Positions 1 to 64,000 of a stretch of 64,000 nt of DNA are shown here, piece by piece. The notes below the pieces were generated by a model. That model had not been told where the DNA came from, searched no databases, and saw nothing but the letters and a program-made list of their open reading frames with translations. The DNA is from Streptomyces venezuelae (lineage in GTDB: Bacteria; Actinomycetota; Actinomycetes; Streptomycetales; Streptomycetaceae). Made by a program: the position numbers and the translations under genes. The stretch covers positions 3,496,001 through 3,560,000 of the forward strand of contig NZ_CP029193.1 in the NCBI RefSeq assembly GCF_008642355.1, in the 5' to 3' direction. Each line of letters opens with the position of its first letter. The first letter of the stretch is position 1.

Positions 1-362
1 GCGCCGAACACGCCCTGGAGGGCGCGGGCGCCCAGCATCATGGCTTCGCCGGTCGCGGCGCCGCCGAGGGCGGAGGCCGCGGCGAAACCGATCAGGCCGG
101 TCACGAAGGTGCGCTTGCGGCCCCACAGGTCGGCGATGCGGCCGCCGAAGAGCAGCAGACCGCCGAAGGCGAGCGCGTAGGCCGTGATGACCCACTGGCG
201 GTTGCCGTCGGATATGCCGAGGTCCTCCTGCGCGGAGGGCAGCGCGATGTTCACGATGGTCGCGTCGAGGACGACCATCAGCTGGGCGAGCGCGATGAAG
301 ACGAGCGCCTTCCAGCGGTTGGCGTCGGGCCCGGTGTCGGGCCTGAGGGCTGTTTGAGACAT
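1..362 (-). CDS. MFS drug exporter, N-terminal part (cut by window start)
   Basis: The visible 120 residues are the N-terminus of a major facilitator superfamily exporter of the DHA2 (14-TM) type. TM1 carries the typical VVLDATIVNIALP stretch. After TM2 comes the cytoplasmic loop GGRIADLWGRKRTF, the family's motif A. The start is the ATG at 360-362. The gene lies 120 bp downstream of a TetR gene on the same strand, the usual arrangement for a drug-inducible efflux pump and its repressor. Substrate cannot be told from sequence. The C-terminal part lies outside the window. Confidence 0.9.
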   Translation of the reverse strand, partial: MSQTALRPDTGPDANRWKALVFIALAQLMVVLDATIVNIALPSAQEDLGISDGNRQWVITAYALAFGGLLLFGGRIADLWGRKRTFVTGLIGFAAASALGGAATGEAMMLGARALQGVFG

Positions 363-379
363 GGAGGTAGCCACCTAGC

Positions 380-408
380 GGTACGAAAGTGGTGAAAAAG
401 GTACGAAA
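380..408. promoter_or_regulatory. Direct repeat between TetR gene and exporter gene
   Basis: GGTACGAAA occurs at 380-388 and again at 400-408, a 20-bp (two helical turn) spacing, in the AT-richer gap just upstream of the MFS start. It could be a binding site for the TetR protein encoded upstream. This is inference from position and spacing only. Confidence 0.4.
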
Positions 409-482
409 AGGTAACGAGTAAAGGACTGTGGAGGCGGGGCGGGCGGTGAGGTGCGGCGAAGAGCGCGGTGGAGCGGCGTGGG

Positions 483-1139
483 TCAGTGCTGCCGGAGGTC
501 CTCCAGCGTCGCCGCCGCCCCCGGGAGCTCGGACCGGGCGGGCGCCATCAGACCGTCGAGGAACAGCTGCAGATGGCGGTGGATGAAGCGGTCCATGCTC
601 GGGCAGGCCGTGCCCGGGAGCGGCCGGGTGAGCTGGGAGAGGGCGACCATCAGGTCACCGACGGCGATGTCGGTGCGCAGCTGGCCGGCCTCGCGAGCCC
701 GCTCCATGAGGCCTTCGATGGACTGCTCCAACCGCTCGCGGGAGTCGAGCAGGTCGGGGTGGAAGGGGTCGAAGTCGGCCGACAGCATCGGGCACATGGC
801 CCCGATGCGCTCCTCGGCCGCGGCGTGCACGAAGGTGCGCAGCGCGCCGAACGAGGCGCTCGGGTCGGCGTTCGCCGTGGCGATGCCCTGCTCGGCGTGG
901 GCCGCGACGCGGTCCGTCACGTACAGGACGACCTGCCGCACCAGTTCGGCGCGGTCGGCGAAGTGCCGGTAGACCGTGGCGTTGCCGACGCCTGCCCTGC
1001 GCGCGACCTCGTCGAAGGGTACGTCCGGTCCGTACTCCACGAACATCTCGCGTGCGGCGGCGACGATCCGCTCCCGGTTGCGCAGGGCGTCGGCCCGCGG
1101 TCGCGGGACTCGGCGCTGCGGGGCGGTGGCGGTGTCCAC
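483..1139 (-). CDS. TetR/AcrR family transcriptional regulator
   Basis: A 218-aa one-component repressor. The N-terminal helix-turn-helix (about residues 20-65) has the family signature: IVAAAREMFVEYG, then VARRAGVGNATVYRHFADR. The C-terminal ligand-binding region is of the TetR_C type with conserved Pro and Cys residues. It starts at a GTG preceded by GAGGAG. It is immediately upstream of, and co-oriented with, the MFS exporter, so it probably represses that pump and possibly itself. The inducing ligand is unknown. Confidence 0.9.
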   Translation of the reverse strand: MDTATAPQRRVPRPRADALRNRERIVAAAREMFVEYGPDVPFDEVARRAGVGNATVYRHFADRAELVRQVVLYVTDRVAAHAEQGIATANADPSASFGALRTFVHAAAEERIGAMCPMLSADFDPFHPDLLDSRERLEQSIEGLMERAREAGQLRTDIAVGDLMVALSQLTRPLPGTACPSMDRFIHRHLQLFLDGLMAPARSELPGAAATLEDLRQH

Positions 1140-1193
1140 GGCTGCTCCTCGTGTGTCGGCGTAGGTCGGTGTCCGAAAGTCGTTCCGCGATGT

Positions 1194-1248
1194 GGGGAGT
1201 GACTCCCCGTTTCACGCGGACACAGTGCTAAACGGGGAGGGAGTCCCC
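1194..1248. promoter_or_regulatory. Paired palindromes upstream of TetR and M6 protease genes
   Basis: GGGGAGTGACTCCCC (1194-1208) is a 7-bp-arm inverted repeat. A related element, GGGGAGGGAGTCCCC (1234-1248), has 5-bp arms, and the two centres are exactly 40 bp apart. They sit in the divergent intergenic region between the TetR gene (left) and the protease gene (right) and look like a dimeric regulator's operators. Which protein binds is not shown. Confidence 0.45.
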
Positions 1249-1417
1249 GGATATTTCCCGCCCGCCGAACTATTCGGTGTGAGCCGAGTCACACCTCCCT
1301 CGGGCAAGAAACCCACGATCGGTCGCGCCCAACGAGCGCCCCCGCACCCCCCGGCGGAGGGTGATCGAACAGGGTGCAGCCATGACCGGCGGCTGCCGCG
1401 GAGCGGAAGGCCCATGC

Positions 1418-2722
1418 ATGCAGCAGCCGACCTGGCGCCGGATAGGCCCCGCCCTCCGGGGCACCCGCCCCGCCCGTCGGGGCATCGCCCTCGGGTCCGT
1501 CGCCGCGCTCGCCCTCGCGGTCACCACGTCGGCGAGCACGGGACGCCTGATGGAGGGCGCGCAGAGCGCGGCGGGCTCGGTGGCCCTGGCCCGCGGCACC
1601 ACCCTCGGCCCCTGCATGATCAGCGGCACGATGGGCGTACAGATGACGGAGGGCGTGCCCACACCGCCCGGCTACTCCCGCTCCACCGGCACCATCCGGG
1701 CCCTGAACCTGATGGTGGACTTCTCGGACGCGCCCGGCCAGGGCAGCGCGATGGACCGCCTCGCGGAGTTCTTCCCGCAGACCTCGGAGTGGTTCCGCAC
1801 CAGTTCGTACGGGCGCCTCGACTACCGCCCCGAGTCCCCCCTGCCGGACTGGCTGCGGATGCCGAAGTCGTTCGAGGAGTACGGGATAGAGCGCGGCGCC
1901 CCCTTCGATCCCGGCTACCGCACGCTGGTCGAGGACATCGTGGCGACCGCCGACCCCGACGTGGACTTCCGCGCGTACGACTTCGTGAACATCCTGATCA
2001 CCCCGAACGCGGGCCCTTCGGCGCTCGACACGGTCCTGTCGGTGACGTTCGCGGGCAACCACGAGGCGCCGGTCGCGGACGGTGTCCCGGTCTCCAACGC
2101 GTCCTTCGTCTACAGCCGCCAGGACGACGGCTCGGGCAGCTACCGGGAGACGGGTTATCGCGTCCTGCCGCACGAGAACGGCCACGTCTTCGGCCTGCCC
2201 GACCTGTACACGCAGGACGGTGGCGGGGCGGTCGGCCACTGGGACATCATGAGCGAGGACTGGGGCGCCAACAACGACCTGCTGGCCTGGCACAAGTGGA
2301 AGCTGGGCTGGCTCGACGACGACCAGGTCGGCTGCGCCGCGAGCTCCGGCACGACCGAGCACACCCTGTCCCCGCTGGCCCGCTCCGGCGGGACGAAGCT
2401 GGCGTTCGCCCCGCTCGGCGAGAAGACGGGGTACGCGATCGAGGCCCGCACGCGCGGCGGCAACGACGAGGCGGTCTGCAAGCCGGGCGTCCTGGTCTAC
2501 CGCGTGGACGCCGAGGTCGACACCGGCCACGGCCCGGTCACGGTCTCCGACGCGACACCCGACAGCGGCGGCTGCACGCGCCGCCCCAACGTCCACGCGG
2601 AGCTCTCCGACGCGACGTACGGCGTCGGCGAGACCTTCACCGACCGCAAGACGGGGGTGCGGGTCACGGTGGCGGGGGTGACGGACGACGGCGACTACCG
2701 CGTGCACGTCACGCGGCCGTAG
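1418..2722 (+). CDS. Secreted M6-family metalloprotease
   Basis: A 434-aa protein related to immune-inhibitor-A type (M6) zinc proteases. The zinc site is HENGHVFGLPDLY, i.e. HExxHxxGxxD with the third ligand Asp, and a downstream DIMSEDWG gives the Met-turn region. An Arg-rich N-terminus followed by a hydrophobic Ala/Val stretch (about residues 20-38) looks like a secretion signal. The ATG at 1418 is chosen because GCGGAAGG precedes it by 7 nt; in-frame ATGs at 1361 and 1382 have no better ribosome site. The gene ends convergently and overlaps the rho-like gene by 14 bp. Substrate is unknown; it may act on host or environmental proteins. Confidence 0.88.
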   Translation: MQQPTWRRIGPALRGTRPARRGIALGSVAALALAVTTSASTGRLMEGAQSAAGSVALARGTTLGPCMISGTMGVQMTEGVPTPPGYSRSTGTIRALNLMVDFSDAPGQGSAMDRLAEFFPQTSEWFRTSSYGRLDYRPESPLPDWLRMPKSFEEYGIERGAPFDPGYRTLVEDIVATADPDVDFRAYDFVNILITPNAGPSALDTVLSVTFAGNHEAPVADGVPVSNASFVYSRQDDGSGSYRETGYRVLPHENGHVFGLPDLYTQDGGGAVGHWDIMSEDWGANNDLLAWHKWKLGWLDDDQVGCAASSGTTEHTLSPLARSGGTKLAFAPLGEKTGYAIEARTRGGNDEAVCKPGVLVYRVDAEVDTGHGPVTVSDATPDSGGCTRRPNVHAELSDATYGVGETFTDRKTGVRVTVAGVTDDGDYRVHVTRP

Positions 2723-3881
2723 CGTCGCCCCCGAGGGGCATCGACCCGGGCACGGTCTGCCGCACCTGCCGCAGGAAAGCGGCGTTGCCGGGTGTCTTGC
2801 GGAGCCGGTCGAGCAGCGCTTCGTAGGAGTTCTGCCCGTGCAGGGCGCGCCGGAGCCCGCGTACGGCGCTCAACTCGGCCTCGCCGACGAGCAGTTCCTC
2901 CCTCCGCGTACCGGAAGGGGTGATGTCGATGGCGGGGAAGACGCGCCGGTCGGAGAGGGTGCGGTCGAGCCTGAGCTCCATGTTTCCGGTGCTCTTGAGC
3001 TCCTCGAAGTAGTAGTCGTCCGCGCGCGACCCGGTGTCCACGAGCACGGTCGCGAGCATCGTGAGGGAGCCGCCTTCCTCGGCGAGGCGCGCGGCACCGA
3101 AGAGCCGCTTCGGCCCGTGCACGGCCGCAGCGTCGACGCCGCCGCTGAGGGTGCGGCCGCTGCCGGTCGCCGCGTTGTTGTAGGCGCGGCACAGCCGCGT
3201 CAGCGAGTCGAAGAGCATCACGACGTCCCGCCCGTCCTCGACCATGCGCTTGGCGCGTTCTACGGCGAGTTCGGCGAGGGCGATGTGTTCCTTGGCGGGC
3301 CGGTCGAAGGTCGAGGCGAGCACCTCGCCGCGGACCGAGCGCCGCATGTCGGTGACTTCCTCGGGCCGCTCGTCGAGCAGGACGACCATGAGGTGGCACT
3401 CGGGGTGGTTGCGGGCGACCGCGGCGGCGATCTGCTGGAGCAGCACGGTCTTGCCGGTCTTCGGCGGGGCGACGATCAGTCCGCGCTGCCCCTTGCCGAC
3501 GGGCGCGACGAGGTCGACGAGCCGCCCGGCGACGGGCCCGCCCTCGGTCTCCATGCGGAGCCGTTCGCGGGGGTGCAGCGGCGTGAGCTCCTGGAACCGG
3601 GGTCGGCCGCGCAGGGTCGCGGTGGCGCGCCCGTTGACGCGTTCGACCCCGGCGAGCACGCGGGGCTTCCCGCAGACGCCTTCGACGAAGTCGCCGGAGC
3701 GCAGGCCGAGTTGACGGATGAGCGGGGCGGGCACCTGCACGTCGCCGTCGCCCGGCAGGCAGCCGGCGCCCCGGAGGAACCCGCGCCCTTCGCGGACGAT
3801 GTCGAGAACTCCGGTGCGGGAGTGGTCGGTCGAGGTGGCAGTGACAGCCGACGAGGGCTGTTCGATGGTGGTGGCAGTCAT
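2709..3881 (-). CDS. Short Rho transcription terminator paralogue
   Basis: A 390-aa RecA-fold RNA helicase of the Rho family. Residues about 23-90 form the cold-shock/OB RNA-binding domain ([13 protein letters not shown]). Walker A is APPKTGKT with Lys144, and Walker B ends at Asp225 (MLFDSLTRL). The R-loop region [18 protein letters not shown] and [19 protein letters not shown] are well kept. The N-terminal helical domain and the large charged insertion of the housekeeping actinobacterial Rho are absent. The start is the ATG after AAAGGAACCTCACC; the open frame continues upstream, but that stretch reads as Arg/Ser/Pro noise. It probably duplicates or specialises termination. It is divergent from the iron-controlled dhb operon. 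Confidence 0.9.
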
Positions 3882-4226
3882 GGTGAGGTTCCTTTCGCGA
3901 CATGCGAGGAAGAGGGCCCGGCAGGACGGCATTGACCACGTCCCGCGCGACGGGCGGAAGAAACTGCTGCGCGAGCGCAGGCAGTACGGAGAGAGAAGCG
4001 GGCCGCACACAGAAGGCGACCTGGGAGAACCCTGCCCCGGTGAACCGGGAGGAGGGTGGACGGTACGGGCGCCCGGGAGAGGGCGTACACACGTACCTCT
4101 CGGAAGGTAGCACAGGGGCGGCCGACCGGACAGGCCCCGAGTCGGCACCCGACCCCGCAAGATCTCCCCCCAAAGCCTGTACGTTAGGTTAGCCTTACCT
4201 AACGAGTTGGGGGAGGTCTCTCACAC
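3882..4226. other. Divergent control region between rho paralogue and dhbA
   Basis: No gene is seen in these 345 bp. The right side holds the iron box and the dhbA ribosome site (GGGGGAGG at about 4208-4215). On the minus strand the roughly 300 nt ahead of rho would be a long C-rich leader. The housekeeping rho genes of other bacteria are known to be autoregulated in such leaders, so attenuation is possible here, but it is not demonstrated. Confidence 0.5.
4184..4202. promoter_or_regulatory. Iron box (DmdR1/DtxR-type operator)
   Basis: TTAGGTTAGCCTTACCTAA is a 19-bp interrupted palindrome matching the actinobacterial DtxR/DmdR iron-box consensus at nearly every position. It lies 25 bp ahead of the dhbA start. 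By family knowledge, Fe(II)-loaded DmdR would repress the dhb operon here and release it under iron limitation. Confidence 0.93.
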
Positions 4227-5030
4227 ATGCGCTCACACATGCCCGAGGGCGAGTTCGCCGGGCGTACGGCTCTGGTGACCGGCGCGGGCCAGGGCATCGG
4301 CGCCGCGGTGGCCACCGCGCTCGCCGCCCGCGGCGCGCGCGTCGTCGCGACGGACCGCGACGCGCACGGCGTCGACGAACTGGCGGCGGCGTCGAGGGGC
4401 CTCTCCGGCACGGTCACGCCCCGCGTCATGGACGTCACCGACGTCGCCGCGGTGTCCTCGGTGGTCGACGGCATCGTCCGCGATCACGGCGCCCTCGACC
4501 TCCTCGTGAACGTCGCGGGCATCCTGCGCAGCTCCGCCGTCGCCGAACTCACCGACGCCGACTGGGCCGACACCTTCGCCGTGAACGCCACCGGCGTGTT
4601 CCACACGTCCCGCGCCGCCGCCTCCCACATGACGGCGCGAGGCTCCGGCTGCATCGTCACGGTCGGCTCCAACGCCGCCGGCATCCCCCGTACCGGCATG
4701 GCCGCGTACGCCGCGTCCAAGGCGGCTGCCGCCGCGTTCACCAAGTGCCTCGGCCTGGAGATCGCGCGCAGCGGCGTCCGCTGCAACGTCGTGGCGCCCG
4801 GCACCACGGACACAGCCATGCAGCGCGCGCTCTGGCCCGACGACTCGGCGCCGGAGGCGCCCGCCGGGGTGCTCGAAGGAAACCTGGAGACGTACCGCAC
4901 CGGCATCCCCCTCGGCCGTATCGCCACACCCCACGACATCGCCGACGCGGTGGTCTTCCTCGCCTCGGACCGCGCCCGCCACATCACGCTGCAGGAGCTG
5001 TACGTGGACGGCGGCGCGACGCTGCGCTGA
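4227..5030 (+). CDS. dhbA: 2,3-dihydro-2,3-dihydroxybenzoate dehydrogenase
   Basis: A 267-aa short-chain dehydrogenase. The NAD-binding motif is TGAGQGIG near residue 20, followed by NVAG, the catalytic Ser in TVGSNAAG, and YAASK. It converts 2,3-dihydro-2,3-dihydroxybenzoate to 2,3-dihydroxybenzoate (2,3-DHB), the catechol building block of siderophores. The assignment over other SDRs rests on its place as first gene before isochorismate synthase, DHB-AMP ligase and isochorismatase, under an iron box. A second in-frame ATG at 4239 could also serve as start. Confidence 0.9.
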
Positions 5031-5059
5031 CCCCTCGGCGGACAACCCGCCCGGTGTCA

Positions 5060-5152
5060 TCCCGGCCCTCCCCTCCCCCTGCCACCCTGCCCCGCTCTTC
5101 CCTCCCCGCACCCACACCTTCCCTCCCCGCACACACCCGAGCCCCACCCGAG
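5060..5152 (+). other. C-rich, G-poor intercistronic tract
   Basis: Between dhbA and dhbC lies an almost pure pyrimidine, C-dominated stretch with very few G, containing a 14-bp direct repeat TTCCCTCCCCGCAC (5098-5111 and 5119-5132, 21-bp period). RNA of this kind is unstructured and resembles Rho-utilisation (rut) sequence. A comparable C-rich, G-poor tract fills the dhbE-dhbB gap at 8093-8147. A role in Rho-dependent control is inference. Confidence 0.4.
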
Positions 5153-5165
5153 AATTGGAGCCACT

Positions 5166-6425
5166 GTGTCGACGGCACCCGAGGTCGCCACGCACGACGA
5201 GCACGTCCCGCACACCACACCCGCCTCTCACGCCACACCCGCCCCGCTCGTCACGACCGCCGAGCAGGCCAACCCCGTTGTCGGAGCCGCGACTTCGCTG
5301 CTCGCCGCCTACACCCCCGGCGACCGGTTCCTCGCGACACCCACCCGCACCCTGCTCGCCGAGGGCGTGCACGCGCACGTCCCGCACGACGACCGGCCGC
5401 TGCCGCGGCGCGTCGCCGCCACCCTGGCCGCCGCGCGCCGCACCGGGGTCGGTGAGCCGTACGTCGTCGGCGCCGTCCCCTTCGACCCCACCGCGCCCGC
5501 CGCGCTCACCGTCCCCGCGGCCCTGCGCACCGCGCCCCCGCTGGCCGCGGACCCGCTGATCGCGCTCCCCGTCGAGACGGCCGACGCCACCGGCTGGCGG
5601 ATACGTCCGGTGCCCTCCCCGGAGGAGTACGGCGCGGGCGTGGCCGCCGCCGTGGACCGCATGTGGCGCGGCGACTTCAGCAAGGTCGTGCTCGCCCGCA
5701 CCCTCGAACTCACCGCGCCCACCCCGCTGGACCTCCCCGCGATGCTCCAGCGCCTGGCCCGCCGCGACCCCTCCGGCTACACCTTCGCGCTGCCGACGGC
5801 GCCCGGCCGCACCCTCATCGGCGCCAGCCCCGAGCTGCTCGTCTCGCGCCACGGCAACCAGGTCGTGGCGAACCCCCTCGCCGGTTCGACGCCCCGCAGC
5901 GACGACCTCGCCGAGGACGTGCGCCGCGCCGCCGCGCTCCTGGAGTCGGCGAAGGACCTGCACGAGCACTCCGTGGTGGTGGACGGCGTGCACCAGGCGC
6001 TCGCGTCCTTCTGCACGGACCTGACCGTCCCGGCCCGCCCCACCCTCGTCCGCACCGCGACCATGTGGCACCTCTCCACGACGGTGACCGGCACCCTCAC
6101 CTCGCCCGACACCTCGGCCCTCGAACTCGCCTGCGCCCTGCACCCCACCCCGGCGGTGTGCGGCACGCCCACGGCGACCGCGCGGGAGGTGATCCGCGAG
6201 ACGGAACCGTTCGACCGCGGGTTCTTCACGGGCGTCGTCGGCTGGGGCGACGCGAACGGCGACGGCGAGTGGGTCGTGACGATCCGCTGCGCCGAGGCGG
6301 AGGAGCGCAGCCTGCGGCTGTACGCGGGTGCGGGCGTCGTCGCCGCGTCGGACCCGGCGGCGGAGACCGCCGAGACGGGCGCGAAGTTCCGTACGTTCCT
6401 GAACGCGGTGGGGGCGGAGCTGTGA
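5166..6425 (+). CDS. dhbC: Isochorismate synthase
   Basis: A 419-aa chorismate-utilising enzyme of the MST family (EntC/DhbC), converting chorismate to isochorismate. Conserved features are [12 protein letters not shown], whose Lys is the general base in this family, [28 protein letters not shown], and [16 protein letters not shown] near the C-terminus. The start is the GTG at 5166 after GGAG. The first roughly 50 residues are a His/Thr/Pro-rich, poorly conserved lead-in. Its stop overlaps the dhbE start by 4 bp, so the two are translationally coupled. Confidence 0.93.
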
Positions 6426-8092
6426 ACCTTTCACCCGGCAAGGACGCGCCCACCTGGCCGCAGGAGTTCGCGGAGCGCTACCGCGCCGCGGGCTGGTGGC
6501 GGGGCGAGACGTTCGGCGGGATGCTGCGCGAGAGAGCCGCCGAACACCCGGACCGCGTGGCGATCGTGGACCCGGGCGGCAACGGCGCGCCGGCGCGCCG
6601 CTGGACGTACGGGGAACTGGACCGCAGGGCCGACCGCCTGGCCGCGGGCCTGCTGGCGCGCGGGATCGGCAAGGGCGACAAGGTGGTCGTCCAGCTGCCG
6701 AACATCGCCGAGTTCTTCGAGACGGTCTTCGCGCTGTTCCGCATCGGCGCGCTCCCGGTCTTCGCGCTGCCCGCGCACCGCGAGACGGAGATCCGCTACT
6801 TCTGCGAGTTCACCGAGGCCGCCGCGTACGTCATCCCGCAGCAGGTCGGCGGCTTCGACTACCGCGGCCTCGCGGCGAAACTCGTCGACGAGATCCCGAC
6901 GCTGCGGCACGTGTTCGTGGCGGAGGGCGACGCGGGCCCGTTCGAGGCGCTGCCGGACGTGGCGACGGAGGTGGCGCCCGAGCATCTTCCGGCCGCCCCC
7001 GCCCCCTCCGACCTGGCGTTCCTCCAGCTGTCCGGCGGCAGTACGGGCGTACCGAAACTCATCCCACGCACCCACGACGACTACATCTACTCCCTGCGCG
7101 GCTCCAACGAGCTGTGCGCGGTCGACGAGGACAGCGTCTATCTGGTCGCCCTCCCCGCGGCCCACAACTTCCCGCTCTCCTCCCCGGGTTCGCTGGGCGC
7201 GCTGTACGCGGGCGCCCGCGTCGTGCTCTGCCCGCAGCCCGGTCCGGAGGCCGCCTTCCCCCTCATCGAGTCCGAGGGCGTCACCATCACCGGCCTCGTC
7301 CCGCCGCTCGCCCTCCTCTGGACGGAGGCGGCACCGGCCACCGCGTACGACCTGAGCAGCCTGGACGTGCTCCTGGTCGGCGGCGCGAAGTTCAGCGAGG
7401 AGGCGGCGCGCCGGGTGAAGCCTGCGCTCGGCTGCACGTTGCAGCAGGTCTTCGGCATGGCGGAGGGCCTGGTCAACTACACGCGCTTGGACGACGATCC
7501 GGAGACGATCGTCACGACCCAGGGCCGTCCGATCTCCCCGGACGACGAGATCCGCGTCGTGGACGACGAGGACAACGATTTGCCGCCCGGCGAGACGGGC
7601 CACCTGCTGACGCGCGGCCCGTACACGATCCGCGGCTACTGGCGGGCCCCCGAGCACAACGCCCGCTCCTTCACGGCCGACGGCTTCTACCGCACCGGCG
7701 ACGTGGTGCGCCTGACCGCGACCGGCCACCTCGTGGTGGAGGGCAGGGCGAAGGACCAGATCAACCGGGGCGGCGAGAAGGTCGCGGCCGAGGAGGTCGA
7801 GAACCACATCCTCGCCCACCCGTCCGTGCACGACGCGAACGTGGTCGCCGAGCCGGACGCGTACCTGGGCGAGCGGACCTGCGCGTACGTCATCCTGCGC
7901 GCGGACGCGGAGCCGATGCGTCCCGCCGCGATCAGGAAGTTCGTACGGGAGAGGGGACTCGCCGCGTACAAGGTGCCCGACCGGGTCGAGTTCGTGGAGG
8001 TCTTCCCGCAGACGGGCGTGGGAAAGATCTCGAAGAAGGCGCTGCGGGAAACGGCGCTGAGGGAGACGGCGTCGACGCCGAGTTCCGCCTGA
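6422..8092 (+). CDS. dhbE: 2,3-dihydroxybenzoate-AMP ligase
   Basis: A 556-aa stand-alone adenylation enzyme of the EntE/DhbE type that activates 2,3-DHB and loads it on an aryl carrier protein. The core motifs are all present: [16 protein letters not shown] (A3), [11 protein letters not shown] (A5), YRTGD (A7), [14 protein letters not shown] (A8) and [11 protein letters not shown] with the A10 Lys. HNFPLSSPG is the usual aryl-acid A4 region with Asn for aryl substrates. The start GTG overlaps the dhbC stop (GTGA). No carrier protein or NRPS partner is encoded nearby. Confidence 0.94.
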
Positions 8093-8147
8093 CCCCCGTC
8101 CACTGCCGCACACCACTGCCACACACACGAACGGAACCACCCGCACC

Positions 8148-8786
8148 ATGGCTCTCCCCGCCATCACCCCCTATCCGATGCCGGCACCCGACGAGTTGCC
8201 GGCGAACCGCGTCGACTGGAAGGTCGACCCGTCCCGCGCCGTGCTGCTCGTCCACGACCTGCAGAACTACTTCCTCTCGGCGTACGACCGCACCGCGTCC
8301 CCCGTACCGGAACTCCTGTCACACGTGGCCGAGTTGAAAAGACGGGCCGACCGTCTCGCGATCCCGGTGGTGCACACCGCGCAGCCGGGCGGCCAGTCCC
8401 CCGCCGAACGCGGCCTCCAGCAGGACTTCTGGGGCCCGGGTCTGCCCGACGACGCGGAGGCGGCGGCGATCGCGCCGGAGATCGGTCCGGCGCCGGCCGA
8501 GACGGTCCTCACCAAGTGGAAGTACAGCGCTTTCGTCCGCACGGACCTCCTGGAGCGCCTACGCGAACAGGGCCGCGACCAACTGATCATCACCGGCGTC
8601 TACGCCCACATCGGCGTCCTGATGACGGCGTGCGACGCGTGGATGCAGGACATCCAGGCATTCGTCGTGGCGGACGCGGTGGCGGACTTCTCGGCGGACG
8701 ACCACGCGATGGCGCTGCGGTGGGCGGCGGGGAAGTGCGCGGTGGTGACGACGACGGAGGGGGTGTTCGCGGACGACGTCCGCTAG
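8148..8786 (+). CDS. dhbB: Isochorismatase (free-standing, no carrier domain)
   Basis: A 212-aa isochorismatase that hydrolyses isochorismate to 2,3-dihydro-2,3-dihydroxybenzoate. It has the family Asp in LLVHDLQNYF, Lys in LTKWKYSAF, and GVYAHIG, where the hydrolase-superfamily Cys nucleophile is replaced by Gly as is normal for isochorismatases. EntB/DhbB homologues are often about 290-300 aa because an aryl carrier domain follows. Here the protein ends after the catalytic domain with no phosphopantetheine site, so the carrier must be elsewhere. The 3' end overlaps the convergent ohrR gene by 4 bp. Confidence 0.92.
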   Translation: MALPAITPYPMPAPDELPANRVDWKVDPSRAVLLVHDLQNYFLSAYDRTASPVPELLSHVAELKRRADRLAIPVVHTAQPGGQSPAERGLQQDFWGPGLPDDAEAAAIAPEIGPAPAETVLTKWKYSAFVRTDLLERLREQGRDQLIITGVYAHIGVLMTACDAWMQDIQAFVVADAVADFSADDHAMALRWAAGKCAVVTTTEGVFADDVR

Positions 8787-9250
8787 GACGCCGTCTTCCT
8801 GGAACCCTGGCCCGCGTGGGCGTCGAGGGCGGCCGTGAGCCGATCGAGCCGCGTGCGCAGGTCCCGAACATCATCGAGGGAGAGCTCGGTGGAGTCGCCG
8901 AGGGCGCGGGGCACGGCGAGGGCCTTCTCGCGCAGGGCGCGCCCTTCCTCCGTGAGCCGCACGGTGACGGAGCGCTCGTCCTCGGCGCTCCGTCGCCGCT
9001 CGACATGCCCGGCGGCTTCGAGCCGCTTGAGCAGCGGCGAAAGGGTGCCCGAGTCGAGCCGCAGCCGCTCACCGATCTTCTTGACGGCCAGTTCGTCGTG
9101 CTCCCAGAGGACGAGCATGACCAGGTACTGCGGGTAGGTCAGGCCGAGGTCCTTGAGCAGGGTCCGGTAGACCCCGTTGAAGGCGCGGGCGGCGGCGTGC
9201 AGCGAGAAGCAGATCTGCTGATCGAGCCGGAGAAGGTCCTCGTCGTCCAT
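8783..9250 (-). CDS. ohrR: MarR-family organic hydroperoxide sensor OhrR
   Basis: A 155-aa repressor with the OhrR N-terminal sensing Cys (Cys14 in [10 protein letters not shown]), followed by [16 protein letters not shown] and a winged helix ([32 protein letters not shown]). In the family, oxidation of this Cys by organic peroxide releases DNA. It is divergent from ohr with a perfect palindrome in the gap, so it represses ohr and probably itself. Confidence 0.95.
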
Positions 9251-9284
9251 GGCTCAAGGCTACAACGCACCTCGCCACACCCAA

Positions 9285-9304
9285 TTAAGTTGTGCACAAC
9301 TAAA
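9285..9304. promoter_or_regulatory. OhrR operator between ohrR and ohr
   Basis: AGTTGTGCACAACT (9288-9301) is a perfect 14-bp palindrome with A/T flanks extending the symmetry. It sits in the only AT-rich part of the divergent ohrR-ohr region. Position and symmetry fit an OhrR dimer site. Confidence 0.8.
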
Positions 9305-9366
9305 TAGCGTGCAACACTCGTAGTCGTAGGCCAGGCAGCCACGACGATGAGAACGGAATGATCCCC

Positions 9367-9783
9367 ATGGACGCGCTGTACACCGCAGTAGCCACCGCCA
9401 ACGGCCGCGAGGGCCGCGCCGTCAGCTCCGACGGCAAGCTCGACCTGCCGCTCGGCTTCCCGAAGGCGCTGGGCGGCAACGATCAGGGCACGAACCCCGA
9501 GCAGCTCTTCGCCGCCGGGTACGCCGCGTGCTTCGCCAGCGCGATGGGCAGCATCGCGCGCCAGGAGAAGATCGACGTGTCCGACGTGTCGGTGACGGCG
9601 GAGGTCAGCATCGGCAAGGACGAGACGGACGGCGGCTTCGCCCTGTCCGTGGTGATGCGGGCGGAGCTCCCGGACCACCTGCAGGGCGCACCGGGCGAGG
9701 AGCTCCTGAAGAAGACGCACGCGTACTGCCCGTACTCGAAGGCGACGCGAGGCAACATCCAGGTGGACCTGGTGATCGAGTAG
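9367..9783 (+). CDS. ohr: Organic hydroperoxide resistance protein Ohr
   Basis: A 138-aa OsmC/Ohr thiol peroxidase that reduces organic hydroperoxides. Both catalytic cysteines are present: Cys55 in AACFASAM and Cys121 in YCPYSKATRGN. The start at 9367 gives the usual family N-terminus MDALYTAVATA; an in-frame ATG lies 9 nt upstream (9358). It is regulated by the divergent ohrR. Confidence 0.95.
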   Translation: MDALYTAVATANGREGRAVSSDGKLDLPLGFPKALGGNDQGTNPEQLFAAGYAACFASAMGSIARQEKIDVSDVSVTAEVSIGKDETDGGFALSVVMRAELPDHLQGAPGEELLKKTHAYCPYSKATRGNIQVDLVIE

Positions 9784-9892
9784 CGCGCACTCGCGGCAGA
9801 CCCGAGCAAGCCTTGAGGTAAGGGTCATACCCTGACGGCGATCGCTACATCCCGCACTGCTCCCGCACACTGCCATGCAAGGAGTCGATCGC

Positions 9893-10429
9893 ATGAGTGA
9901 CCTCATCCGCCTGCCGGGCGAGGGCCGCAAGCTGGTCACGAAAGCGCAGGAAGTGACCTTCAAGGCCACGGGCGCGCAGGGCTCGTCGTCGTCCATCTTC
10001 GAGGTGGTGGTCCCGCCCGGTTTCGACACGGGCGGCCACTACCACGAGGAGGCGGAGGAATTCTTCTACATCCTGGAGGGCGAGCTGGAGCTCCTCGCCT
10101 TCGAGCCCGCGGAACGCACGGACGACTGGCTGGACTGGGAGTCCGCCGACGGCGACCGCGTGGTCCGCGCCCCGGCGGGCAGCAGCATGTTCGTCCCGCC
10201 CAACACGCCTCACGCGTTCCGCAACGCCACGGACAGACCGGTCCGGATGCTGTTCCAGAGCAACCCGTCGCCGGAGCACGAGGCGTACTTCGAGGAGATA
10301 GCGGAGATCTGGGCGGCGGGCGGCGACTCGGTGGACCCGGAGGCGGTACGCCGCATGCGGTCGCGCTACGACGTCAAGCAGATCACCCCGATGAAGTTCG
10401 CCCCACCGGCGACGGCACCCGTGTCCTGA
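9893..10429 (+). CDS. Cupin-domain protein
   Basis: A 178-aa single-domain beta-barrel protein. The first cupin motif is GGHYHEEAEEFFYILEGELE, giving the G(X)5HXH(X)3,4E(X)6G metal site. The second is PPNTPHAFRN. The start ATG at 9893 follows AAGGAG by 8 nt. Similar small cupins may be metal-dependent oxygenases, isomerases or sensors; nothing here fixes the substrate. It follows ohr by 109 bp and may be read independently. Confidence 0.85.
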   Translation: MSDLIRLPGEGRKLVTKAQEVTFKATGAQGSSSSIFEVVVPPGFDTGGHYHEEAEEFFYILEGELELLAFEPAERTDDWLDWESADGDRVVRAPAGSSMFVPPNTPHAFRNATDRPVRMLFQSNPSPEHEAYFEEIAEIWAAGGDSVDPEAVRRMRSRYDVKQITPMKFAPPATAPVS

Positions 10430-10440
10430 CACCACACGCA

Positions 10441-10478
10441 GGCCGTCGCCCCCCACGAACCCCGGGGGGCCGACGGCC
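10441..10478 (+). terminator. Hairpin after cupin gene
   Basis: GGCCGTCG (10441-10448) pairs with CGACGGCC (10471-10478), enclosing a C6/G6 run. It is a strong stem 11 nt after the cupin stop. Confidence 0.75.
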
Positions 10479-10534
10479 GCACCCTGATCCGCTACCCTGT
10501 GCAGGGACCGCTCCAGCGGTCCGCGCAGGACCCC

Positions 10535-10607
10535 GCCTTCGTAGCTCAGGGGATAGAGCACCGCTCTCCTAAAGCGGGTGTCGCAGGTTCGAATCCTGCC
10601 GGGGGCA
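10535..10607 (+). tRNA. tRNA-Arg, anticodon CCU
   Basis: A full 73-nt cloverleaf: acceptor GCCTTCG/CGGGGGC with two G-U pairs, D stem GCTC/GAGC, anticodon stem CCGCT/AGCGG with loop CTCCTAA (anticodon CCU, reading AGG), T arm GCAGG-TTCGAAT-CCTGC, and discriminator A. No encoded CCA. AGG is a rare codon in such genomes. tRNA 3' ends are common integration sites, and the DNA that follows looks accessory. Confidence 0.97.
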
Positions 10608-10623
10608 CGAGTTTGATCAGGGC

Positions 10624-10666
10624 AAAGGCCCCGGTATCCGCAGGTCAAGCGGGTGCCGGGGCCTTT
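10624..10666 (+). terminator. Terminator after tRNA-Arg
   Basis: AAAGGCCCCGG (10624-10634) and CCGGGGCCTTT (10656-10666) are perfect 11-nt arms ending in a T run. This is a clear intrinsic terminator 17 nt after the tRNA. Confidence 0.9.
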
Positions 10667-10735
10667 CTCATGCCGTCCACGTGCACTTTGACTACCGCCC
10701 CGCGCACTCTGAATACACCCTGACTACACGAGCGC

Positions 10736-10756
10736 GGCCCCTAAATGGCCCCTAAA
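10736..10756. repeat. Tandem GGCCCCTAAA repeat
   Basis: Two exact 10-bp copies at 10736-10745 and 10747-10756 (11-bp period, one helical turn). They could be arm-type sites of a lost integrase. Confidence 0.5.
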
Positions 10757-10799
10757 CGATCACTGCGTTTGCGCAGGTCGCGCAGACCGCGAACGTAGA

Positions 10800-10828
10800 C
10801 CGCCCCCCATGCGCGGCATGGGGGGCGG
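10800..10828. terminator. Perfect hairpin, likely terminator
   Basis: CCGCCCCCCATGC (10800-10812) and GCATGGGGGGCGG (10816-10828) are perfect 13-bp arms with a 3-nt loop. Either strand could use it; no adjacent intact gene tells which. Confidence 0.6.
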
Positions 10829-11072
10829 CCGGTGTGCCGGGCCCGTCCGGAGGGGGGTGCCCTTGAGAGACGACCCCGCCACGCCTACGGGGGCTGCATC
10901 TATGTGTAACAGCCCGCTCCGCTTCGGGGCATCGCCCGAAAGAGTGAACACATGTTCTATTACAGACAGTACCTGGAGCCCTGTGGCATATGCCAGAGCC
11001 GCAGGGCTGCAGGTGAGGCCGCGGAGCAGTGTCGGTATCGACGGCGTACCCCATGCCGCCAAGATCATTCAA

Positions 11073-11090
11073 TGTAGGTTGTTACCTACA
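11073..11090. promoter_or_regulatory. Palindromic operator ahead of small XRE gene
   Basis: TGTAGGTTGTTACCTACA has 7-bp perfect arms and a 4-bp spacer. It lies 33 bp ahead of the XRE start in an AT-richer pocket, placing it where an autoregulated promoter would be. Confidence 0.6.
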
Positions 11091-11122
11091 GACTTTCGAT
11101 CATCAACCGTGACCGTGGGCGA

Positions 11123-11353
11123 GTGCCGTCAGCCCCACCGCCCAACTGGGTCCTCGCCCGCCGCCGGGCCGTCGGCACCCGCATCCGCTCCGCACGCCTG
11201 CAGGCCAACATGACCCAGGAGCGGGTCTCCCTGATGACCGGCGTCGACCGATCCTCAGTCGTCCGTATTGAGCAGGGCCAGCAGTCCCCCACGCTCGACA
11301 CCTTGATCCGTATTGCGGACGCCATCGGTGTGCCGCTGCGCGATCTCGTGTAG
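11123..11353 (+). CDS. Small XRE-family DNA-binding protein
   Basis: A 76-aa protein that is essentially one Cro/C1-type helix-turn-helix: IRSARLQANMTQERVSLMTG, then DRSSVVRIEQGQQSPTLDTLIRIADA. There is no sensor or dimerisation domain. It starts at a GTG (11123); the ribosome site is weak, so the start is not certain. A palindrome lies just upstream and a strong terminator follows, so it is a monocistronic unit. Such regulators are typical of integrated elements. Confidence 0.8.
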   Translation: MPSAPPPNWVLARRRAVGTRIRSARLQANMTQERVSLMTGVDRSSVVRIEQGQQSPTLDTLIRIADAIGVPLRDLV

Positions 11354-11361
11354 CGGTGGTC

Positions 11362-11398
11362 GGCCCCGGTCGGAGGACGCACCCCTCCGACCGGGGCC
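11362..11398 (+). terminator. Terminator after small XRE gene
   Basis: GGCCCCGGTCGGAGG (11362-11376) pairs perfectly with CCTCCGACCGGGGCC (11384-11398), a 15-bp stem with a 7-nt loop, 9 nt after the stop codon. Confidence 0.85.
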
Positions 11399-11474
11399 TG
11401 GTGCGCCGCCCCCTCAGGGAGTACGGGGGCGGGCGGTCGGCGGCGTGGGGCCGTCCAGCGACTCGCCGCCTTCA

Positions 11475-11500
11475 CCCGTACCGCCACGGGGCGGCACGGG
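11475..11500 (-). terminator. Hairpin after the four-gene minus-strand operon
   Basis: CCCGTACCGCC (11475-11485) and GGCGGCACGGG (11490-11500) pair with one mismatch. The stem lies 21 bp beyond the stop of the last gene in the operon, which ends at 11521. The rest of 11399-11520 shows no gene. Confidence 0.5.
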
Positions 11501-11520
11501 AGTCTGCGTGTGACCGCCCG

Positions 11521-11757
11521 TCAGGTCAGGCTGGTCCTCTGCCGAGCTTCGGCCCGAGCCGCCTGGAGTGCGGGACTCTCTGGCTGCACTGGGCAGCGGC
11601 ATGGGCATTCCATCGCGGGGCCGACGACAAGGCGGGTGCCCTCGATGGCCACCGCGGTCGTCAGCCGACAGTCGTGCGGCGCGTCGGTCTCTCCTCCCTG
11701 CAGTGCCCTCTGCAAGCAGGGCGGGCACGGAACGACAACGAGCTGCGGCGCGGTCAC
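11521..11757 (-). CDS. Small Cys-rich putative zinc-binding protein
   Basis: 78 aa, not a family I can name. The N-terminus has VVPCPPCLQ, the middle HDC, and later CPCRC, a spacing that suggests one or two zinc sites (about residues 11-14, 28-29 and 51-55). It begins with a GTG whose last bases are the stop of the preceding gene (GTGA overlap), which supports it being real and coupled. It is the last gene of the operon starting with the XRE-TPR regulator. GC-rich antisense frames also run here, so translation should be treated as likely rather than certain. Confidence 0.6.
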   Translation of the reverse strand: MTAPQLVVVPCPPCLQRALQGGETDAPHDCRLTTAVAIEGTRLVVGPAMECPCRCPVQPESPALQAARAEARQRTSLT

Positions 11758-12266
11758 GAGTCACCACAGGGCCGGTAAGGGACGAGGTCGTGCAGGCGGC
11801 GGCCGAGCTCGTGGCAGCGCATGGCCAGCACGAGGGGGCTGGGCTCGCTGTCGTCCGCCGCGTCGGTCAGTGCGTCGGTGGCGGCGTCCACGACCCGCTG
11901 GTGCGCGTGGTAGCTCATCGTGCCCTGGACAGCGACGGAAGCGGCGCGCTCGGCGATCGGGAGACGTCGGCGTACCTCGTGCTGCAGACGGCGGTAGAGG
12001 TCGGCCAGCCGCGGTGGGGGCGGCAGGTCCTGGCAGGCGGAGGTCGCCGCGGTGATGAGGTGGTCGACGTATCCGCCGTCGGCGCAGGGGCGGCAGGCTC
12101 GGGGGAACCAGCTGATGACGGCGCCGAGGCACTTCATGTCGTGGCGGCCGAGGTCGATAGCTGCGGGGGAGCCGCAGAACACGCAGTCCTGGCCGCGCAC
12201 TTGCCCCTCGGAGAGCAGCCCCATCGAGGGCAGCAGCGGTGCTGTAAGGCGGTCGGTGAGAGTCAT
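11754..12266 (-). CDS. Unknown protein with N-terminal zinc knuckle
   Basis: 170 aa. The N-terminal half carries CVFCGSP (about residue 27), an RHD motif, and later CRPC, giving a C2...C2 arrangement likely to bind zinc. The C-terminal half is helical and Arg-rich with no motif I recognise. The start ATG (12264-12266) overlaps the stop of the preceding gene (ATGA), and its own stop overlaps the next start, so it is coupled on both sides. The name of the family is not known to me. Confidence 0.7.
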   Translation of the reverse strand: MTLTDRLTAPLLPSMGLLSEGQVRGQDCVFCGSPAAIDLGRHDMKCLGAVISWFPRACRPCADGGYVDHLITAATSACQDLPPPPRLADLYRRLQHEVRRRLPIAERAASVAVQGTMSYHAHQRVVDAATDALTDAADDSEPSPLVLAMRCHELGRRLHDLVPYRPCGDS

Positions 12267-12787
12267 CGCAGGGTCCCCATGAGCCGTTGTCGGCCGAGGT
12301 CCACGAGCACGGCCACAGCCGGTACGGCGCACAAGCCGCCAACGGTGTGCGGTTGCACCGCCCAATGCAGTCCGGTTGGGTCGGTCCGATCGGCAGCCGG
12401 GACGCTGAGGAATTGTCCGATGCCGAGCATCGGTGCGAATCCTGCATATCCCCACTTAGCAGGTGGGTACGGCTCGACGAGCGCGTGGTACGTGCGCTGA
12501 GGGCCGTTGTGTATCACGGGTCCGTCGAGTAGCTCGGCCAGTGCCGTCGTGACGGTGTCGAGGTCTGTTGATCCGATGCTGGCGTGCACAAGCGGCGCCG
12601 ACAGGCGCACCGCATTGAACCGCGAGCCGAGCGGCAGCAGAGCGGCCCCGCCCTGTTCCCATTCCTGATGGGCCTGGCGCGGCTCTGCCTGAGCGCGCGC
12701 CAGCCAGTCGAAGGCGGCGCTGGTCAGCGTCGGAAATTCACAGATACCCGCGCTGAGAGCGCCGCTGTTTTCGCGCCCGGTCGTCAT
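12263..12787 (-). CDS. Unknown protein, weakly primase/polymerase-like
   Basis: 174 aa. The pattern FDWLARAQAEP, GGAALLPLGSRFNAVRL and a C-terminal HWAVQPHTVGGLCAVPAVAVLVDLGR resembles actinobacterial proteins sometimes annotated as bifunctional primase/polymerase N-terminal-like. The catalytic acidic residues of a true prim-pol are not evident, so function is unassigned. The start ATG is at 12785-12787. It is the second gene of the XRE-TPR operon, with an 89-bp gap containing a palindrome and a hairpin. The ATGA overlap with the next gene shows coupling. Confidence 0.7.
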   Translation of the reverse strand: MTTGRENSGALSAGICEFPTLTSAAFDWLARAQAEPRQAHQEWEQGGAALLPLGSRFNAVRLSAPLVHASIGSTDLDTVTTALAELLDGPVIHNGPQRTYHALVEPYPPAKWGYAGFAPMLGIGQFLSVPAADRTDPTGLHWAVQPHTVGGLCAVPAVAVLVDLGRQRLMGTLR

Positions 12788-12818
12788 TCGTCTACCCCCA
12801 CGGCCGCAGTGACGTGTC

Positions 12819-12830
12819 TCACACGTGTGA
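12819..12830. promoter_or_regulatory. 12-bp palindrome inside the XRE-TPR operon
   Basis: TCACACGTGTGA is perfectly self-complementary and lies 32 bp upstream of the second gene of the operon. It may be an internal operator, possibly for the XRE-TPR protein encoded just upstream. Confidence 0.5.
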
Positions 12831-12856
12831 CCGTAAGGGGGGATACTCAGAAGGGA

Positions 12857-12873
12857 GGACCGGATTCCGGTCC
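12857..12873 (-). terminator. Hairpin after XRE-TPR gene
   Basis: GGACCGG-ATT-CCGGTCC directly follows the XRE-TPR stop (12877). The stem is short with a modest pyrimidine tail, so it may only attenuate read-through into the downstream genes. Confidence 0.45.
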
Positions 12874-12876
12874 CCT

Positions 12877-14130
12877 CTATGCCGCCAGAATGCCGATGTC
12901 TACTGCCAGTTCGGATGCACGTTCGCGCCGCTCGGCCACTTTCGACTCGACCTCTTCGAGGATGATCCTGCGCGCGTAACCGTTGTACGCGATGGTCTCC
13001 CGCGCTGCTTCGCACGCCTTCTGCAACGTGGCGATAGCGACATCCGGCTGCCCGTCGAGCTGGAAAGCGCGAGCCTCCTCGATGCGGTGCCGTGCCCGGC
13101 GGGGTCGCGACTTAATGACGGCCTCGTCGGCCTTGGCAGCCTGACGCACGGACTCCCCGCCCTGATGCAGTTCGACGGCCACCGTGACGGCGTGTGCGCC
13201 CATGATGGCGCGCGAGAAGCTGGTGACTGGGTGGTAGTAATCCGCCGGCAGACGCTTGGCCATGCCCTCCGCCTTCTCCCAGTGGTGCCACGCTGTGCCG
13301 GTCTCCCGTCGGCGGGCGGCGGTGTAGCCGAGTTCGAACGTGAGGGCGCCCGCGATGGCGAGCACGTCATCCGAGGCGTCCGGGAGGAGCGGCTCGAGGA
13401 AACGGATCGCCTCCAGGTTGACGGCGTCAGCTGCGTCGAAGTGCCTGGGCCCGCTGTCGCGGTGCGCCTGGGCGAGCAGCCAGGCCGCCACCCCGATCGT
13501 GTGTGGGTCCCCGGATTCCTGAGCGGCTGTCATGCCGCGCTCGGCGACACGCCACAAGAGGCTGCTGTCGGGCTGGTAGGCGACGAAGAACTGGCACAGG
13601 CTGTACGACTCGGCGAGCAGCGCTTGGGCTGCCCGCCGGTCTGTCGCCGTGTCCGCGTGCCGCACGAGGGCCTGGCCGTCGCGGATGAGGGCAGGCAGCA
13701 GCCTGCCGATCACTTCGCGGTGGTCGGGAGCCTGGTGGCGTGCCTTCCACGCTGCGTGGAGCCGCGCCTCAAGGTGGGCGACGGGCGGCGGCTCGACGTC
13801 GGATCCGAGAGTGAAGGAGTCGACCGCGGCCTTTACGGACGCAAGCCGTGGGTGTCCGGGGCCGATGAAGAGTTCGGTGTGCATGTCCTCGGGATGACCT
13901 GTCAGTTCGACAAGATTGCGCACTCGTAGGGCCTCGGCGAGACGCAGCACCATGTCCAGCCCGGGGGCCTTCTGCTGCCCGTTCTCGATCTTCTTCAGGG
14001 TGTGTGGTGAGACGCCCACGAAGTCAGCTAGCTGCAGCCGAGTCATCCCGCGGCGTTCGCGGAGAATTTGTACGCGTTGCCCGAAGCGCAACGGGTCGGC
14101 GTACGGGTCCGGGGTAGCATCTGGAGACAT
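12877..14130 (-). CDS. XRE-family regulator with TPR-like C-terminal region
   Basis: 417 aa. Residues about 17-72 are a Cro/C1 helix-turn-helix (VQILRERRGMTRLQLADFVGVSPHTLKKIENGQQ). The remaining roughly 340 residues are helical, with repeated Ala-rich pairs such as AAQALLAESYSL and AWHHWEKAEGMA typical of tetratricopeptide repeats, as in quorum-type and sporulation regulators. The start ATG at 14128-14130 gives MSPDATPDP; the longer frame upstream lacks a ribosome site. It heads a four-gene coupled operon of small unknown proteins in the tRNA-linked island, so it is the likely sensor/regulator of that system. Confidence 0.85.
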   Translation of the reverse strand: MSPDATPDPYADPLRFGQRVQILRERRGMTRLQLADFVGVSPHTLKKIENGQQKAPGLDMVLRLAEALRVRNLVELTGHPEDMHTELFIGPGHPRLASVKAAVDSFTLGSDVEPPPVAHLEARLHAAWKARHQAPDHREVIGRLLPALIRDGQALVRHADTATDRRAAQALLAESYSLCQFFVAYQPDSSLLWRVAERGMTAAQESGDPHTIGVAAWLLAQAHRDSGPRHFDAADAVNLEAIRFLEPLLPDASDDVLAIAGALTFELGYTAARRRETGTAWHHWEKAEGMAKRLPADYYHPVTSFSRAIMGAHAVTVAVELHQGGESVRQAAKADEAVIKSRPRRARHRIEEARAFQLDGQPDVAIATLQKACEAARETIAYNGYARRIILEEVESKVAERRERASELAVDIGILAA

Positions 14131-14230
14131 TGCGGCCTTGCCCCTCTCTGAACAGCTCGACACTGTCAGGGTATGGGCAGGGCCGTTTCTATGTGAGGCG
14201 TCTGTCAACCCCGCCCCCGAGCATGGCGAA

Positions 14231-14262
14231 TGGCCCCCTTCCGCCGAGGCGGAAGGGGGCCA
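14231..14262. terminator. Strong bidirectional hairpin
   Basis: TGGCCCCCTTCCGCC (14231-14245) and GGCGGAAGGGGGCCA (14248-14262) are perfect 15-bp arms with a 2-nt loop. It separates the XRE-TPR promoter from the decayed collagen-like gene and follows the stop of the latter on the minus strand. Confidence 0.75.
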
Positions 14263-14265
14263 CTT

Positions 14266-14494
14266 TCACGGGTACTGACGGCGTGCAGGATCAAGCGCGG
14301 CCGTCTCGGGGCGCGGCTCCTCGTCGGGGTTGGGCGGTGGTGCCCCGTCCCGGCGGCACACGAGGGCGTACGGGTCGCCGGGCGGCGTCTGGAGGCTGTA
14401 CCCATCCGGGCATGCCTGACCGTCGATGCCGTCCTTCCCGTCCGCTCCGGCAGGGCCTGGCTCGCCGCGCGGGCCAGCGGGACCCGGCTCCCCT
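14266..14494 (-). pseudogene. Remnant of phage-type collagen-like protein
   Basis: Reading the minus strand from about 14494 gives Gly-X-Y triplets (GEPGPAGPRGEPGPAG, ADGKDGIDGQ) followed by CPDGYSLQ and ALVCRRDGAP, then a proline-rich end and a stop at 14266. This pattern is typical of collagen-like minor tail proteins of Streptomyces phages. Its 5' end is lost: upstream, the sequence abruptly becomes a Uma2-type fragment read on the other strand. It is evidence of past phage or element DNA and deletion. Confidence 0.65.
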
Positions 14495-14790
14495 ACCGAC
14501 TCGCCCGGATCCTGGCGAATGCCTTGGCCGCCGCCGGCCCGGAGTGGAACGCCGACACCGACTTCGATGTCCGGCTCCAGGACGTCCCGCTCACCAATCG
14601 TCGCCCGGACGTCATCGCGTACCGCGCCGAGACGATCGACATCACCCCCACCCGCCCCGAGCACGTGCCGCTGGTCGCGGAGGTGGTGTCGTCGGGATGG
14701 GAGACGACCTACCGGGAGGCGGACCTGTTCACCGGCACCCTCGAGGTGGCGGCGCCTTTCCCGGTGGAGATCGACCTCGGTCAGGTCTGA
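14495..14790 (+). pseudogene. Broken Uma2-family (DUF820) endonuclease-like fragment
   Basis: The plus strand encodes a fragment with DFDVRLQDVPLTNRRPDVIAYR and EHVPLVAEVVSSGWETT, the core of Uma2-type putative nucleases, then jumps to FTGTLEVAAPFPVEIDL, the family's C-terminus. The beginning (about 60-70 residues) and roughly 30-40 residues between these blocks are missing, so the protein cannot fold normally. It abuts the collagen-like remnant at about 14494, a rearrangement junction. Confidence 0.6.
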
Positions 14791-14810
14791 TCGGCCTCGG
14801 TCAGGTCTGG
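14771..14810. repeat. 20-bp tandem duplication at the Uma2 remnant 3' end
   Basis: Two consecutive 20-bp units (14771-14790 and 14791-14810) share CCTCGGTCAGGTCTG and differ at two positions. The first unit contains the stop codon of the Uma2 remnant. Confidence 0.75.
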
Positions 14811-14851
14811 CGGCGGCGCGAGCTCATTCCTCCTGGGTCCGGAGTGGATTT

Positions 14852-14901
14852 CAGCGCAATAGCCATTTCGTCCGTTTAATGAACGGAAGGTCATTGCGCT
14901 G
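14852..14901. promoter_or_regulatory. Nested inverted repeat upstream of the dual-OB/DUF488 operon
   Basis: CAGCGCAAT (14852-14860) pairs with ATTGCGCTG (14893-14901), and inside it TCCGTT (14871-14876) pairs with AACGGA (14882-14887). The 50-bp element is much less GC-rich than its surroundings and lies 59 bp before the first gene of the operon. It may be an operator, a folded RNA leader or a recombination site. Confidence 0.55.
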
Positions 14902-14960
14902 TCGACGCCTACCCAGATAGCGTGGCGGATGCAGCTCGGTCACAATTCCCAGGGGGGCAC

Positions 14961-15653
14961 GTGGCGGTTACCAAAGAGTTGGTCTGCTTGGCGAATTCCC
15001 GGAAACACCTCGGGCGGTGTATCGCCGGGATCGATATCGAGTCGAACGCGTGGGTGCGGCCTGTCAGCAGTCGGCGGACCCACGAGGTCTCGGCGCCGGA
15101 AAGGCAGTATCGCGACGGTGCGGAGCCGCGCGTACTCGACGTCGTGTCCATGCGGCTTCTCAGGCCCAAGAGGTTCGGGTTCCAGACCGAGAACTGGATC
15201 CTCGACCCCAGCAGTCAGTGGACGAAGCGGGGGCGCGTCGGGTGGGACGAACTGTGCCGGCTGGAACAGAGGCCGAAGCACTTATGGGTGAACAGCGAGG
15301 ACAGCACCAGGAAAGGGCTCAACGACCGAGTCCCTGTGGAGCATGAGTTCGCGCTGCTGAACTCCCTCAAACTCATCCGGGTCGCGTCTCTCACCATAGA
15401 GGTGGATCGGCCCTACGACGCGAACAGAGACCTCGAGGTGCGGGCCAAGTTCCGCCATGAGGGAACCACTTACATCCTCAAGGTGACCGACGCCGTGTAC
15501 GAGGAGAAATTCAGGGCACTCGGCGTGGGAAGTTACAGTTTATCCGAGTCCTTCCTGACCGTGAGCTTGGGTGAGGAATTCAAGGGTTACCTCTATAAGA
15601 TGGTGGCGGCCATAATCGAGCGTCGCACGACAGAACCGGGCAGCGACAGATGA
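14961..15653 (+). CDS. Dual OB-fold domain protein
   Basis: 230 aa. The N-terminal block ELVCLANSRKHLGRCIAG, then WVRPVSSR and EPRVLDVVSMRLL, and the C-terminal block YILKVTDAVYEE, FLTVSLGEEFKGYLYKMVAA match the family named dual OB-containing domain, which I recognise by these motifs. Function is not established; OB folds usually bind nucleic acid or nucleotides. The start GTG at 14961 follows AGGGGGG; a GTG at 14922 is the alternative. It contains two TTA codons (15282-15284 and 15540-15542), so translation should need the bldA tRNA. GC falls to about 50% near its 3' end, a sign of transfer. The stop overlaps the next start (ATGA). Confidence 0.85.
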   Translation: MAVTKELVCLANSRKHLGRCIAGIDIESNAWVRPVSSRRTHEVSAPERQYRDGAEPRVLDVVSMRLLRPKRFGFQTENWILDPSSQWTKRGRVGWDELCRLEQRPKHLWVNSEDSTRKGLNDRVPVEHEFALLNSLKLIRVASLTIEVDRPYDANRDLEVRAKFRHEGTTYILKVTDAVYEEKFRALGVGSYSLSESFLTVSLGEEFKGYLYKMVAAIIERRTTEPGSDR

Positions 15654-16270
15654 GCTCCGACATGCTGATGACCATCGGGCACTCCAACCACGACCTCGAC
15701 ACGTTGGTCGAGTTGCTGCGCCGGCACGGCATCACCGCCGTCGCGGACGTCCGGTCGGTCCCCGCCAGCCAGTTCGCGCCGCATTTCAACCGCAAGTCCC
15801 TTGAGCCCGCGCTGTATGAGGCCGGCATCAAGTACGTCTTCCTCGGCGAGGAACTCGGCGCGCGCACGGACGACATGAGCTGTTATGCGGGCGGGCGGGT
15901 GCAGTACGGGCGACTCGCACGGACCGCCAAGTTCCGAGAAGGCATCGAGCGGCTGACCAAGGGCGCGGTGACCGAGCGGATCGCCATCATGTGCACCGAG
16001 GGCGAACCCTTGAACTGCCACCGCACGGTGCTCGTTTCGCGGGTGCTCGTGGAAGGGGGCGCCACCATCCAGCACATCCACGGTGATGGGCGGGTGGAGA
16101 GCCACGACTCGGCGATGGAACGCCTCATGGGCAAGTTCGGGCTCGCGGAACCCGAGCTGTTCCGCACGCCGGCCGAGCGGCTGGACGAGGCTCTTAGTCG
16201 TCAGGAAGAGCGCATCGCGTACGTCAGACAGGACTCACCTGCCGACACCGAACGGACGGCGGACGTATGA
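15650..16270 (+). CDS. DUF488-family protein, longer paralogue
   Basis: 206 aa. The family pattern is clear: TIGHSNHDLDTLVELLRRHG, then VADVRSVPASQFAPHFN and the conserved MCTEGEPLNCHR segment whose Cys, Glu and Cys-His-Arg resemble a catalytic or metal site. About 45 extra residues follow the core. DUF488 proteins have no settled biochemical role. It overlaps the dual-OB gene (ATGA) and the second DUF488 gene (ATGA), so the three products are made together, possibly as a complex. Confidence 0.88.
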   Translation: MSSDMLMTIGHSNHDLDTLVELLRRHGITAVADVRSVPASQFAPHFNRKSLEPALYEAGIKYVFLGEELGARTDDMSCYAGGRVQYGRLARTAKFREGIERLTKGAVTERIAIMCTEGEPLNCHRTVLVSRVLVEGGATIQHIHGDGRVESHDSAMERLMGKFGLAEPELFRTPAERLDEALSRQEERIAYVRQDSPADTERTADV

Positions 16271-16704
16271 AGATCTACACGATCGGCTTCACGAAAAAGC
16301 CTGCGGAGAAGTTCTTCGGTCTTCTGAAGGAGTCCGGCGCGTCGACCCTCGTCGACGTCCGGCTCAACAACGTCTCGCAGCTGTCGGGCTTCGCCAAGCG
16401 CGACGACCTCAAGTACTTCCTCGGCGAGCTGTGCGGAATGGCGTACGTTCACCGGCCCGATCTGGCTCCGACGCAGCCCATCCTGGACGATCTCAAGAAG
16501 CACGGCTCCGGTTGGGCGGCCTACGAGGAGAAGTTCCTGGGCCTTATGGCACAGCGGAGAGCGTCAGAGACCGTTCCCCGGGAACTGGTCACCAATGCGG
16601 TTCTGCTGTGCAGCGAGCATGAACCGCACGAGTGTCATCGTCGACTGGTCGCGGAGTATCTGGCGGAGCGGTGGGGCGGCGCGACCATCGAGCACCTGGT
16701 CTGA
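16267..16704 (+). CDS. DUF488-family protein, short paralogue
   Basis: 145 aa, a compact DUF488 domain: IYTIGFTKKPAEKFFGLLKE, LVDVRLNNVSQLSGFAKRDD, YFLGELCG and LLCSEHEPHECHR. It shares the C-x-E...C-H-R signature with the upstream paralogue but is otherwise divergent, so this is not a recent duplication. The start ATG overlaps the preceding stop. It ends convergently 24 bp from the lipoprotein gene with no obvious terminator. Confidence 0.88.
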   Translation: MKIYTIGFTKKPAEKFFGLLKESGASTLVDVRLNNVSQLSGFAKRDDLKYFLGELCGMAYVHRPDLAPTQPILDDLKKHGSGWAAYEEKFLGLMAQRRASETVPRELVTNAVLLCSEHEPHECHRRLVAEYLAERWGGATIEHLV

Positions 16705-16727
16705 CGCCGGCGCCCGTCATACCCGAG

Positions 16728-17348
16728 CTAGTTGACGTTGTGCGTGGGGTAGACCTGCACGTCGGCGGCAATGCCCTTGATCGCGCCGGCGCCCGCGGGC
16801 CACTTCAGCGTCACGGTGTGGGTCTCGTTGGGAGGGGTCACCAGGAGGTGGGTCGGGTCGGACATGCTCTCGCCGCTGGTGTCGATGTCGTAGGCGAGGT
16901 TGGCGACGGCGGCCTGTCCGGGCTTCAGGGTCGTGACGCGCGGCTGGGCCTGTCCGCGCCGGGTGGAGCTGGACGTGCCGTCGGCGTCCTTGATGTCCAC
17001 GCCCGGGAAGCCCGTCGCAGAGCAGGTCTTCGAGCCACGGTTGACCATGGTGATGTCGATCCGCCCGGTCTTCTCGTCCGGCGCGGCGTCCTGCGCGTCG
17101 ATCGCCAGGTCCGCGGTCTTGCAGAACGTGACCCTGGCGCCGGTCTTCGTCGCGCTGCCCGCGGCCTCTGCCTTGATGTCCTCGCCGGAGCCGCCCTTCG
17201 AGGAGGCGGAGGAGGACGAATTCGAGGACGAGGCCGAGGAGCCCTTCGAGGACGTGCCTGAGCCGGAGTCCTCGCCGCCACAGGCGGTGAGCGAGAGGGC
17301 CGCGGCGACGGTGACGGCGGCGAGAGCGGTGAGGCGGGTCTTCTTCAT
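16728..17348 (-). CDS. DUF4232-type secreted lipoprotein
   Basis: 206 aa with a lipoprotein signal: KK at the start, a hydrophobic Ala/Leu stretch and lipobox LTACGG (Cys23). A Ser/Gly linker of about 30 residues follows. The rest fits the DUF4232 beta-sandwich of actinobacterial surface lipoproteins (ARVTFCKTADLAID, ITMVNRGSKTCSATGFPGV, LKPGQAAVANLAY). Two Cys in the domain may form a disulfide. It should be anchored outside the cytoplasmic membrane; the role is unknown. Confidence 0.85.
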   Translation of the reverse strand: MKKTRLTALAAVTVAAALSLTACGGEDSGSGTSSKGSSASSSNSSSSASSKGGSGEDIKAEAAGSATKTGARVTFCKTADLAIDAQDAAPDEKTGRIDITMVNRGSKTCSATGFPGVDIKDADGTSSSTRRGQAQPRVTTLKPGQAAVANLAYDIDTSGESMSDPTHLLVTPPNETHTVTLKWPAGAGAIKGIAADVQVYPTHNVN

Positions 17349-17516
17349 GGTGTCCCCCCGGGGGAGTGGCGGTTGTCCGTGCGGTCTGAACTATTTGTAG
17401 CTCGCACGGAGTTACAGGCGGTCCCCCGCGACGTCTTCGTTCCGTCACAGCCGATGCCCGCACTGCCCTCGCGCTGCCCTTACCGCCCCTTACGGCGTCC
17501 CCTTCGGGCGCCCGCG

Positions 17517-17607
17517 CCACCCCCGTAAGGCCCCGGCGCCACCCCGTAGGCGCCCGGGGCCGCCCGTAAGGGCCCGGGGACCACCCCCGTAAGGCCCCCG
17601 GGACCGC
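17517..17607. repeat. Degenerate GC-rich repeats containing CCCGTAAGG
   Basis: The motif CCCGTAAGG followed by C/G runs occurs at about 17522, 17563 and 17586, with a variant CCCCGTAGGCGCCCGGGG at 17543-17560. Copies partly pair with each other and lie between the stop of the receiver gene and the lipoprotein promoter. It may act as a terminator for the receiver gene. Confidence 0.5.
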
Positions 17608-17614
17608 CCTCAGC

Positions 17615-18100
17615 TCACGCCTCGTCCCGCGCCCCGTCGTTCAGCGACGTCGACGTGATGATTCCCGACTTGAGCTGGGCCCTGAGGTCCTCGTTCTCCC
17701 GTTGCAGCGACCTCAGCTGCCCGTACGTCTCGAAGAGGTAGCGCGCTTTTGTGCGGAGGGTCAGGGGGTCTATCGGCTTCAGGGCGACGTCCGCCACGCC
17801 CAGGCGGAACGCCGCCGCCGAGATCTCTCTGCTGACGTCGAAGCCCGTCAGGAGGACGATCGGTATGGCGCGGGTCTGTTCCAGGCGGCGGACGTAGCGG
17901 ACCACGTCCAGGCCGCTCACGCCCGGCATACGGACGTCCAGGAGGATCAGGCCCACGTTCCCGCGGAGGATCACGCGCAGGGCGTCGTCGCCGTTGGAGG
18001 CACTCACCAAGGGGTAGCCGAGCGGGGCCAGCGCACTCTCCAGCGCGAACAGGGTGTCCTTGTGGTCGTCGACGACCAGGATCACGGAGTTGTTCAGCAT
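17615..18100 (-). CDS. Orphan receiver-domain response regulator
   Basis: 161 aa: a CheY-like receiver (residues about 5-122) followed by a short coiled coil (about 125-150, YGQLRSLQRENEDLRAQLK) and no DNA-binding domain. The acidic pocket VVDD, phosphoacceptor Asp in LILLDVRMPG, Thr in VLLTG and Lys in ALKPIDP are all present, so it should be phosphorylated. No histidine kinase lies nearby. It may relay signals through protein contact by the coiled coil. Confidence 0.88.
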   Translation of the reverse strand: MLNNSVILVVDDHKDTLFALESALAPLGYPLVSASNGDDALRVILRGNVGLILLDVRMPGVSGLDVVRYVRRLEQTRAIPIVLLTGFDVSREISAAAFRLGVADVALKPIDPLTLRTKARYLFETYGQLRSLQRENEDLRAQLKSGIITSTSLNDGARDEA

Positions 18101-18251
18101 GGACTGAGGCCCCCTCTGTCAGTAACCACGCTAAACCGACACCTGGGCGTGTAATCCCTGTGTCACCACACGGGCCATAACTATGTTCATGACCGCAGTA
18201 TCTTCAGCAACAGAGGAAAATGCGCCCCCTCCGGGCACTCAACTCCCGTGC

Positions 18252-19178
18252 TCAGGTGCGGATGCGGACACCGTGGCGAGTGCGCATGCGGTGGAGCTCC
18301 CAGAGAGCCACCGCCGTCACCGAGACCGGACCGCCCAGGATCGCGCCCCACTGCGCCGCCGGCGGGCCGTGCGGCAGGCCGCCCTCCAGCGCGACGCTGC
18401 AGATCATCAGTTCCCAGACGAGTACGACGGTGAGTGCCGCCGGGAGCGCCGCGTGCACGTGGGCCGTGTTGAAGGCGTAGCGCGCGGCATACGCCGAGGC
18501 GAAGGCCAGGAACGGGAGCAGCCAGATCAGGCCGAGCAGGAGGGCGAGGGCCACCAGCCCGTTCAGGAGCGTGCCGTAGTTCTGCTTGAGGAGCAGGGCG
18601 CTGCCCGCCAGGACCAGAGCGACGCCGGTCAGGATTCCCACGTACCAGGCCACGGCCTTCAGCGGCGCGCCGAGGCGGGAGCGGAGCACGTGCCGCTGGT
18701 CGGCGGGTGCGTAACGGATGAAGGCCAGCACCACCAGCGGCCCTGTGAGGATCAGGAGGAGCGGCGCGAGGATCAGCTTCACCACGCCGTCGTTGGCCAC
18801 TCCGCTCCAGCCGTCGTCGGCGCCGTACGTGTAGATCAGGTACAGACTCGCCGCCGCGCCCGCGATCGCCCGCCACAGCTGGACCCGCGTCACCAGCCGG
18901 TCCTCCACGCGGCCCGCGCCCGGCCGGTTGAAGAGCGCCTCCGCCCGGCGGCGGGCGGAACGGATCACCGGGACCAGCGGGGAGACGAAGAGGAAGCCCC
19001 AGAGCGTACGGCGGCGCCGGGCAGGGTGGGGGTACGGGGGTGGTGAGGGCTGCGGTGTGTACGGGTGCGGTGTGTACGGGTGCGGGGGGTGGGGTGGTGG
19101 TGCGTAGGGGAGCGGCGCACCGCCTCCCTGTGGTTGGCCGTTCGTCGGGCTCCAGCCCTGGTATCCCCCGTGCGCCAC
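18252..19178 (-). CDS. Polytopic membrane protein with Pro-rich N-terminus
   Basis: 308 aa. The first roughly 50 residues are a Pro/Tyr/His-rich cytoplasmic tail encoded by near-perfect tandem DNA repeats (PHPYTPHPYT). About six hydrophobic segments follow (for example ILAPLLLILTGPLVVLAF, AWYVGILTGVALVLAGSALL and AALTVVLVWELMICSVAL). No motif identifies a transporter or enzyme. The start GTG follows AGGAAG. Function unknown. Confidence 0.75.
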   Translation of the reverse strand: MAHGGYQGWSPTNGQPQGGGAPLPYAPPPHPPHPYTPHPYTPQPSPPPYPHPARRRRTLWGFLFVSPLVPVIRSARRRAEALFNRPGAGRVEDRLVTRVQLWRAIAGAAASLYLIYTYGADDGWSGVANDGVVKLILAPLLLILTGPLVVLAFIRYAPADQRHVLRSRLGAPLKAVAWYVGILTGVALVLAGSALLLKQNYGTLLNGLVALALLLGLIWLLPFLAFASAYAARYAFNTAHVHAALPAALTVVLVWELMICSVALEGGLPHGPPAAQWGAILGGPVSVTAVALWELHRMRTRHGVRIRT

Positions 19179-19255
19179 TTGTCTTCCTCACCTTTCCGGG
19201 ACCGCCCTGTCGCTTCTGAGCGCGCGCAGTTTACTGGCCTCGAACGTGTTCGCCA

Positions 19256-19287
19256 GAGATCGTGTTCGACGGAGATCGTGTTCGACG
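19256..19287. repeat. 16-bp tandem repeat upstream of P450 gene
   Basis: GAGATCGTGTTCGACG occurs twice in a row (19256-19271 and 19272-19287), with a third degenerate copy just upstream at about 19243. It lies 29 bp before the P450 start and may be a regulator site or a replication-slippage product. Confidence 0.6.
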
Positions 19288-19315
19288 GAATGCGACGGAC
19301 TACGGAGGTATCGCC

Positions 19316-20647
19316 GTGCGGAAACCCATGCCGATTCCAGGGCCCGTGTTACGTGCCGACGGTGGCGTCGGGGCCATCTCGGACGCGGGTGGGCTGCATC
19401 TCTACCAGCGTCGGCTGCACGCCGAGTACGGGGGCGTCGTGCGGTTCCAGTTGCCGGGAGTGGGCGTCGCCGTGTCCGTCGCCGATCCGCTGGTGCTGGA
19501 GCAGACCGTCCGCATCGACGAGCGGCCCTCTGCCCTCTTCGCCTTCCTGGAACCCCTCTGCGAAGCCGGGAACCTCCAGGTCATCGGGGCCGAGGAGCAT
19601 GCGCCCTGGCGCCGCGTGCTGCTGGAGGCACTCGCCGGGCGGCCCTCCCACGAACGGCACTTCGGGGAGTTCGTCTCTCTGGTGGAGGGGCTCGCCGAGC
19701 GGTGGGCCGGTGCGGGCGGGGACGCCGTCCTCCTTCAGAAGGATCTGACCGCCCTCTCCCTGCGCATGATCTGCGCCTATGCGCTGGGCGGCGCCGGCAG
19801 TGACGTCGTCCGGGCCGAGGAGGTCGTCGACGCCTTCGAAGTCGTGCTCAGCGAAGCCGACCCCACCACACAGCGCGCCTCCCTCGCCCTCGACCACTTG
19901 CGCGCCACCGTCGACCGCGTCATCGCGGCCCACGAAGGGGGCAGGGAGATCGCGCCGGAGGACGACCGGAGCGACCTCATCCGTGCCCTCATGGCCGCCC
20001 GTACCTCCCCCGCCCGCATCCGCGACACCGTCATGGTGACCATGCTCGCCGCCCACCACACCACCGGCGTCGCCGTCTCCTGGACCCTGCACCTGCTCGG
20101 GCGCCACCCCGAGGTCGCCGAACGCGTCGCCGCCGAACTCGACCGCGTCCTCGGCGACCGCTCGGCGCCCGACTATGGCGACCTGCGCGAGCTCACGTAC
20201 CTGGACATGGTCCTGAAAGAGTCCATGCGGCTCTACCCGCCGGGTCCCTACGGGGCCCGCGAGACCACCGAGGACATGGTGCTGAGCGGTGCCGACGGCA
20301 CGTACGGCATTCCCGCCGGCACCACCGTCTTCTATCCCTTCTGGGCCGTGCACATGAACCCCGACCACTGGCCCGAGCCCGAGGAGTTCAGGCCCGAGCG
20401 GTTCACCCCGGAGGCGGTGGCGGCGCGGTCGCGGTTCGCCTACGTTCCCTTCGGGCTCGGGCCGCGCAGCTGCGAGGGCGCCGGGCTGGCCATGGTGGAG
20501 GCCCAGTTGACGCTGGCCGTGCTGCTGAAGCGGTTCCGGTTCCGGCCCGTGGAGGGGCACGAGGTGACGCCCGTCGAACGGTTCGTGCTGTGGGCCGCCG
20601 ACGACATTCCGATGGTCGTCACCCCGCGCGCCACCGCAGGCCGCTGA
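19316..20647 (+). CDS. Cytochrome P450
   Basis: 443 aa. Heme-ligand loop FVPFG-type sequence YVPFGLGPRSCEGAGLAMVE with the axial Cys, K-helix KESMRLYPPGP (ExxR), I-helix AAHHTTG replacing the usual AGxxTT, and PERF region EEFRPERF. It resembles the eukaryote-like/BM3 class more than typical Streptomyces CYP105/107. No ferredoxin or reductase gene is adjacent, so redox partners are encoded elsewhere. The GTG start at 19316 follows GGAGG; a longer frame from 19262 runs through tandem repeats and is unlikely. Substrate unknown. Confidence 0.92.
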   Translation: MRKPMPIPGPVLRADGGVGAISDAGGLHLYQRRLHAEYGGVVRFQLPGVGVAVSVADPLVLEQTVRIDERPSALFAFLEPLCEAGNLQVIGAEEHAPWRRVLLEALAGRPSHERHFGEFVSLVEGLAERWAGAGGDAVLLQKDLTALSLRMICAYALGGAGSDVVRAEEVVDAFEVVLSEADPTTQRASLALDHLRATVDRVIAAHEGGREIAPEDDRSDLIRALMAARTSPARIRDTVMVTMLAAHHTTGVAVSWTLHLLGRHPEVAERVAAELDRVLGDRSAPDYGDLRELTYLDMVLKESMRLYPPGPYGARETTEDMVLSGADGTYGIPAGTTVFYPFWAVHMNPDHWPEPEEFRPERFTPEAVAARSRFAYVPFGLGPRSCEGAGLAMVEAQLTLAVLLKRFRFRPVEGHEVTPVERFVLWAADDIPMVVTPRATAGR

Positions 20648-20650
20648 GCC

Positions 20651-21085
20651 TCAGCCGAGGTTCTCGCCGTACACGCGGTCGACCGTCATCGTCATCAGCA
20701 CCCTTCGGTCGGCCACCATCACCGCGCGGTACTCGTCCCAGTCCGGGTGTTCCCCGGACGCCCGGCGGTAGTAGCGCACCAGCGCCTCCACCTCGGGGCC
20801 CTCGGGGTCGGTGCCGGGGCCCGTGAGGGTCGCCGTGCCCTCGGCGGTCGCCCACGAGCGGCCGTCGGGGCTCGTGACCTCCAGCGTGGCGCGCGGGTCC
20901 CTGCGCAGGTTCGCCGTCTTGGCGCGGCCCTCGGTCATCGACACGTGGACGGTGTCCGTCTCGGCGTCGTAGAAGGGCATGACGGGGGAGAGCTGGGGGC
21001 GGCCGTCCTTCTTGATGGTGGCGAGTACGCCGAGACGGGATGCCGCGAGCAGCGTGCGGGGGTCGTAAGCGGTGCGTTCGGACAC
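20651..21085 (-). CDS. PPOX-class (split-barrel) F420- or flavin-dependent oxidoreductase
   Basis: 144 aa. The pattern [46 protein letters not shown] and C-terminal [23 protein letters not shown] matches small split-barrel oxidoreductases, many of which use F420 in actinomycetes. The start GTG at 21083-21085 gives normal family length; an ATG 42 nt upstream is possible. It converges with the P450 gene (3-bp gap). Substrate unknown. Confidence 0.8.
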
Positions 21086-21389
21086 GGGGGCCTCTCGGAG
21101 AGCGGATCGGAACCGGCTGACACGCATCAGCAATCGCCCGGCGGTCCGGGTAATTCCCCGTCCCGATGGTCGATTCGAGCCACGTGCGCCGAGTCCGGAC
21201 GTCGCAACGGCACACGTACGTAGAACAGTTGATGCTTTGACGTTATCGCCGAATGACATCGGTACGAACAGGCCCCGTTCCCCGAATACTCGTCCCCGAC
21301 CGGAAGCCGCACCCGCAGGCCTCCGGTCCCGGCGGCCCGGACATCCCGGGCGTACCGGCTACCGGCCTTTCCCCGGAAGGGACACCCCC

Positions 21390-22070
21390 ATGAACAGATC
21401 CCGCATCAGCTTCCTCGCCACCCTCGGCTCGGCCGCCCTCGTCGCCTCGCTGGCCGCCGCGCCCTCCGCGCTCGCGGCCCCGGCTCCCGAGACGGTCAAG
21501 CCCTCGTCGACGTACGCCACGTCGTCGTACGTCGGCTCGGCCGAGGAGCAGGCCGCCAACAAGAGGTTCTTCGACGCCGTCATGAAGTCGGCGCTGAAGA
21601 AGCAGGCGGCGAAGCCCGGCATCCAGGTCGTCACCGTCACCTACAACACCAGCCGGGCGCCCAGCTTCCGCACCCAGATAGCCCGGAGCACGCAGATCTG
21701 GAACTCCTCGGTCAGCAACGTGAAGCTGCAGGAGACCAGCTCGACCGGTAACTTCCAGTACCGCGAGGGCAATGACCCGCGTGGCTCGTACGCCTCCACC
21801 GACGGGCACGGCCGCGGGTACATCTTCCTGGACTACCGGCAGAACCAGCAGTACAACTCCACGCGTGTGACGGCGCACGAGACGGGCCACGTTCTCGGTC
21901 TGCCCGACCACTACTCGGGTCCGTGCAGCGAGCTGATGTCCGGTGGCGGCCCCGGCACGTCCTGCACCAACGCCTACCCGAACGCGCAGGAGCGGTCCCG
22001 GGTCAACCAGCTCTGGGCGAACGGCCTCACCGCCTTCAAGGACAAGGGCGCGCTGACCAAGGTCCGCTGA
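21390..22070 (+). CDS. snpA: Snapalysin-type secreted metalloprotease (M7)
   Basis: 226 aa. Sec signal [20 protein letters not shown] ending near ALAAPAP, a short propeptide, then a small zinc protease with [11 protein letters not shown] (HExxHxxGxxD, third ligand Asp) and the snapalysin Met-turn [11 protein letters not shown]. Length fits preprosnapalysin. GGAAGGG precedes the ATG. The LysR gene that often lies divergent from snpA in Streptomyces is not present; the 304 bp upstream hold no gene. Degrades extracellular protein. Confidence 0.92.
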
Positions 22071-22178
22071 CCCCAGTCGGCCGCGCGCGGTCTCCCCACC
22101 GCGTTCGCGAGCGGACTGTTACGTACCGCTGACGGCCTCCGGGCCAACCCGGCCGCGTGCGGCGGGCTCTCCTCCGGC

Positions 22179-24065
22179 ATGGGTACACATGCTCAGCGGA
22201 AGAAGCCGCGTCGCCGCGGCCGGCGACGGATCGTGGACTACCCGCGCGCCGGAAGGAGCGGCGTCCGGCGCTGGCTCCCTTCGTGGCGCCAGCTCCTCGG
22301 CGCGGCGGGGCTCTGCGCCGCCTCCGTCGCCACCCTCTTCGTCTGCGTGTACGTCAGCGTGGACATCCCCGACGAGAACGCGGCGGCCCGCCGCGAGGCC
22401 AACGTCTACTACTGGTCCGACGGTTCACAGATGGTCAGCACCGGGGCCGTCAACCGGCAGAACGTCGAGCTGGACCAGATCGCGCCGTCCGCGGTCGACG
22501 CGGTGATCGCCGCCGAGAACGAGACCTTCTACGACGACGCCGGGGTCTCCCTCAAAGGCCTGGCCCGCGCCACCGTGAACATGGCACGCGGCCGCGAGAC
22601 GCAGGGCGGCTCCACCATCACCCAGCAGTACGTGAAGAACACCTACCTCTCGCAGGACCAGACGGTCACACGGAAGGTCAAGGAGTTCGTCATCGCCCTG
22701 AAGGTGGACCGCAAGAAGAACAAGAGCGAGATCCTCAAGGGGTACCTGAACACCAGCTGGTTCGGGCGGGGCGCCCATGGCATCGAGGCCGCCGCCCGCG
22801 CCTACTACGGCATCCCGGCGAAGGAGCTGGACCCCAGTCAGGGCGCGATGCTCGCCGCCATGCTGAAGGGCGCCGACCTGTACGACCCGGCCGTCAGCGC
22901 CGCCAACCACGAGCGGGCGCGGGAGCGCTGGGCGTGGATCCTGGACCGGCAGGTCGAGGTCGGGCTGATGGCGAAGAAGGAGCGGGCGAAGTACCGGGTC
23001 TTCCCCGAGCCCCGCAGCCGGTCGCGCTCCACCAGCCTCGGCGGCCAGACCGGCTACCTCGTCGACGTCGCCAACCGCTACCTCAAGCAGCAGACCGGCC
23101 TCACCGACGAGGAGCTGGCCCGCGGCGGCTACGAGATCCACACCACGTTCGACAGGACCAAGGTGCACCGCCTGGAGCGGGCGGTGCGGCGCGTCGTCGC
23201 GCGCGACCTCGACCCGGAGAAGCGGCCCGCGGACCGGCACGTGCAGGTCGGCGCGGCCTCGGTGCGGCCGTCCGACGGGGCGCTCGTCGCGCTGTACGGC
23301 GGGCCCGACGCCACCACGCACTTCACCAACAACGCCGACACATCGGGCGTCCCCGTGGGCTCGGCGTTCAAGCCGTTCGTGCTGGCGGCGGCGTTGCAGT
23401 ACGGGGCGGCGCGGCAGGGCGTCGGGGCCGACAGCCACTACGCGGCGGACGGAGTCCTGCGCCGGGCCGACGGCGCCCCCGACCCCGACCGGCCGACGCT
23501 GCGCGAGGCGCTCGTGTCCGGCGGCAACGCCACGTACGTACGCCTCGGCAAGGACGTCGGGCGGGACACGGTGCGCAGGACCGCGGTCGCGGCCGGGATG
23601 CTGCGGCACAGCATGGCCCGCCTGGAGCCGACGTTCTCCATCGGCACGTCGACGCCGAGCGCGATCCGCATGGCCACCGCGTACGGGACGTTCGCCAACG
23701 ACGGCGTGCGGCGCGACCCGTACTCGGTCACGAAGGTCGTCAAGGACGGTGAGCCGCTGTCCGGCCTCGCACCCCCCTCGTCGCGGCGCGCGCTCGACCC
23801 GCAGGTCGCCCAGGAGGTCGCCGACGCGCTGCGCACGGCGGGCAAGCGCATGGGGGTGGACGTCGCGGCGGGGCGCACGGGCGACCAGGACCGGCTCAGG
23901 TCGGCCTGGTTCGCGGGCTTCTCGAAGGACCTGTCCACGGCGGTGACGCTGTTCCGGCTGCGGCCCGGCGAACCTCAGCTGCTGCCCCTGTCGGGGGTGG
24001 CCGGGAAGAAGTCGGAGCGGGGGAACGTGCTGCCGCCGCGGATCTGGAAGGAGTACGAGGGGTAG
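22179..24065 (+). CDS. Bifunctional penicillin-binding protein (transglycosylase/transpeptidase)
   Basis: 628 aa class A PBP. Arg/Lys-rich cytoplasmic start, one TM (about residues 37-60), GT51 glycosyltransferase domain (AAENETFYDDAGV, GGSTITQQYVKN, GYLNTSWFGRGAHGIEAAA), then transpeptidase motifs: SxxK as GSAFKPF, SxN as SGGN, and where KTG is expected, AGRTGDQDRLRSAWFAGF, i.e. RTG. The Lys-to-Arg change in the third motif is unusual and could alter activity or beta-lactam affinity. The ATG has no clear ribosome site. Builds peptidoglycan at the outer face of the membrane. Confidence 0.9.
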   Translation: MGTHAQRKKPRRRGRRRIVDYPRAGRSGVRRWLPSWRQLLGAAGLCAASVATLFVCVYVSVDIPDENAAARREANVYYWSDGSQMVSTGAVNRQNVELDQIAPSAVDAVIAAENETFYDDAGVSLKGLARATVNMARGRETQGGSTITQQYVKNTYLSQDQTVTRKVKEFVIALKVDRKKNKSEILKGYLNTSWFGRGAHGIEAAARAYYGIPAKELDPSQGAMLAAMLKGADLYDPAVSAANHERARERWAWILDRQVEVGLMAKKERAKYRVFPEPRSRSRSTSLGGQTGYLVDVANRYLKQQTGLTDEELARGGYEIHTTFDRTKVHRLERAVRRVVARDLDPEKRPADRHVQVGAASVRPSDGALVALYGGPDATTHFTNNADTSGVPVGSAFKPFVLAAALQYGAARQGVGADSHYAADGVLRRADGAPDPDRPTLREALVSGGNATYVRLGKDVGRDTVRRTAVAAGMLRHSMARLEPTFSIGTSTPSAIRMATAYGTFANDGVRRDPYSVTKVVKDGEPLSGLAPPSSRRALDPQVAQEVADALRTAGKRMGVDVAAGRTGDQDRLRSAWFAGFSKDLSTAVTLFRLRPGEPQLLPLSGVAGKKSERGNVLPPRIWKEYEG

Positions 24066-24215
24066 GCCGCGGTCGGCTCACCACCGGACAGGAGGTGCTC
24101 GTGGGGCCGGTGCGCCCTGCGCGCTCCCCCGCGCTCCCTGTGTGCGCGGCCCTCCCCCTGCCTCACCTTGCAGCCCAGGAGCCTTTGGCCGCCCCCGCAC
24201 CTATCCTGAGGAGAC

Positions 24216-26057
24216 ATGGAGGGGGACGCGGTCAACGCGGACGGGGGAACCAACTCACCCATGGATCACGCGAGTTGGCGGGTACGTCTGCGACGCTGGG
24301 CGGCCTCGGGCAGCGGCGACGTGCTGGGCGCCGGGGTGCTGTTCGGCACCGACCGCGTGCTCACCTGCGCGCATGTGATCCGCGACCCGGCGACGGGACA
24401 GCGCCCCGACCGCGTACAGGTCGAGTTCCCGCTGCTCCAGGGCCTCACCCGGACTCCGCACCGCACCGCGACCGTCGCCGCGGGACACTGGGTGCCGCCC
24501 TTCGGCAAGGCGCAGGGCGACCTCGCCGTCCTCGTGCTGGACGACCCCGCGCCCCTCCCCTCCTCCGTGACCCTGCACCGCACCCTCGACTACCGGGGCG
24601 CCACGGTCCTCGTCGACGGGTTCCCCGAGTACCAGTCGGGCGGGCAGTGGCTCACCGGGGTCTGCCGGGGGCCCGGCGGGCAGGGCGACGAGCGGGTGCA
24701 GATCGACCTCACCGGGGCGGGCGCGGACTCCGGTCAGCGGCTGCGGGGCGGGTTCAGCGGTGCGGGCGTACGCGAGGAGGGCAGCGACCGGCTGCTCGGG
24801 ATCCTGGCGCAGGCCGACGAGCGGGGCGAGCACGGGTACATGATCCCGGCGGCCACCGTCGCCAAGTACTTCCGCCGCTTCGCCGAGCGGTACGTGACCG
24901 GGCCGCACGCCATCCCCGGCCACCGCGTCGTCTCGGCGGACGCCGCCCGCACCGCACGCCCGCACGGCCTGCAGCGCACCGTCACGCGCTGGCTGAACGG
25001 GGACGTGGACGCCTGGGACACCGAGGTCCTCTTCATCGCCGAGGACGACGACCGGGCACGCCAGGCGCTGTACGTCGTCCTGAACATGGCCGACCGCGAG
25101 CAGTCCCCGCAGCTGGCGGTGCGGCCCGTGGGACCCGGCGGCGACGCACCGCGGGACGGCGGCGACTCGCTCCTGTCGCGCGCCGGCATCGCGCCCCGCG
25201 TCGGCAGCATCGGCCTCGTCCTCGACCTGGAGGGCGCCGCACTGGAGGACCCCGACCAGCCGGAGCTCCGCGAAGCCCTCGCCGTCCTGCGGCACGAGCT
25301 GCGGCACGCGGCGGGACGGCACCCGGGAGGCCGGCCGACGGCCCCGCGGCGGCGCCCCGCCGTCGCCGTGCTCTACGCCGACCGGTCCGCCACCGAACCC
25401 GCGGCGGCGGCCAAGGCCCTCGGCGAACTGGCGGCCTCCGGCGCCCGGCTGCTGCTCGTGGTGCGCTCCAGCACGCACGGCTTCACGTACGCCCTCGCGG
25501 AGAAGCTGCTGCCCGCCGAGCGTGCCGCACAGTGGCTGCAGCGCATCGGCACCCGCGTCGACGCGCTCGCCGACACCGAACGCAGCGCGCGGCGCCTCTT
25601 CCACCGCGTCGAACCGCACGTCGTCGACCCACCGGTCGCCACCGGGTACGCCGCGCGGGCCGCCCTGTGGACCGTGCAGCTCAGCAACGAGCTGCGCCCG
25701 CTGACGGGCCGGGGCGGGCCGCGCCTCCTGGAGAAGCTCTCGTACGCCGAACAGGCCGTGGACACCTACCTGCTGCGGGCCGAGCGGGCCGAGAGCGAAC
25801 TGCGCGCTGTGCTCGACGAGCATCTGCGGCTGCGCGGGCTGCTCCGCGACCACCTGGCGCGGCTCGCCCGGCGCGGCCTCGCCGAGCACCCGGACGCGGT
25901 CGGGCCCTACCGCGCGGCGCAGCAGCTGTTGCTGGCCGGGCCCTGCCCGCTGGCCGACGCCGAGCGGGCGGTGACGGCGTTCGCACGCGTGGTGCGGCGG
26001 CTCGCGGACGTGGAAGAGGGTGCGGCCGGGAACGCGGGCGCGGGTGGTGACGTGTGA
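24216..26057 (+). CDS. Trypsin-like serine protease, first gene of PknG-like operon
   Basis: 613 aa, no signal peptide. Residues about 20-225 are a chymotrypsin-fold protease with triad His53 (LTCAHVI), Asp102 (QGDLAVLVL) and Ser181 (GGFSGAGV). The C-terminal 380 residues are a helical region with no named domain, including GLVLDLEGAAL and an Arg/Glu-rich end. GAGGAG precedes the ATG. It is followed without gap by the kinase gene (GTGA overlap). Cytoplasmic trypsin-like domains in such operons often activate or cut partner proteins; here the target is unknown. Confidence 0.85.
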   Translation: MEGDAVNADGGTNSPMDHASWRVRLRRWAASGSGDVLGAGVLFGTDRVLTCAHVIRDPATGQRPDRVQVEFPLLQGLTRTPHRTATVAAGHWVPPFGKAQGDLAVLVLDDPAPLPSSVTLHRTLDYRGATVLVDGFPEYQSGGQWLTGVCRGPGGQGDERVQIDLTGAGADSGQRLRGGFSGAGVREEGSDRLLGILAQADERGEHGYMIPAATVAKYFRRFAERYVTGPHAIPGHRVVSADAARTARPHGLQRTVTRWLNGDVDAWDTEVLFIAEDDDRARQALYVVLNMADREQSPQLAVRPVGPGGDAPRDGGDSLLSRAGIAPRVGSIGLVLDLEGAALEDPDQPELREALAVLRHELRHAAGRHPGGRPTAPRRRPAVAVLYADRSATEPAAAAKALGELAASGARLLLVVRSSTHGFTYALAEKLLPAERAAQWLQRIGTRVDALADTERSARRLFHRVEPHVVDPPVATGYAARAALWTVQLSNELRPLTGRGGPRLLEKLSYAEQAVDTYLLRAERAESELRAVLDEHLRLRGLLRDHLARLARRGLAEHPDAVGPYRAAQQLLLAGPCPLADAERAVTAFARVVRRLADVEEGAAGNAGAGGDV

Positions 26058-28453
26058 CGGCCGTGAAGTCCTGTCCGCACCCCGGGTGTTCGGGCACCGT
26101 GACGCCGACCGGGTACTGCCTGGCCAGCGGCGAGCGCGTCGACCCCGCGACCGGACTGCACTCCGCCGCGGACGTGCAGCCCGCGCCGTCGGCGCCCGTG
26201 TCGGAGTCGGCACCGAGACCCCCCGACGCGGCGACATCCGGCGAGGAGTCCTCCCAGCACTGGATCGTCGACCTGGGCGTCGCCCCAGAACCGCCGCGCC
26301 CGGCCCACGTCGCCCTTCCCCCCGAGCACCCCGACCCCACGGTCCTGCCCGAGATCACGCTCCTGGACCGGGCGGACAGCGCGGGCGACAACCCCGTCGC
26401 CCCCAGCGGGCTGCCCCTGCCGCCCGGCACCCTGCTGGCCGGTCAGTACCGCCTCGTGCGGCCCCTCGGGTACGGCGGGATGGGCGAGGTCTGCCTCGCC
26501 CACGACACCAAGGTCGACGACCGCGCGGTCGCCGTGAAGATGCTCCACGCCGAGCTCGCCACGGAGTCGTACAGCCTCCTGGAGGGCGAGCGCAGAGAGC
26601 TGGTCGAGCTCAACCACGACGGGTTCATCCGGGTGTTCAACTACGGGCACCACGCCGGGGTCGGGGACTTCCTCGTCCTCCAGTACGTCGACGGGCTCAA
26701 CCTCGAAGAGGTGCGGGCCCGCGCCCACGAGCACCCCGAGGAGTTCGGCGGCGACCGCTTCCTGGAGTTCGTCCTCGCGTACGGCGTGCGGATCCTGGCG
26801 GCGCTCGCGCACCTGCACGCCCCCGAGCGCGGCAAGGTGTACGGCGACCTCAAGCCGCCCAACGTCATGCACGACGGCTCCACCACCAAGCTCGTCGACG
26901 TCGGCAGCGTCCGCCGCGCGGGCGCCCCCGGCCTCACCACCGCCCTCTACCGCGCGCCCAGCGTCGGCCCGCACGGCGAATCCGAGCCGCAGGACGACCT
27001 GTTCAGCCTCGGCGAGACACTGCGCACCCTGTGCGGGCTCGGCGCGACCCGCCACGACCTCGCCGACCTCGCGGCGCTCGCCCCGCTCGACGACGCCACC
27101 GGGGGCCACCGCGGACTCGGTCTCGTCTCCCTCGCCAGAGCGCTGCGCCGCGCCACCCGCACCGCCCGCGCCGGACGCTTCGCCACGGCCCGCGAGATGG
27201 ACGAGCAGCTGCGCGGCGTCTTCCGGGAACTGCGGTCCCTGCGCACGGGCGCCGAGACGTTCGAGCCCTCCCCGCTCTTCCTCCAGTCCGCGTACGCCCT
27301 CGACGGCGGGCTCGGCGCCGCCCCCGAGGTCCGGCACTGGGCCACCGCCCCGGCCGCGCCGCACCACCCCGCCCCCGGCCCGCCCGAAGTGGCCGGGCGG
27401 CTCCCCGTGCCGCGCCCCGACCCGGACGACGACCACCACGGCGAGCTCAGCAGGCTCAGCGACGACGACCCCGAGGCGCTGCTCCAGCACACCGGCGACT
27501 GGCGGGACTCCCCCGAGGTGCACCTGCTGCGGTGCAGGCTGCGGCTGCGGGTGGCGCTGCGGTCCGAGGACGGGGACCTCACCGGCGCCGAGACCGCGCT
27601 CGCCCTGGCCGAGGACGCCATAGGGCCCGCGAACGGACCGCACGACTGGCGGCTCGACTGGCACCGGGGGCTGCTCGCCCTGGCCCGCTCCCGGGTGCCG
27701 GAGGCCCGCGGCCGCTTCGACCGGGTCTACGCCGCGATCCCCGGCGAGTACGCCCCGAAACTCGCCCTCGGCTACTGCGCCGAACAGCTCGGGCGGCTGC
27801 ACGAGGCCCTCACCTTCTACGAGGCCGTGCGGCTGCGGAACCCCTCGCTGGGCAGCGCGGCGTTCGGCGCCGTCCGGGCGCGGCTCGCCCTCGGCGGCCC
27901 CGACGCCCTCACCGACGCCATCGCCGCGCTCGACGCGGTCCCGCAGCACTCCCGGCACCGCACCGCCGCCCGCACGGCCGCCGTCCGCATCCGCGTCGAC
28001 CACGCGCGGGACGCCGAGGGCCTCGGCGCTGCGGTGCGCGCGCTGGGCCGGCTCTTCTCCGCACACGGCCTGACCGACGAACCGTCGCGCGTACGGATGA
28101 AGACGGAGGTGTGGGGCGCGGCGCACCGGCTCCTCGGCGACGCGGACGGCGGGGGCGGGGCGATCACCGGGGCCCAGCTGCGTGCCGTCGCCGCGCACGC
28201 CGATCCCCTGCTCGAATTCCCCGCCGACGTACGGGCGCTCCGCACCGACCTGTCCCGCTTCTACCGGGTCCTGGCCCACCAGGCCGCCCGGGACGCGCCG
28301 ACGCCGGACGACGGCATACCGCTCGCCGAGATCCTCCTCGACCGCGCCTACGCGGTCCGCCCCTTCGGCTTCCTGCACGCACGATTCGGCAAGGACTTCC
28401 CATGGCTGGGCAAGAAGATCAGGAACCGGCCGCCTCGGTCGGCCTGGAAGTGA
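26054..28453 (+). CDS. PknG-like serine/threonine kinase with TPR domain
   Basis: 799 aa with the PknG layout: short N-terminal zinc knuckle, kinase, TPR. The knuckle has Cys7, Cys12 and Cys22, but the fourth position is Ser25 (YCLAS). Kinase: PLGYGGMGEVCLAHD (138-151), Lys162, YGDLKPPN with Asp265 (the HRD His is Tyr/Gly-like as in PknG), DVG at 282-284. TPR-like helices follow from about 480 (LALGYCAEQLGRLHEALTFYE). In mycobacteria PknG senses amino-acid supply with GlnX and GlnH and phosphorylates an FHA protein. Coupled to both neighbours; no FHA protein is in the window. Confidence 0.9.
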   Translation: MTAVKSCPHPGCSGTVTPTGYCLASGERVDPATGLHSAADVQPAPSAPVSESAPRPPDAATSGEESSQHWIVDLGVAPEPPRPAHVALPPEHPDPTVLPEITLLDRADSAGDNPVAPSGLPLPPGTLLAGQYRLVRPLGYGGMGEVCLAHDTKVDDRAVAVKMLHAELATESYSLLEGERRELVELNHDGFIRVFNYGHHAGVGDFLVLQYVDGLNLEEVRARAHEHPEEFGGDRFLEFVLAYGVRILAALAHLHAPERGKVYGDLKPPNVMHDGSTTKLVDVGSVRRAGAPGLTTALYRAPSVGPHGESEPQDDLFSLGETLRTLCGLGATRHDLADLAALAPLDDATGGHRGLGLVSLARALRRATRTARAGRFATAREMDEQLRGVFRELRSLRTGAETFEPSPLFLQSAYALDGGLGAAPEVRHWATAPAAPHHPAPGPPEVAGRLPVPRPDPDDDHHGELSRLSDDDPEALLQHTGDWRDSPEVHLLRCRLRLRVALRSEDGDLTGAETALALAEDAIGPANGPHDWRLDWHRGLLALARSRVPEARGRFDRVYAAIPGEYAPKLALGYCAEQLGRLHEALTFYEAVRLRNPSLGSAAFGAVRARLALGGPDALTDAIAALDAVPQHSRHRTAARTAAVRIRVDHARDAEGLGAAVRALGRLFSAHGLTDEPSRVRMKTEVWGAAHRLLGDADGGGGAITGAQLRAVAAHADPLLEFPADVRALRTDLSRFYRVLAHQAARDAPTPDDGIPLAEILLDRAYAVRPFGFLHARFGKDFPWLGKKIRNRPPRSAWK

Positions 28454-29868
28454 GCCAGGTCGTCGAGCTGCCCCGCCCGCGCACCCCGGGCGGGCAGGAC
28501 ACGGCCCGCATGTACGCCGTCCTCACGGTGACGGTCCGCAGGGCGGGCGCCGCGCACGCGCCGCCCGCCGCAACGGTGCGCGACCCGGCCGCAGCGGATG
28601 CGGGGGCGGCCGGGGCCCGCCTCGCGGAGGTGCTGCTCATCGACCACTCCTCCTCCATGGTGATGCCGCCGAGCCGTCTCGCCGCCGCCCGCGCCGCCGC
28701 CGTCAGCGCGCTGGCCCGCATCCCCGACGGCTCGCTGTTCGCTCTGGTCGCCGGGGGCGACAGGACCGCCATGATCTATCCCAGGCGGCCGGGTCTCGCC
28801 GTCGCGCACGCCGAGTCGCGGGCCGCCGCCGAGGCCGCATTGCACGACTGCACCCCGGGTGGCGGCACCGCGATGGGCACCTGGCTGGAGCGGGCCCGGC
28901 AGCTCTTCCGGGAACTGCCGGCCACGGGCGACGGCGGCGGCTGGGTGCGGCACGCGCTGCTGCTCACCGACGGCAAGAACGAACCCGGGTACGAGACGCG
29001 GGCCGAGCTGCAGGAGCGGGTCGAGCGGTGCGCGCGGGCCTTCGCCTGCGACGTCGTGGGCATCGGCGACGCCTGGGAGACCGAGGAACTCCTGCTCATC
29101 GCCCGTGCGTTGGGGGGCGGCGCCCGTGCCGTCGCGGATCTGACGCGGCTGCCCGACGAGCTGGCCTCGCTCACCGGGCGGGCCGCCGGGCGTGACGTCA
29201 CGGGCCTGCGGCTGCGCCTCTACCACCGCGCCGGGGTGCGTCCGCACTCCTTCGAGCAGGTCCATCCCACGCGGGTCGCGCTCCACCCCGACCGCGTCGA
29301 CCTGTCGGGTGTCGGGACGGGCGCGGGCGGTCCCGTCGAGGAGTACGACCTCGGCCCGTGCGGCCAGGAGACCCGCGCCTATCTGCTGTGTGTCGGCGCG
29401 CCCTACGACCCCGCCCAGCTCGGCAAGGAGCTCCTCCTCACGGAGGTCGAACTGGACGCGGAGAGCCCGGCGCCGCTGCGGCTGCCCGCGCCGCAGCCCG
29501 TGCTGATGCGCTGGACCGACGACCCCGACCTGTACAGCCGACTCGACCCGCAGGTCGCCCACTACCGGCAGGAGGAAGAGCTGCACCGCACCTTCGAGGA
29601 GGCCTGCGCGGAGCTGAAGCTCGGCAGGCGGTCGGCCGCCGAGGCGCTGCTCGGCACCGCGTGGCGGCTCGCCGCCGAGACCGGCGACACCGCGATGCAG
29701 GAGCATCTGCGCCGCCTCGTCCGCGTCCGCGACTCGGCGAGCGGGCGGGTCGAACTCCGGGACCGCATCGCGAAGTTCGACGTCGAGGCCGCCCGCATCC
29801 AGACCAGCACGACCGTCCTGCCCGGCGTCCACCTGCCCGGCCCACGGCCGCCCGGAGCCGCCCGGTGA
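28402..29868 (+). CDS. von Willebrand factor A domain protein
   Basis: 488 aa. The VWA domain (about residues 73-260) keeps a full MIDAS: D81-x-S83-x-S85 (LLIDHSSSM), Thr in GGGTAMGTW and Asp in LLTDGKNEPG. The rest is a beta-rich region and a helical tail (HRTFEEACAELKLGRRSAAEALL). No signal peptide, so it should work inside the cell, possibly as a Mg-dependent adaptor for the kinase or protease. The start ATG lies 52 bp inside the kinase gene; its stop overlaps the next gene (GTGA). Confidence 0.88.
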   Translation: MAGQEDQEPAASVGLEVSQVVELPRPRTPGGQDTARMYAVLTVTVRRAGAAHAPPAATVRDPAAADAGAAGARLAEVLLIDHSSSMVMPPSRLAAARAAAVSALARIPDGSLFALVAGGDRTAMIYPRRPGLAVAHAESRAAAEAALHDCTPGGGTAMGTWLERARQLFRELPATGDGGGWVRHALLLTDGKNEPGYETRAELQERVERCARAFACDVVGIGDAWETEELLLIARALGGGARAVADLTRLPDELASLTGRAAGRDVTGLRLRLYHRAGVRPHSFEQVHPTRVALHPDRVDLSGVGTGAGGPVEEYDLGPCGQETRAYLLCVGAPYDPAQLGKELLLTEVELDAESPAPLRLPAPQPVLMRWTDDPDLYSRLDPQVAHYRQEEELHRTFEEACAELKLGRRSAAEALLGTAWRLAAETGDTAMQEHLRRLVRVRDSASGRVELRDRIAKFDVEAARIQTSTTVLPGVHLPGPRPPGAAR

Positions 29869-31043
29869 CGGCCCTGTGGCGCGCCGTCCCGCCGCTCGCC
29901 GCCGACGCGCTGCGCGCCCTGCGCCGGTACGCGTGGCCGGTACCGCTGGCCGAACGTCCGCGCAACCGCCGGTACTTGCGGGACCGGCTCGTCGCGCTGC
30001 CGCTGCTCACCGTCGTCGCGGCCGTAACGTTCGGCTGGGCGTACGCGGACGTGCGCGAGGACTCGGCGACCCTGCGGGACAGCTTCCTGCCCGCGCTCGT
30101 CGGGCTCGCCGAGGCCGAGACGTCCCTGCGCATCGCCGACCGCGAGGCCGCGGAGAGCCTGGCGGCCGGGGAGGCCGTACAGCTCAGCGGGTTGAGCAAG
30201 CGGTACACCACGCGCACCACCAGGGCCGTGCAGCACCTCAACCAGGTGGCCCGCAGCGGCGCCCTGACCACCGCCGAACGCCAGGAGCTCGACGTCGTCT
30301 CCGGGCTCGTCGTCGACTACGGCACCTGGATCACCTTCGCCCAGAACAACGTCGCCGACCCCACGCTCCGGGACGCCGGACTCTCGTACGCACGCAGCAT
30401 GCTCTGCTCGGCCCCCGGGCCCGCGCCCACCGGGAAGGCCGGCGCGGACGGCTATCCGGCCTGCCGTCCCGCCACCGGTTCGCGCTCCGACGCGACCGCC
30501 GTCGTCGACCGCATCTCCTCCCTGGAGGACAGGCTGCGCGACAGGCTCGCGGACCGGGCGGCGCCGGGCGGCCGCGTCCTCGCCACGGCATCCCTTTCCG
30601 CCCTCGCCCTGGTGCTGCTCGCGTGCGGCCACTGGCGCACCCAGGTGTTCGTCCACCACCGGCTGCACCTCCACGTCAGCGTCCCGCTGCTCGTCGCCGC
30701 CCTGCCGCTGCTCGCCGTGCCGTTCCTGACGGCCGACGCCGTCCTCGCCCACCGGGCGCAGCAACGGGTGGTGTCGACGGCGGCCGGGATAGCCGAGCGG
30801 ACGACCCCGGCGATCGAGTCGACCGTCGACGACGACCCGTTCGGCGCCCGCCACCCGCTCCTGATCCGGTCCCTGGACGAGCACGCGAACCGCGACCTGG
30901 CGGCGGGCCGCCTCTCCTCGCTGGACGGGGTCGCGCCGTGGGTGGCGCCCGCCGGTCTCCTCAGCGCGGGCGTCACCGCGGTCACCCTCCACGCCTACCG
31001 CCGCGAGTACGTCCTCGTCTCCCGCCCAGGAGCCACCCCATGA
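29865..31043 (+). CDS. GlnX-like membrane signalling protein
   Basis: 392 aa with about four TM segments: one near residues 43-60 (LPLLTVVAAVTFGWAYAD), then a large extracytoplasmic helical domain (DSATLRDSFLPALVGLAEAETSLRIADREAAESL) like four-helix-bundle sensor domains, and three more (LSALALVLLACGHW, VPLLVAALPLLAVPFL, APAGLLSAGVTAVTL). Size, topology and position beside a PknG-like kinase and a binding lipoprotein match GlnX, which in mycobacteria and corynebacteria relays ligand binding to PknG. The sequence alone would not name it. GTG start and ATGA stop overlaps on both sides. Confidence 0.75.
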   Translation: MTALWRAVPPLAADALRALRRYAWPVPLAERPRNRRYLRDRLVALPLLTVVAAVTFGWAYADVREDSATLRDSFLPALVGLAEAETSLRIADREAAESLAAGEAVQLSGLSKRYTTRTTRAVQHLNQVARSGALTTAERQELDVVSGLVVDYGTWITFAQNNVADPTLRDAGLSYARSMLCSAPGPAPTGKAGADGYPACRPATGSRSDATAVVDRISSLEDRLRDRLADRAAPGGRVLATASLSALALVLLACGHWRTQVFVHHRLHLHVSVPLLVAALPLLAVPFLTADAVLAHRAQQRVVSTAAGIAERTTPAIESTVDDDPFGARHPLLIRSLDEHANRDLAAGRLSSLDGVAPWVAPAGLLSAGVTAVTLHAYRREYVLVSRPGATP

Positions 31044-32290
31044 GTCCCCGGACCGTGTTCCGCACCCTCCTCGCGACCTGTCTGCTCGCCGTCACCGCGG
31101 GTGCCTGCGGGAGCGAGCGGCCCGAGACCCTCGTCGTGCTGGGGCCCTGGACCGGTCCGGAGGGCAAGGCCTTCGAGGCGATGCTGCACCGCCTCGACGA
31201 CGGCACCGGCAAGTCGTACACGTACCAGGGCACCCGTTCGCTGCGGGAGACGCTCGGCGCGCAGCTGGAGGCGGGCGACCCGCCGGACGTGGCGATCCTC
31301 AACAGCATCGGCGAACTCGTGGAGCACGCCCGCGCGGGACACCTCACCCCGCTCGACCGCGCCGCCACCGCCCGCGCCTACCCGCCCTGGGCGCCCCGCC
31401 TCGACGTCGACGGCGGGCGCCGCACCTACTGGGTGCCGCTGAAGGTCGACCTGAAGAGCCTGGTGTGGAGCAAGGAGGGCAGCGCCCGTGACCGTCCCGC
31501 ATGGTGCGTGGGGCTCGCCTCGCAGGCCACGTCCGGGTGGCCCGGCACCGACTGGATCGAGGACATCCTCCTGCACCAGGCGGGCCCCGCCACGTACACG
31601 CGGTGGGCCACCGGGGACGTCCGCTGGCGCGACCCGCGGGTCCGCAGGGCGTGGACGACCTGGGCCGAACTCCTCGGCAGGCGCACGCGGGCGGCCGTGG
31701 ACCGGTCCCTGACGACGCCGTACGTCGGTCCGCGCGGTCTGCTCGACTCCCAGCGGCCCCGCTGCACGCACGAGCACCAGGGTGCCTTCATCCGGTACGT
31801 GTACGCGCACGACCGGGTCCGCGTCGAACCCGCGGCGGGCTACCTGGGCGGGCGGCCCGAGCACGACGGCGCGTATGAGGTGGCGGGCGACATGGCCGCC
31901 GTGTTCAGCGGCGACCCGGCGGCGCGCGCCCTCGTCGACCGCCTCTCCGGCGAGCGGGCCCGCGCGCTCTGGCGGGAACGGGCCTCGGACGGGCTGCAGC
32001 CGTTCTTCCCCGACGCGAGCGACCCCCAGCCGACCGACGCGACGGGCCGGCGCATCGCGGACATCCTCACGGCGAAGGCGCGGACGCTCTGCTTCGACGC
32101 GTCGGACGTGATGCCGCCGGGCGTGCGCGACGCGTTCCACCGGGCCGTCCTGCAGTACTTCGGCGACCCGACGGAGAAACGCCTCGACGAACTCCTCGGC
32201 CGGCTGGACACGGTCCGCACCGAAGCCGCGAAGGACGCGGCCCCCGGCCACCTGCCGGAGTCGGAGGTCTGCGCCCCGCCCGGCGGCTGA
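31040..32290 (+). CDS. Extracellular solute-binding lipoprotein
   Basis: 416 aa. Lipobox TAGACG (Cys23), then the family-1 (sugar-type) binding fold: VVLGPWTGPEGKAFEAML, GDPPDVAILNSIGEL, YWVPLKVDLKSLVWSK and GWPGTDWIEDILLHQ. No permease or ATPase genes follow, so it is likely a ligand sensor rather than a transporter subunit. In the glnX-glnH-pknG pathway the binding lipoprotein is an amino-acid type; here it is a different fold class, suggesting another ligand. Last gene of the operon, converging with the next gene. Confidence 0.85.
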   Translation: MSPRTVFRTLLATCLLAVTAGACGSERPETLVVLGPWTGPEGKAFEAMLHRLDDGTGKSYTYQGTRSLRETLGAQLEAGDPPDVAILNSIGELVEHARAGHLTPLDRAATARAYPPWAPRLDVDGGRRTYWVPLKVDLKSLVWSKEGSARDRPAWCVGLASQATSGWPGTDWIEDILLHQAGPATYTRWATGDVRWRDPRVRRAWTTWAELLGRRTRAAVDRSLTTPYVGPRGLLDSQRPRCTHEHQGAFIRYVYAHDRVRVEPAAGYLGGRPEHDGAYEVAGDMAAVFSGDPAARALVDRLSGERARALWRERASDGLQPFFPDASDPQPTDATGRRIADILTAKARTLCFDASDVMPPGVRDAFHRAVLQYFGDPTEKRLDELLGRLDTVRTEAAKDAAPGHLPESEVCAPPGG

Positions 32291-32314
32291 GATCCTGTGG
32301 CCGTCGCACCCGCG

Positions 32315-34165
32315 TCAGCGGCTGAGCTCCTCCGGGCAGGGTGTGCCGCGCGGCAGCTGGTAGGGCGAGCCGAGCCGGTAGACGCCGGCCTTCGGGGCGA
32401 GCAGCTCGACCCACTTGTCGCCCGCCCGGTCCTCCCGCGCCTCGGACAGGCAGCCGTTGATGTTCTCGTACACCTTGGGCCGCCTCTCGTTCAGCTCGCG
32501 CTGCCGCTTCGACGCCTCGGTCTCCTGCGGCGCCTTCACGCCCTTGCCGTGCTCGTCGACGATGCTCAGCCACGGCGAGTACGGGATGCGGATCAGGACG
32601 CGGCCCGGCTTGTCGACGCGCAGCGTCATCTGGCCCTGCTCGGCGCGGGTCACCACGGCGTTCGGCTCGGCGAGCGGGCGCGGATCGGTGACCTCGTACA
32701 GCTGCCAGTTGTCGTCGACCCACACCTTCTTCAGGTACGGCAGGCCGTCCCTGATGAGCTGCGCCTCGCGCTTGCCGCCGTCGCCGTCGGGCTCGCCCTT
32801 GGGGAGCGCCACGTAATGCACGGACCAGCGCTGCAGCCACTCGTGGTAGTTCGCCGAGTTCAGGGTGTCGTCGTAGAAGAGCGGGTTGCGCTCCATGTCG
32901 GCCTGCCGGTTCCAGCCGCGCGCGAGCTGGACGTACGCGGGGAGCGCGGACGCCTCGCGGTGGCTGCGGGCCGGCACCACTTCGAGGCGGCCCTTCGCGG
33001 CGCCCTTCTCCTTCAGCTCGTTGACCAGCGGCGCGACCTCACGCGTCCAGGAGGCGTCGGAGCGGGTGTGCACGATGTCGTCGACGGCCTTGAAGCCGAT
33101 CCACCCGGTGAAGCCGACGAACGCCACGATGATCACGTACCAGGTACGGGACTTCGGGACCGCGTACGGCAGCGCGGCGATCAGCGCGACGCCCGCGAAG
33201 GACATCGCGAGACGCGAGATGTTGGAGCCGATCTGCGAGCTGATCAGCCAGACGCCGAGCACGAACGCCGCGTACACGGCGGTGGTGATCCGTACGGTCT
33301 TCCACTGCTTCGGCACGACGAAGTAGACGATGATCGAGGCGATCAGCGGCAGCGACGCCGAGCCGAACGACATCGGCTGCGTGCCGGAGAACGGGAAGAG
33401 CCACGCGGAGAGGCCCACGACGACGGCGGGTGCGATGCCCAGCGCGTACGCGCCCGGGTACCGCTTGCTGAGGAACAGCGCGACGGCGACGAGCCCCACG
33501 AAGAGACCGGCGACGGGGCTGCCCATCGTCGCGAGCGCCGCGAACGGAGCGGCGACCAGGGCCTTCGCCCACCGCTTGTAGCGCCAGCGGTGCGGCCAGC
33601 AGAAGACGGCGGCGACGGCCGCGAGCGCGAACATCTGGCCGAGGCCGTAGGTCACGCGGCCCGACACCGCGTTGGCGAGCAGCGCGAAGACACCCGCGGC
33701 GACCGGCCACAGCAGCCTGCCCTTCACCGCGCGGCTGCGCATGAGGATCATGGTGAGCAGCCCCGCCGAGACGGTGCCCGCGATCATCATCGTGGTCCGC
33801 ACGCCGAGCACCGACATGAGGTACGGCGAGATCACGCTGTACGACACCGGATGCATGCCGCCGTACCAGCCCAGGTTGTACGCCGACGCCGGGTGCCGCC
33901 CGACGAACTCGGCCCAGGCGTCCTGTGCCGCGAGGTCGCCGCCGCTGTTGGCGAAGACGAGGAACCAGACGACGTGCAGCACGGCGGCGACCGCCGTCGT
34001 GATCGTCACCGGGTGGCGCAGGAAGCGCTTCTGCCACGGTTGCGCGGGCCCGCCGCCGGGCGCACTGCGCTGGGCCGGCAGCTTGACCCGCCCACCGGTG
34101 CGGGGGCCGTCGCCCGTGTCAGGTGCGGCGGCGTCGTCGGCGCGCGTCGGCTCCGCTGTTGCCAC
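32315..34165 (-). CDS. Multi-pass membrane protein, GT-C-like
   Basis: 616 aa with about ten TM segments in residues 40-390, then a soluble C-terminal domain. An early loop after TM1 has AAQDAWAEFVGRHPASAYNLGWYGGMHP with acidic residues at the place used for catalysis in GT-C glycosyltransferases. The C-terminal part (VHYVALP, WVDDNWQLYEVTDPRPL, IPYSPWLSIVDE) is typical of actinobacterial uncharacterised membrane proteins with similar topology. It may transfer sugars to a cell-envelope polymer; this is inference. The start GTG at 34163-34165 follows GGGGAGAG. Confidence 0.7.
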   Translation of the reverse strand: MATAEPTRADDAAAPDTGDGPRTGGRVKLPAQRSAPGGGPAQPWQKRFLRHPVTITTAVAAVLHVVWFLVFANSGGDLAAQDAWAEFVGRHPASAYNLGWYGGMHPVSYSVISPYLMSVLGVRTTMMIAGTVSAGLLTMILMRSRAVKGRLLWPVAAGVFALLANAVSGRVTYGLGQMFALAAVAAVFCWPHRWRYKRWAKALVAAPFAALATMGSPVAGLFVGLVAVALFLSKRYPGAYALGIAPAVVVGLSAWLFPFSGTQPMSFGSASLPLIASIIVYFVVPKQWKTVRITTAVYAAFVLGVWLISSQIGSNISRLAMSFAGVALIAALPYAVPKSRTWYVIIVAFVGFTGWIGFKAVDDIVHTRSDASWTREVAPLVNELKEKGAAKGRLEVVPARSHREASALPAYVQLARGWNRQADMERNPLFYDDTLNSANYHEWLQRWSVHYVALPKGEPDGDGGKREAQLIRDGLPYLKKVWVDDNWQLYEVTDPRPLAEPNAVVTRAEQGQMTLRVDKPGRVLIRIPYSPWLSIVDEHGKGVKAPQETEASKRQRELNERRPKVYENINGCLSEAREDRAGDKWVELLAPKAGVYRLGSPYQLPRGTPCPEELSR

Positions 34166-34239
34166 TGGAGGCTCTCCCCGTGTCGTCCATGTTTCCGGAG
34201 TACCCCGGGTCCCCGAGCTTGTGACGCTAGCACGCACGC

Positions 34240-34272
34240 GCGAGGGGAGGCCCGGGGCGGGCCTCCCCTCGC
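34240..34272 (-). terminator. Terminator after D,D-carboxypeptidase gene
   Basis: GCGAGGGGAGGCCCG (34240-34254) pairs perfectly with CGGGCCTCCCCTCGC (34258-34272). It is 6 bp past the stop of the minus-strand carboxypeptidase gene. Confidence 0.85.
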
Positions 34273-34277
34273 GGGGC

Positions 34278-36896
34278 TCAGCCGACCCGGGTCAGCTTGG
34301 CGCCGAAGCCCGGTTCGCTCAGGTCCTTCTGCAGTGCCACCGGCACCTCGACGGCATCACCCTTGCCGTCGCCGACGTGCAGCACACCGACCTCGGTGCC
34401 CGCCTTCGCCGTGTTCGGGACGGTCTTGCCCTTCATGTCGTCGAGCTCCAGCTTGACGGTCAGGCCCGACCAGCCGACGGCGGAGACGTCCTTGGTGGCG
34501 ACGAGCGGGGTCGTCCCGCCGAGACCGTCGTCGACCTGCCCGACGACCTCACCCTTCTTCACGATCGTCTTGGCCTTGAGGGCGTCCTGTCCGGCCGCGA
34601 TCAGGTTCTTGGTGACGTCGGTGACCTTGTCGATGTTGGCGACGCCGTTGCTGCCGTACTGGCCGAGGGCGGCGCCGATGATCGTCTGCTTCTTGCCGTC
34701 GATCACCTTCTCCGCGGCGAAGAGGATGTTGCCGCCGGCCGCGGTGGTCGTACCGGTCTTGATGCCGATCGCGACGGTCGGGACCAGCTTGAAGAAGTTG
34801 GTCTGCTTCTCGTTGTTGAGGTCCATGTAGCTCGGCTGGCGGGAGATCTCGTTGAAGACGGGGTTCTCCATGGCCGCGCGGCCCAGCTTCACCAGGTCCT
34901 CGGCGGTCGACACGGTCGTCTTGTCCAGGCCGCTGGGGTCCGTGTAGTGGGTGTTCTTCATCCCCAGCTCCTTGGCGGTCTTGTTCATCTTCTCGACGAA
35001 CGCGTCCTCGGAGCCGCTCTTGCTGTCCCAGCGGGCGAGCAGCTTGGCGATGTTGTTCGCCGACGGGAGCATGACCGCCTGCAGCGCCTCGTACTCGGTG
35101 ATCTTCTGGCCCTCGGTGACCTTGACGACCGACTCGTTGGCCGGCTTGCCGGTCTCGTAGTGCTTCTGCGCGGCGGCGTCGACGGGGATCTTCGGGCCGT
35201 CCTGGCCCTTCTCCAGCGGGTGGTCCCGCAGGATCAGGTAGACCGTCATGACCTTCGCGATGCTCGCGATCGGCACGGGCTTCTGCTCGCCCGACGTGCC
35301 GAAGGTGCCGATGCCGTTGACGTCCATCGCGGCCTGGCCGTCGGCCGGCCACGGCACGTCCGGCTTGCCGCCCTCGAACTTCACGGTCTCCTGCGCGGTG
35401 AGCTGCAGGGTGGGTGTCGGGAGCGGTCGCACGACCTGTACGACTGCAAAGACGACCAGCAGGAGCAGGACGAGCGGCGTCCAGATCTTGACCCTGCGCA
35501 CGGCCGTGCGCACCGGCGTCTCGGGCGGCGGCGGGGTGTTGGTCAGCTCGGCGAGCAGGTCGATCGGCGGCTTGGGCGGCAGCGGCTGCTGCGTGGTGCG
35601 CTCGACCGGGGGCGGGACGGCGGGGCCCGCGGGGGCGGTGCCGGCCCTGGGCGCGGGCGTCTTGGGCTCCGCGGTGACCGCACCCTTCGGGCCCTGCGCC
35701 TGCCCCTGCTTCGGGGCCTGCTTCGGGCCCGGCTGCGGCGCGGGCTTCGCCTTCGGCCCGTCGAGCGGCTTCAGCGCGACGAACTTGCTGGTCCGCTCGG
35801 CGTCGCCCTCGGGCTTCGCGGTTTCCTTCTTTGCAGTTCCCTTTGCGCCTTCGCCCAGCTTGAGCATGGTGGTGGGCTGGTCGACGTCCTTGCCCCCGGC
35901 CTTCGGGACCTTCGGCGCCTTGAAGACGGCGGTGGCCTGGTCGACGCCGGTGGACTTCGCGTCGGCGGCGTCGGCCTCGGCCGGATCGTCCTCGGCGGCG
36001 GCGTCGAGCTCGGGCGCGGGATCGGACTCCGGCTCGGCATCAGCCTTCGACGCGGCCTCGGGCCAGGCGGGAGCCTCGGACTTCGACGCGCCCTCGGCCC
36101 ACGAGGGAGCCCCGCGCCTCGCCACGGACTCGGCCTTCGCCGCGGACTCCGGCTCCGCCTCGGCCTTCGACGCGGGCTCGGCGTTCGACGCGCTTTCGGT
36201 CCTCGACGTGGCCTCAGCCTTCCCCGCGGGCTTCGGCTCCGCCTCGGGCTTCGGCTCCGCCTCGGGCTCGGTTTCGGCCTTCGGCTCGGGCTTCGCCTCC
36301 GGGCTCGGCTCCGGCTTCGCGGAAGCCGCGGGCCCGGCATCGGCCGCCCCGGCCCCGGCCGCGAGGTCGGCCGCACCGGCGGTTTCGGCCTTGTCCGATG
36401 CCCTGGACTTGTCCGACGTCCCGGACTTGTCCGACACCTCGGGCTCGGCCGTCGTTCCCGACTTCGCCGCGGCGGCGTTCTCCCCCTCCGGGTCAGCGTC
36501 CGAGTCCGCCTCGGACGCTGACTCCGGCTCGTCGTCGGACGTCGCGACCCACGCCGCCACCGCGTTCCGCAGCCGCGCGTCCCCGTTGGTCTCGGTCCCG
36601 GGCGCTTCCGCCGCCCCGGAACCCGTCTCCTCGGAGTCGTCCGCATCGCCGGAACCGTCGGCGCCGTCGGAACCGGTCGCCGCCTCGGCGACGTCCTTCG
36701 TCGAGAAGACGGCGGTCGCCCGGTCCGCCGGGATCTCGTCCCGCACCTGCGGCGTCTCGCGCGTGATCGCGAGACGCGGGTCGCGTTCCTCCGGCGCCGG
36801 CCCGGAGGTCTCCTCCGGGGTCGGATTCCCCGACGACTTCCGCTGCTTCGATCTGTCGGGGGTCTCGCCCGCCACCGATGCCTCCTCGTACGCCAT
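34278..36896 (-). CDS. D-alanyl-D-alanine carboxypeptidase with long disordered cytoplasmic tail
   Basis: 872 aa. The first roughly 490 residues are disordered, rich in Glu/Pro/Ala/Lys with many short repeats (KPEPSPEAKPEPKAE). A single TM (WTPLVLLLLVVFAVVQVV) is followed by a serine peptidase S11 domain with SIAKVMT (SxxK), PSANN (SxN) and IKTGTT (KTG). Typical enzymes of this family are about 380-430 aa, so the tail doubles its length. The tail contains three spaced motifs, RATAVFSTK, DQATAVFKAPK and DQPTTMLK, that look like phospho-Thr sites for an FHA domain. It trims peptidoglycan pentapeptides outside the cell while being signalled from inside. Confidence 0.9.
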   Translation of the reverse strand: MAYEEASVAGETPDRSKQRKSSGNPTPEETSGPAPEERDPRLAITRETPQVRDEIPADRATAVFSTKDVAEAATGSDGADGSGDADDSEETGSGAAEAPGTETNGDARLRNAVAAWVATSDDEPESASEADSDADPEGENAAAAKSGTTAEPEVSDKSGTSDKSRASDKAETAGAADLAAGAGAADAGPAASAKPEPSPEAKPEPKAETEPEAEPKPEAEPKPAGKAEATSRTESASNAEPASKAEAEPESAAKAESVARRGAPSWAEGASKSEAPAWPEAASKADAEPESDPAPELDAAAEDDPAEADAADAKSTGVDQATAVFKAPKVPKAGGKDVDQPTTMLKLGEGAKGTAKKETAKPEGDAERTSKFVALKPLDGPKAKPAPQPGPKQAPKQGQAQGPKGAVTAEPKTPAPRAGTAPAGPAVPPPVERTTQQPLPPKPPIDLLAELTNTPPPPETPVRTAVRRVKIWTPLVLLLLVVFAVVQVVRPLPTPTLQLTAQETVKFEGGKPDVPWPADGQAAMDVNGIGTFGTSGEQKPVPIASIAKVMTVYLILRDHPLEKGQDGPKIPVDAAAQKHYETGKPANESVVKVTEGQKITEYEALQAVMLPSANNIAKLLARWDSKSGSEDAFVEKMNKTAKELGMKNTHYTDPSGLDKTTVSTAEDLVKLGRAAMENPVFNEISRQPSYMDLNNEKQTNFFKLVPTVAIGIKTGTTTAAGGNILFAAEKVIDGKKQTIIGAALGQYGSNGVANIDKVTDVTKNLIAAGQDALKAKTIVKKGEVVGQVDDGLGGTTPLVATKDVSAVGWSGLTVKLELDDMKGKTVPNTAKAGTEVGVLHVGDGKGDAVEVPVALQKDLSEPGFGAKLTRVG

Positions 36897-37116
36897 GCCG
36901 TTTGCCGATACTGATGCTTGCCGTGTGCTGACCGTGCGCCAAATCCGGCCGGACAACCACTGTCCGAACCGTGTACCAGTGTCCTGTGTGAGGGCTTAAC
37001 CCCCGTGGTAGACGAGAACGACATACCTACTGGTTCCCGTACATCCCGACCACGCGCTCTCGACAGACCAATGTGAGAGGGGTCACCCTGTCATTCATCC
37101 ACGCGGGGAGGCATGG

Positions 37117-37881
37117 ATGGGCAGGAGCCGCAGAACAATTCCGGAGGAGCTTCTGCTGCTCGCTTTGGACCCGGCCACGGGTACCACAGCGCAGCCGCAG
37201 TCGCTCGACCTCGGTCTGGCCGGAGCACAGCTAGTGGAGCTGGCGCTGGCCGGACGGATAGCCCCAGACGGGGATCGTATCGCCGTGGTGATGCCACGGC
37301 CGACCGGAGATCCGACTCTGGACTCCGCACTGGAACTGCTGCGCAGGCGCGGCAGTCCGGTCCGGGCGGTCCACTGGATCGGCGGACCCCGACTGGGGCT
37401 CCGCCAGACGTACCTCTCGCACCTGGAGCGGTGCGGCATGGTTCATGCCGTGGCGGGCCAGATGTGCGGGGTGCTGCCGACGACTCGCTACCAAGCGACG
37501 GACACGGCCATCAGCCGGGAGATCAGGTCCCGGCTCGATTCGGCGATCCGCACCGGTGTACCGCCGGACCCGCGGACCGCCGCGCTCGCCGCCCTGGCCC
37601 ACGCGGTCGGTCTCGGCAAGCATCTGTACCCCGGGAACGAGGGGCGTTCATCGCGCTCCCGGCTCCGGGACCTGATCAGGCACGACCCCATGGGCGGCCT
37701 CGTGGCGCACGCCGTGATGGACGTCCAGAACGGCGTGGCGGCCCAGCCGCGACGCAGCGCCGCACCCGCGGGTCCCACAGGACCGGGCGGCGGCAGGCAG
37801 CCGGCGAGGGCGACAGCGGACCCCGGCGGGGTGCCGATGCAGCCACGCCGCGGATCCATGGCACGCGCCGTCGCCCACTGA
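37117..37881 (+). CDS. GPP34 (GOLPH3/Vps74) family protein
   Basis: 254 aa. The N-terminal two-thirds match the GPP34 fold (IPEELLLLALDPATG, LDLGLAGAQLVELALAGRIA, AALAHAVGLGKHLYP, ARDLI-like LRDLIRHDPMGGLVAHAVMDVQ). In eukaryotes this family binds phosphoinositides and retains glycosyltransferases in the Golgi; bacterial members are uncharacterised and common in actinomycetes. The last about 60 residues are Gly/Pro/Arg-rich and likely disordered. GGGGAG precedes the ATG. Divergent from the carboxypeptidase gene. Confidence 0.85.
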   Translation: MGRSRRTIPEELLLLALDPATGTTAQPQSLDLGLAGAQLVELALAGRIAPDGDRIAVVMPRPTGDPTLDSALELLRRRGSPVRAVHWIGGPRLGLRQTYLSHLERCGMVHAVAGQMCGVLPTTRYQATDTAISREIRSRLDSAIRTGVPPDPRTAALAALAHAVGLGKHLYPGNEGRSSRSRLRDLIRHDPMGGLVAHAVMDVQNGVAAQPRRSAAPAGPTGPGGGRQPARATADPGGVPMQPRRGSMARAVAH

Positions 37882-38226
37882 GCACGCACACCGCTCGCAC
37901 CGGGCACGGCCAAGCACCACCTCGTCAACGCGCACCAGCTCGTGAACGCGCACCATCACCGCGCGACCGCGCACCACCGTCGCGCGACCGCTCAGCACCA
38001 CCGCACCAGCGCCGCGCCGCAGTCCCCAGACCCGGTTCGGGAGCCGCTGGGCCGCGTGGGGCGTGGGACCGGACCGTCCGGACGACGACACCCGGTCCCA
38101 CCGCCCCGCGCGGCCGCCTCACGTTCGCACATCCGCTGTTTCCCAGCGGTGCCGACCACGTTGGTGGCACTCTGCTGAGCAGTAGATACGCAAAGTAGAG
38201 GAATGCAAGCCGGAGGTGCACGTCCC
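37882..38226. other. Low-complexity intergenic region
   Basis: 345 bp without a convincing gene. The left two-thirds repeat CGCACCA, CGCGACCG and CACCA words on an imperfect 20-25 bp period. The right end (38160-38200) is AT-richer and holds the likely promoter of the XRE gene, with GGAGG at about 38212. Confidence 0.6.
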
Positions 38227-39084
38227 GTGGCGTCCAATGTCAATCCCACCGTCAGGCGGCGCCGGTTGGGCCAGGAGCTCCGCCGGCTCCGTGAGCTCAA
38301 GGGCATGACGGCCGAGGAGGTCGCCGAGCGGCTGCTCGTCTCGCAGTCGAAGATCAGCCGCCTGGAGAACGGCCGGCGTTCGATCAGCCAGCGCGACGTC
38401 CGCGACCTGTGCGGCGTCTACGAGGTCGAGGACCACCGCGTCGTCGACTCGCTGATGCAGATGGCCAAGGACTCGCGCCAGCAGGGCTGGTGGCACTCCT
38501 TCGGCGACATCCCCTACAGCGTGTACATCGGCCTGGAGACGGACGCCGCCTCCTTGCGCGTGTACGACCCGCAGGTCGTCCCCGGTCTCCTGCAGACCCG
38601 GGCGTACGCGGAGGCGCTGATCACCGGCGCGCTCCCGGAGACCACGCCGACGGACATCGAGAAGCGCGTCCAGGTGCGCATGCGCAGACAGGACCGGATC
38701 TCGGCCCCCGACATGCCGCTGCGGCTGTGGACCGTCCTCGACGAGTCCGCGCTGCGCCGCGTCGTCGGCTCCCGGCATCTGATGCGCGACCAGTTGGAGC
38801 ACCTCGTCGAGCAGTCCCAGCTGCCGCACGTGACGGTTCAGGTGATCCCCTTCGAGATGGGCGCGCACCCGGGGCTCAACGGGCAGTACGCGATCCTGGA
38901 GTTCCCCGACGCCGCCGACTCCAGCGTGGTCTACATCGAGGGCGTCACCAGCGACCTGTACCTGGAGAAGGCGAACGACGTGCAGCAGTACAGCGTCATG
39001 TACGAACACCTGCGGGCGCAGGCGCTGAACGTCGAGCAGTCGAGGCAGCTGATCGCGGACATCGCGAAGGACTACGCCCGCTGA
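38227..39084 (+). CDS. XRE-family regulator with DUF5753-type C-terminal domain
   Basis: 285 aa. Helix-turn-helix at about residues 12-65 (LGQELRRLRELKGMTAEEVAERLLVSQSKISRLENGRRS). The rest has the DUF5753 pattern YDPQVVPGLLQTRAYAEALI, LTVLDESALRR-like LWTVLDESALRR and HVTVQVIPFEMGAHPGLNG. It is paired with the small DUF397 gene 168 bp downstream, the arrangement of the WhiJ-like pairs that tune development and antibiotic production in Streptomyces, where the small protein antagonises the regulator. The GTG start gives MASNVNPTVRRRR, the usual N-terminus. Confidence 0.92.
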   Translation: MASNVNPTVRRRRLGQELRRLRELKGMTAEEVAERLLVSQSKISRLENGRRSISQRDVRDLCGVYEVEDHRVVDSLMQMAKDSRQQGWWHSFGDIPYSVYIGLETDAASLRVYDPQVVPGLLQTRAYAEALITGALPETTPTDIEKRVQVRMRRQDRISAPDMPLRLWTVLDESALRRVVGSRHLMRDQLEHLVEQSQLPHVTVQVIPFEMGAHPGLNGQYAILEFPDAADSSVVYIEGVTSDLYLEKANDVQQYSVMYEHLRAQALNVEQSRQLIADIAKDYAR

Positions 39085-39251
39085 TCGACGGCTCCCGAGT
39101 GAAAGCGCCGCACGGTACACCCTTGTCACACCGCCGCGTAAGTCCCACCTGGAATATGCCATCCGGTCGAGTGAACGGTCCCTTCACGCCACGTTGTTGG
39201 CGAGTAGCGTCATTCACGCCATCGAGCAGCAACTCATAGACCGGAGCGGAC

Positions 39252-39461
39252 ATGGCGATTCAGCAGGGTACTTCGCACACGTGGGTCAAGTCTTCCTATT
39301 CCACCGGAAACGGTGCGTGTGTCGAGGTCAAATCACCGGTGCGGCACGGCATCTCCGTGCGCGACTCGAAGGTCGTGGAAGGCCCGGTCCTCGCCTTCCC
39401 CGCCGAGTCGTGGAACGCGTTCGTCAGCGAGGTGGGCAGGGGGGCTGCCGACCTCGCGTGA
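39252..39461 (+). CDS. DUF397 small regulatory partner
   Basis: 69 aa. WVKSSYSTGNGACVEVKSP and ISVRDSKVVEGPVLAFPAESWNAFV are the diagnostic DUF397 core. These proteins act with the neighbouring DUF5753 XRE regulator, in a relationship likened to antitoxin/toxin or regulator/anti-regulator. GGAG precedes the ATG; the 167-bp gap upstream probably contains its own promoter. Confidence 0.93.
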   Translation: MAIQQGTSHTWVKSSYSTGNGACVEVKSPVRHGISVRDSKVVEGPVLAFPAESWNAFVSEVGRGAADLA

Positions 39462-39551
39462 GAACGCAGCGCACATCAGCAGAAGGACCACCGCAGCAGA
39501 ACAACCGCATAGGCACCACTTTCATGAGCCCTCTCGACTGGCCCGCCGTCC

Positions 39552-39571
39552 CGGCCGAGGGGGCTCGGCCG
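39552..39571. terminator. Hairpin between convergent genes
   Basis: CGGCCGAG (39552-39559) and CTCGGCCG (39564-39571), 4-nt loop, between the DUF397 gene and the convergent gene ending at 39591. It can serve both. Confidence 0.65.
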
Positions 39572-39590
39572 TGCCCGTCGCCCACGGGCG

Positions 39591-40478
39591 TCACCTGAGG
39601 GCGTCGACGTACAGGTCCGTCCCCGGGACCGTGGGGATGAACGGTGCCACCAGTTCCACGCGTCCGAGCCCGGACTCCGCGACCGCCTGGTCCCGCCCGG
39701 TGAAGTACGCCGCCCAGCAGTCCCGCGGGTCCTCCTGGAGGAACCACAGCAGCGTCAGCCGGGTGTCCACGCCCTCGACCTGTTTCACGTACGTCATGCG
39801 GTCCCCCGGCAGCGGTGTCGGCCGGAACAGCGTGACCATGGCGGCGGGTGATCCCGCGAGTGCTCGCGGCAGGTGCCGGGACCGCAGCCATTCGAGCAGC
39901 TCGCCGCGCTGTCGTGGCCCCTCGGCGTCGATGACCTCGAGGACCAGGCCCTTGTACGGGTGGTCGAGGGCGTGGAAGTCGCGGGGGCCTGCGGCGCCGT
40001 CGCGGTAGACGGTCGCCTCGTGGTCCTGGAAGGCGGTGAAGACGTGGGTGCGGGCCTGGTGGACGCGGCCGTCGCGGTTGAGGCGCTTGTTGATGCCGAC
40101 GGTCCACTTCATGTGCTCGTCGTAGCGCCCTTCCGTCACCCAGTACGTGGAGAGGTAGCACCCCGCGGTGACGGGCTCGGCGATCGCGGACTTGTCGGGG
40201 TAGCGCAGGAGCTGGAGGTCTCGGGTGGCCACCCAGCGGCGGCCCGCGTACATCCAGGGCATGGCCATCGCGCCCGCGTAGTAGTGGTCGTCCTCGTACC
40301 AGCGGTTGTACGCGAACTCGTGCCCCGGGTGCGGCTCGACCATGGTGATCAGGGCGTGGCCCGGGTGGACGCCGTAGGGGCCGACGGCGGCCAGCTCGGC
40401 GTAGACGTCGCTCCGGGTGTCCGTGCGGGCGTTCCGGCGGGTGTCCTCACCGGCGTCTGCGCCGGGGTCATCGCTCAC
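39591..40478 (-). CDS. Unknown protein, possible ferredoxin-like (EthD-type) repeats
   Basis: 295 aa, not recognised with certainty. Two blocks, HALITMVEPHPGHEFAYNRWYEDDHYYAGAM and a C-terminal AMVTLFRPTPLP region, have the look of dimeric alpha/beta-barrel proteins such as EthD, with conserved Trp-Tyr-Asp-His. The protein is divergent from an SDR with a shared perfect palindrome between them, so both probably serve one catabolic or detoxification step. The GTG start follows GGAAGGGAG. Confidence 0.65.
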   Translation of the reverse strand: MSDDPGADAGEDTRRNARTDTRSDVYAELAAVGPYGVHPGHALITMVEPHPGHEFAYNRWYEDDHYYAGAMAMPWMYAGRRWVATRDLQLLRYPDKSAIAEPVTAGCYLSTYWVTEGRYDEHMKWTVGINKRLNRDGRVHQARTHVFTAFQDHEATVYRDGAAGPRDFHALDHPYKGLVLEVIDAEGPRQRGELLEWLRSRHLPRALAGSPAAMVTLFRPTPLPGDRMTYVKQVEGVDTRLTLLWFLQEDPRDCWAAYFTGRDQAVAESGLGRVELVAPFIPTVPGTDLYVDALR

Positions 40479-40515
40479 GTCTCTCCCCTTCCTTCCTCCG
40501 ATGCACGCCCATACT

Positions 40516-40530
40516 CTGACGCCCCGTCAG
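40516..40530. promoter_or_regulatory. Perfect palindromic operator between divergent genes
   Basis: CTGACGCCCCGTCAG, 6-bp perfect arms around CCC, midway between the unknown protein (left) and SDR (right). Similar palindromes are bound by TetR-type regulators of lipid or aromatic catabolism in actinomycetes; no TetR gene is adjacent, so a distant regulator would be needed. Confidence 0.6.
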
Positions 40531-40558
40531 CAAAACTGCCAGAGCCGGGAGGCGCCCC

Positions 40559-41353
40559 ATGCAGTCGTCGCTCCTCGAGGGAAAGACCGTCGTCGTCTCG
40601 GGTGTCGGCGCCGGGCTCGGCCACCAGGTCGCGGCGGCCGTGGTGCGCGACGGCGGCCACGCCGTGCTCGGGGCGCGCACGGAGGCGAACCTCGCGAAGA
40701 CGGCAGCCGAGATCGACCCCGAGGGCACCCGGGCCGCCCACAAGGCCACCGACATCACCGACGAGCGGCAGTGCGAGGCCCTCGCGGAGCTGGCCGTGGA
40801 ACGCTTCGGCGGAATCGACGCGGTCGTCCATGTCGCCGCGTGGGACAGCTACTTCGGCGGGTTGGAGGACGCGGACTTCGCCACCTGGGAGCAGGTCATC
40901 GACGTCAATCTCCTCGGCACCCTGCGCATGACCCGCGCCTGTCTGCCGGCGCTCAGGCAGCGGGCGGGCGGTTCGGTGGTGTTCATCGGGACACAGTCGG
41001 CGATCGCGGCGCCCTCGCAGGTGCGCCAGGCGGCGTACGGGGCGTCGAAGGGGGCACTGACCTCGGCGATGTACTCGCTGGCGCACGAGCTCGGCCCTGA
41101 CCGGATCCGGGTCAACACCGTGCTGCCGGGCTGGATGTGGGGCCCGCCGGTCGAGGCGTACGTCCAGTTCACCGCGCACACCGAGGGCGTGCCGGAGGAC
41201 GAGGTGCGGGACCGGCTCGCGGCGCGCATGGCGCTGCCGGACCTGGCCACGGACGGGGACGTGGCGGACGCGGTGGTGTTCCTCGCGTCGGACCGGGCGC
41301 GGTCGATCACGGGTCAGTCACTGCTGGTCAACGCGGGGGAGATCATGCGGTAA
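40559..41353 (+). CDS. SDR-family oxidoreductase
   Basis: 264 aa classical short-chain dehydrogenase. The cofactor loop is SGVGAGLG (Ser replaces the usual Thr), then VVHVAAW for NNAG, catalytic Ser in FIGTQSA and YGASK. C-terminal [22 protein letters not shown] is standard. Likely oxidises or reduces a hydroxyl/keto group of an unidentified substrate. Divergent from the unknown protein across a shared operator. Confidence 0.9.
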   Translation: MQSSLLEGKTVVVSGVGAGLGHQVAAAVVRDGGHAVLGARTEANLAKTAAEIDPEGTRAAHKATDITDERQCEALAELAVERFGGIDAVVHVAAWDSYFGGLEDADFATWEQVIDVNLLGTLRMTRACLPALRQRAGGSVVFIGTQSAIAAPSQVRQAAYGASKGALTSAMYSLAHELGPDRIRVNTVLPGWMWGPPVEAYVQFTAHTEGVPEDEVRDRLAARMALPDLATDGDVADAVVFLASDRARSITGQSLLVNAGEIMR

Positions 41354-41372
41354 CCGCTGCTGCGCGGGTGCG

Positions 41373-41410
41373 CGAAGGCCGTACGGGAGGTGACTTCCGT
41401 ACGGCCTTCG
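41373..41410 (+). terminator. Terminator after SDR gene
   Basis: CGAAGGCCGTACGG (41373-41386) and CCGTACGGCCTTCG (41397-41410), perfect 14-bp arms, 20 nt after the SDR stop. Confidence 0.9.
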
Positions 41411-41597
41411 TGCGTGGGGAGACCTTTGCCGGTCGATCATATACGTGAACACAGGTCAGCAAACCGAACGATTTTACTTCCTCTTGACCTAGCGACAGGT
41501 TGTCGCCGCTGACCGCCCGAACCCACGATGAGCGGGCACTTCTGGGCCGCTCTCGTCCCCATCGGCCCGTTCACCAGGCGGACCCCTGGAGGGCCAT

Positions 41598-43157
41598 ATG
41601 AACAGTCTCGACTGGGCGGTGCTCATCGGCTACTTCGGCGTGATGGTCGCGATCGGCGTGTGGTCCCACAAGCGGGTCGACAACGTCAGCGACTTCTTCA
41701 CGGCCGGCGGAAAGATGCCGTGGTGGCTCTCCGGCATCTCGCACCACATGTCGGGCTACAGCGCGGTGATGTTCACCGGGTACGCGGGCATCGCCTACAC
41801 GTACGGCGTGACGTCCTTCGTCACCTGGTCCTTCCCCATCGCCCTCGGCATCGCCATCGGCGCGCGGCTCTTCGCCCCCCGCATCAACAGGCTGCGCTCG
41901 CGCCTGCACGTGGCCTCACCCCTGGAGTACCTGAAGAACCGCTACAACCTGCCGACCCAGCAGGCGCTCGCCTGGTCCGGCATGCTCCTGAAGATCGTGG
42001 ACGTGGGTGCCAAGTGGGCGGCGATCGCCACGCTGCTCGCCGTCTTCACGGGTGTCTCCCTCAACCAGGGCATCCTCGTCACCGGCGTCATCACGGCGAT
42101 CTACTGCACGATCGGCGGCCTCTGGGCCGACGCGCTGACCGAGCTGGGGCAGTTCGTCATCCAACTCCTCGCGGGCATCGCCATGTTCGTCGCGGTCGTC
42201 GTCGAGCTCGGGCCGCACGGCGGGTTCTTCGGCGTCTGGGACGAGCCCGAGCTCGCGGGCCACGGCAAGCCGCTGGTCGGCCCCTACGGCACGGTCTTCC
42301 TGCTCGCGTTCCTGTTCATCAAGCTCTTCGAGTACAACGGCGGCATGCTCAACCAGGCGCAGCGCTACATGGCGACCGCCGACGCGAAGGAGGCGGCGCG
42401 GTCCGCGAAGCTCTCCGCGGTCCTGTGGCTGGTCTGGCCCGTCGTCCTCTTCTTTCCCATGTGGATGTCGCCGCTCCTCGTCGACGCGAAGAAGCCGGAC
42501 GGCTCGGACGCGTACGCCCTGATGACCGAACAGCTTCTCCCGCACGGACTGTTGGGCCTGGTCATCGTCGGCTTCTTCTCGCACACCATGGCCATGTGCT
42601 CCTCCGACGCCAACGCGATCGCGGCGGTCTTCACGCGGGACGTGGCGCCCGCGTTCTCCGCGCGGGCGCGGGCCTGGACCGAGCGCAAGGGCCTCATCGC
42701 GGCCCGCCTCACCACGGTGGTCTTCCTCGGTCTGTCCATGGCGGTGGCGACGCAGGTCGACTCCCCCACGTTCAAGGACATCATCACGGTCGTCATCAAG
42801 TGGGTCGCCGGACTGATGGGGCCGATCGCGATCCCGATGATGCTGGGGCTGCTGCGCGCGTTCCGGAAGTCCGGGCCGACGGCGGCGCTGACGAGCTGGG
42901 CGGCCGGGCTCTTCGCCTTCTACCTGGTCAACTACCCGATCGACGACGCGATCTCGGGCGGGGTCGCCCTCCAGTACCAGGTGTCGATCCCGCTGGCGGT
43001 CTCGCTCGTCCTCTACGTCGTCGTCGGCTACGTGAAGCCGGAGGACACGCCGGAGAGGGATGCGCTCATCGAGCGCATCAACACGGACGACGACGGCTCC
43101 GAGGGAGCCGTCGCGCCCGCTCCTTCGCCGCGGCGGGGGGACGCGGTGGCCCCGTAG
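41598..43157 (+). CDS. Sodium:solute symporter (SSS family)
   Basis: 519 aa with about 13 TM segments. Typical SSS features: DFFTAGGKMPWWLSGISHHMSGYSAVMFTGYAG near the start, then IYCTIGGLWADALTELGQFVIQLLAG (the SSS signature region) and SHTMAMCSSDANAIAAVF. The C-terminus is short and charged. It should import an organic solute with Na+; the substrate (sugar, acid or other) cannot be told. GGAGG precedes the ATG. The 244 bp upstream hold a promoter region but no gene. Confidence 0.9.
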   Translation: MNSLDWAVLIGYFGVMVAIGVWSHKRVDNVSDFFTAGGKMPWWLSGISHHMSGYSAVMFTGYAGIAYTYGVTSFVTWSFPIALGIAIGARLFAPRINRLRSRLHVASPLEYLKNRYNLPTQQALAWSGMLLKIVDVGAKWAAIATLLAVFTGVSLNQGILVTGVITAIYCTIGGLWADALTELGQFVIQLLAGIAMFVAVVVELGPHGGFFGVWDEPELAGHGKPLVGPYGTVFLLAFLFIKLFEYNGGMLNQAQRYMATADAKEAARSAKLSAVLWLVWPVVLFFPMWMSPLLVDAKKPDGSDAYALMTEQLLPHGLLGLVIVGFFSHTMAMCSSDANAIAAVFTRDVAPAFSARARAWTERKGLIAARLTTVVFLGLSMAVATQVDSPTFKDIITVVIKWVAGLMGPIAIPMMLGLLRAFRKSGPTAALTSWAAGLFAFYLVNYPIDDAISGGVALQYQVSIPLAVSLVLYVVVGYVKPEDTPERDALIERINTDDDGSEGAVAPAPSPRRGDAVAP

Positions 43158-43186
43158 GGGACGGGCGCTCCGCGCCCCTTACGGGG
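43150..43186. terminator. Bidirectional terminator overlapping two gene ends
   Basis: CCCCGTA at 43150 pairs with TTACGGGG at 43179-43186, around an inner GC stem. It covers the stop of the symporter gene and the stop of the convergent MFS gene. Confidence 0.7.
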
Positions 43187-44666
43187 CCCCCACCCGCTCC
43201 GGCGCCGGCGCGGGGGCCGGGAGACTCGGCGTGCGCGGGGCGTGGTGGGGCCTGAGGCCGAGGAAGGCCACCGCTACGACGAGGACGAATGCGCCGCCCG
43301 CGATGGCGAAGCTCAGGGTGAACTGGCTCTCCCGGGGGAGGGCGGGCATGCCCGCGGGAAGCGCGATCGTCTTCGACGCGAGCAGCGACGTGATCATCGC
43401 GCTGGCGACCGCGCTGCCCACCGAGCGCGAGATCGAGTTGATGCCGTTGGCGATGCCCGTCTGGTGGGCGGGGACGCTGGCGACGATGAGCGCCGGCATC
43501 GACGCGTACCCGAAGCTGATGGCGAGGCCGATGACCATGCCCGCGCCGATGACGGACGCGCTCGTGTCGTGCGCCAGGGTCAGCCACGCGAAGCCGACCA
43601 CGCCGAACGCCGCGCCGGCCGCGAGCGTGACGCGCGCGCCGATCCGGCGGACCAGGATGCCGCCGAACTGGGCGGCGAGGAGCGAAACGATCGTGGTGGG
43701 CAGCAGGTAGACGACGGAGGCACCGAGCACCGACGCGCCGAAGCCGTACCCGGCGACGTCCTCGGGCATCTGCACGAGGTACGAGACGCCGATGAACTGG
43801 GCGAACATGGCGAAGCCGAGGAGCAGCCCGGCCAGGTTGGTGAAGAGGACCGGGCGGTGGGCGAACATCTTCATGTCGACCATCGGCTCCTTGACCCTCA
43901 GTTCGGTCAGGACCCACACGCCCGCCATGACGACGGCGCCCGCGAAGGAGCCGAGGGTGCGCCCCGAGGTCCAGCCCCACTCGTGGCCCTGCGAGATCGG
44001 CAGGAGGAGCAGGACGAGGAGCAGCGCGAGCGTGCCGGCGCCGAGCCAGTCGGTGCGGCCGCCGGTCTTGGCGCGCGAGGCGGGGACGGCGAGGACGACA
44101 CCCACGAGGGCGACCACGGCGAGGACGACGGCGAGCCAGAACACCCGGTGGTAGTCGGGGTCGGAGCCCTGCGTCAGCAGACCCGCGCCGACGAGCGCGA
44201 GGCCGCTGCCGAACGCGAGGGTGCCGCTGACCAGCGCCATGGCGCCGTGGAGCTTGGCGGGCCTGATCTCCTCACGCAGCACGGAGAGCGCGAGGGGGAA
44301 GATCGCGGTGGCGGCGCCCTGCATGATCCGGCCGACGATCAGCCAGGTGAGAGAGGTCGTGGTCGCGGCCAGCACGGAGCCCGCGATCATCACGAGCAGG
44401 ACGCCGATGAGCGTGGGCTTCTTGCCGTGCTGGTCGCCGAAGCGGCCGAGGAGCGGGGTGAAGACGGCGGCCGAGAGCAGGGTGGCCGTGGTCACCCAGC
44501 TGACGCCCGCGGTCGTGGCGTCCAGGTCCTTCTGGATGATCGACAGGATCGGCACGACCAGGGTCTGCATCATCGAGACGACCATGGCGGCGAGCCCGAG
44601 CACCAGGACGAGGACGGTCTGTCCGGTGGGTTTCGGCGGGGCCGCGTGCGGCTGTGCGTGGGACAC
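43179..44666 (-). CDS. MFS transporter, DHA2 type
   Basis: 495 aa with about 14 TM segments. Motif A is present as LLGRFGDQHGKKPTLI, motif C-like GTLAFGSGLALVGAG, and VVSMMQTLVVPILSIIQKDL at TM1. Probably a proton-driven exporter of toxic compounds. Divergent from a MarR gene with two palindromes between, the classic exporter/repressor arrangement. The start GTG follows GGAGAAG. Confidence 0.92.
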   Translation of the reverse strand: MSHAQPHAAPPKPTGQTVLVLVLGLAAMVVSMMQTLVVPILSIIQKDLDATTAGVSWVTTATLLSAAVFTPLLGRFGDQHGKKPTLIGVLLVMIAGSVLAATTTSLTWLIVGRIMQGAATAIFPLALSVLREEIRPAKLHGAMALVSGTLAFGSGLALVGAGLLTQGSDPDYHRVFWLAVVLAVVALVGVVLAVPASRAKTGGRTDWLGAGTLALLLVLLLLPISQGHEWGWTSGRTLGSFAGAVVMAGVWVLTELRVKEPMVDMKMFAHRPVLFTNLAGLLLGFAMFAQFIGVSYLVQMPEDVAGYGFGASVLGASVVYLLPTTIVSLLAAQFGGILVRRIGARVTLAAGAAFGVVGFAWLTLAHDTSASVIGAGMVIGLAISFGYASMPALIVASVPAHQTGIANGINSISRSVGSAVASAMITSLLASKTIALPAGMPALPRESQFTLSFAIAGGAFVLVVAVAFLGLRPHHAPRTPSLPAPAPAPERVGAP

Positions 44667-44724
44667 GGTGGATTCTTCTCCAGCTGCTCAACTGTCTGAG
44701 GCCCCGATACTTGAAGACCTCGAT

Positions 44725-44773
44725 ACTTGAGTACTTCAAGTAACTCGTCCGACGGTAAGCCTCAATATTTGAG
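44725..44773. promoter_or_regulatory. Two MarR-type palindromes between exporter and marR genes
   Basis: ACTTGA-GTACT-TCAAGT (44725-44741) and CTCAA-TAT-TTGAG (44761-44773) lie in the AT-rich divergent gap. A further half-site repeat, GATACTTGA, occurs at about 44706 and 44722. TTGA/TCAA half-sites fit MarR-family operators controlling both genes. Confidence 0.75.
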
Positions 44774-44805
44774 ATCGTCAAGTTTTATGGCGTAAGGTGT
44801 CTCAC

Positions 44806-45249
44806 ATGTCTGGATCACCGAGCGGCGACGGCGACAAGGCCCGGCTCATGGAGCTCCTCGCGGTCTCGCTCCGTGCCTACTACGCGGACTTCACCGAGGC
44901 CGCGGCGGCCGAGAACCTCACCGCGAGCCAGGGCAAGACGCTGAGCGTCCTGCGCCAGGGTCCTGCCGCGATGCGGGTCCTCGCCCGGACCCTGTCCTGC
45001 GACGCCTCCAACATCACCGGGATCATCGACCGCCTGGAGAAGCGCGGCCTGGTCCACCGGGAGCCGAGCCCCACCGACCGCCGCGTCAAGAACGTCGTGC
45101 TCACCCCCGAGGGCGAGCGGGCCGTCGACGCGATCCGCGCCAACATGCACGCCACGATGGCCGGCCTGGACGCGCTGGACGACGCCGAGCGCGCCACCCT
45201 CCACGACCTCCTGAGCCGTACGTTCGAGGCGGCGGCGGTCACCGCATAG
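44806..45249 (+). CDS. MarR-family transcriptional regulator
   Basis: 147 aa winged-helix repressor: ENLTASQGKTLSVLRQGPAAMRVLARTLSCDASNITGIIDRLEKRGLVHREPSPTDRR-type core with the wing VKNVVLTPEGERA. The start ATG at 44806 follows AAGG. It probably represses the divergent MFS exporter and itself. A GTG 9 nt upstream is an alternative start. Confidence 0.92.
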   Translation: MSGSPSGDGDKARLMELLAVSLRAYYADFTEAAAAENLTASQGKTLSVLRQGPAAMRVLARTLSCDASNITGIIDRLEKRGLVHREPSPTDRRVKNVVLTPEGERAVDAIRANMHATMAGLDALDDAERATLHDLLSRTFEAAAVTA

Positions 45250-45279
45250 CAGTCGCCACCGCAGAGCAGTCGTCGCCGG

Positions 45280-46398
45280 TCAGGCCCGCGGGTAGCGGGC
45301 CAGCCAGCCCGGCGACGAGAGTGCGGGGCCGTGCAGTGCGGGTCCCTGCGTCATCTCCATGGCGAAGTCGTCCGCGAGCTCCAGGATCGTCGGGCGGCCC
45401 TCCAGCTCCGTCACCCACCCCGGCGGCAGCGCGGTCTCCCCGTGCAGCGCGCCGAGCAGCGCCCCGCACAGCGCGCCGCACGCCGCCGACGCCCCGCCGT
45501 GGTTCACGGCGAGCCGCAGTCCGTGCCGGATGTCCTCGCACACGAGGGCGCAGTACACGGCCCCGGCCAGGACGCCCTCGGCCGTGCCGTCCCCGATGAG
45601 CTCCTCCACACGTGCGGGTGTCGGCATGCCCTGCCGCACGGCGCCCAGCGCGTGCCGGAGCGCGTCCGTGACGGGCGGGTGTCCCGGACGCGTGGCGAGC
45701 AGGGCCAGGCACCGCTGGATCGCGCCGTCCAGGGACTCCCCGCGGGCCAGGCCGTGCACGATGACGGTGTGGGCGCCCGCCGCGAGGTGGGCGGTGGGGT
45801 GGCCGTGCGTCTGGACGGCGCACTCGACGGCGAGCTGCAGGACGAGCTGCGGCTCCCAGCCGACGAGGAGACCGAACGGCGCGGACCTGACGGCGGCCTC
45901 GACGCCGCGCTCCGCCGGGTTCTTGGGGGCGTCGAGGGTGCCCATGACGTCGTCGCCGAGCCCCGTGAGGCAGGCGCGCGGCGGGTTGCGGCGCGAGTAC
46001 AGCCACTCCTCGCGGGCCAGCCAGCCGTCCTCCTTGCGTCGCTCGTCCGGGCCCCAGTCGCTCTGTGTCGCCGCCCAGCGGCGGTAGGCGCGGTGCAGGT
46101 CGGTCGGCGGGTGCCAGGCGCCGGTGTCGCGGCGCACCTGGGCACGTATGAGTCCGTCGACGGTGAAGAGGGTGAGCTGGGTGCCCGCGGTGACGGCGCC
46201 GCGGCGGCCGTGGGCGGGGGCGGGCTCGGTGAGGCCCTCGGCTCCGTGGGCCTCGCGTATCGCGTCGAGTGTGAGCCCGTCGACGGGTGCGCCCAGCGCG
46301 TCGCCGACGGCGGCCCCGAGGAGCGTGCCGCGCACCCGGCTCCGGAAGTCCTGCTGCTCGGCGCGGCCCCAGACGCCGGTGGCTGCTGCGGTACCCAC
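45280..46398 (-). CDS. ADP-ribosylglycohydrolase-fold protein lacking metal motifs
   Basis: 372 aa with the DraG/ARH fold start RGTLLGAAVGDALGAPVDGL and C-terminal LELADDFAMEMTQGPALHGP. In active relatives a TDDTQ-type motif holds the dinuclear metal; here residues 70-74 read TAGTQ. The second site, normally of the GDSDS/GDTDT type, reads GGASAAC (301-307). Both metal-binding Asp pairs are lost, so hydrolysis is unlikely and it may instead bind ADP-ribose-like ligands. The start GTG follows GGAGGGAGG. Same strand as, and 172 bp after, the tandem STAND ATPase genes. Confidence 0.85.
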   Translation of the reverse strand: MGTAAATGVWGRAEQQDFRSRVRGTLLGAAVGDALGAPVDGLTLDAIREAHGAEGLTEPAPAHGRRGAVTAGTQLTLFTVDGLIRAQVRRDTGAWHPPTDLHRAYRRWAATQSDWGPDERRKEDGWLAREEWLYSRRNPPRACLTGLGDDVMGTLDAPKNPAERGVEAAVRSAPFGLLVGWEPQLVLQLAVECAVQTHGHPTAHLAAGAHTVIVHGLARGESLDGAIQRCLALLATRPGHPPVTDALRHALGAVRQGMPTPARVEELIGDGTAEGVLAGAVYCALVCEDIRHGLRLAVNHGGASAACGALCGALLGALHGETALPPGWVTELEGRPTILELADDFAMEMTQGPALHGPALSSPGWLARYPRA

Positions 46399-46570
46399 GC
46401 GGGCCTCCCTCCGTGCAGTGACGTGCCTCGACGTGCTCGTCGCGCCTCGACCGGTTGCGACTTCGCAGCACTGTAATCGACCGGGAACGATCGGTTCAGG
46501 CCCGAAGAGGTATGCGAGGAGTCGCCCCGGAGGTCGCATTTGAACGACGTTCACGGGAGCTTCGCAGGAG

Positions 46571-49500
46571 CTACGGAATCGTAGGTTCCGGTGTGTGGGG
46601 GGCCTCCGTCGCCGCATGGCGGTACCGGAACGCGTCCCTGGCCGCGGTCAGGCGGTCCAGGCGCGGGGCGAGGCGGGCGCGGTCCACGCTCGGGGCCCTC
46701 ATGAGGGCGGTCATGAACACCACCATCTCGGCGAGGTCGTCCCACTCCAGGTCCGCGAGGACCGGGCCGAGGAGCCGGTCGAGGTGGCCGTCGGCAGTGG
46801 CCCAGTCGCCCAGCGCCGCCGCGCCGAGCGCCAGTCCGTAGTCGCTCCAGACCGGGAACTCCTCCGACGCCCGCACCAGTTCGGCGGTCCTGTGCCACAG
46901 TCCGGCGGCGGCGTCCGGCCCCTCGGCGCAGGTCGTCACGAGCGCGAGGAGCAGCGTGCCGAGCTCGTCGTCGTCCTCGATCAACCGCTCCGCGGTGGCG
47001 CGGGCCCGCGCCCACTGCCCGGTCAGGCAGTACACCTCCGCGAGTTCCTCGGTGCCGTCCGGCCCCGTGCCGTCCGCGTCGGGGGCCAGCAGGCGCAGCG
47101 CCTCCTCGCACCGGCCGCCCCACACGTGCAGTTCGGCGTGCTGGCGCCGCGCCCAGTCCGCGTCCCCGCCGTTGTCGGTGTAGGCGGCGAGCTCGGTCAG
47201 GGCCTGCTCCGTCCTGCCGGTGGCCAGGGCGAGCCTGATCCGGCACAACCGGACCCAAATGGAGCCGGGTTCGAGCGCGAGGGCCCGGTCGAGGTCGGCC
47301 CACGCCTCCTCGTACCGGCCGAGCCTTCGACGGGTGATGCCCCTGCGGCAGAGCGCCATCAGGTAGTCGGGGTCCAGTTCGAGCGCGCGGTCGAGGTCGG
47401 CGAGCGCCTCCTCGTACCGGCGCAGACAGAAGAGGGTCTCGGCGCGGTGGTAGTGGATCCAGTCGACGCCGGGCGACAGCTCCATGGCCCGGTCGGCGTC
47501 CGCAAGGGCCCGCTCGTACTCCCCCATGTCGTGCAGGAGCATGGCGCGGCGGCCCCGCACCCACGCGTAGTCCGGGTCGTGATCGAGGACCACGTCCAGG
47601 TCGGCGAGGGCTTCGGGGTACTGGTCGAGGTAGTGCCGTGAGACGCCGCGGCCCGCGTACGCCGCCCAGTTCTCGGGGTCGATCTCGATCGCCCGGTCGT
47701 AGGCGGCGAGGGAGTCCCGCTGCCGGCCCGCCATGCGCAGCACGTCGCTCCGGCTCCACGCCACCCAGCTGAAGTCGGGGGCCAGTTCGGCGGCGCGTCC
47801 GCTGTCGGCGACGGCCTGCTCGTACTCGTCGCGGGAGGCCCGCACCCTCGCCCGGTGCGCGAGCGCCCACGCGGAGTCCGGGGACAGTGCGAGGGCCCGG
47901 TCCAGATCGGCCAGGGCCTCCTCGTTCCTGCCGAGGCCGAACCGGGCGATGCCCCGGCTCGTCAGCGCCTCCGCGTCGGACGGGTCCAGTTCGAGCGCCC
48001 GGTCCAGGTCCTGGACCGCCTCCTCGAAACGCCGCAGGACCCGGCGGACCTCGCCCCGCATCCCGTACGTCCTGGCCTGCCCGGGACCCAGCTCCACCGC
48101 CCGGTCCAGGGCGACGAGGGCGGTCTCCTCCTCGTCCATGTACCAGTACGTGACGCCTCTGCCGTAGTACGCCCGCTCCAGCTCCGCGTCGAGCGCCACG
48201 GCCCGGTCGTACTCCGCCAGCGCCTCCGCGTGCGCGCCGCTCTCCCGCAGCTCACGCCCCCGCACCACCCGCGCGAGCGCGAGCCCCGGCACGTCGAAAC
48301 CGGCCCGGTCGATGAGGAGTTGCAGCGCCGCCGCGCACCCGCCGCCCTCCAGCGCCGACAGCAGGTCGCGGCCCCACGTAGCCGCCTGCGCGGCCTCCGT
48401 GTCCGCGCCCGCGTCGACGAGCAGCTGCGCCCACCGGCGGGCCACCGCCGCGCCCACGTCGCACGCGTCGACGACGTCCCGCAGGACGACGGGGAGCGCG
48501 GTCCGCGGCGTCCCGCACAGCAGGTGGTACGACTCCGCGAGGCGCAGTTCGCGCCACTGTTCGTCCTCCCACAGGTCGTCGTGTTCCCGCCCGGTCTCCA
48601 CCTCCGCGCGCCACTGCGCGTACGCCCCCGCGAGCGCCCCCTGCAGCTCGGCCCAGCCGCGCGGCGAGTGGTGGCGTTGCAGGCGCAGCATCGGGGCCCG
48701 CACCACGTCGTGGTACTGCAGGCGGCCGCCGCGGTCGCTGACGAAGGGCAGGCTCCGCAGCCAGGCGAAGATGCCGGGCACGTCCTCGGCGGCGCACACG
48801 CCGTCGACCGCGGCGGCGACGACGTCCGCGTCGAGGCGCCTGGGCAGTGCGCACGCCAGCGCGGACGCCCGGCGCACCGGGTCCTGCTCCCATTTCAGGA
48901 ACCGTTCCACGGCCGTCCCGCTCGGGTCGCCGACGTCGCCCGGGTCGGCGGGGCGGTTCTCGGCGAGGGTGGAGACCAGGACGGGCAGGCAGCCGGAGAG
49001 GCGCAGGACCTCCTCGACGACCGGTTCGGCGACGACGCCCTTGCCGGCGAGGAGGCTGCGGGACTCCTCCTCGGTGAAGGGAGCGAGGGCGATGTCCGTG
49101 ACGAAGTCCGCGTAGCCGCCCCAGCGGGCGGTGTCGAAGGGCTGCTGTCCCGCCGTGACCACGACGACGTGCGCGGACAGGGCGCCGTGCCGGGTCGTCG
49201 TCATCACCTCGTGCAGCCAGCCGTCGAGGAACGGCCCGGTCCGCTCGTACGTGTCGAAGAAGAGGACGATCCAGGGCACCGCCTTCGCCGCCTGCGCCAG
49301 CTCCTTGAGGAGGACGGGGGTGAGGACGCGTTCCGGGGAGAGGACCAGCTGGACGTCCTCCTGGTTGCGGAAGCGCGCGCTGAGTCCGGCCCGCAGCCGG
49401 TCGGCGCCCTGGGCGAGCTGGGCCGGGTCGACCGCGCCCGCGAGCGCGCCGACGCCCGGCACGAGCCCGAGGCCGACGAGGCTCGCTCGGGCGGCCGTCA

Positions 49501-49942
49501 TGGCGCCCGCGGAGGGCGCGGGCGCCACCGGGGCCTCCCCCGCGGCCTGCGCGGGGACCACCGGCACCGCCTCCGCCTCGTGACGGCGTTCGCGGTGGGT
49601 GGTGAGGAGCTGGTCGAGGTCCTTCAACCGGCGTCCCTGGCGGGCGAATTCGGCACTGACGGCGGCGAGGGCTTCGGGGACGCTGCTGACCCGTTCGTCG
49701 ACGTACGCGGTCAACGCCCCTCGCTCACGCGCCAGTTGTTCGAGTTCGTGCACCAGGGACGTCTTGCCGACGCCCGCGTTGCCGTGGACGTGGAAGAGGA
49801 AGCGGTGGCGCAGGTCCGCGGGCGGCACGTCGAAGTTCTCCCTGAACACCGCGAGTTCACCGCGCCGGCCGATGAACCCGGCCCGCCCCCTGCGCCGGAT
49901 CAGCTCCTGCATCGACGGCTCTTCCGCGTCGGCCGACGCCAT
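46571..49942 (-). CDS. STAND-type ATPase with long TPR array (second of pair)
   Basis: 1123 aa. Short N-terminus ending SMQELIRRRGRAGFIGRRGEL, Walker A GNAGVGKT (54-61), Walker B in WIVLFFDTYER, a winged-helix-like segment (about 330-460), then about a dozen tetratricopeptide repeats (EEALADLDRALELDPDYLMALCRRG and similar) to the C-terminus. No recognisable effector domain. NTP-driven oligomerising switches with such repeats often work in defence or signalling. ATG start with GGGGGGAGAGG upstream. Directly follows a shorter paralogue (20-bp gap), so the two are cotranscribed. Confidence 0.88.
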   Translation of the reverse strand: MASADAEEPSMQELIRRRGRAGFIGRRGELAVFRENFDVPPADLRHRFLFHVHGNAGVGKTSLVHELEQLARERGALTAYVDERVSSVPEALAAVSAEFARQGRRLKDLDQLLTTHRERRHEAEAVPVVPAQAAGEAPVAPAPSAGAMTAARASLVGLGLVPGVGALAGAVDPAQLAQGADRLRAGLSARFRNQEDVQLVLSPERVLTPVLLKELAQAAKAVPWIVLFFDTYERTGPFLDGWLHEVMTTTRHGALSAHVVVVTAGQQPFDTARWGGYADFVTDIALAPFTEEESRSLLAGKGVVAEPVVEEVLRLSGCLPVLVSTLAENRPADPGDVGDPSGTAVERFLKWEQDPVRRASALACALPRRLDADVVAAAVDGVCAAEDVPGIFAWLRSLPFVSDRGGRLQYHDVVRAPMLRLQRHHSPRGWAELQGALAGAYAQWRAEVETGREHDDLWEDEQWRELRLAESYHLLCGTPRTALPVVLRDVVDACDVGAAVARRWAQLLVDAGADTEAAQAATWGRDLLSALEGGGCAAALQLLIDRAGFDVPGLALARVVRGRELRESGAHAEALAEYDRAVALDAELERAYYGRGVTYWYMDEEETALVALDRAVELGPGQARTYGMRGEVRRVLRRFEEAVQDLDRALELDPSDAEALTSRGIARFGLGRNEEALADLDRALALSPDSAWALAHRARVRASRDEYEQAVADSGRAAELAPDFSWVAWSRSDVLRMAGRQRDSLAAYDRAIEIDPENWAAYAGRGVSRHYLDQYPEALADLDVVLDHDPDYAWVRGRRAMLLHDMGEYERALADADRAMELSPGVDWIHYHRAETLFCLRRYEEALADLDRALELDPDYLMALCRRGITRRRLGRYEEAWADLDRALALEPGSIWVRLCRIRLALATGRTEQALTELAAYTDNGGDADWARRQHAELHVWGGRCEEALRLLAPDADGTGPDGTEELAEVYCLTGQWARARATAERLIEDDDELGTLLLALVTTCAEGPDAAAGLWHRTAELVRASEEFPVWSDYGLALGAAALGDWATADGHLDRLLGPVLADLEWDDLAEMVVFMTALMRAPSVDRARLAPRLDRLTAARDAFRYRHAATEAPHTPEPTIP

Positions 49943-49962
49943 GGCCTCTCCCCCCGCTCCGG

Positions 49963-52368
49963 TCAGACCGTGTCCGCCCCCATCATCCGCTGCCGCTGTT
50001 CCCGCGCCCACCCGTACCCGGGATCGATCCGCAGCGCCTCGTCCAGGGACGCGACGGCCTCCTCCACGCGCCCCAGGGCCTCCAGGGACAGGGCCCTGCT
50101 GCCCCACGCCCAGGTGTGGCCGGGGTCCATGGCCAGCGCCGTGTCGTACGCGGCGACGGCCTCCCCGTGGCGGCACGCGAAGCGCAGGATGTCGCCGCGG
50201 TCGCTGTACGCGCCCGGCGCGTCCGGCGCCAGTTCGTGGGCGCGGTCGAGGTCGGCGAGGGCTCCCGGCAGATCGCCGAGGGCCTGCCGGACGCGCGCCC
50301 TGCGCAGCAGCGCCCAGGGGTAGTCGGGCCACAGGTCGAGCGCGCGGTCCAGGTCGTCCAGGGCCTCGCGGGGGCGGCCGAGCGCGAACTTGGCCTGCCC
50401 GCGGCTGCCCAGCGTCAGCGGTTCCCGCGGGGCGATGGCGTGCGCCCGGTCGAGCCAGGGCAGGGCTTCGTCGGGGCGGCCCATCCGCCGGTACGTCTCG
50501 CCGCGCTGCCGGGCCACCCACTCCGCGCCGGGCGCCGCCTCCTCGGCCGCGGCCAGGTGGCGCAGGGCCGCGTCGAAGTCGCCGAGGGCCCGGCGGGTGA
50601 CGGCGAGGCCGTGGTGGCCCCAGGGGTCGCCGGGGTCGATGGCGAGTGCCCGCTCGTGATCCTCGATGGCCTCGTGCAGCCGGCCGAGGTGGAAGAGGCG
50701 CAGGCCGTGCTCGTTGTGGGCGGCCACGCGGTCGGCGTCGTCGAATCCGGCGCGGGCGAGGAGGAGTTCGAGGGCGCGCAGCGCGCCGAGCGTGTCGTCG
50801 GCGAGCGCGTCGCCGAGGTCGTCGGACCAGACCCGCAGGTGTTCCGCGCCCGTGTCCTCGGCGGCGTCCGCCACCACCCGCGCCCACTCGCGGGCCACCG
50901 CCGTGTCGAAGCGGCAGGCCTCGATGCCCTCGCGCAGGACGCCGGGGAGCGCGGCACGCGGGCCCGCGCACAGGGAGTGGTACAGCTCGTCGACGCGCAG
51001 GGCGCGCCACTCCGGGCGCATCCAGGGGCGGCCCGCCGCGCCCCGGAGCTCCTCGTCCAGCGCCTCGCGCCGTCGCGTGTACAGCTCGGCGAGGCGGGTG
51101 TGGCCCGCGCTCCACAGGGCGGGCGCCGTGTTGCGGCGCAGGCGCAGCATGGGGGCGCGTACGACGTCGTGGTAGCGGGCGGTGCCTCTGCGGTCGGGGC
51201 GGACGAACGGCATGGTGCGCAGCCACGCGTACAGCTCCGCGGAGTCGTCACCGGTGCCGTCGGCGCCCGGCCCCACGGCGGCCCGCGCGATCTCCTCGTC
51301 GAGGCGTCGGGGCAGGGCGCAGTCGAGGGCGGCCGTGCGCCTGGCCGGGTCCTGTTCACCCCTGAGGAACCGCTCGACGGCGTTGGCGCTCGGGTCGCCG
51401 ACGTCGTCCGGTGCCGCGGGTCCCGTCTCGGCGAGCGTGGAGACGAGCACGGGCAGCCGGCCGGAGAGCCGCAGGACCTCCGCGACCACCGGCTCCTCGG
51501 TGACACCCTTGGCCGCGAGCAGGCCGCGCGCCTCGCTCTCCGTGAAGGGGCGCAGCGGCAGTTCGGCGGCGAAGTCCGCGGCGCCCTCCCAGCGGTCGGG
51601 GTCGAGGGGGCGCTGCCCCGCGGTCACGACGACGGTGTTGGCCGGAAGGTCTCCGTAGCGGTCGGTCGTCATCACGTCGTGCAGCCAGCGGTCCAGGAAC
51701 GGCGCGGTCCGCTCGTACGCGTCGAGGAGCAGCACGAGCCAGGGCGCGGCGTCGGCGGCCCCGGCCAGCTCGTCCAGGAGCACGGGTGTCAGCGCGCGCT
51801 CGGGTTCCAGGACGAGGCGGGCGTCCTCGGGGGTGCGGAAGCGGGCCCTGAGCCGTTCGGCGCGCAGGGCGACCCGTTCCGTGTCGACGACTCCGGAGAA
51901 CGCGCCGACGAGGGGCACCATGCCGAGTCCGACGACACCGGCGCGGGCCAGCGCCACACTGCCCGCCGACGGCACGTCGGGTTCCGGTGCGCGGGCCGCG
52001 GCGGCGACGGCCTCGTGGATGCGGTGGCGGTGCGCGGCGAGGGCGCGGTCCAGGGCCTTCATGGTCCGCCCCTGCTGCGCGAACTGCGCCGTGATCTCGC
52101 CGAGCGCCTCGGGGAGGTCGGGGACAGCGTCGTCGACGTAGGCGACAAGTGCGCCGCGCTCCGTGGCGAGTTGTCCCAGCTCGCGGACGAGGGAGGTCTT
52201 GCCGACGCCGGCCGGGCCGTGCACATGGAAGAGGAAGCGGTGCCGGTCGTCCTCGGGCGGCACCTCGAAGTTGGCCCTGAAGAGGCGCAGTTCGTCGCGG
52301 CGGCCCACGAACGCCGCACGGCGCCTGCGCCGGATGAGCTCCTGCATCGACACTTTCGCCCGCGTCAT
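49963..52368 (-). CDS. STAND-type ATPase with TPR array (first of pair)
   Basis: 801 aa paralogue of the next gene: VSMQELIRRRRRAAFVGRRDEL, Walker A GPAGVGKT (51-58), Walker B WLVLLLDAYERT, then a winged-helix-like part and about six or seven TPRs. The two proteins are clearly homologous through the ATPase and differ mainly in repeat number, so the pair arose by tandem duplication and repeat expansion or loss. No effector domain, no signal peptide. The ATG at 52366-52368 follows GGGGAGGGA. Confidence 0.88.
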   Translation of the reverse strand: MTRAKVSMQELIRRRRRAAFVGRRDELRLFRANFEVPPEDDRHRFLFHVHGPAGVGKTSLVRELGQLATERGALVAYVDDAVPDLPEALGEITAQFAQQGRTMKALDRALAAHRHRIHEAVAAAARAPEPDVPSAGSVALARAGVVGLGMVPLVGAFSGVVDTERVALRAERLRARFRTPEDARLVLEPERALTPVLLDELAGAADAAPWLVLLLDAYERTAPFLDRWLHDVMTTDRYGDLPANTVVVTAGQRPLDPDRWEGAADFAAELPLRPFTESEARGLLAAKGVTEEPVVAEVLRLSGRLPVLVSTLAETGPAAPDDVGDPSANAVERFLRGEQDPARRTAALDCALPRRLDEEIARAAVGPGADGTGDDSAELYAWLRTMPFVRPDRRGTARYHDVVRAPMLRLRRNTAPALWSAGHTRLAELYTRRREALDEELRGAAGRPWMRPEWRALRVDELYHSLCAGPRAALPGVLREGIEACRFDTAVAREWARVVADAAEDTGAEHLRVWSDDLGDALADDTLGALRALELLLARAGFDDADRVAAHNEHGLRLFHLGRLHEAIEDHERALAIDPGDPWGHHGLAVTRRALGDFDAALRHLAAAEEAAPGAEWVARQRGETYRRMGRPDEALPWLDRAHAIAPREPLTLGSRGQAKFALGRPREALDDLDRALDLWPDYPWALLRRARVRQALGDLPGALADLDRAHELAPDAPGAYSDRGDILRFACRHGEAVAAYDTALAMDPGHTWAWGSRALSLEALGRVEEAVASLDEALRIDPGYGWAREQRQRMMGADTV

Positions 52369-52570
52369 CGGTCCCTCCCCGTCCCGTGAGCCCCCAGTCT
52401 GACGCACCGACCGGCGTTCCGAATGAGTCACCACGGGGCCGATATCCGGTGAACGGGAACCGAGTTCGGACATAAGTGCGTGTGCACCACAGAAGTCTCT
52501 GCGGTGTACAACCTTCCCCGCGGAACGATCGTCTCCCTACACGACCACACAAATTCCCACAGGAGGAACA

Positions 52571-53980
52571 GTGCGCCGCAGTCTCATCACCGCTGTCGCA
52601 GTCGCCTCGCTCGCGGCCCCGCTCGCCCTGGCCACCGCCGGTACGGCCGCGGCCGCACCCACCCCGCCCAAGGCGCCGGTCACCGACTTCAACCACGACG
52701 GGTACGCCGACCTCGCCATATCGGCCCCCGGCCACTACAACACCGACGAGCCCGGCAGCGTCTCCGTCGTGTACGGCTCGGCGAACGGCCCCGACAAGGC
52801 CCACGCCGTCACCATCAGCCGTGACACGGCCGGTGTACCCGGCTCCGCCGCGGACGGCGGGCACTTCGGCGGCCAGACCGCCGCCTCCGACCTGGACGGC
52901 GACGGCTACACCGACCTCGTCGTCAACGGCGGCGAGAAGGCCGTCGTCCTGTGGGGCTCCGCCCAGGGTCTCAGCGGCCGGGGCAGCGTCGAGCTGGACT
53001 CGAACGGCGCGCGCGTCACCGCCGGTGACTTCAACGGGGACGGCAAGGGCGACCTGGTCACGGCCGAGTACCCGGAGCCCGAGGACCCGATGGACAACGA
53101 CGACGCGGGCATGACCATCGCGTACGGCCCGTTCCAGAAGGACGGCAAGGCCGCGAGCACCCAGCGGGTCGTCACCAGCCAGACCTTCGGCCCCGGTGAC
53201 TTCGTCGCGGGTGACGTGACCGGCGACGGCATCGACGACATCGTCAGCAGCCACGGCTTCGAGGAGATGGCCCACAAGAGCCAGCTGTGGAAGGGCGGCA
53301 AGGACGGGGTGGCCACCACCTCGCAGAAGCTCGCGCCCTCCCTCGGCGGCGCCGTCGCGGACGTCGACGGCGACGGCTACGGCGACTTCGTCACCCGCGA
53401 CATCGGCACCAACTTCGAGGACATGCCGTACCAGAAGGGCACCGTCCTCGTCCGCTACGGCTCGGCGTCCGGCCTCTCGGACCGCTCCGCGAAGATCACC
53501 CAGGACAGCGCGGGCGTCCCCGGCGTCGGTGAGGACGGCGACGAGTTCGGCTCCTCGATCACCGCGGGCGACGTGAACGGCGACGGCTTCGCCGACATCG
53601 CCGTCGGCGTCCCGGGCGAGGACATCGAGACGACCGCCGACGCCGGCAGCGTCGTCATCCTCAAGGGTGCCCGCACCGGCCTCTCCGGCACGGGCGCGCA
53701 GGCCTTCGACCAGTCGAAGCCGGGCATCCCGGGCGCCTCCGAGAAGGGCGACAAGTTCGGCAGCACCGTCCTGCTCTCGGACACCAACAAGGACGGCAAG
53801 GCCGACCTGACCGTGGGCGCGCCCGCCGAGGACGGCACCCACGCCGACACCGGCGCCGTCTGGCACCTGCGCGGCTCCGCGAGCGGCGTCACCACCACCG
53901 GCATCGACTCGTTCGGCCCGGCCGCGGTCGGCTCCCCGGACAAGGCGGGCGTGAGCTTCGGCGCCTTCCTTGCGCACTGA
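52571..53980 (+). CDS. Secreted FG-GAP/integrin-alpha-like beta-propeller protein
   Basis: 469 aa. Sec signal peptide (MRRSLITAVAVASLAAPLAL to TAAAAP). Seven FG-GAP repeats each carry a DxDxDG-type calcium loop: DFNHDGYADLA, DLDGDGYTDLV, DFNGDGKGDLV, DVTGDGIDDIV, DVDGDGYGDFV, DVNGDGFADIA and DTNKDGKADLT. This predicts a seven-bladed calcium-stabilised propeller secreted or surface-bound, probably for adhesion or ligand binding. The GTG start follows AGGAGG. Confidence 0.92.
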   Translation: MRRSLITAVAVASLAAPLALATAGTAAAAPTPPKAPVTDFNHDGYADLAISAPGHYNTDEPGSVSVVYGSANGPDKAHAVTISRDTAGVPGSAADGGHFGGQTAASDLDGDGYTDLVVNGGEKAVVLWGSAQGLSGRGSVELDSNGARVTAGDFNGDGKGDLVTAEYPEPEDPMDNDDAGMTIAYGPFQKDGKAASTQRVVTSQTFGPGDFVAGDVTGDGIDDIVSSHGFEEMAHKSQLWKGGKDGVATTSQKLAPSLGGAVADVDGDGYGDFVTRDIGTNFEDMPYQKGTVLVRYGSASGLSDRSAKITQDSAGVPGVGEDGDEFGSSITAGDVNGDGFADIAVGVPGEDIETTADAGSVVILKGARTGLSGTGAQAFDQSKPGIPGASEKGDKFGSTVLLSDTNKDGKADLTVGAPAEDGTHADTGAVWHLRGSASGVTTTGIDSFGPAAVGSPDKAGVSFGAFLAH

Positions 53981-54004
53981 CGCACTGTCGCACTCGCGTC
54001 GGCA

Positions 54005-54036
54005 CACGGGCACCCGGCGGCGGCCGGGTGCCCGTG
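54005..54036. terminator. Bidirectional terminator between FG-GAP gene and fbiC
   Basis: CACGGGCACCCGG (54005-54017) and CCGGGTGCCCGTG (54024-54036), perfect 13-bp arms between two convergent genes. Confidence 0.88.
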
Positions 54037-54043
54037 CCGTGTC

Positions 54044-56638
54044 TCAGTCCACCAGCGGCAGCAGCTCCGGCAGATGCCCGTCCGAGGCCGCGGCGGCTCG
54101 CTGCCGCTCCTCGGGCACCTCGCCGTACAGCGTCGTGCGCGGCTTCGCGGGACGTCCCGCGGTCTCCGCGATGGCGACGAGGTCCTCGACGGACCGGTAC
54201 GAGCCGTAACTGGAGCCCGCCATGCGGGAGATGGTCTCCTCCATCAGCGTCCCGCCGAGGTCGTTCGCGCCGGACCTGAGCATCTCGGCGGCACCCTCCT
54301 GGCCGAGCTTCACCCAGCTGGTCTGGATGTTGGGGATGTGCGGGTGGAGCAGCACGCGGGCCATCGCCGTCACCGCGCGGTTGTCGCGGGTGGTCGGGCC
54401 GGGCCGGGCGATGCCCGCCAGGTAGACGGGCGCGTTCGTGTGGATGAAGGGCAGCGTCACGAACTCCGTGAAGCCGCCGGTCTCCTGCTGGATGCCCGCC
54501 AGCGTGCGGAAGTGGCCGAGCCAGTGCCGCGGCTGGTCCACGTGTCCGTACATCATCGTCGAGCTCGACCGGATGCCGAGCTCGTGCGCGGTCTTGACGA
54601 CCTCGATCCAGGTGGCCGTCGGCAGCTTGCCCTTGGTGAGGACCCACCGCACCTCGTCGTCGAGGATCTCCGCGGCCGTTCCCGGGATGGAGTCGAGGCC
54701 CGCCTCCTTCGCGGCGGTGAGCCACTCGCGGATCGACAGGCCCGTCCGCGTCGCCCCGTTGACGACCTCCATCGGTGAGAAAGCGTGCACGTGCATGCCC
54801 GGCACGCGCTCCTTCACCGCCCGCGCGATGTCGAAGTAGGCGCTGCCCGGCAGGTCGGGGTGGATGCCGCCCTGCATGCACACCTCGACGGCGCCGACGT
54901 CCCAGGCCTGCGCGGCCCGGTCGGCGACCTGGTCGAGGGAGAGCGTGTAGGCGTCGGCGTCGGTCCTGCGCTGCGCGAAGGCGCAGAAGCGGCAGCCGGT
55001 GTAGCAGACGTTGGTGAAGTTGATGTTGCGGGTGACGATGTACGTGACGTCGTCGCCGTTGACCGTCCTGCGGATGTCGTCCGCGACGGCGCAGAGCGCG
55101 TCGAGCGCGGGCCCGTCGGCGTGCAGCAGCGCCAGTGCCTCGTCGTCGGTGAGCTTCGTCGGGTCGTCGGCGGCCTGCCTCAGGGCCGCGCGCACGTCGC
55201 CGTCGATGCGGGACGGCACCATGCCGGGCGCCGCCTGCTCGCGCAGGGCGTCCCAGTCGCCGTACACCTCGTCGAAGTCGTCGCGCCGGTCCGAGGTGCG
55301 GCCGGTGGTGTCGATGGTGGCGTGCAGGTCGGTGCGGCCGGAGGAGGCCACGTACCCCTCGTCGGGCTCCTGCCAGGGGTGGCCCTCGACGACCGCGTCG
55401 GGGCGGGCGAGGCCGGTCTCCGGGTCGGCGAGGGCCCGCAGGTGTGGGAGGAGCCGCGGGTCGAGCCACGGCTCACCGCGCCGCACGAACTCCGGGTAGA
55501 CGCAGAGCCGTTCGGCGAGCCGGAACCCGGCCGCCGCCGACCGCTCGGCGAGCTCCTCCACCTGCGGCCACGGCTTCTCGGGGTTGACGTGGTCGATGGT
55601 GACCGGCGAGACGCCGCCCCAGTCGTCGATGCCCGCGCCGATGAGCCGCTCGTACTCGCCCGCGATGAGGTTCGGCGGCGCCTGGATGTTCCCCGCGGGG
55701 CCCATGATGTGCCGGGCGACGGCGATGGTGGCGACCAGGTCGTCGATCTCCGCGTCGGGCATGCCGCGCATCGCCGTGTCCGGCTTGGCGCGGAAGTTCT
55801 GGATGATCAGCTCCTGGATGCCGTGGTACGAGCGCGCCACGCGGCGCAGCGCGAACAGCGAGTCCGCCCGCTCCTCGTACGTCTCGCCGATCCCGATCAG
55901 CAGCCCGCTCGTGAACGGCACGGACGAGCGCCCCGCGTCCTCCAGGACCCGCAGCCGGACGGCGGGCTCCTTGTCGGGCGAGCCGTAGTGGGGCTGTCCC
56001 GGCTCGCTCCACAGCCGCTCCGACGTCGTCTCCAGCATCATGCCCATGCTGGGCGCGACGGGCTTGAGCCGCTGGAAGTCCGTCCATGTCATGACGCCCG
56101 GGTTGAGGTGCGGCAGGAGGCCCGTCTCCTCCAGGATGCGGATCGAGATGGCACGGACGTACGCGATGGTGTCGTCGTACCCCTCCGCCTCCAGCCACTC
56201 GCGCGCCTCGGGCCAGCGGTCCTCGGGCTTGTCGCCGAGGGTGACCAGGGCTTCCTTGCAGCCCATCGCCGCGCCGCGCCGCGCGATGTCCAGGACCTCG
56301 TCCGGGGACATGAACATGCCGTGGCCGTCCCGGCGCAGCTTGCCGGGCACGGTGGCGAAGGTGCAGTAGTGGCACTTGTCGCGGCAGAGGCGGGTGAGCG
56401 GGATGAACACGCTCTTCGAGTACGTGATGACGCCGGGCCGGCCCGCCGCCGCCAGCCCCGCGTCGCGCACCCGGGCCGCGGACGCGGTGAGGTCGTCGAG
56501 ATCCTCGCCGCGCGCCTGCAGCAGGACCGCGGCCTCGCTCACGTCGAGCGCGACGCCGTCCCTGGCTCTCCTGAGCGCGCGGCGCATGGCGTTCGCGGTG
56601 GGTCGTCCGGCCTCTGGGGGCTGCGCGCTGTTGGTCAT
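54044..56638 (-). CDS. fbiC: FO synthase, CofG/CofH fusion
   Basis: 864 aa bifunctional radical SAM enzyme that makes the deazaflavin FO, precursor of coenzyme F420, from tyrosine and a pyrimidine. The N-terminal CofG half has [10 protein letters not shown] (CxxxCxxC cluster), the C-terminal CofH half [10 protein letters not shown]. Length fits the actinobacterial fusion. Start at the second in-frame ATG (56636-56638) after GGGGA. The next gene upstream on the same strand is an F420-type LLM oxidoreductase, a likely user of the cofactor. Confidence 0.96.
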
Positions 56639-56720
56639 GTCCCCGAGCATACGAGCGAGTACACCTGCCTCTTACAGATAGTTCCGCATGGGCCGCCACC
56701 TGGGGAAAGACGGGCGCTCG

Positions 56721-57584
56721 TCACGGCATGACGTACCGCCCGAGTCCGTCGAGCGCCGCGCACACCGCCACCTCACCCGCGGGCGGCAGCTGCACGATCA
56801 CCTCGTCCACGCCCAGTTCCTCGTAGTACGCGAGCTTGCCGGGCACCGGCGCGACGGCCGTCACCGCCACGTACAGGTCACGCGCCCCGCGCCCGGCGTC
56901 CGCCCACGCCGACCTGAGCACGGGCAGCGCCTCCCGCAGGCCGCTGCCCCCGACGGGCATCCAGCCGTCCGCGTACTCCGCGACGTGCGCGAAGAGACCC
57001 GGTCCCGCGGCGCCGCCGATCAGCGTGCGCGGCCCGAACAGCGGCCCCTTGGCCGGCCGTTTCCGCGGCGCCCGCGCGGGCTTCGGATGGACCTCGCTCG
57101 CCCGTACGCCGCCGAACTCCCCCTCGTACGCCTTCGGCCGGTCCGCCCACAGCGCCCGCATGACCGCCATCCTCTCCCGCACGACCTCCCGGCGCCGCGG
57201 CCACGGCACGCCGTGGTCCTCGGCCTCCTCGCGGTTCCAGCCGAAGCCGATGCCGAGGGTGACGCGACCGCCGGAGAGGTGGTCGAGGGTCGCGATCTGC
57301 TTCGCGAGGTCGATGGGGTCGTGCTGGGCGACCAGGGCGATGTTCGTGCCGAGGGTGATGCGTCCGGTGACGGCCGCGGCCTGGGCGAGGGCGATGAACG
57401 GGTTGAGCATGCGGGCACATTCGGGCGGCAGGTCGCCGCCCGGGTAGGGGGTTTCGCGGGGCACCGGGATGTGGGTGTGCTCGGGAAGGTAGAGCCCCGC
57501 GAAGCCGCGCAGCTCCAGTTCCTTGGCCAGGCGTACCGGAGTGATCGTCTCGTCGGTCATGTAGAGCGTGGCGGAGATGCGCAC
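56721..57584 (-). CDS. LLM-class F420-dependent oxidoreductase
   Basis: 287 aa luciferase-like monooxygenase-fold protein: LELRGFAGLYLPEHTHIPVP, TGRITLGTNIALVAQHDPIDLAKQIATLDHLSGGRVTLGIGFGWN and LYVAVTAVAPVP. It fits the F420-dependent subgroup typical of actinomycetes. The start GTG (57582-57584) follows GGAGGA; a longer frame upstream belongs to antisense DNA. Located 83 bp upstream of fbiC on the same strand, so it may share its promoter. Substrate unknown. Confidence 0.9.
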   Translation of the reverse strand: MRISATLYMTDETITPVRLAKELELRGFAGLYLPEHTHIPVPRETPYPGGDLPPECARMLNPFIALAQAAAVTGRITLGTNIALVAQHDPIDLAKQIATLDHLSGGRVTLGIGFGWNREEAEDHGVPWPRRREVVRERMAVMRALWADRPKAYEGEFGGVRASEVHPKPARAPRKRPAKGPLFGPRTLIGGAAGPGLFAHVAEYADGWMPVGGSGLREALPVLRSAWADAGRGARDLYVAVTAVAPVPGKLAYYEELGVDEVIVQLPPAGEVAVCAALDGLGRYVMP

Positions 57585-57696
57585 GATTCCTCCGAGCGTG
57601 TCCGGGAGTTCCGGGAGTGTCGGTCGGTCCGGACCCCTCTTCCTATCCCCGTGAATCCGGTTGGTCCATGCCCGTGCGCTCATTAACCTGGCGTCG

Positions 57697-58149
57697 GTGA
57701 ACAGACGGAAGCAGAAGAAGCTCACCCACCGCCTGGTGTGGGCGGCGGCGGTCGGCGACACGCACACGGTCCGCACCGTGCTCCGGACCGGCGTCGACCC
57801 CGAGCTCCCCGAGGCCGACGGCACCACGGCGCTGTACGCGGCGTCGGTGCACGGCGCGGCCTCCACGGTGCGGGCGCTGCTGCGGGCTGGGGCGCTGCCC
57901 GACACGGAGAGCCGTGGCCTCACCGACGGCACTCCCCTGTGCGGGGCCGCCGCGTGGGGGCACGTCGCCACGGTCCGCGAACTCCTCGCCCACGGAGCCG
58001 ACCCGAACCTCCGCGAGGACCTCGGCACGGGCCGTGCGCCGCTGCGGTGGGCGCGCGACGCTGCGGGCGGCCCGCACCCGGAGACGGAGGCGGTGCTGGT
58101 CGCGGCGGGGGCGGTGGAGGACCCGGCGCGGGAGCCCCGGACCGGCTGA
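57697..58149 (+). CDS. Ankyrin-repeat protein
   Basis: 150 aa with about three to four ankyrin repeats: VWAAAVGDTHTVRTVLRTGVDP, ALYAASVHGAASTVRALLRAGALPD, PLCGAAAWGHVATVRELLAHGADPN and LRWARDAA. Cytoplasmic protein-binding scaffold by family. The start GTG has no strong ribosome site and lies close to an AT-rich box (CATTAACCTG), so a leaderless transcript is possible. Partner unknown. Confidence 0.85.
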   Translation: MNRRKQKKLTHRLVWAAAVGDTHTVRTVLRTGVDPELPEADGTTALYAASVHGAASTVRALLRAGALPDTESRGLTDGTPLCGAAAWGHVATVRELLAHGADPNLREDLGTGRAPLRWARDAAGGPHPETEAVLVAAGAVEDPAREPRTG

Positions 58150-58283
58150 CCGGGCCCACCCGCCCCGGCAACCGGGCGTAAAACTGCCAACCGCCTTCCC
58201 TTGCCGCACAGTTCACGGCTCAATACCAGGGTTGCACGCACCACCCACGTCACCGTCGACACGACACCCTGGGGAGCCGCAGC

Positions 58284-59825
58284 ATGTGCGAGGACGTACA
58301 CCACCCGATCGGCCCGAACCGGCGCGGACTGTTCGTGACGGGCGCCGCCGCCGCGATTACGTTGGGCACCGTGAGCTTCGCAAGCGGCGCCGAGCGGCGC
58401 TCCCCCGCGGGGGGCGGGAAGCCGGGGAGCACGGAGACGAGAACGGTGCGCGGGACCCTGCCCACCGGGTCCCCCGACTTCGTGTACCTGCCCGTCGAAG
58501 TCCCCGACGGTGTGCGCGAGTTCCGCGCCTCCTACACCTACGAGAAGCCGTCCGTGCCGCCCGGCACCCAGGGCAACGCCCTCGACATCGGCGTCTTCGA
58601 CGAGCGCGGCACGGAGCTCGGCGGCCAGGGGTTCCGCGGCTGGTCCGGCGGCGCGCGCACCGAGTTCTTCATCCGCGCCGACGAGGCGACGCCCGGCTAC
58701 ATCCCGGGCCGGATCCGCGAGGGCACCTGGTACATCGCCCTCGGCCCGTACACCGTCGCCCCCCAAGGCCTCCCCTACGAGGTGACGATCACCCTCACCT
58801 ACGGGACACCCGGCAGGACCCCGAAGCCGTCCTACCCGCCGGAGCGGGCCAAGGGCCGCGGCCGGGCCTGGTACCGCGGCGACTGCCACCTGCACTCCGT
58901 CCACTCCGACGGCAGGCGCACCCCCGCCGAGATCGCCGCGCTCGCCCGCGCGGCCGGCCTCGACTTCATCAACAGCTCGGAGCACAACACGCACTCCGCG
59001 CACGCCCACTGGGCCGACCTCGCGGGCGACGACCTCCTGATCATGCTCGGCGAGGAGGTGACGACCCGCAACGGCCACGTCGTCGCCCTCGGCGTCGACC
59101 CCGGCACGTTCGTCGACTGGCGCTACCGCGCCCGCGACAACCGCTTCGGCAGGTACGCGCGGAAGGTCAGGGACGCGGGCGGCCTCGTCGTCCCCGCGCA
59201 CCCGCACGCCACCTGTGTCGGCTGCAACTGGAAGTTCGGGTTCGGCGACGCGGACGTCATCGAGGCGTGGAACGGCGCGTACACGCCGGACGACGAGATC
59301 GCCCTCGCCGACTGGGACAGCCGGCTCGTCGCCTCCGTGCGCGGCGGGCGCCCGTGGATTCCGGCCATGGGCAACAGCGACGCGCACCGCGACCCGGACC
59401 GCATCGGCGGCCCGCAGACCGTCGTCCTCGCCGACGATCTGACGCGCGAGGCCATCCAGGACGGCATCCGCCGCGGCCGGTCCTACGTCGCCGAGTCCAA
59501 GGCCGTGGAGCTCGCCTTCTCGGCGGCGGGCGGCAGGGGCGGGCACGCGGGCATCGGCGGCCGTCTCGACGTGGGCCGCGACGACCCCGTCACGGTCCGC
59601 CTCGACGTCAAGGGCGCCCCGGGCTGCACGGTCCGCTTCGTCACCGACCAGGGCGTCCTGCACACGAGCCCCGCCCTGCCGGAGTCGGGCGCGGGGACGG
59701 TGGAGTGGCGCACGACGGCGTCGTACGCCGCCTATGTGCGGGCGGAGGTGCGCCACGCGCCCGTGACCCCCGGCTTGCCGGGCCCGCTGACGGCGTTCAC
59801 GAACCCGATCTTCCTGGGCCGGTAG
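58284..59825 (+). CDS. Secreted PHP-domain metallophosphoesterase (CehA/McbA family)
   Basis: 513 aa. Twin-arginine-like start RRGLFVTGAAAAITLG, a beta-rich N-terminal domain (about 55-190), then a PHP domain with GDCHLHSVHSDG (metal ligands), SSEHNTH, VPAHPHA and GNSDAH, which complete a trinuclear metal site. Related proteins hydrolyse phosphoesters outside the cell. GGGGAG precedes the ATG. The downstream gene is convergent. Confidence 0.9.
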   Translation: MCEDVHHPIGPNRRGLFVTGAAAAITLGTVSFASGAERRSPAGGGKPGSTETRTVRGTLPTGSPDFVYLPVEVPDGVREFRASYTYEKPSVPPGTQGNALDIGVFDERGTELGGQGFRGWSGGARTEFFIRADEATPGYIPGRIREGTWYIALGPYTVAPQGLPYEVTITLTYGTPGRTPKPSYPPERAKGRGRAWYRGDCHLHSVHSDGRRTPAEIAALARAAGLDFINSSEHNTHSAHAHWADLAGDDLLIMLGEEVTTRNGHVVALGVDPGTFVDWRYRARDNRFGRYARKVRDAGGLVVPAHPHATCVGCNWKFGFGDADVIEAWNGAYTPDDEIALADWDSRLVASVRGGRPWIPAMGNSDAHRDPDRIGGPQTVVLADDLTREAIQDGIRRGRSYVAESKAVELAFSAAGGRGGHAGIGGRLDVGRDDPVTVRLDVKGAPGCTVRFVTDQGVLHTSPALPESGAGTVEWRTTASYAAYVRAEVRHAPVTPGLPGPLTAFTNPIFLGR

Positions 59826-59876
59826 CAGCCGTCACCGCCTGAGCCTCCGTGCCGGGGTGGAGAGGGCCCGCCTCGC

Positions 59877-61355
59877 TCACCCCGGCCACACGAGGGACTG
59901 CAGTTCGCTGTACGCGTGCAGGGCGTACGAGCCGACGTCCCGTCCCACCCCGCTCTTCTTGAAGCCGCCGAACGGCGCCTCCATGTTCCGGGCGATCGTG
60001 TTGACGCCGACGCCGCCCGCCCGCAGCCGCCGGGCGACGCGGAAGGCGCGGGCGACGTCGCCCGACCACACGTAGTCGATGAGGCCGTAGTCGCTGTCGG
60101 CGGCGAGGGCGATCGCGGTCTCCTCGGCGTCCTCGGGCCCGTCCGCGTCGAAGGGCACCACGACCACCACGGGCCCGAAGATCTCCTCGCGGACCACCCG
60201 CATGTCGTGCGTGCAGTCGGCGAGGAGGGTCGGGGCGACATAGAAGCCCTTGCCGAGGGCCGGCCGCTCACCGCCCGCGACGACCCGCGCGCCTTCCTTC
60301 CGCCCGTCCTCGACGTACGCCTCGACGCGGTCGCGGTGCGCGGCGGAGATCACGGGCCCGACGACGGTGCCGGGCGCGACCGGGTCCCCCACCTTCACGT
60401 ACGCGGCATAGGCGGCGAGTTTGTCGACGAGCTGCTCATACACGCCCCGCTGGACGATGACGCGGGTCGGCGCCGTGCAGATCTGCCCGCTGTAGAAGGA
60501 GAACGTCGTGCCGATGCCCGCCACCGCGGCGTCCAGGTCGGCGTCGTCCAGGATGATCGCCGCGCCCTTGCCGCCCAGCTCCATCAGCTGCCGCTTCATG
60601 TCCCGGCCGCACACCTCGCCGATGCGCTGCCCGACGGCCGTGGAGCCGGTGAAACTCACCATGTCGACGTCGGGAGAGGCGACGGCGGCCTCGCCCACGG
60701 CGGAGTCCGTCCCGGAGACGACGTTCACGACTCCGGGCGGCACACCGGCCTCCTCCAGCGCCGCCGCCATCCCGTAGACGGACAGCGGGTCCTGCGGCGC
60801 GGGCTTCACGACGACGGTGTTGCCCATGGCGAGGGCGGGCGCGACCTTGCCCGCCGGGTTGGCCCAGGGGTTGTTGTACGAGGTGATGCAGGTGACTACG
60901 CCCACGGGCCTGCGCACGGCGACCGCTCCCACGACACCGGCGCCTCCCATGGGCCCGGCCTCGTGGATCTGCGGCGGAAGCGCGGTCTCGACCGGCTCCA
61001 GCGCCCCCTTCGCGTACCGCTCGAACCGCGCCACGGCCACCGCGACCTGCATGCCGCGTGCCGTCGCGGTCGTGGCGCCGCTCTCGGCCTGGGCGAGCTC
61101 GGCGTGGGCGGCGAAGTCGCGCCGGAGGACGGCGGCGGCACGGGACAGGATCCCTGCGCGCTCCTCCGGCGTCGTGCGCGACCAGCCCGCGAAGGCCTCA
61201 CGCGCGGCCGCGGCCGCCGCGCGGACCTGTTCGCCGCCGGCCTCGGGCGCGAGCCCGACGACGCCTTCGGTGGCGGGATTGACGACTTCGTAGTGCCCGC
61301 CGTCGGGCTCGACCCACTCACCGCCGATGAACAGCCGCCGTGCGCCACCGCTCAC
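59877..61355 (-). CDS. Aldehyde dehydrogenase
   Basis: 492 aa NAD(P)-dependent enzyme: catalytic Glu in MELGGKG, Cys in YSGQICTAPTR, TGSTAVG and PFGGFKKSGVGRD. It oxidises an aldehyde to the acid. The start GTG is inside the stop of the upstream amidohydrolase gene (GTGA), so the two are translated together and probably share a degradation pathway. Substrate unknown. Confidence 0.92.
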   Translation of the reverse strand: MSGGARRLFIGGEWVEPDGGHYEVVNPATEGVVGLAPEAGGEQVRAAAAAAREAFAGWSRTTPEERAGILSRAAAVLRRDFAAHAELAQAESGATTATARGMQVAVAVARFERYAKGALEPVETALPPQIHEAGPMGGAGVVGAVAVRRPVGVVTCITSYNNPWANPAGKVAPALAMGNTVVVKPAPQDPLSVYGMAAALEEAGVPPGVVNVVSGTDSAVGEAAVASPDVDMVSFTGSTAVGQRIGEVCGRDMKRQLMELGGKGAAIILDDADLDAAVAGIGTTFSFYSGQICTAPTRVIVQRGVYEQLVDKLAAYAAYVKVGDPVAPGTVVGPVISAAHRDRVEAYVEDGRKEGARVVAGGERPALGKGFYVAPTLLADCTHDMRVVREEIFGPVVVVVPFDADGPEDAEETAIALAADSDYGLIDYVWSGDVARAFRVARRLRAGGVGVNTIARNMEAPFGGFKKSGVGRDVGSYALHAYSELQSLVWPG

Positions 61356-63091
61356 TTGGTGCTCACCGTCCTGGTGTCACGCCCGGACCGGAGGATCTTC
61401 CCCGGCACGGCGCCGGTCACCACGTCATCACGGATGGCCTCGACGCCATTGACCCACACCGCGTCGATGCCGATCGCCTTCGAGTCGAGCCGGGGGCTGT
61501 CGCCGGGCAGGTCGTGGACGAGGGTGGCCTTGCCCGCGTCGATGCGCTCGGGGTCGAAGAGGACGAGGTCGGCGTGGTACCCCTCGGCGATCCGTCCGCG
61601 CTCGCGCAGCCCGAACAGCCGGGCGGGGTCATCGGTCAGCATCTTCACGGCCTGCTCGAGGCCGACGAGCTTCCTCCCCCGCAGACAGTCCCCGATGAAC
61701 CGCGTCGTGTACGGGGCTCCGCACATGCGGTCCAGATGCGCGCCGGCGTCCGAGCCGCCCAGCATGACGTCCTCGTGCTGCCAGGTCTCGGCGCGCAGCG
61801 CCCACGAGTCCGGGTCGTTGTCGGTGGGCATGGGCCACAGCACGGTGCGCATGTCGTCGTTGGCGCAGATCTCGACGATGCAGTGGAACGGCTCCTGCCC
61901 GCGCTCGGCGGCGATGTCACCGACGACGCGCCCGGTGAGCCCCTCGTTGGCGGCGGAGTACGTGTCGCCGATGACGTACCGGTCGAACCGCGCGAGCCGC
62001 CGGAAGACTCCGGCCTCCTTGCTCGCGGCCCGCCGCAGCATCTCCTCCCGCACGGCGGGGTCGCGCAGCGCGGCGATCCGCTCGGGCACGGGCAGCCCGA
62101 GGACGTCCCCCCAGCCGGGGATCAGGTTGAGGGCGCAGAACGTGCCGAGGGACATGTTCATGGGCGTGAGGATCGGCATGGTGAGCGCGACGATGCGGCC
62201 GCCCGCCTTGCGGGCGCGCTCACTGGGCACGAGCTGGCGGGGCACGCGCTCGGGGACGGCGGCGTCGATGGTGAGCACGTTCCAGTTCAGTGGCCGTCCG
62301 GCGGCGGCACTCATCTCGACGAACAGCTCGACCTCGTCATCGCTGAACTGGTCGAGGCACCCGGCGACGATGGCCTCGATCTGTGTCCCCTCGTGCTCGC
62401 CGACGGCACGGCTCAGCGCGAGCAGTTCCCCGGGCTTCGCGTGCCGCGAGGCGACGGGCCGCCCGTCGCCGTCCGAGTGCGTGGACGACTGGGTGGTGGA
62501 AAGACCCCACGCCCCGGCGTCCATCGCGTCGTGCAGGAGACGCACCATGGCGTCCAACTGCTCATTGGACGGCTGGCCGCCGACCGCGTCCTCCCCCATG
62601 ACGTACCGCCGCAGCGCGCAGTGCCCCACCATGAACCCCGCGTTCACGGCGACGCGCCCCTCCAGGGCGTCGAGATACTCCCCGAAGGAACTCCACGACC
62701 AGGGCGCACCCTGCTCCAGGGCCACGAGGGACATCCCCTCCACCTTGGACATCATCCGCCGCGTGTAGTCGGCGTCGCCGGGCCGGTCGGGATGGAGCGG
62801 AGCGAGCGTGAACCCGCAGTTGCCCCCGGCGACGGTGGTCACGCCGTGATTGAGGGACGGCGTCGCGTACGGGTCCCAGAACAGCTGCGCGTCGTAGTGC
62901 GTGTGCGGATCGACGAACCCCGGCGCGAGGACACGCCCCCGCGCGTCCTCACTGGTCCGCGCCTCCTCGCCGACGGTGCCCGGCGCGGCGACGACGGCGA
63001 TGCGGCCGTCCCGTATCCCGACGTCGGCAACGCGCCCGGGGGCACCGGTCCCGTCGACGACGGTCGCACCCTTGATCAGATGGTCGAGCAT
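61352..63091 (-). CDS. D-aminoacylase/N-acyl-D-amino-acid deacylase-like amidohydrolase
   Basis: 579 aa zinc amidohydrolase: metal His pair in VDPHTHYDAQL, GGNCGFTLAPL, and C-terminal GSDAGAHLDRM with the metal Asp; a Lys-like region is replaced in the usual way for this clade. Related to N-acyl-D-amino acid deacylases, which release D-amino acids or cleave similar amides. Coupled to the aldehyde dehydrogenase downstream. True substrate uncertain. Confidence 0.85.
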   Translation of the reverse strand: MLDHLIKGATVVDGTGAPGRVADVGIRDGRIAVVAAPGTVGEEARTSEDARGRVLAPGFVDPHTHYDAQLFWDPYATPSLNHGVTTVAGGNCGFTLAPLHPDRPGDADYTRRMMSKVEGMSLVALEQGAPWSWSSFGEYLDALEGRVAVNAGFMVGHCALRRYVMGEDAVGGQPSNEQLDAMVRLLHDAMDAGAWGLSTTQSSTHSDGDGRPVASRHAKPGELLALSRAVGEHEGTQIEAIVAGCLDQFSDDEVELFVEMSAAAGRPLNWNVLTIDAAVPERVPRQLVPSERARKAGGRIVALTMPILTPMNMSLGTFCALNLIPGWGDVLGLPVPERIAALRDPAVREEMLRRAASKEAGVFRRLARFDRYVIGDTYSAANEGLTGRVVGDIAAERGQEPFHCIVEICANDDMRTVLWPMPTDNDPDSWALRAETWQHEDVMLGGSDAGAHLDRMCGAPYTTRFIGDCLRGRKLVGLEQAVKMLTDDPARLFGLRERGRIAEGYHADLVLFDPERIDAGKATLVHDLPGDSPRLDSKAIGIDAVWVNGVEAIRDDVVTGAVPGKILRSGRDTRTVSTK

Positions 63092-63141
63092 GACGGGACG
63101 TCCCCTTTCGAGGGTTCGGGATTCGGGGATTCGGGGTCAAG

Positions 63142-63186
63142 TTTTCAGCCCGTCCGGCGTTTGAGGACGAGCCCGAAGGGCGACTG
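63142..63186. repeat. Dispersed Streptomyces-type intergenic repeat
   Basis: TTTTCAGCCCGTCCGGCGTT at 63142-63161, then GAGGACGAGCCCGAAGGGCG at 63164-63183, is a sequence I recognise as a highly repeated intergenic element of Streptomyces genomes. CGTCC (63151-63155) can pair with GGACG (63165-63169). Just upstream at 63114-63137 is a short TTCGGGGA tandem repeat. No other copy was noticed in this window. Confidence 0.6.
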
Positions 63187-63251
63187 ACGGGGGTCCGGCC
63201 GCGCACCCCCCGTGACGGCAACCCCGTGACACCGCCACACGTCCGGCAGGA

Positions 63252-63285
63252 CCCCGGCTTCCCGTCCGGGAGGGGGAAGCCGGGG
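63252..63285 (-). terminator. Terminator after LLM oxidoreductase gene
   Basis: CCCCGGCTTCCC (63252-63263) pairs with GGGAAGCCGGGG (63274-63285), 15 bp past the stop of the minus-strand LLM gene. Confidence 0.88.
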
Positions 63286-63300
63286 TGGCTCAATGAGGGG

Positions 63301-64000
63301 TTACTGACCGGCCGCCTGGCGGAATCGCGTCGTCCGGTGCACCGGATCCGTGTCGATCTTCGGGATCACGTGCTCGCCGATCAGCCGGATCGTGTTCTTC
63401 GTGTCCTCGGGCGAGATCCCGATCGGCAGCCCGAAGCTGAGCTGGTCCGCCCCGGCCTGCTCCCACCGCTTGCACTGCGTGAGCACCTCGTCCGGGTCGC
63501 CGCAGATCATCAGCTCCTCGGCGATGAGCAGCTCGATGAGCTCCTCGGTGTACTCGGGGAGCAGCTCGGGCCACTCGGGGATGCCGTCGGGCCGGGGGAA
63601 GGTGTCGTGGTAGCGGAACAGCAGCGACTGGAGGTAGTTCAGGCCGCCGCCGACCGCGATCTCGACCGCTTTCTCGTGCGTCTCCGCGCAGATCGCCGTC
63701 GACGTCACCATGACGTTGTCGTTGACGAAGTCCCCGATCGCCTGGGCCTCCTTCACCGCCGTCTTGTACGACTCGACGACCCACTCCATGTCGGAGACCT
63801 TCTGCACGCTGAAGCCGAGGACCCCGAGGCCCTTCTTGCCCGCCATGGCGTACGAGGAGGGGGACCCGGCGGCGTACCACATGGCGGGGTGGGACTTCCC
63901 GTACGGCTTCGGGAGGATCTTGCGCGGCGGCAGCGACCAGTGCTTGCCCCGGAACCCCACGTACTCGTCCTGCAGCCACATCTTGGGGAACTCGGCGATG
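63301..64000 (-). CDS. LLM-class flavin/F420-dependent oxidoreductase, C-terminal part (cut by window end)
   Basis: The visible 230-odd residues belong to a luciferase-like oxidoreductase: FRGKHWSLPPRKILPKPYGK, YAMAGKKGLGVLGFS, VGGGLNYLQSLLFRYHD and MICGDPDEVLTQCKRWEQAGADQLSFG. The N-terminal cofactor-binding part lies outside the window. It is co-oriented with the amidohydrolase and dehydrogenase genes, perhaps one degradation cluster, but separated from them by a terminator and repeat. Confidence 0.85.
   Translation of the reverse strand, partial: IAEFPKMWLQDEYVGFRGKHWSLPPRKILPKPYGKSHPAMWYAAGSPSSYAMAGKKGLGVLGFSVQKVSDMEWVVESYKTAVKEAQAIGDFVNDNVMVTSTAICAETHEKAVEIAVGGGLNYLQSLLFRYHDTFPRPDGIPEWPELLPEYTEELIELLIAEELMICGDPDEVLTQCKRWEQAGADQLSFGLPIGISPEDTKNTIRLIGEHVIPKIDTDPVHRTTRFRQAAGQ

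Follow-up and report, generated by a model that had tools for sequence, protein, structure and literature searches.

We propose, with a probability of roughly 0.55, that five adjoining genes of Streptomyces venezuelae form an operon for a paralogous transmembrane kinase-protease sensor, which would respond to a probably sugar-like ligand and have proteolysis as one of its outputs. The genes, designated W1 to W5 (Table 1), lie in a 64,000-nucleotide stretch (hereafter the window) of an 8.02 Mb, single-contig genome. By sequence homology, the kinase, the VWA protein, the membrane protein and the protease tail are related to parts of an ordinary PknG cluster in the same genome; we infer the ligand, the substrates and the direction of control. 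The initial annotation had placed five open reading frames here with each start overlapping the preceding stop, and inspection of the four junctions reveals a 4-bp start/stop overlap at every one (GTGA, GTGA, GTGA and ATGA in order from W1 to W5). The same gene order recurs across dozens of genomes and the block is therefore not a product of chance.

Table 1. Coordinates of the five-gene block, its domains, the flanking genes and the ordinary PknG cluster.
Feature	Position	Strand	Basis or description
Five-gene block	24216-32290	+	Protease, PknG-type kinase, VWA, GlnX-type membrane protein, anchored solute-binding protein (SBP)
W1, cytosolic trypsin-like protease, 613 aa	24216..26057	+	ORF, Pfam
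W1 trypsin domain, about residues 20-226	24273..24893	+	Triad H53, D102, S181; HtrA/Deg-like fold
W1 helical tail	25725..26039	+	Homologous to C-terminus of the ordinary cluster's coiled-coil protein (C3); blastp, hhalign
W2, PknG-type Ser/Thr kinase, 799 aa	26054..28453	+	ORF, Pfam, tree
W2 kinase domain (Pfam stretch)	26447..27031	+	Pkinase; active-site residues retained
W2 PknG-type TPR domain	27362..28291	+	PknG_TPR
W3, VWA protein, 472 aa	28450..29868	+	Pfam; blastp E 1.6e-60 against ordinary-cluster VWA
W3 VWA domain with MIDAS	28630..29124	+	Pfam; DxSxS, T and D present
W4, GlnX-type membrane protein, 392 aa	29865..31043	+	Profile comparison with GlnX
W5, membrane-anchored sugar-type SBP, 416 aa	31040..32290	+	Fold, sub-cut-off Pfam
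W5 N-terminal hydrophobic anchor	31040..31108	+	Loose lipobox (Cys23)
Snapalysin-type (M7) extracellular protease gene	21354-22070	+
Class-A penicillin-binding protein, just upstream of block	22179-24065	+
Downstream membrane protein without Pfam match (32315-34237) and D-Ala-D-Ala carboxypeptidase	32315-36956	-
Ordinary PknG cluster (L004:4625-15632)	about C1:2734624-2745631		GlnX-GlnH-coiled coil-PknG-PP2C-VWA-FHA; sequence and profiles

W2 matches Pkinase (E 1.6e-14) and PknG_TPR (E 4e-39), the PknG layout described by the initial annotation. A kinase-domain tree of 81 rows, built by a quick method and carrying SH-aLRT support only, separates the PknG kinases at 100 from eight non-PknG kinase rows taken from this genome, so that the grouping with non-PknG kinases named beforehand as contrary to the proposal did not occur. 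By domain content and tree position, W2 is a PknG homologue. The 40 canonical PknG rows form one clade at 98, outside of which the 33 rows of block kinases fall as two branches at the root. The N-terminus of W2 carries a degenerate Cys motif with three Cys residues, at least two CxxC motifs precede the kinase domain in 43 of 79 block kinases, and two additional conserved positions are altered in 12 of 90 kinases. The rubredoxin profile PF16919 finds no match in W2, its sole match in the genome being the other PknG; we regard this domain as auxiliary to the family and not defining, since corynebacterial PknG lacks it as well (PMC8546545).

PknG_TPR matches the genome at two places, the window block and a locus at 2.74 Mb of C1 (L004) that holds the ordinary PknG, to which W2 is similar at a BLAST E of 2.2e-60. 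This ordinary cluster has seven genes, compared with three in the described pathway. All seven parts are found in L004, L222, L234-L236, L238 and L242-L244. Among 18 additional loci, eight are equally complete and a ninth shows a weak VWA match. Loci L229-L232 of family f4, which we guess to be mycobacterial, carry only GlnX, GlnH and PknG, or fewer. The initial annotation regarded the VWA protein as an added part, a view that does not hold up, as the ordinary cluster already contains one (L004, L222, L234, L236, L238, L242-L244); judged by homology, VWA is an inherited component of the PknG cluster outside mycobacteria-like genomes. The accompanying idea of an enlarged pathway survives in part: a protease domain has been added, but the PP2C and FHA proteins of the ordinary cluster are absent from the block.

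W1 consists of a trypsin domain, an alpha/beta middle region and a helical tail. Trypsin_2 is matched over the cut-off (E 4.8e-8), and the triad H53/D102/S181, recorded as intact by the initial annotation, is conserved without exception in an alignment of 20 homologues and in all 37 rows of a second alignment. Pfam, alignment and a fold comparison over residues 2-298 thus agree on the trypsin fold with a His-Asp-Ser triad that characterizes an S1-fold protease. Hydropathy analysis found no hydrophobic signal segment in W1, and NCBIfam gave no match over its cut-off. The middle region, at about residues 230-430, gives the impression of an inactive STAND-like domain. The tail aligns with the coiled-coil protein of the ordinary cluster by blastp (E 2.8e-8), and the W1-tail family aligns with the canonical coiled coil in hhalign (98.3%, E 1.5e-14, 128 columns; the ten canonical rows include an over-long one). 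On these comparisons, W1 is a trypsin domain placed on the coiled-coil component of the ordinary cluster.

W3 matches VWA_3 (E 9.9e-11) and has the DxSxS, T and D of the intact MIDAS that had been claimed for it; across the family, the MIDAS Thr is retained in 47 of 67 VWA rows. W4 has no Pfam match and no BLAST match to the GlnX of the ordinary cluster, yet a canonical-only GlnX profile aligns with the W4 family at 99.6% (hhalign, E 1.4e-23, 346 columns), which bears out the GlnX-like assignment and makes W4, by profile, a GlnX homologue. Its second extracytoplasmic region is much shorter than that of GlnX, and of the four transmembrane segments initially described, three exceed the hydropathy threshold and the fourth is suggested by the GlnX alignment. 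W5 has a sub-cut-off SBP_bac_1 match as its only Pfam hit (E 9e-5). Amino-acid sensing by the binding protein is unlikely because W5 is unrelated to GlnH (hhalign 1.2%) and its fold resembles sugar binders. W5 is thus probably sugar-type and not GlnH-like, with sugar binding predicted from the fold. A plasmid search with the SBP returned 36 records, all below 60% identity, and the matches listed are annotated as ABC-type substrate-binding or are unnamed.

To understand how widely the block is distributed, W4 served as bait in 121 genomes of the same genus, and 28 matched, the own genome included. The neighbourhoods of 26 were read (all except the own genome and G102, where the match lies at a contig start), and in every one of the 26 both the kinase and the SBP are matched. 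PknG_TPR is present in 115 of the 121 genomes, with at least two matches in 52, although some of those matches may be fragments of a single gene. Named genomes scanned with an SBP alignment gave at least 593 pattern matches; 534 of these were confirmed, and we analyzed the best 80: 71 from Streptomyces, four from Amycolatopsis and one each from Actinacidiphila, Actinomadura, Kutzneria, Streptosporangium and a Pseudonocardiales MAG. Among these best 80 of 534, 62 loci have at least 8 kb upstream and 40 of them show the gene order of the window, so that the five genes are not confined to this strain, the other outcome initially named as contrary. The 40 comprise 39 loci plus L115, whose list starts with the VWA gene of an adjoining ordinary cluster, and include the fragmented L073 (Streptomyces huasconensis), where the five genes are split over several frames, perhaps by sequencing errors. 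The full set occurs, among the best 80 of 534, in Streptomyces, Actinacidiphila, Amycolatopsis, Kutzneria and Streptosporangium. Of the other 22 loci, 13 have kinase, GlnX and SBP only, six have a protease-kinase fusion with GlnX and SBP and lack VWA, and three (L089, L099, L119) are odd. In 41 loci, the distances obtained for the five proteins show correlations of 0.879-0.975, as expected of a co-inherited unit, with the shared ancestry of the genomes adding in part to the correlation.

A class-wide count with the SBP profile (73 of 148 genomes) was discarded, as ordinary SBPs were mixed in; eight of the 148 genomes reach at least 280 bits. Of these eight, G225 (L246) has a block-type SBP with only a GlnX-type gene within 18 kb, and in G158 (L247) the block-type SBP stands alone in the stretch read, as it does in L099.

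The protease and VWA genes tend to occur together. Both are present, with the protease free, in 54 of 84 loci, and neither is present in 28, of which 11 are protease-kinase fusions and 17 have kinase, receptor and SBP without protease or VWA. From these 17 it follows that the kinase must act on something besides the protease. Two loci break the pattern in tblastn, L089 having VWA without a trypsin match and L119 trypsin without a VWA match. Fusion occurs at two places on the tree, and VWA is absent in 11 of the 11 fusion loci counted. The uncorrected Fisher p for the VWA/protease link is 5e-20, a value that ignores relatedness and counts some genomes twice; among independent tree pairs, three agree, none oppose and one shows no difference (p 0.25). 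The simplest reading of these gene patterns, no more than suggestive, is that VWA links the kinase to a free protease and becomes dispensable once the two are fused.

Mixed loci connect the block to the known pathway. In Streptosporangium saharense, which has only two PknG_TPR matches, one locus (L251) carries a true GlnX (155 bits with the canonical-only profile) and GlnH divergent from a trypsin-coiled coil-PknG-VWA set, and the other (L226) carries the same set with a GlnX-type protein and a sugar-type SBP. The hybrid L251 strengthens the tie of the protease to the known PknG pathway. L241 (G174) combines a canonical-branch PknG with coiled coil, VWA, GlnX and a sugar-type SBP, and has no trypsin match. 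Streptomyces aculeolatus has its five-gene block immediately after a full ordinary PknG cluster (L115/L222). This arrangement was considered as the tandem duplication from which the block arose and was rejected, as its kinase, flagged as a long branch, nests within the Streptomyces block branch; the tree position suggests a later move of the L115 block and not the original duplication.

Six proteins encoded on either side of the block were scanned: a P450, a PNPOx-type protein, a snapalysin, a class-A penicillin-binding protein, a D-Ala-D-Ala carboxypeptidase and one without a Pfam match. None of the six belongs to an ABC-transporter family, which upholds the initial statement that transporter genes are lacking, except that the protein at 32315-34237 has no Pfam match by which to class it. 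Relatives of this downstream membrane protein occur in 18 of 106 loci and of the carboxypeptidase in 15, indicating that the block has an old chromosomal location in part of the family. Relatives of the upstream penicillin-binding protein occur in seven of 106, three of them in Amycolatopsis at 28% identity.

For the described pathway of mycobacteria and Corynebacterium glutamicum, published work supports a route in which GlnH passes amino-acid binding via GlnX to PknG, where the TPR domain is probably contacted (available text of PMC6069109, PMC9769921, PMC8546545). As far as that text goes, the two systems share a PknG-type kinase with TPR, a GlnX-type protein and an extracytoplasmic binding protein in one operon without importer genes. 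The block differs in its sugar-type SBP unrelated to GlnH, its trypsin-coiled-coil protease, its VWA protein, and a kinase on a separate branch with no Pfam rubredoxin match in the window. Compared with L004, whose kinase, VWA, GlnX and coiled-coil protein it parallels, the block is without PP2C and FHA, has trypsin on the coiled-coil component, and uses another SBP family and another gene order. Streptomyces SGR_4432 and SCO1468, compared by description only, likewise represent a Ser/Thr kinase genetically linked to an SBP gene; the accessible part of PMC6069109 names no protease, VWA or GlnX partner for them. Our literature search, which ran mostly outside subscription journals, found no paper on the five-gene set.

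Might the block instead provide an extra input to the known pathway, in which a second nutrient is sensed, W2 phosphorylates the GarA/OdhI-type FHA protein that the ordinary PknG also targets, and the protease and VWA protein do no more than tune the kinase? We consider this unlikely, even though the PknG homology extends to the TPR domain, the protease is missing from 17 of 84 loci, and the operon and the flanks scanned hold no FHA protein of their own. As a GarA candidate, the genome does encode L191 (C1:1128567), an FHA protein carrying ETTST; this motif type is reported for GarA in the available portion of PMC12321487. Nevertheless, the same genome has an ordinary PknG cluster that includes an FHA protein, the block kinases branch apart from the 40 canonical ones and the protease triad is retained throughout, and the ordinary PknG is a likelier controller of the GarA-type protein than W2.

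A defence or biological-conflict system, in which the block would detect an invader and deploy protease and kinase as effectors, seems less probable again. The accessible text of PMC7159879 describes vWA-MoxR ternary and GAP1-N2 GTPase-centred systems that combine trypsin, vWA and kinase domains in actinobacterial operons, but the block differs in having an extracellular binding protein and a GlnX-type receptor, which point outside the cell, and Pfam revealed neither a MoxR ATPase or GTPase nor a nuclease or other toxin domain in the five proteins, nor a MoxR ATPase in the six flanking ones. PADLOC relates W2 to PD-T4-6 kinase models (best E 2.8e-25), matches that span the kinase domain and could be obtained from any such kinase, and relates W1 weakly to LmuA (3.8e-5). 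The patchy distribution within the genus would suit defence; the cell-wall and housekeeping types of the flanking genes and the downstream neighbour common to 18 loci would not. Least probable, and in our view very improbable, is ordinary sugar uptake, with W5 serving an importer from another locus and merely adjoining the rest of the block. As a rule, SBP_bac_1 proteins are partners of ABC importers, and many ordinary SBPs are among the matches of the profile, but a GlnX-type gene accompanies the SBP in 77 of 80 loci (best 80 of 534; the exceptions are two cut contigs and L099), the distances of the two proteins correlate at 0.949, the six flanking proteins scanned include no ABC-transporter family, and several W5 relatives have a plain hydrophobic anchor in place of the lipobox.

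For the kinase-protease sensor that we prefer, anchored W5 would bind a probably carbohydrate-like extracellular ligand and dock on the receptor W4, which would signal via the TPR domain to the cytosolic kinase W2. W2 and W1 would reside in one complex, bridged by VWA unless fused, and the output would be at least partly site-specific cytosolic proteolysis, replacing or accompanying the FHA/PP2C branch of the ordinary cluster. The more specific proposal, put forward tentatively and with odds somewhat against it, joins two ideas: that in a class of bacterial receptor the chain from extracellular SBP through receptor to kinase controls the cytosolic trypsin-like protease, converting a sugar-like signal into irreversible cleavage, and that the set is modular, built on a kinase-receptor core to which SBP type, protease and VWA are variable additions that can be exchanged, fused or lost.

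The PknG pathway has been described from three amino-acid-sensing genes, to which many other actinobacteria add a coiled coil, PP2C, VWA and FHA; a separate PknG branch has acquired, by exchange, a sugar-type sensor and a protease. A concrete candidate for a ligand-receptor-kinase-protease chain is thereby offered in Streptomyces. Streptomyces and some relatives possess a second, reshaped PknG pathway through which an outside signal may lead to protein cutting as well as phosphorylation, and, if the proposed chain is right, PknG signalling would be a receptor system with plug-in parts rather than a single metabolic switch.
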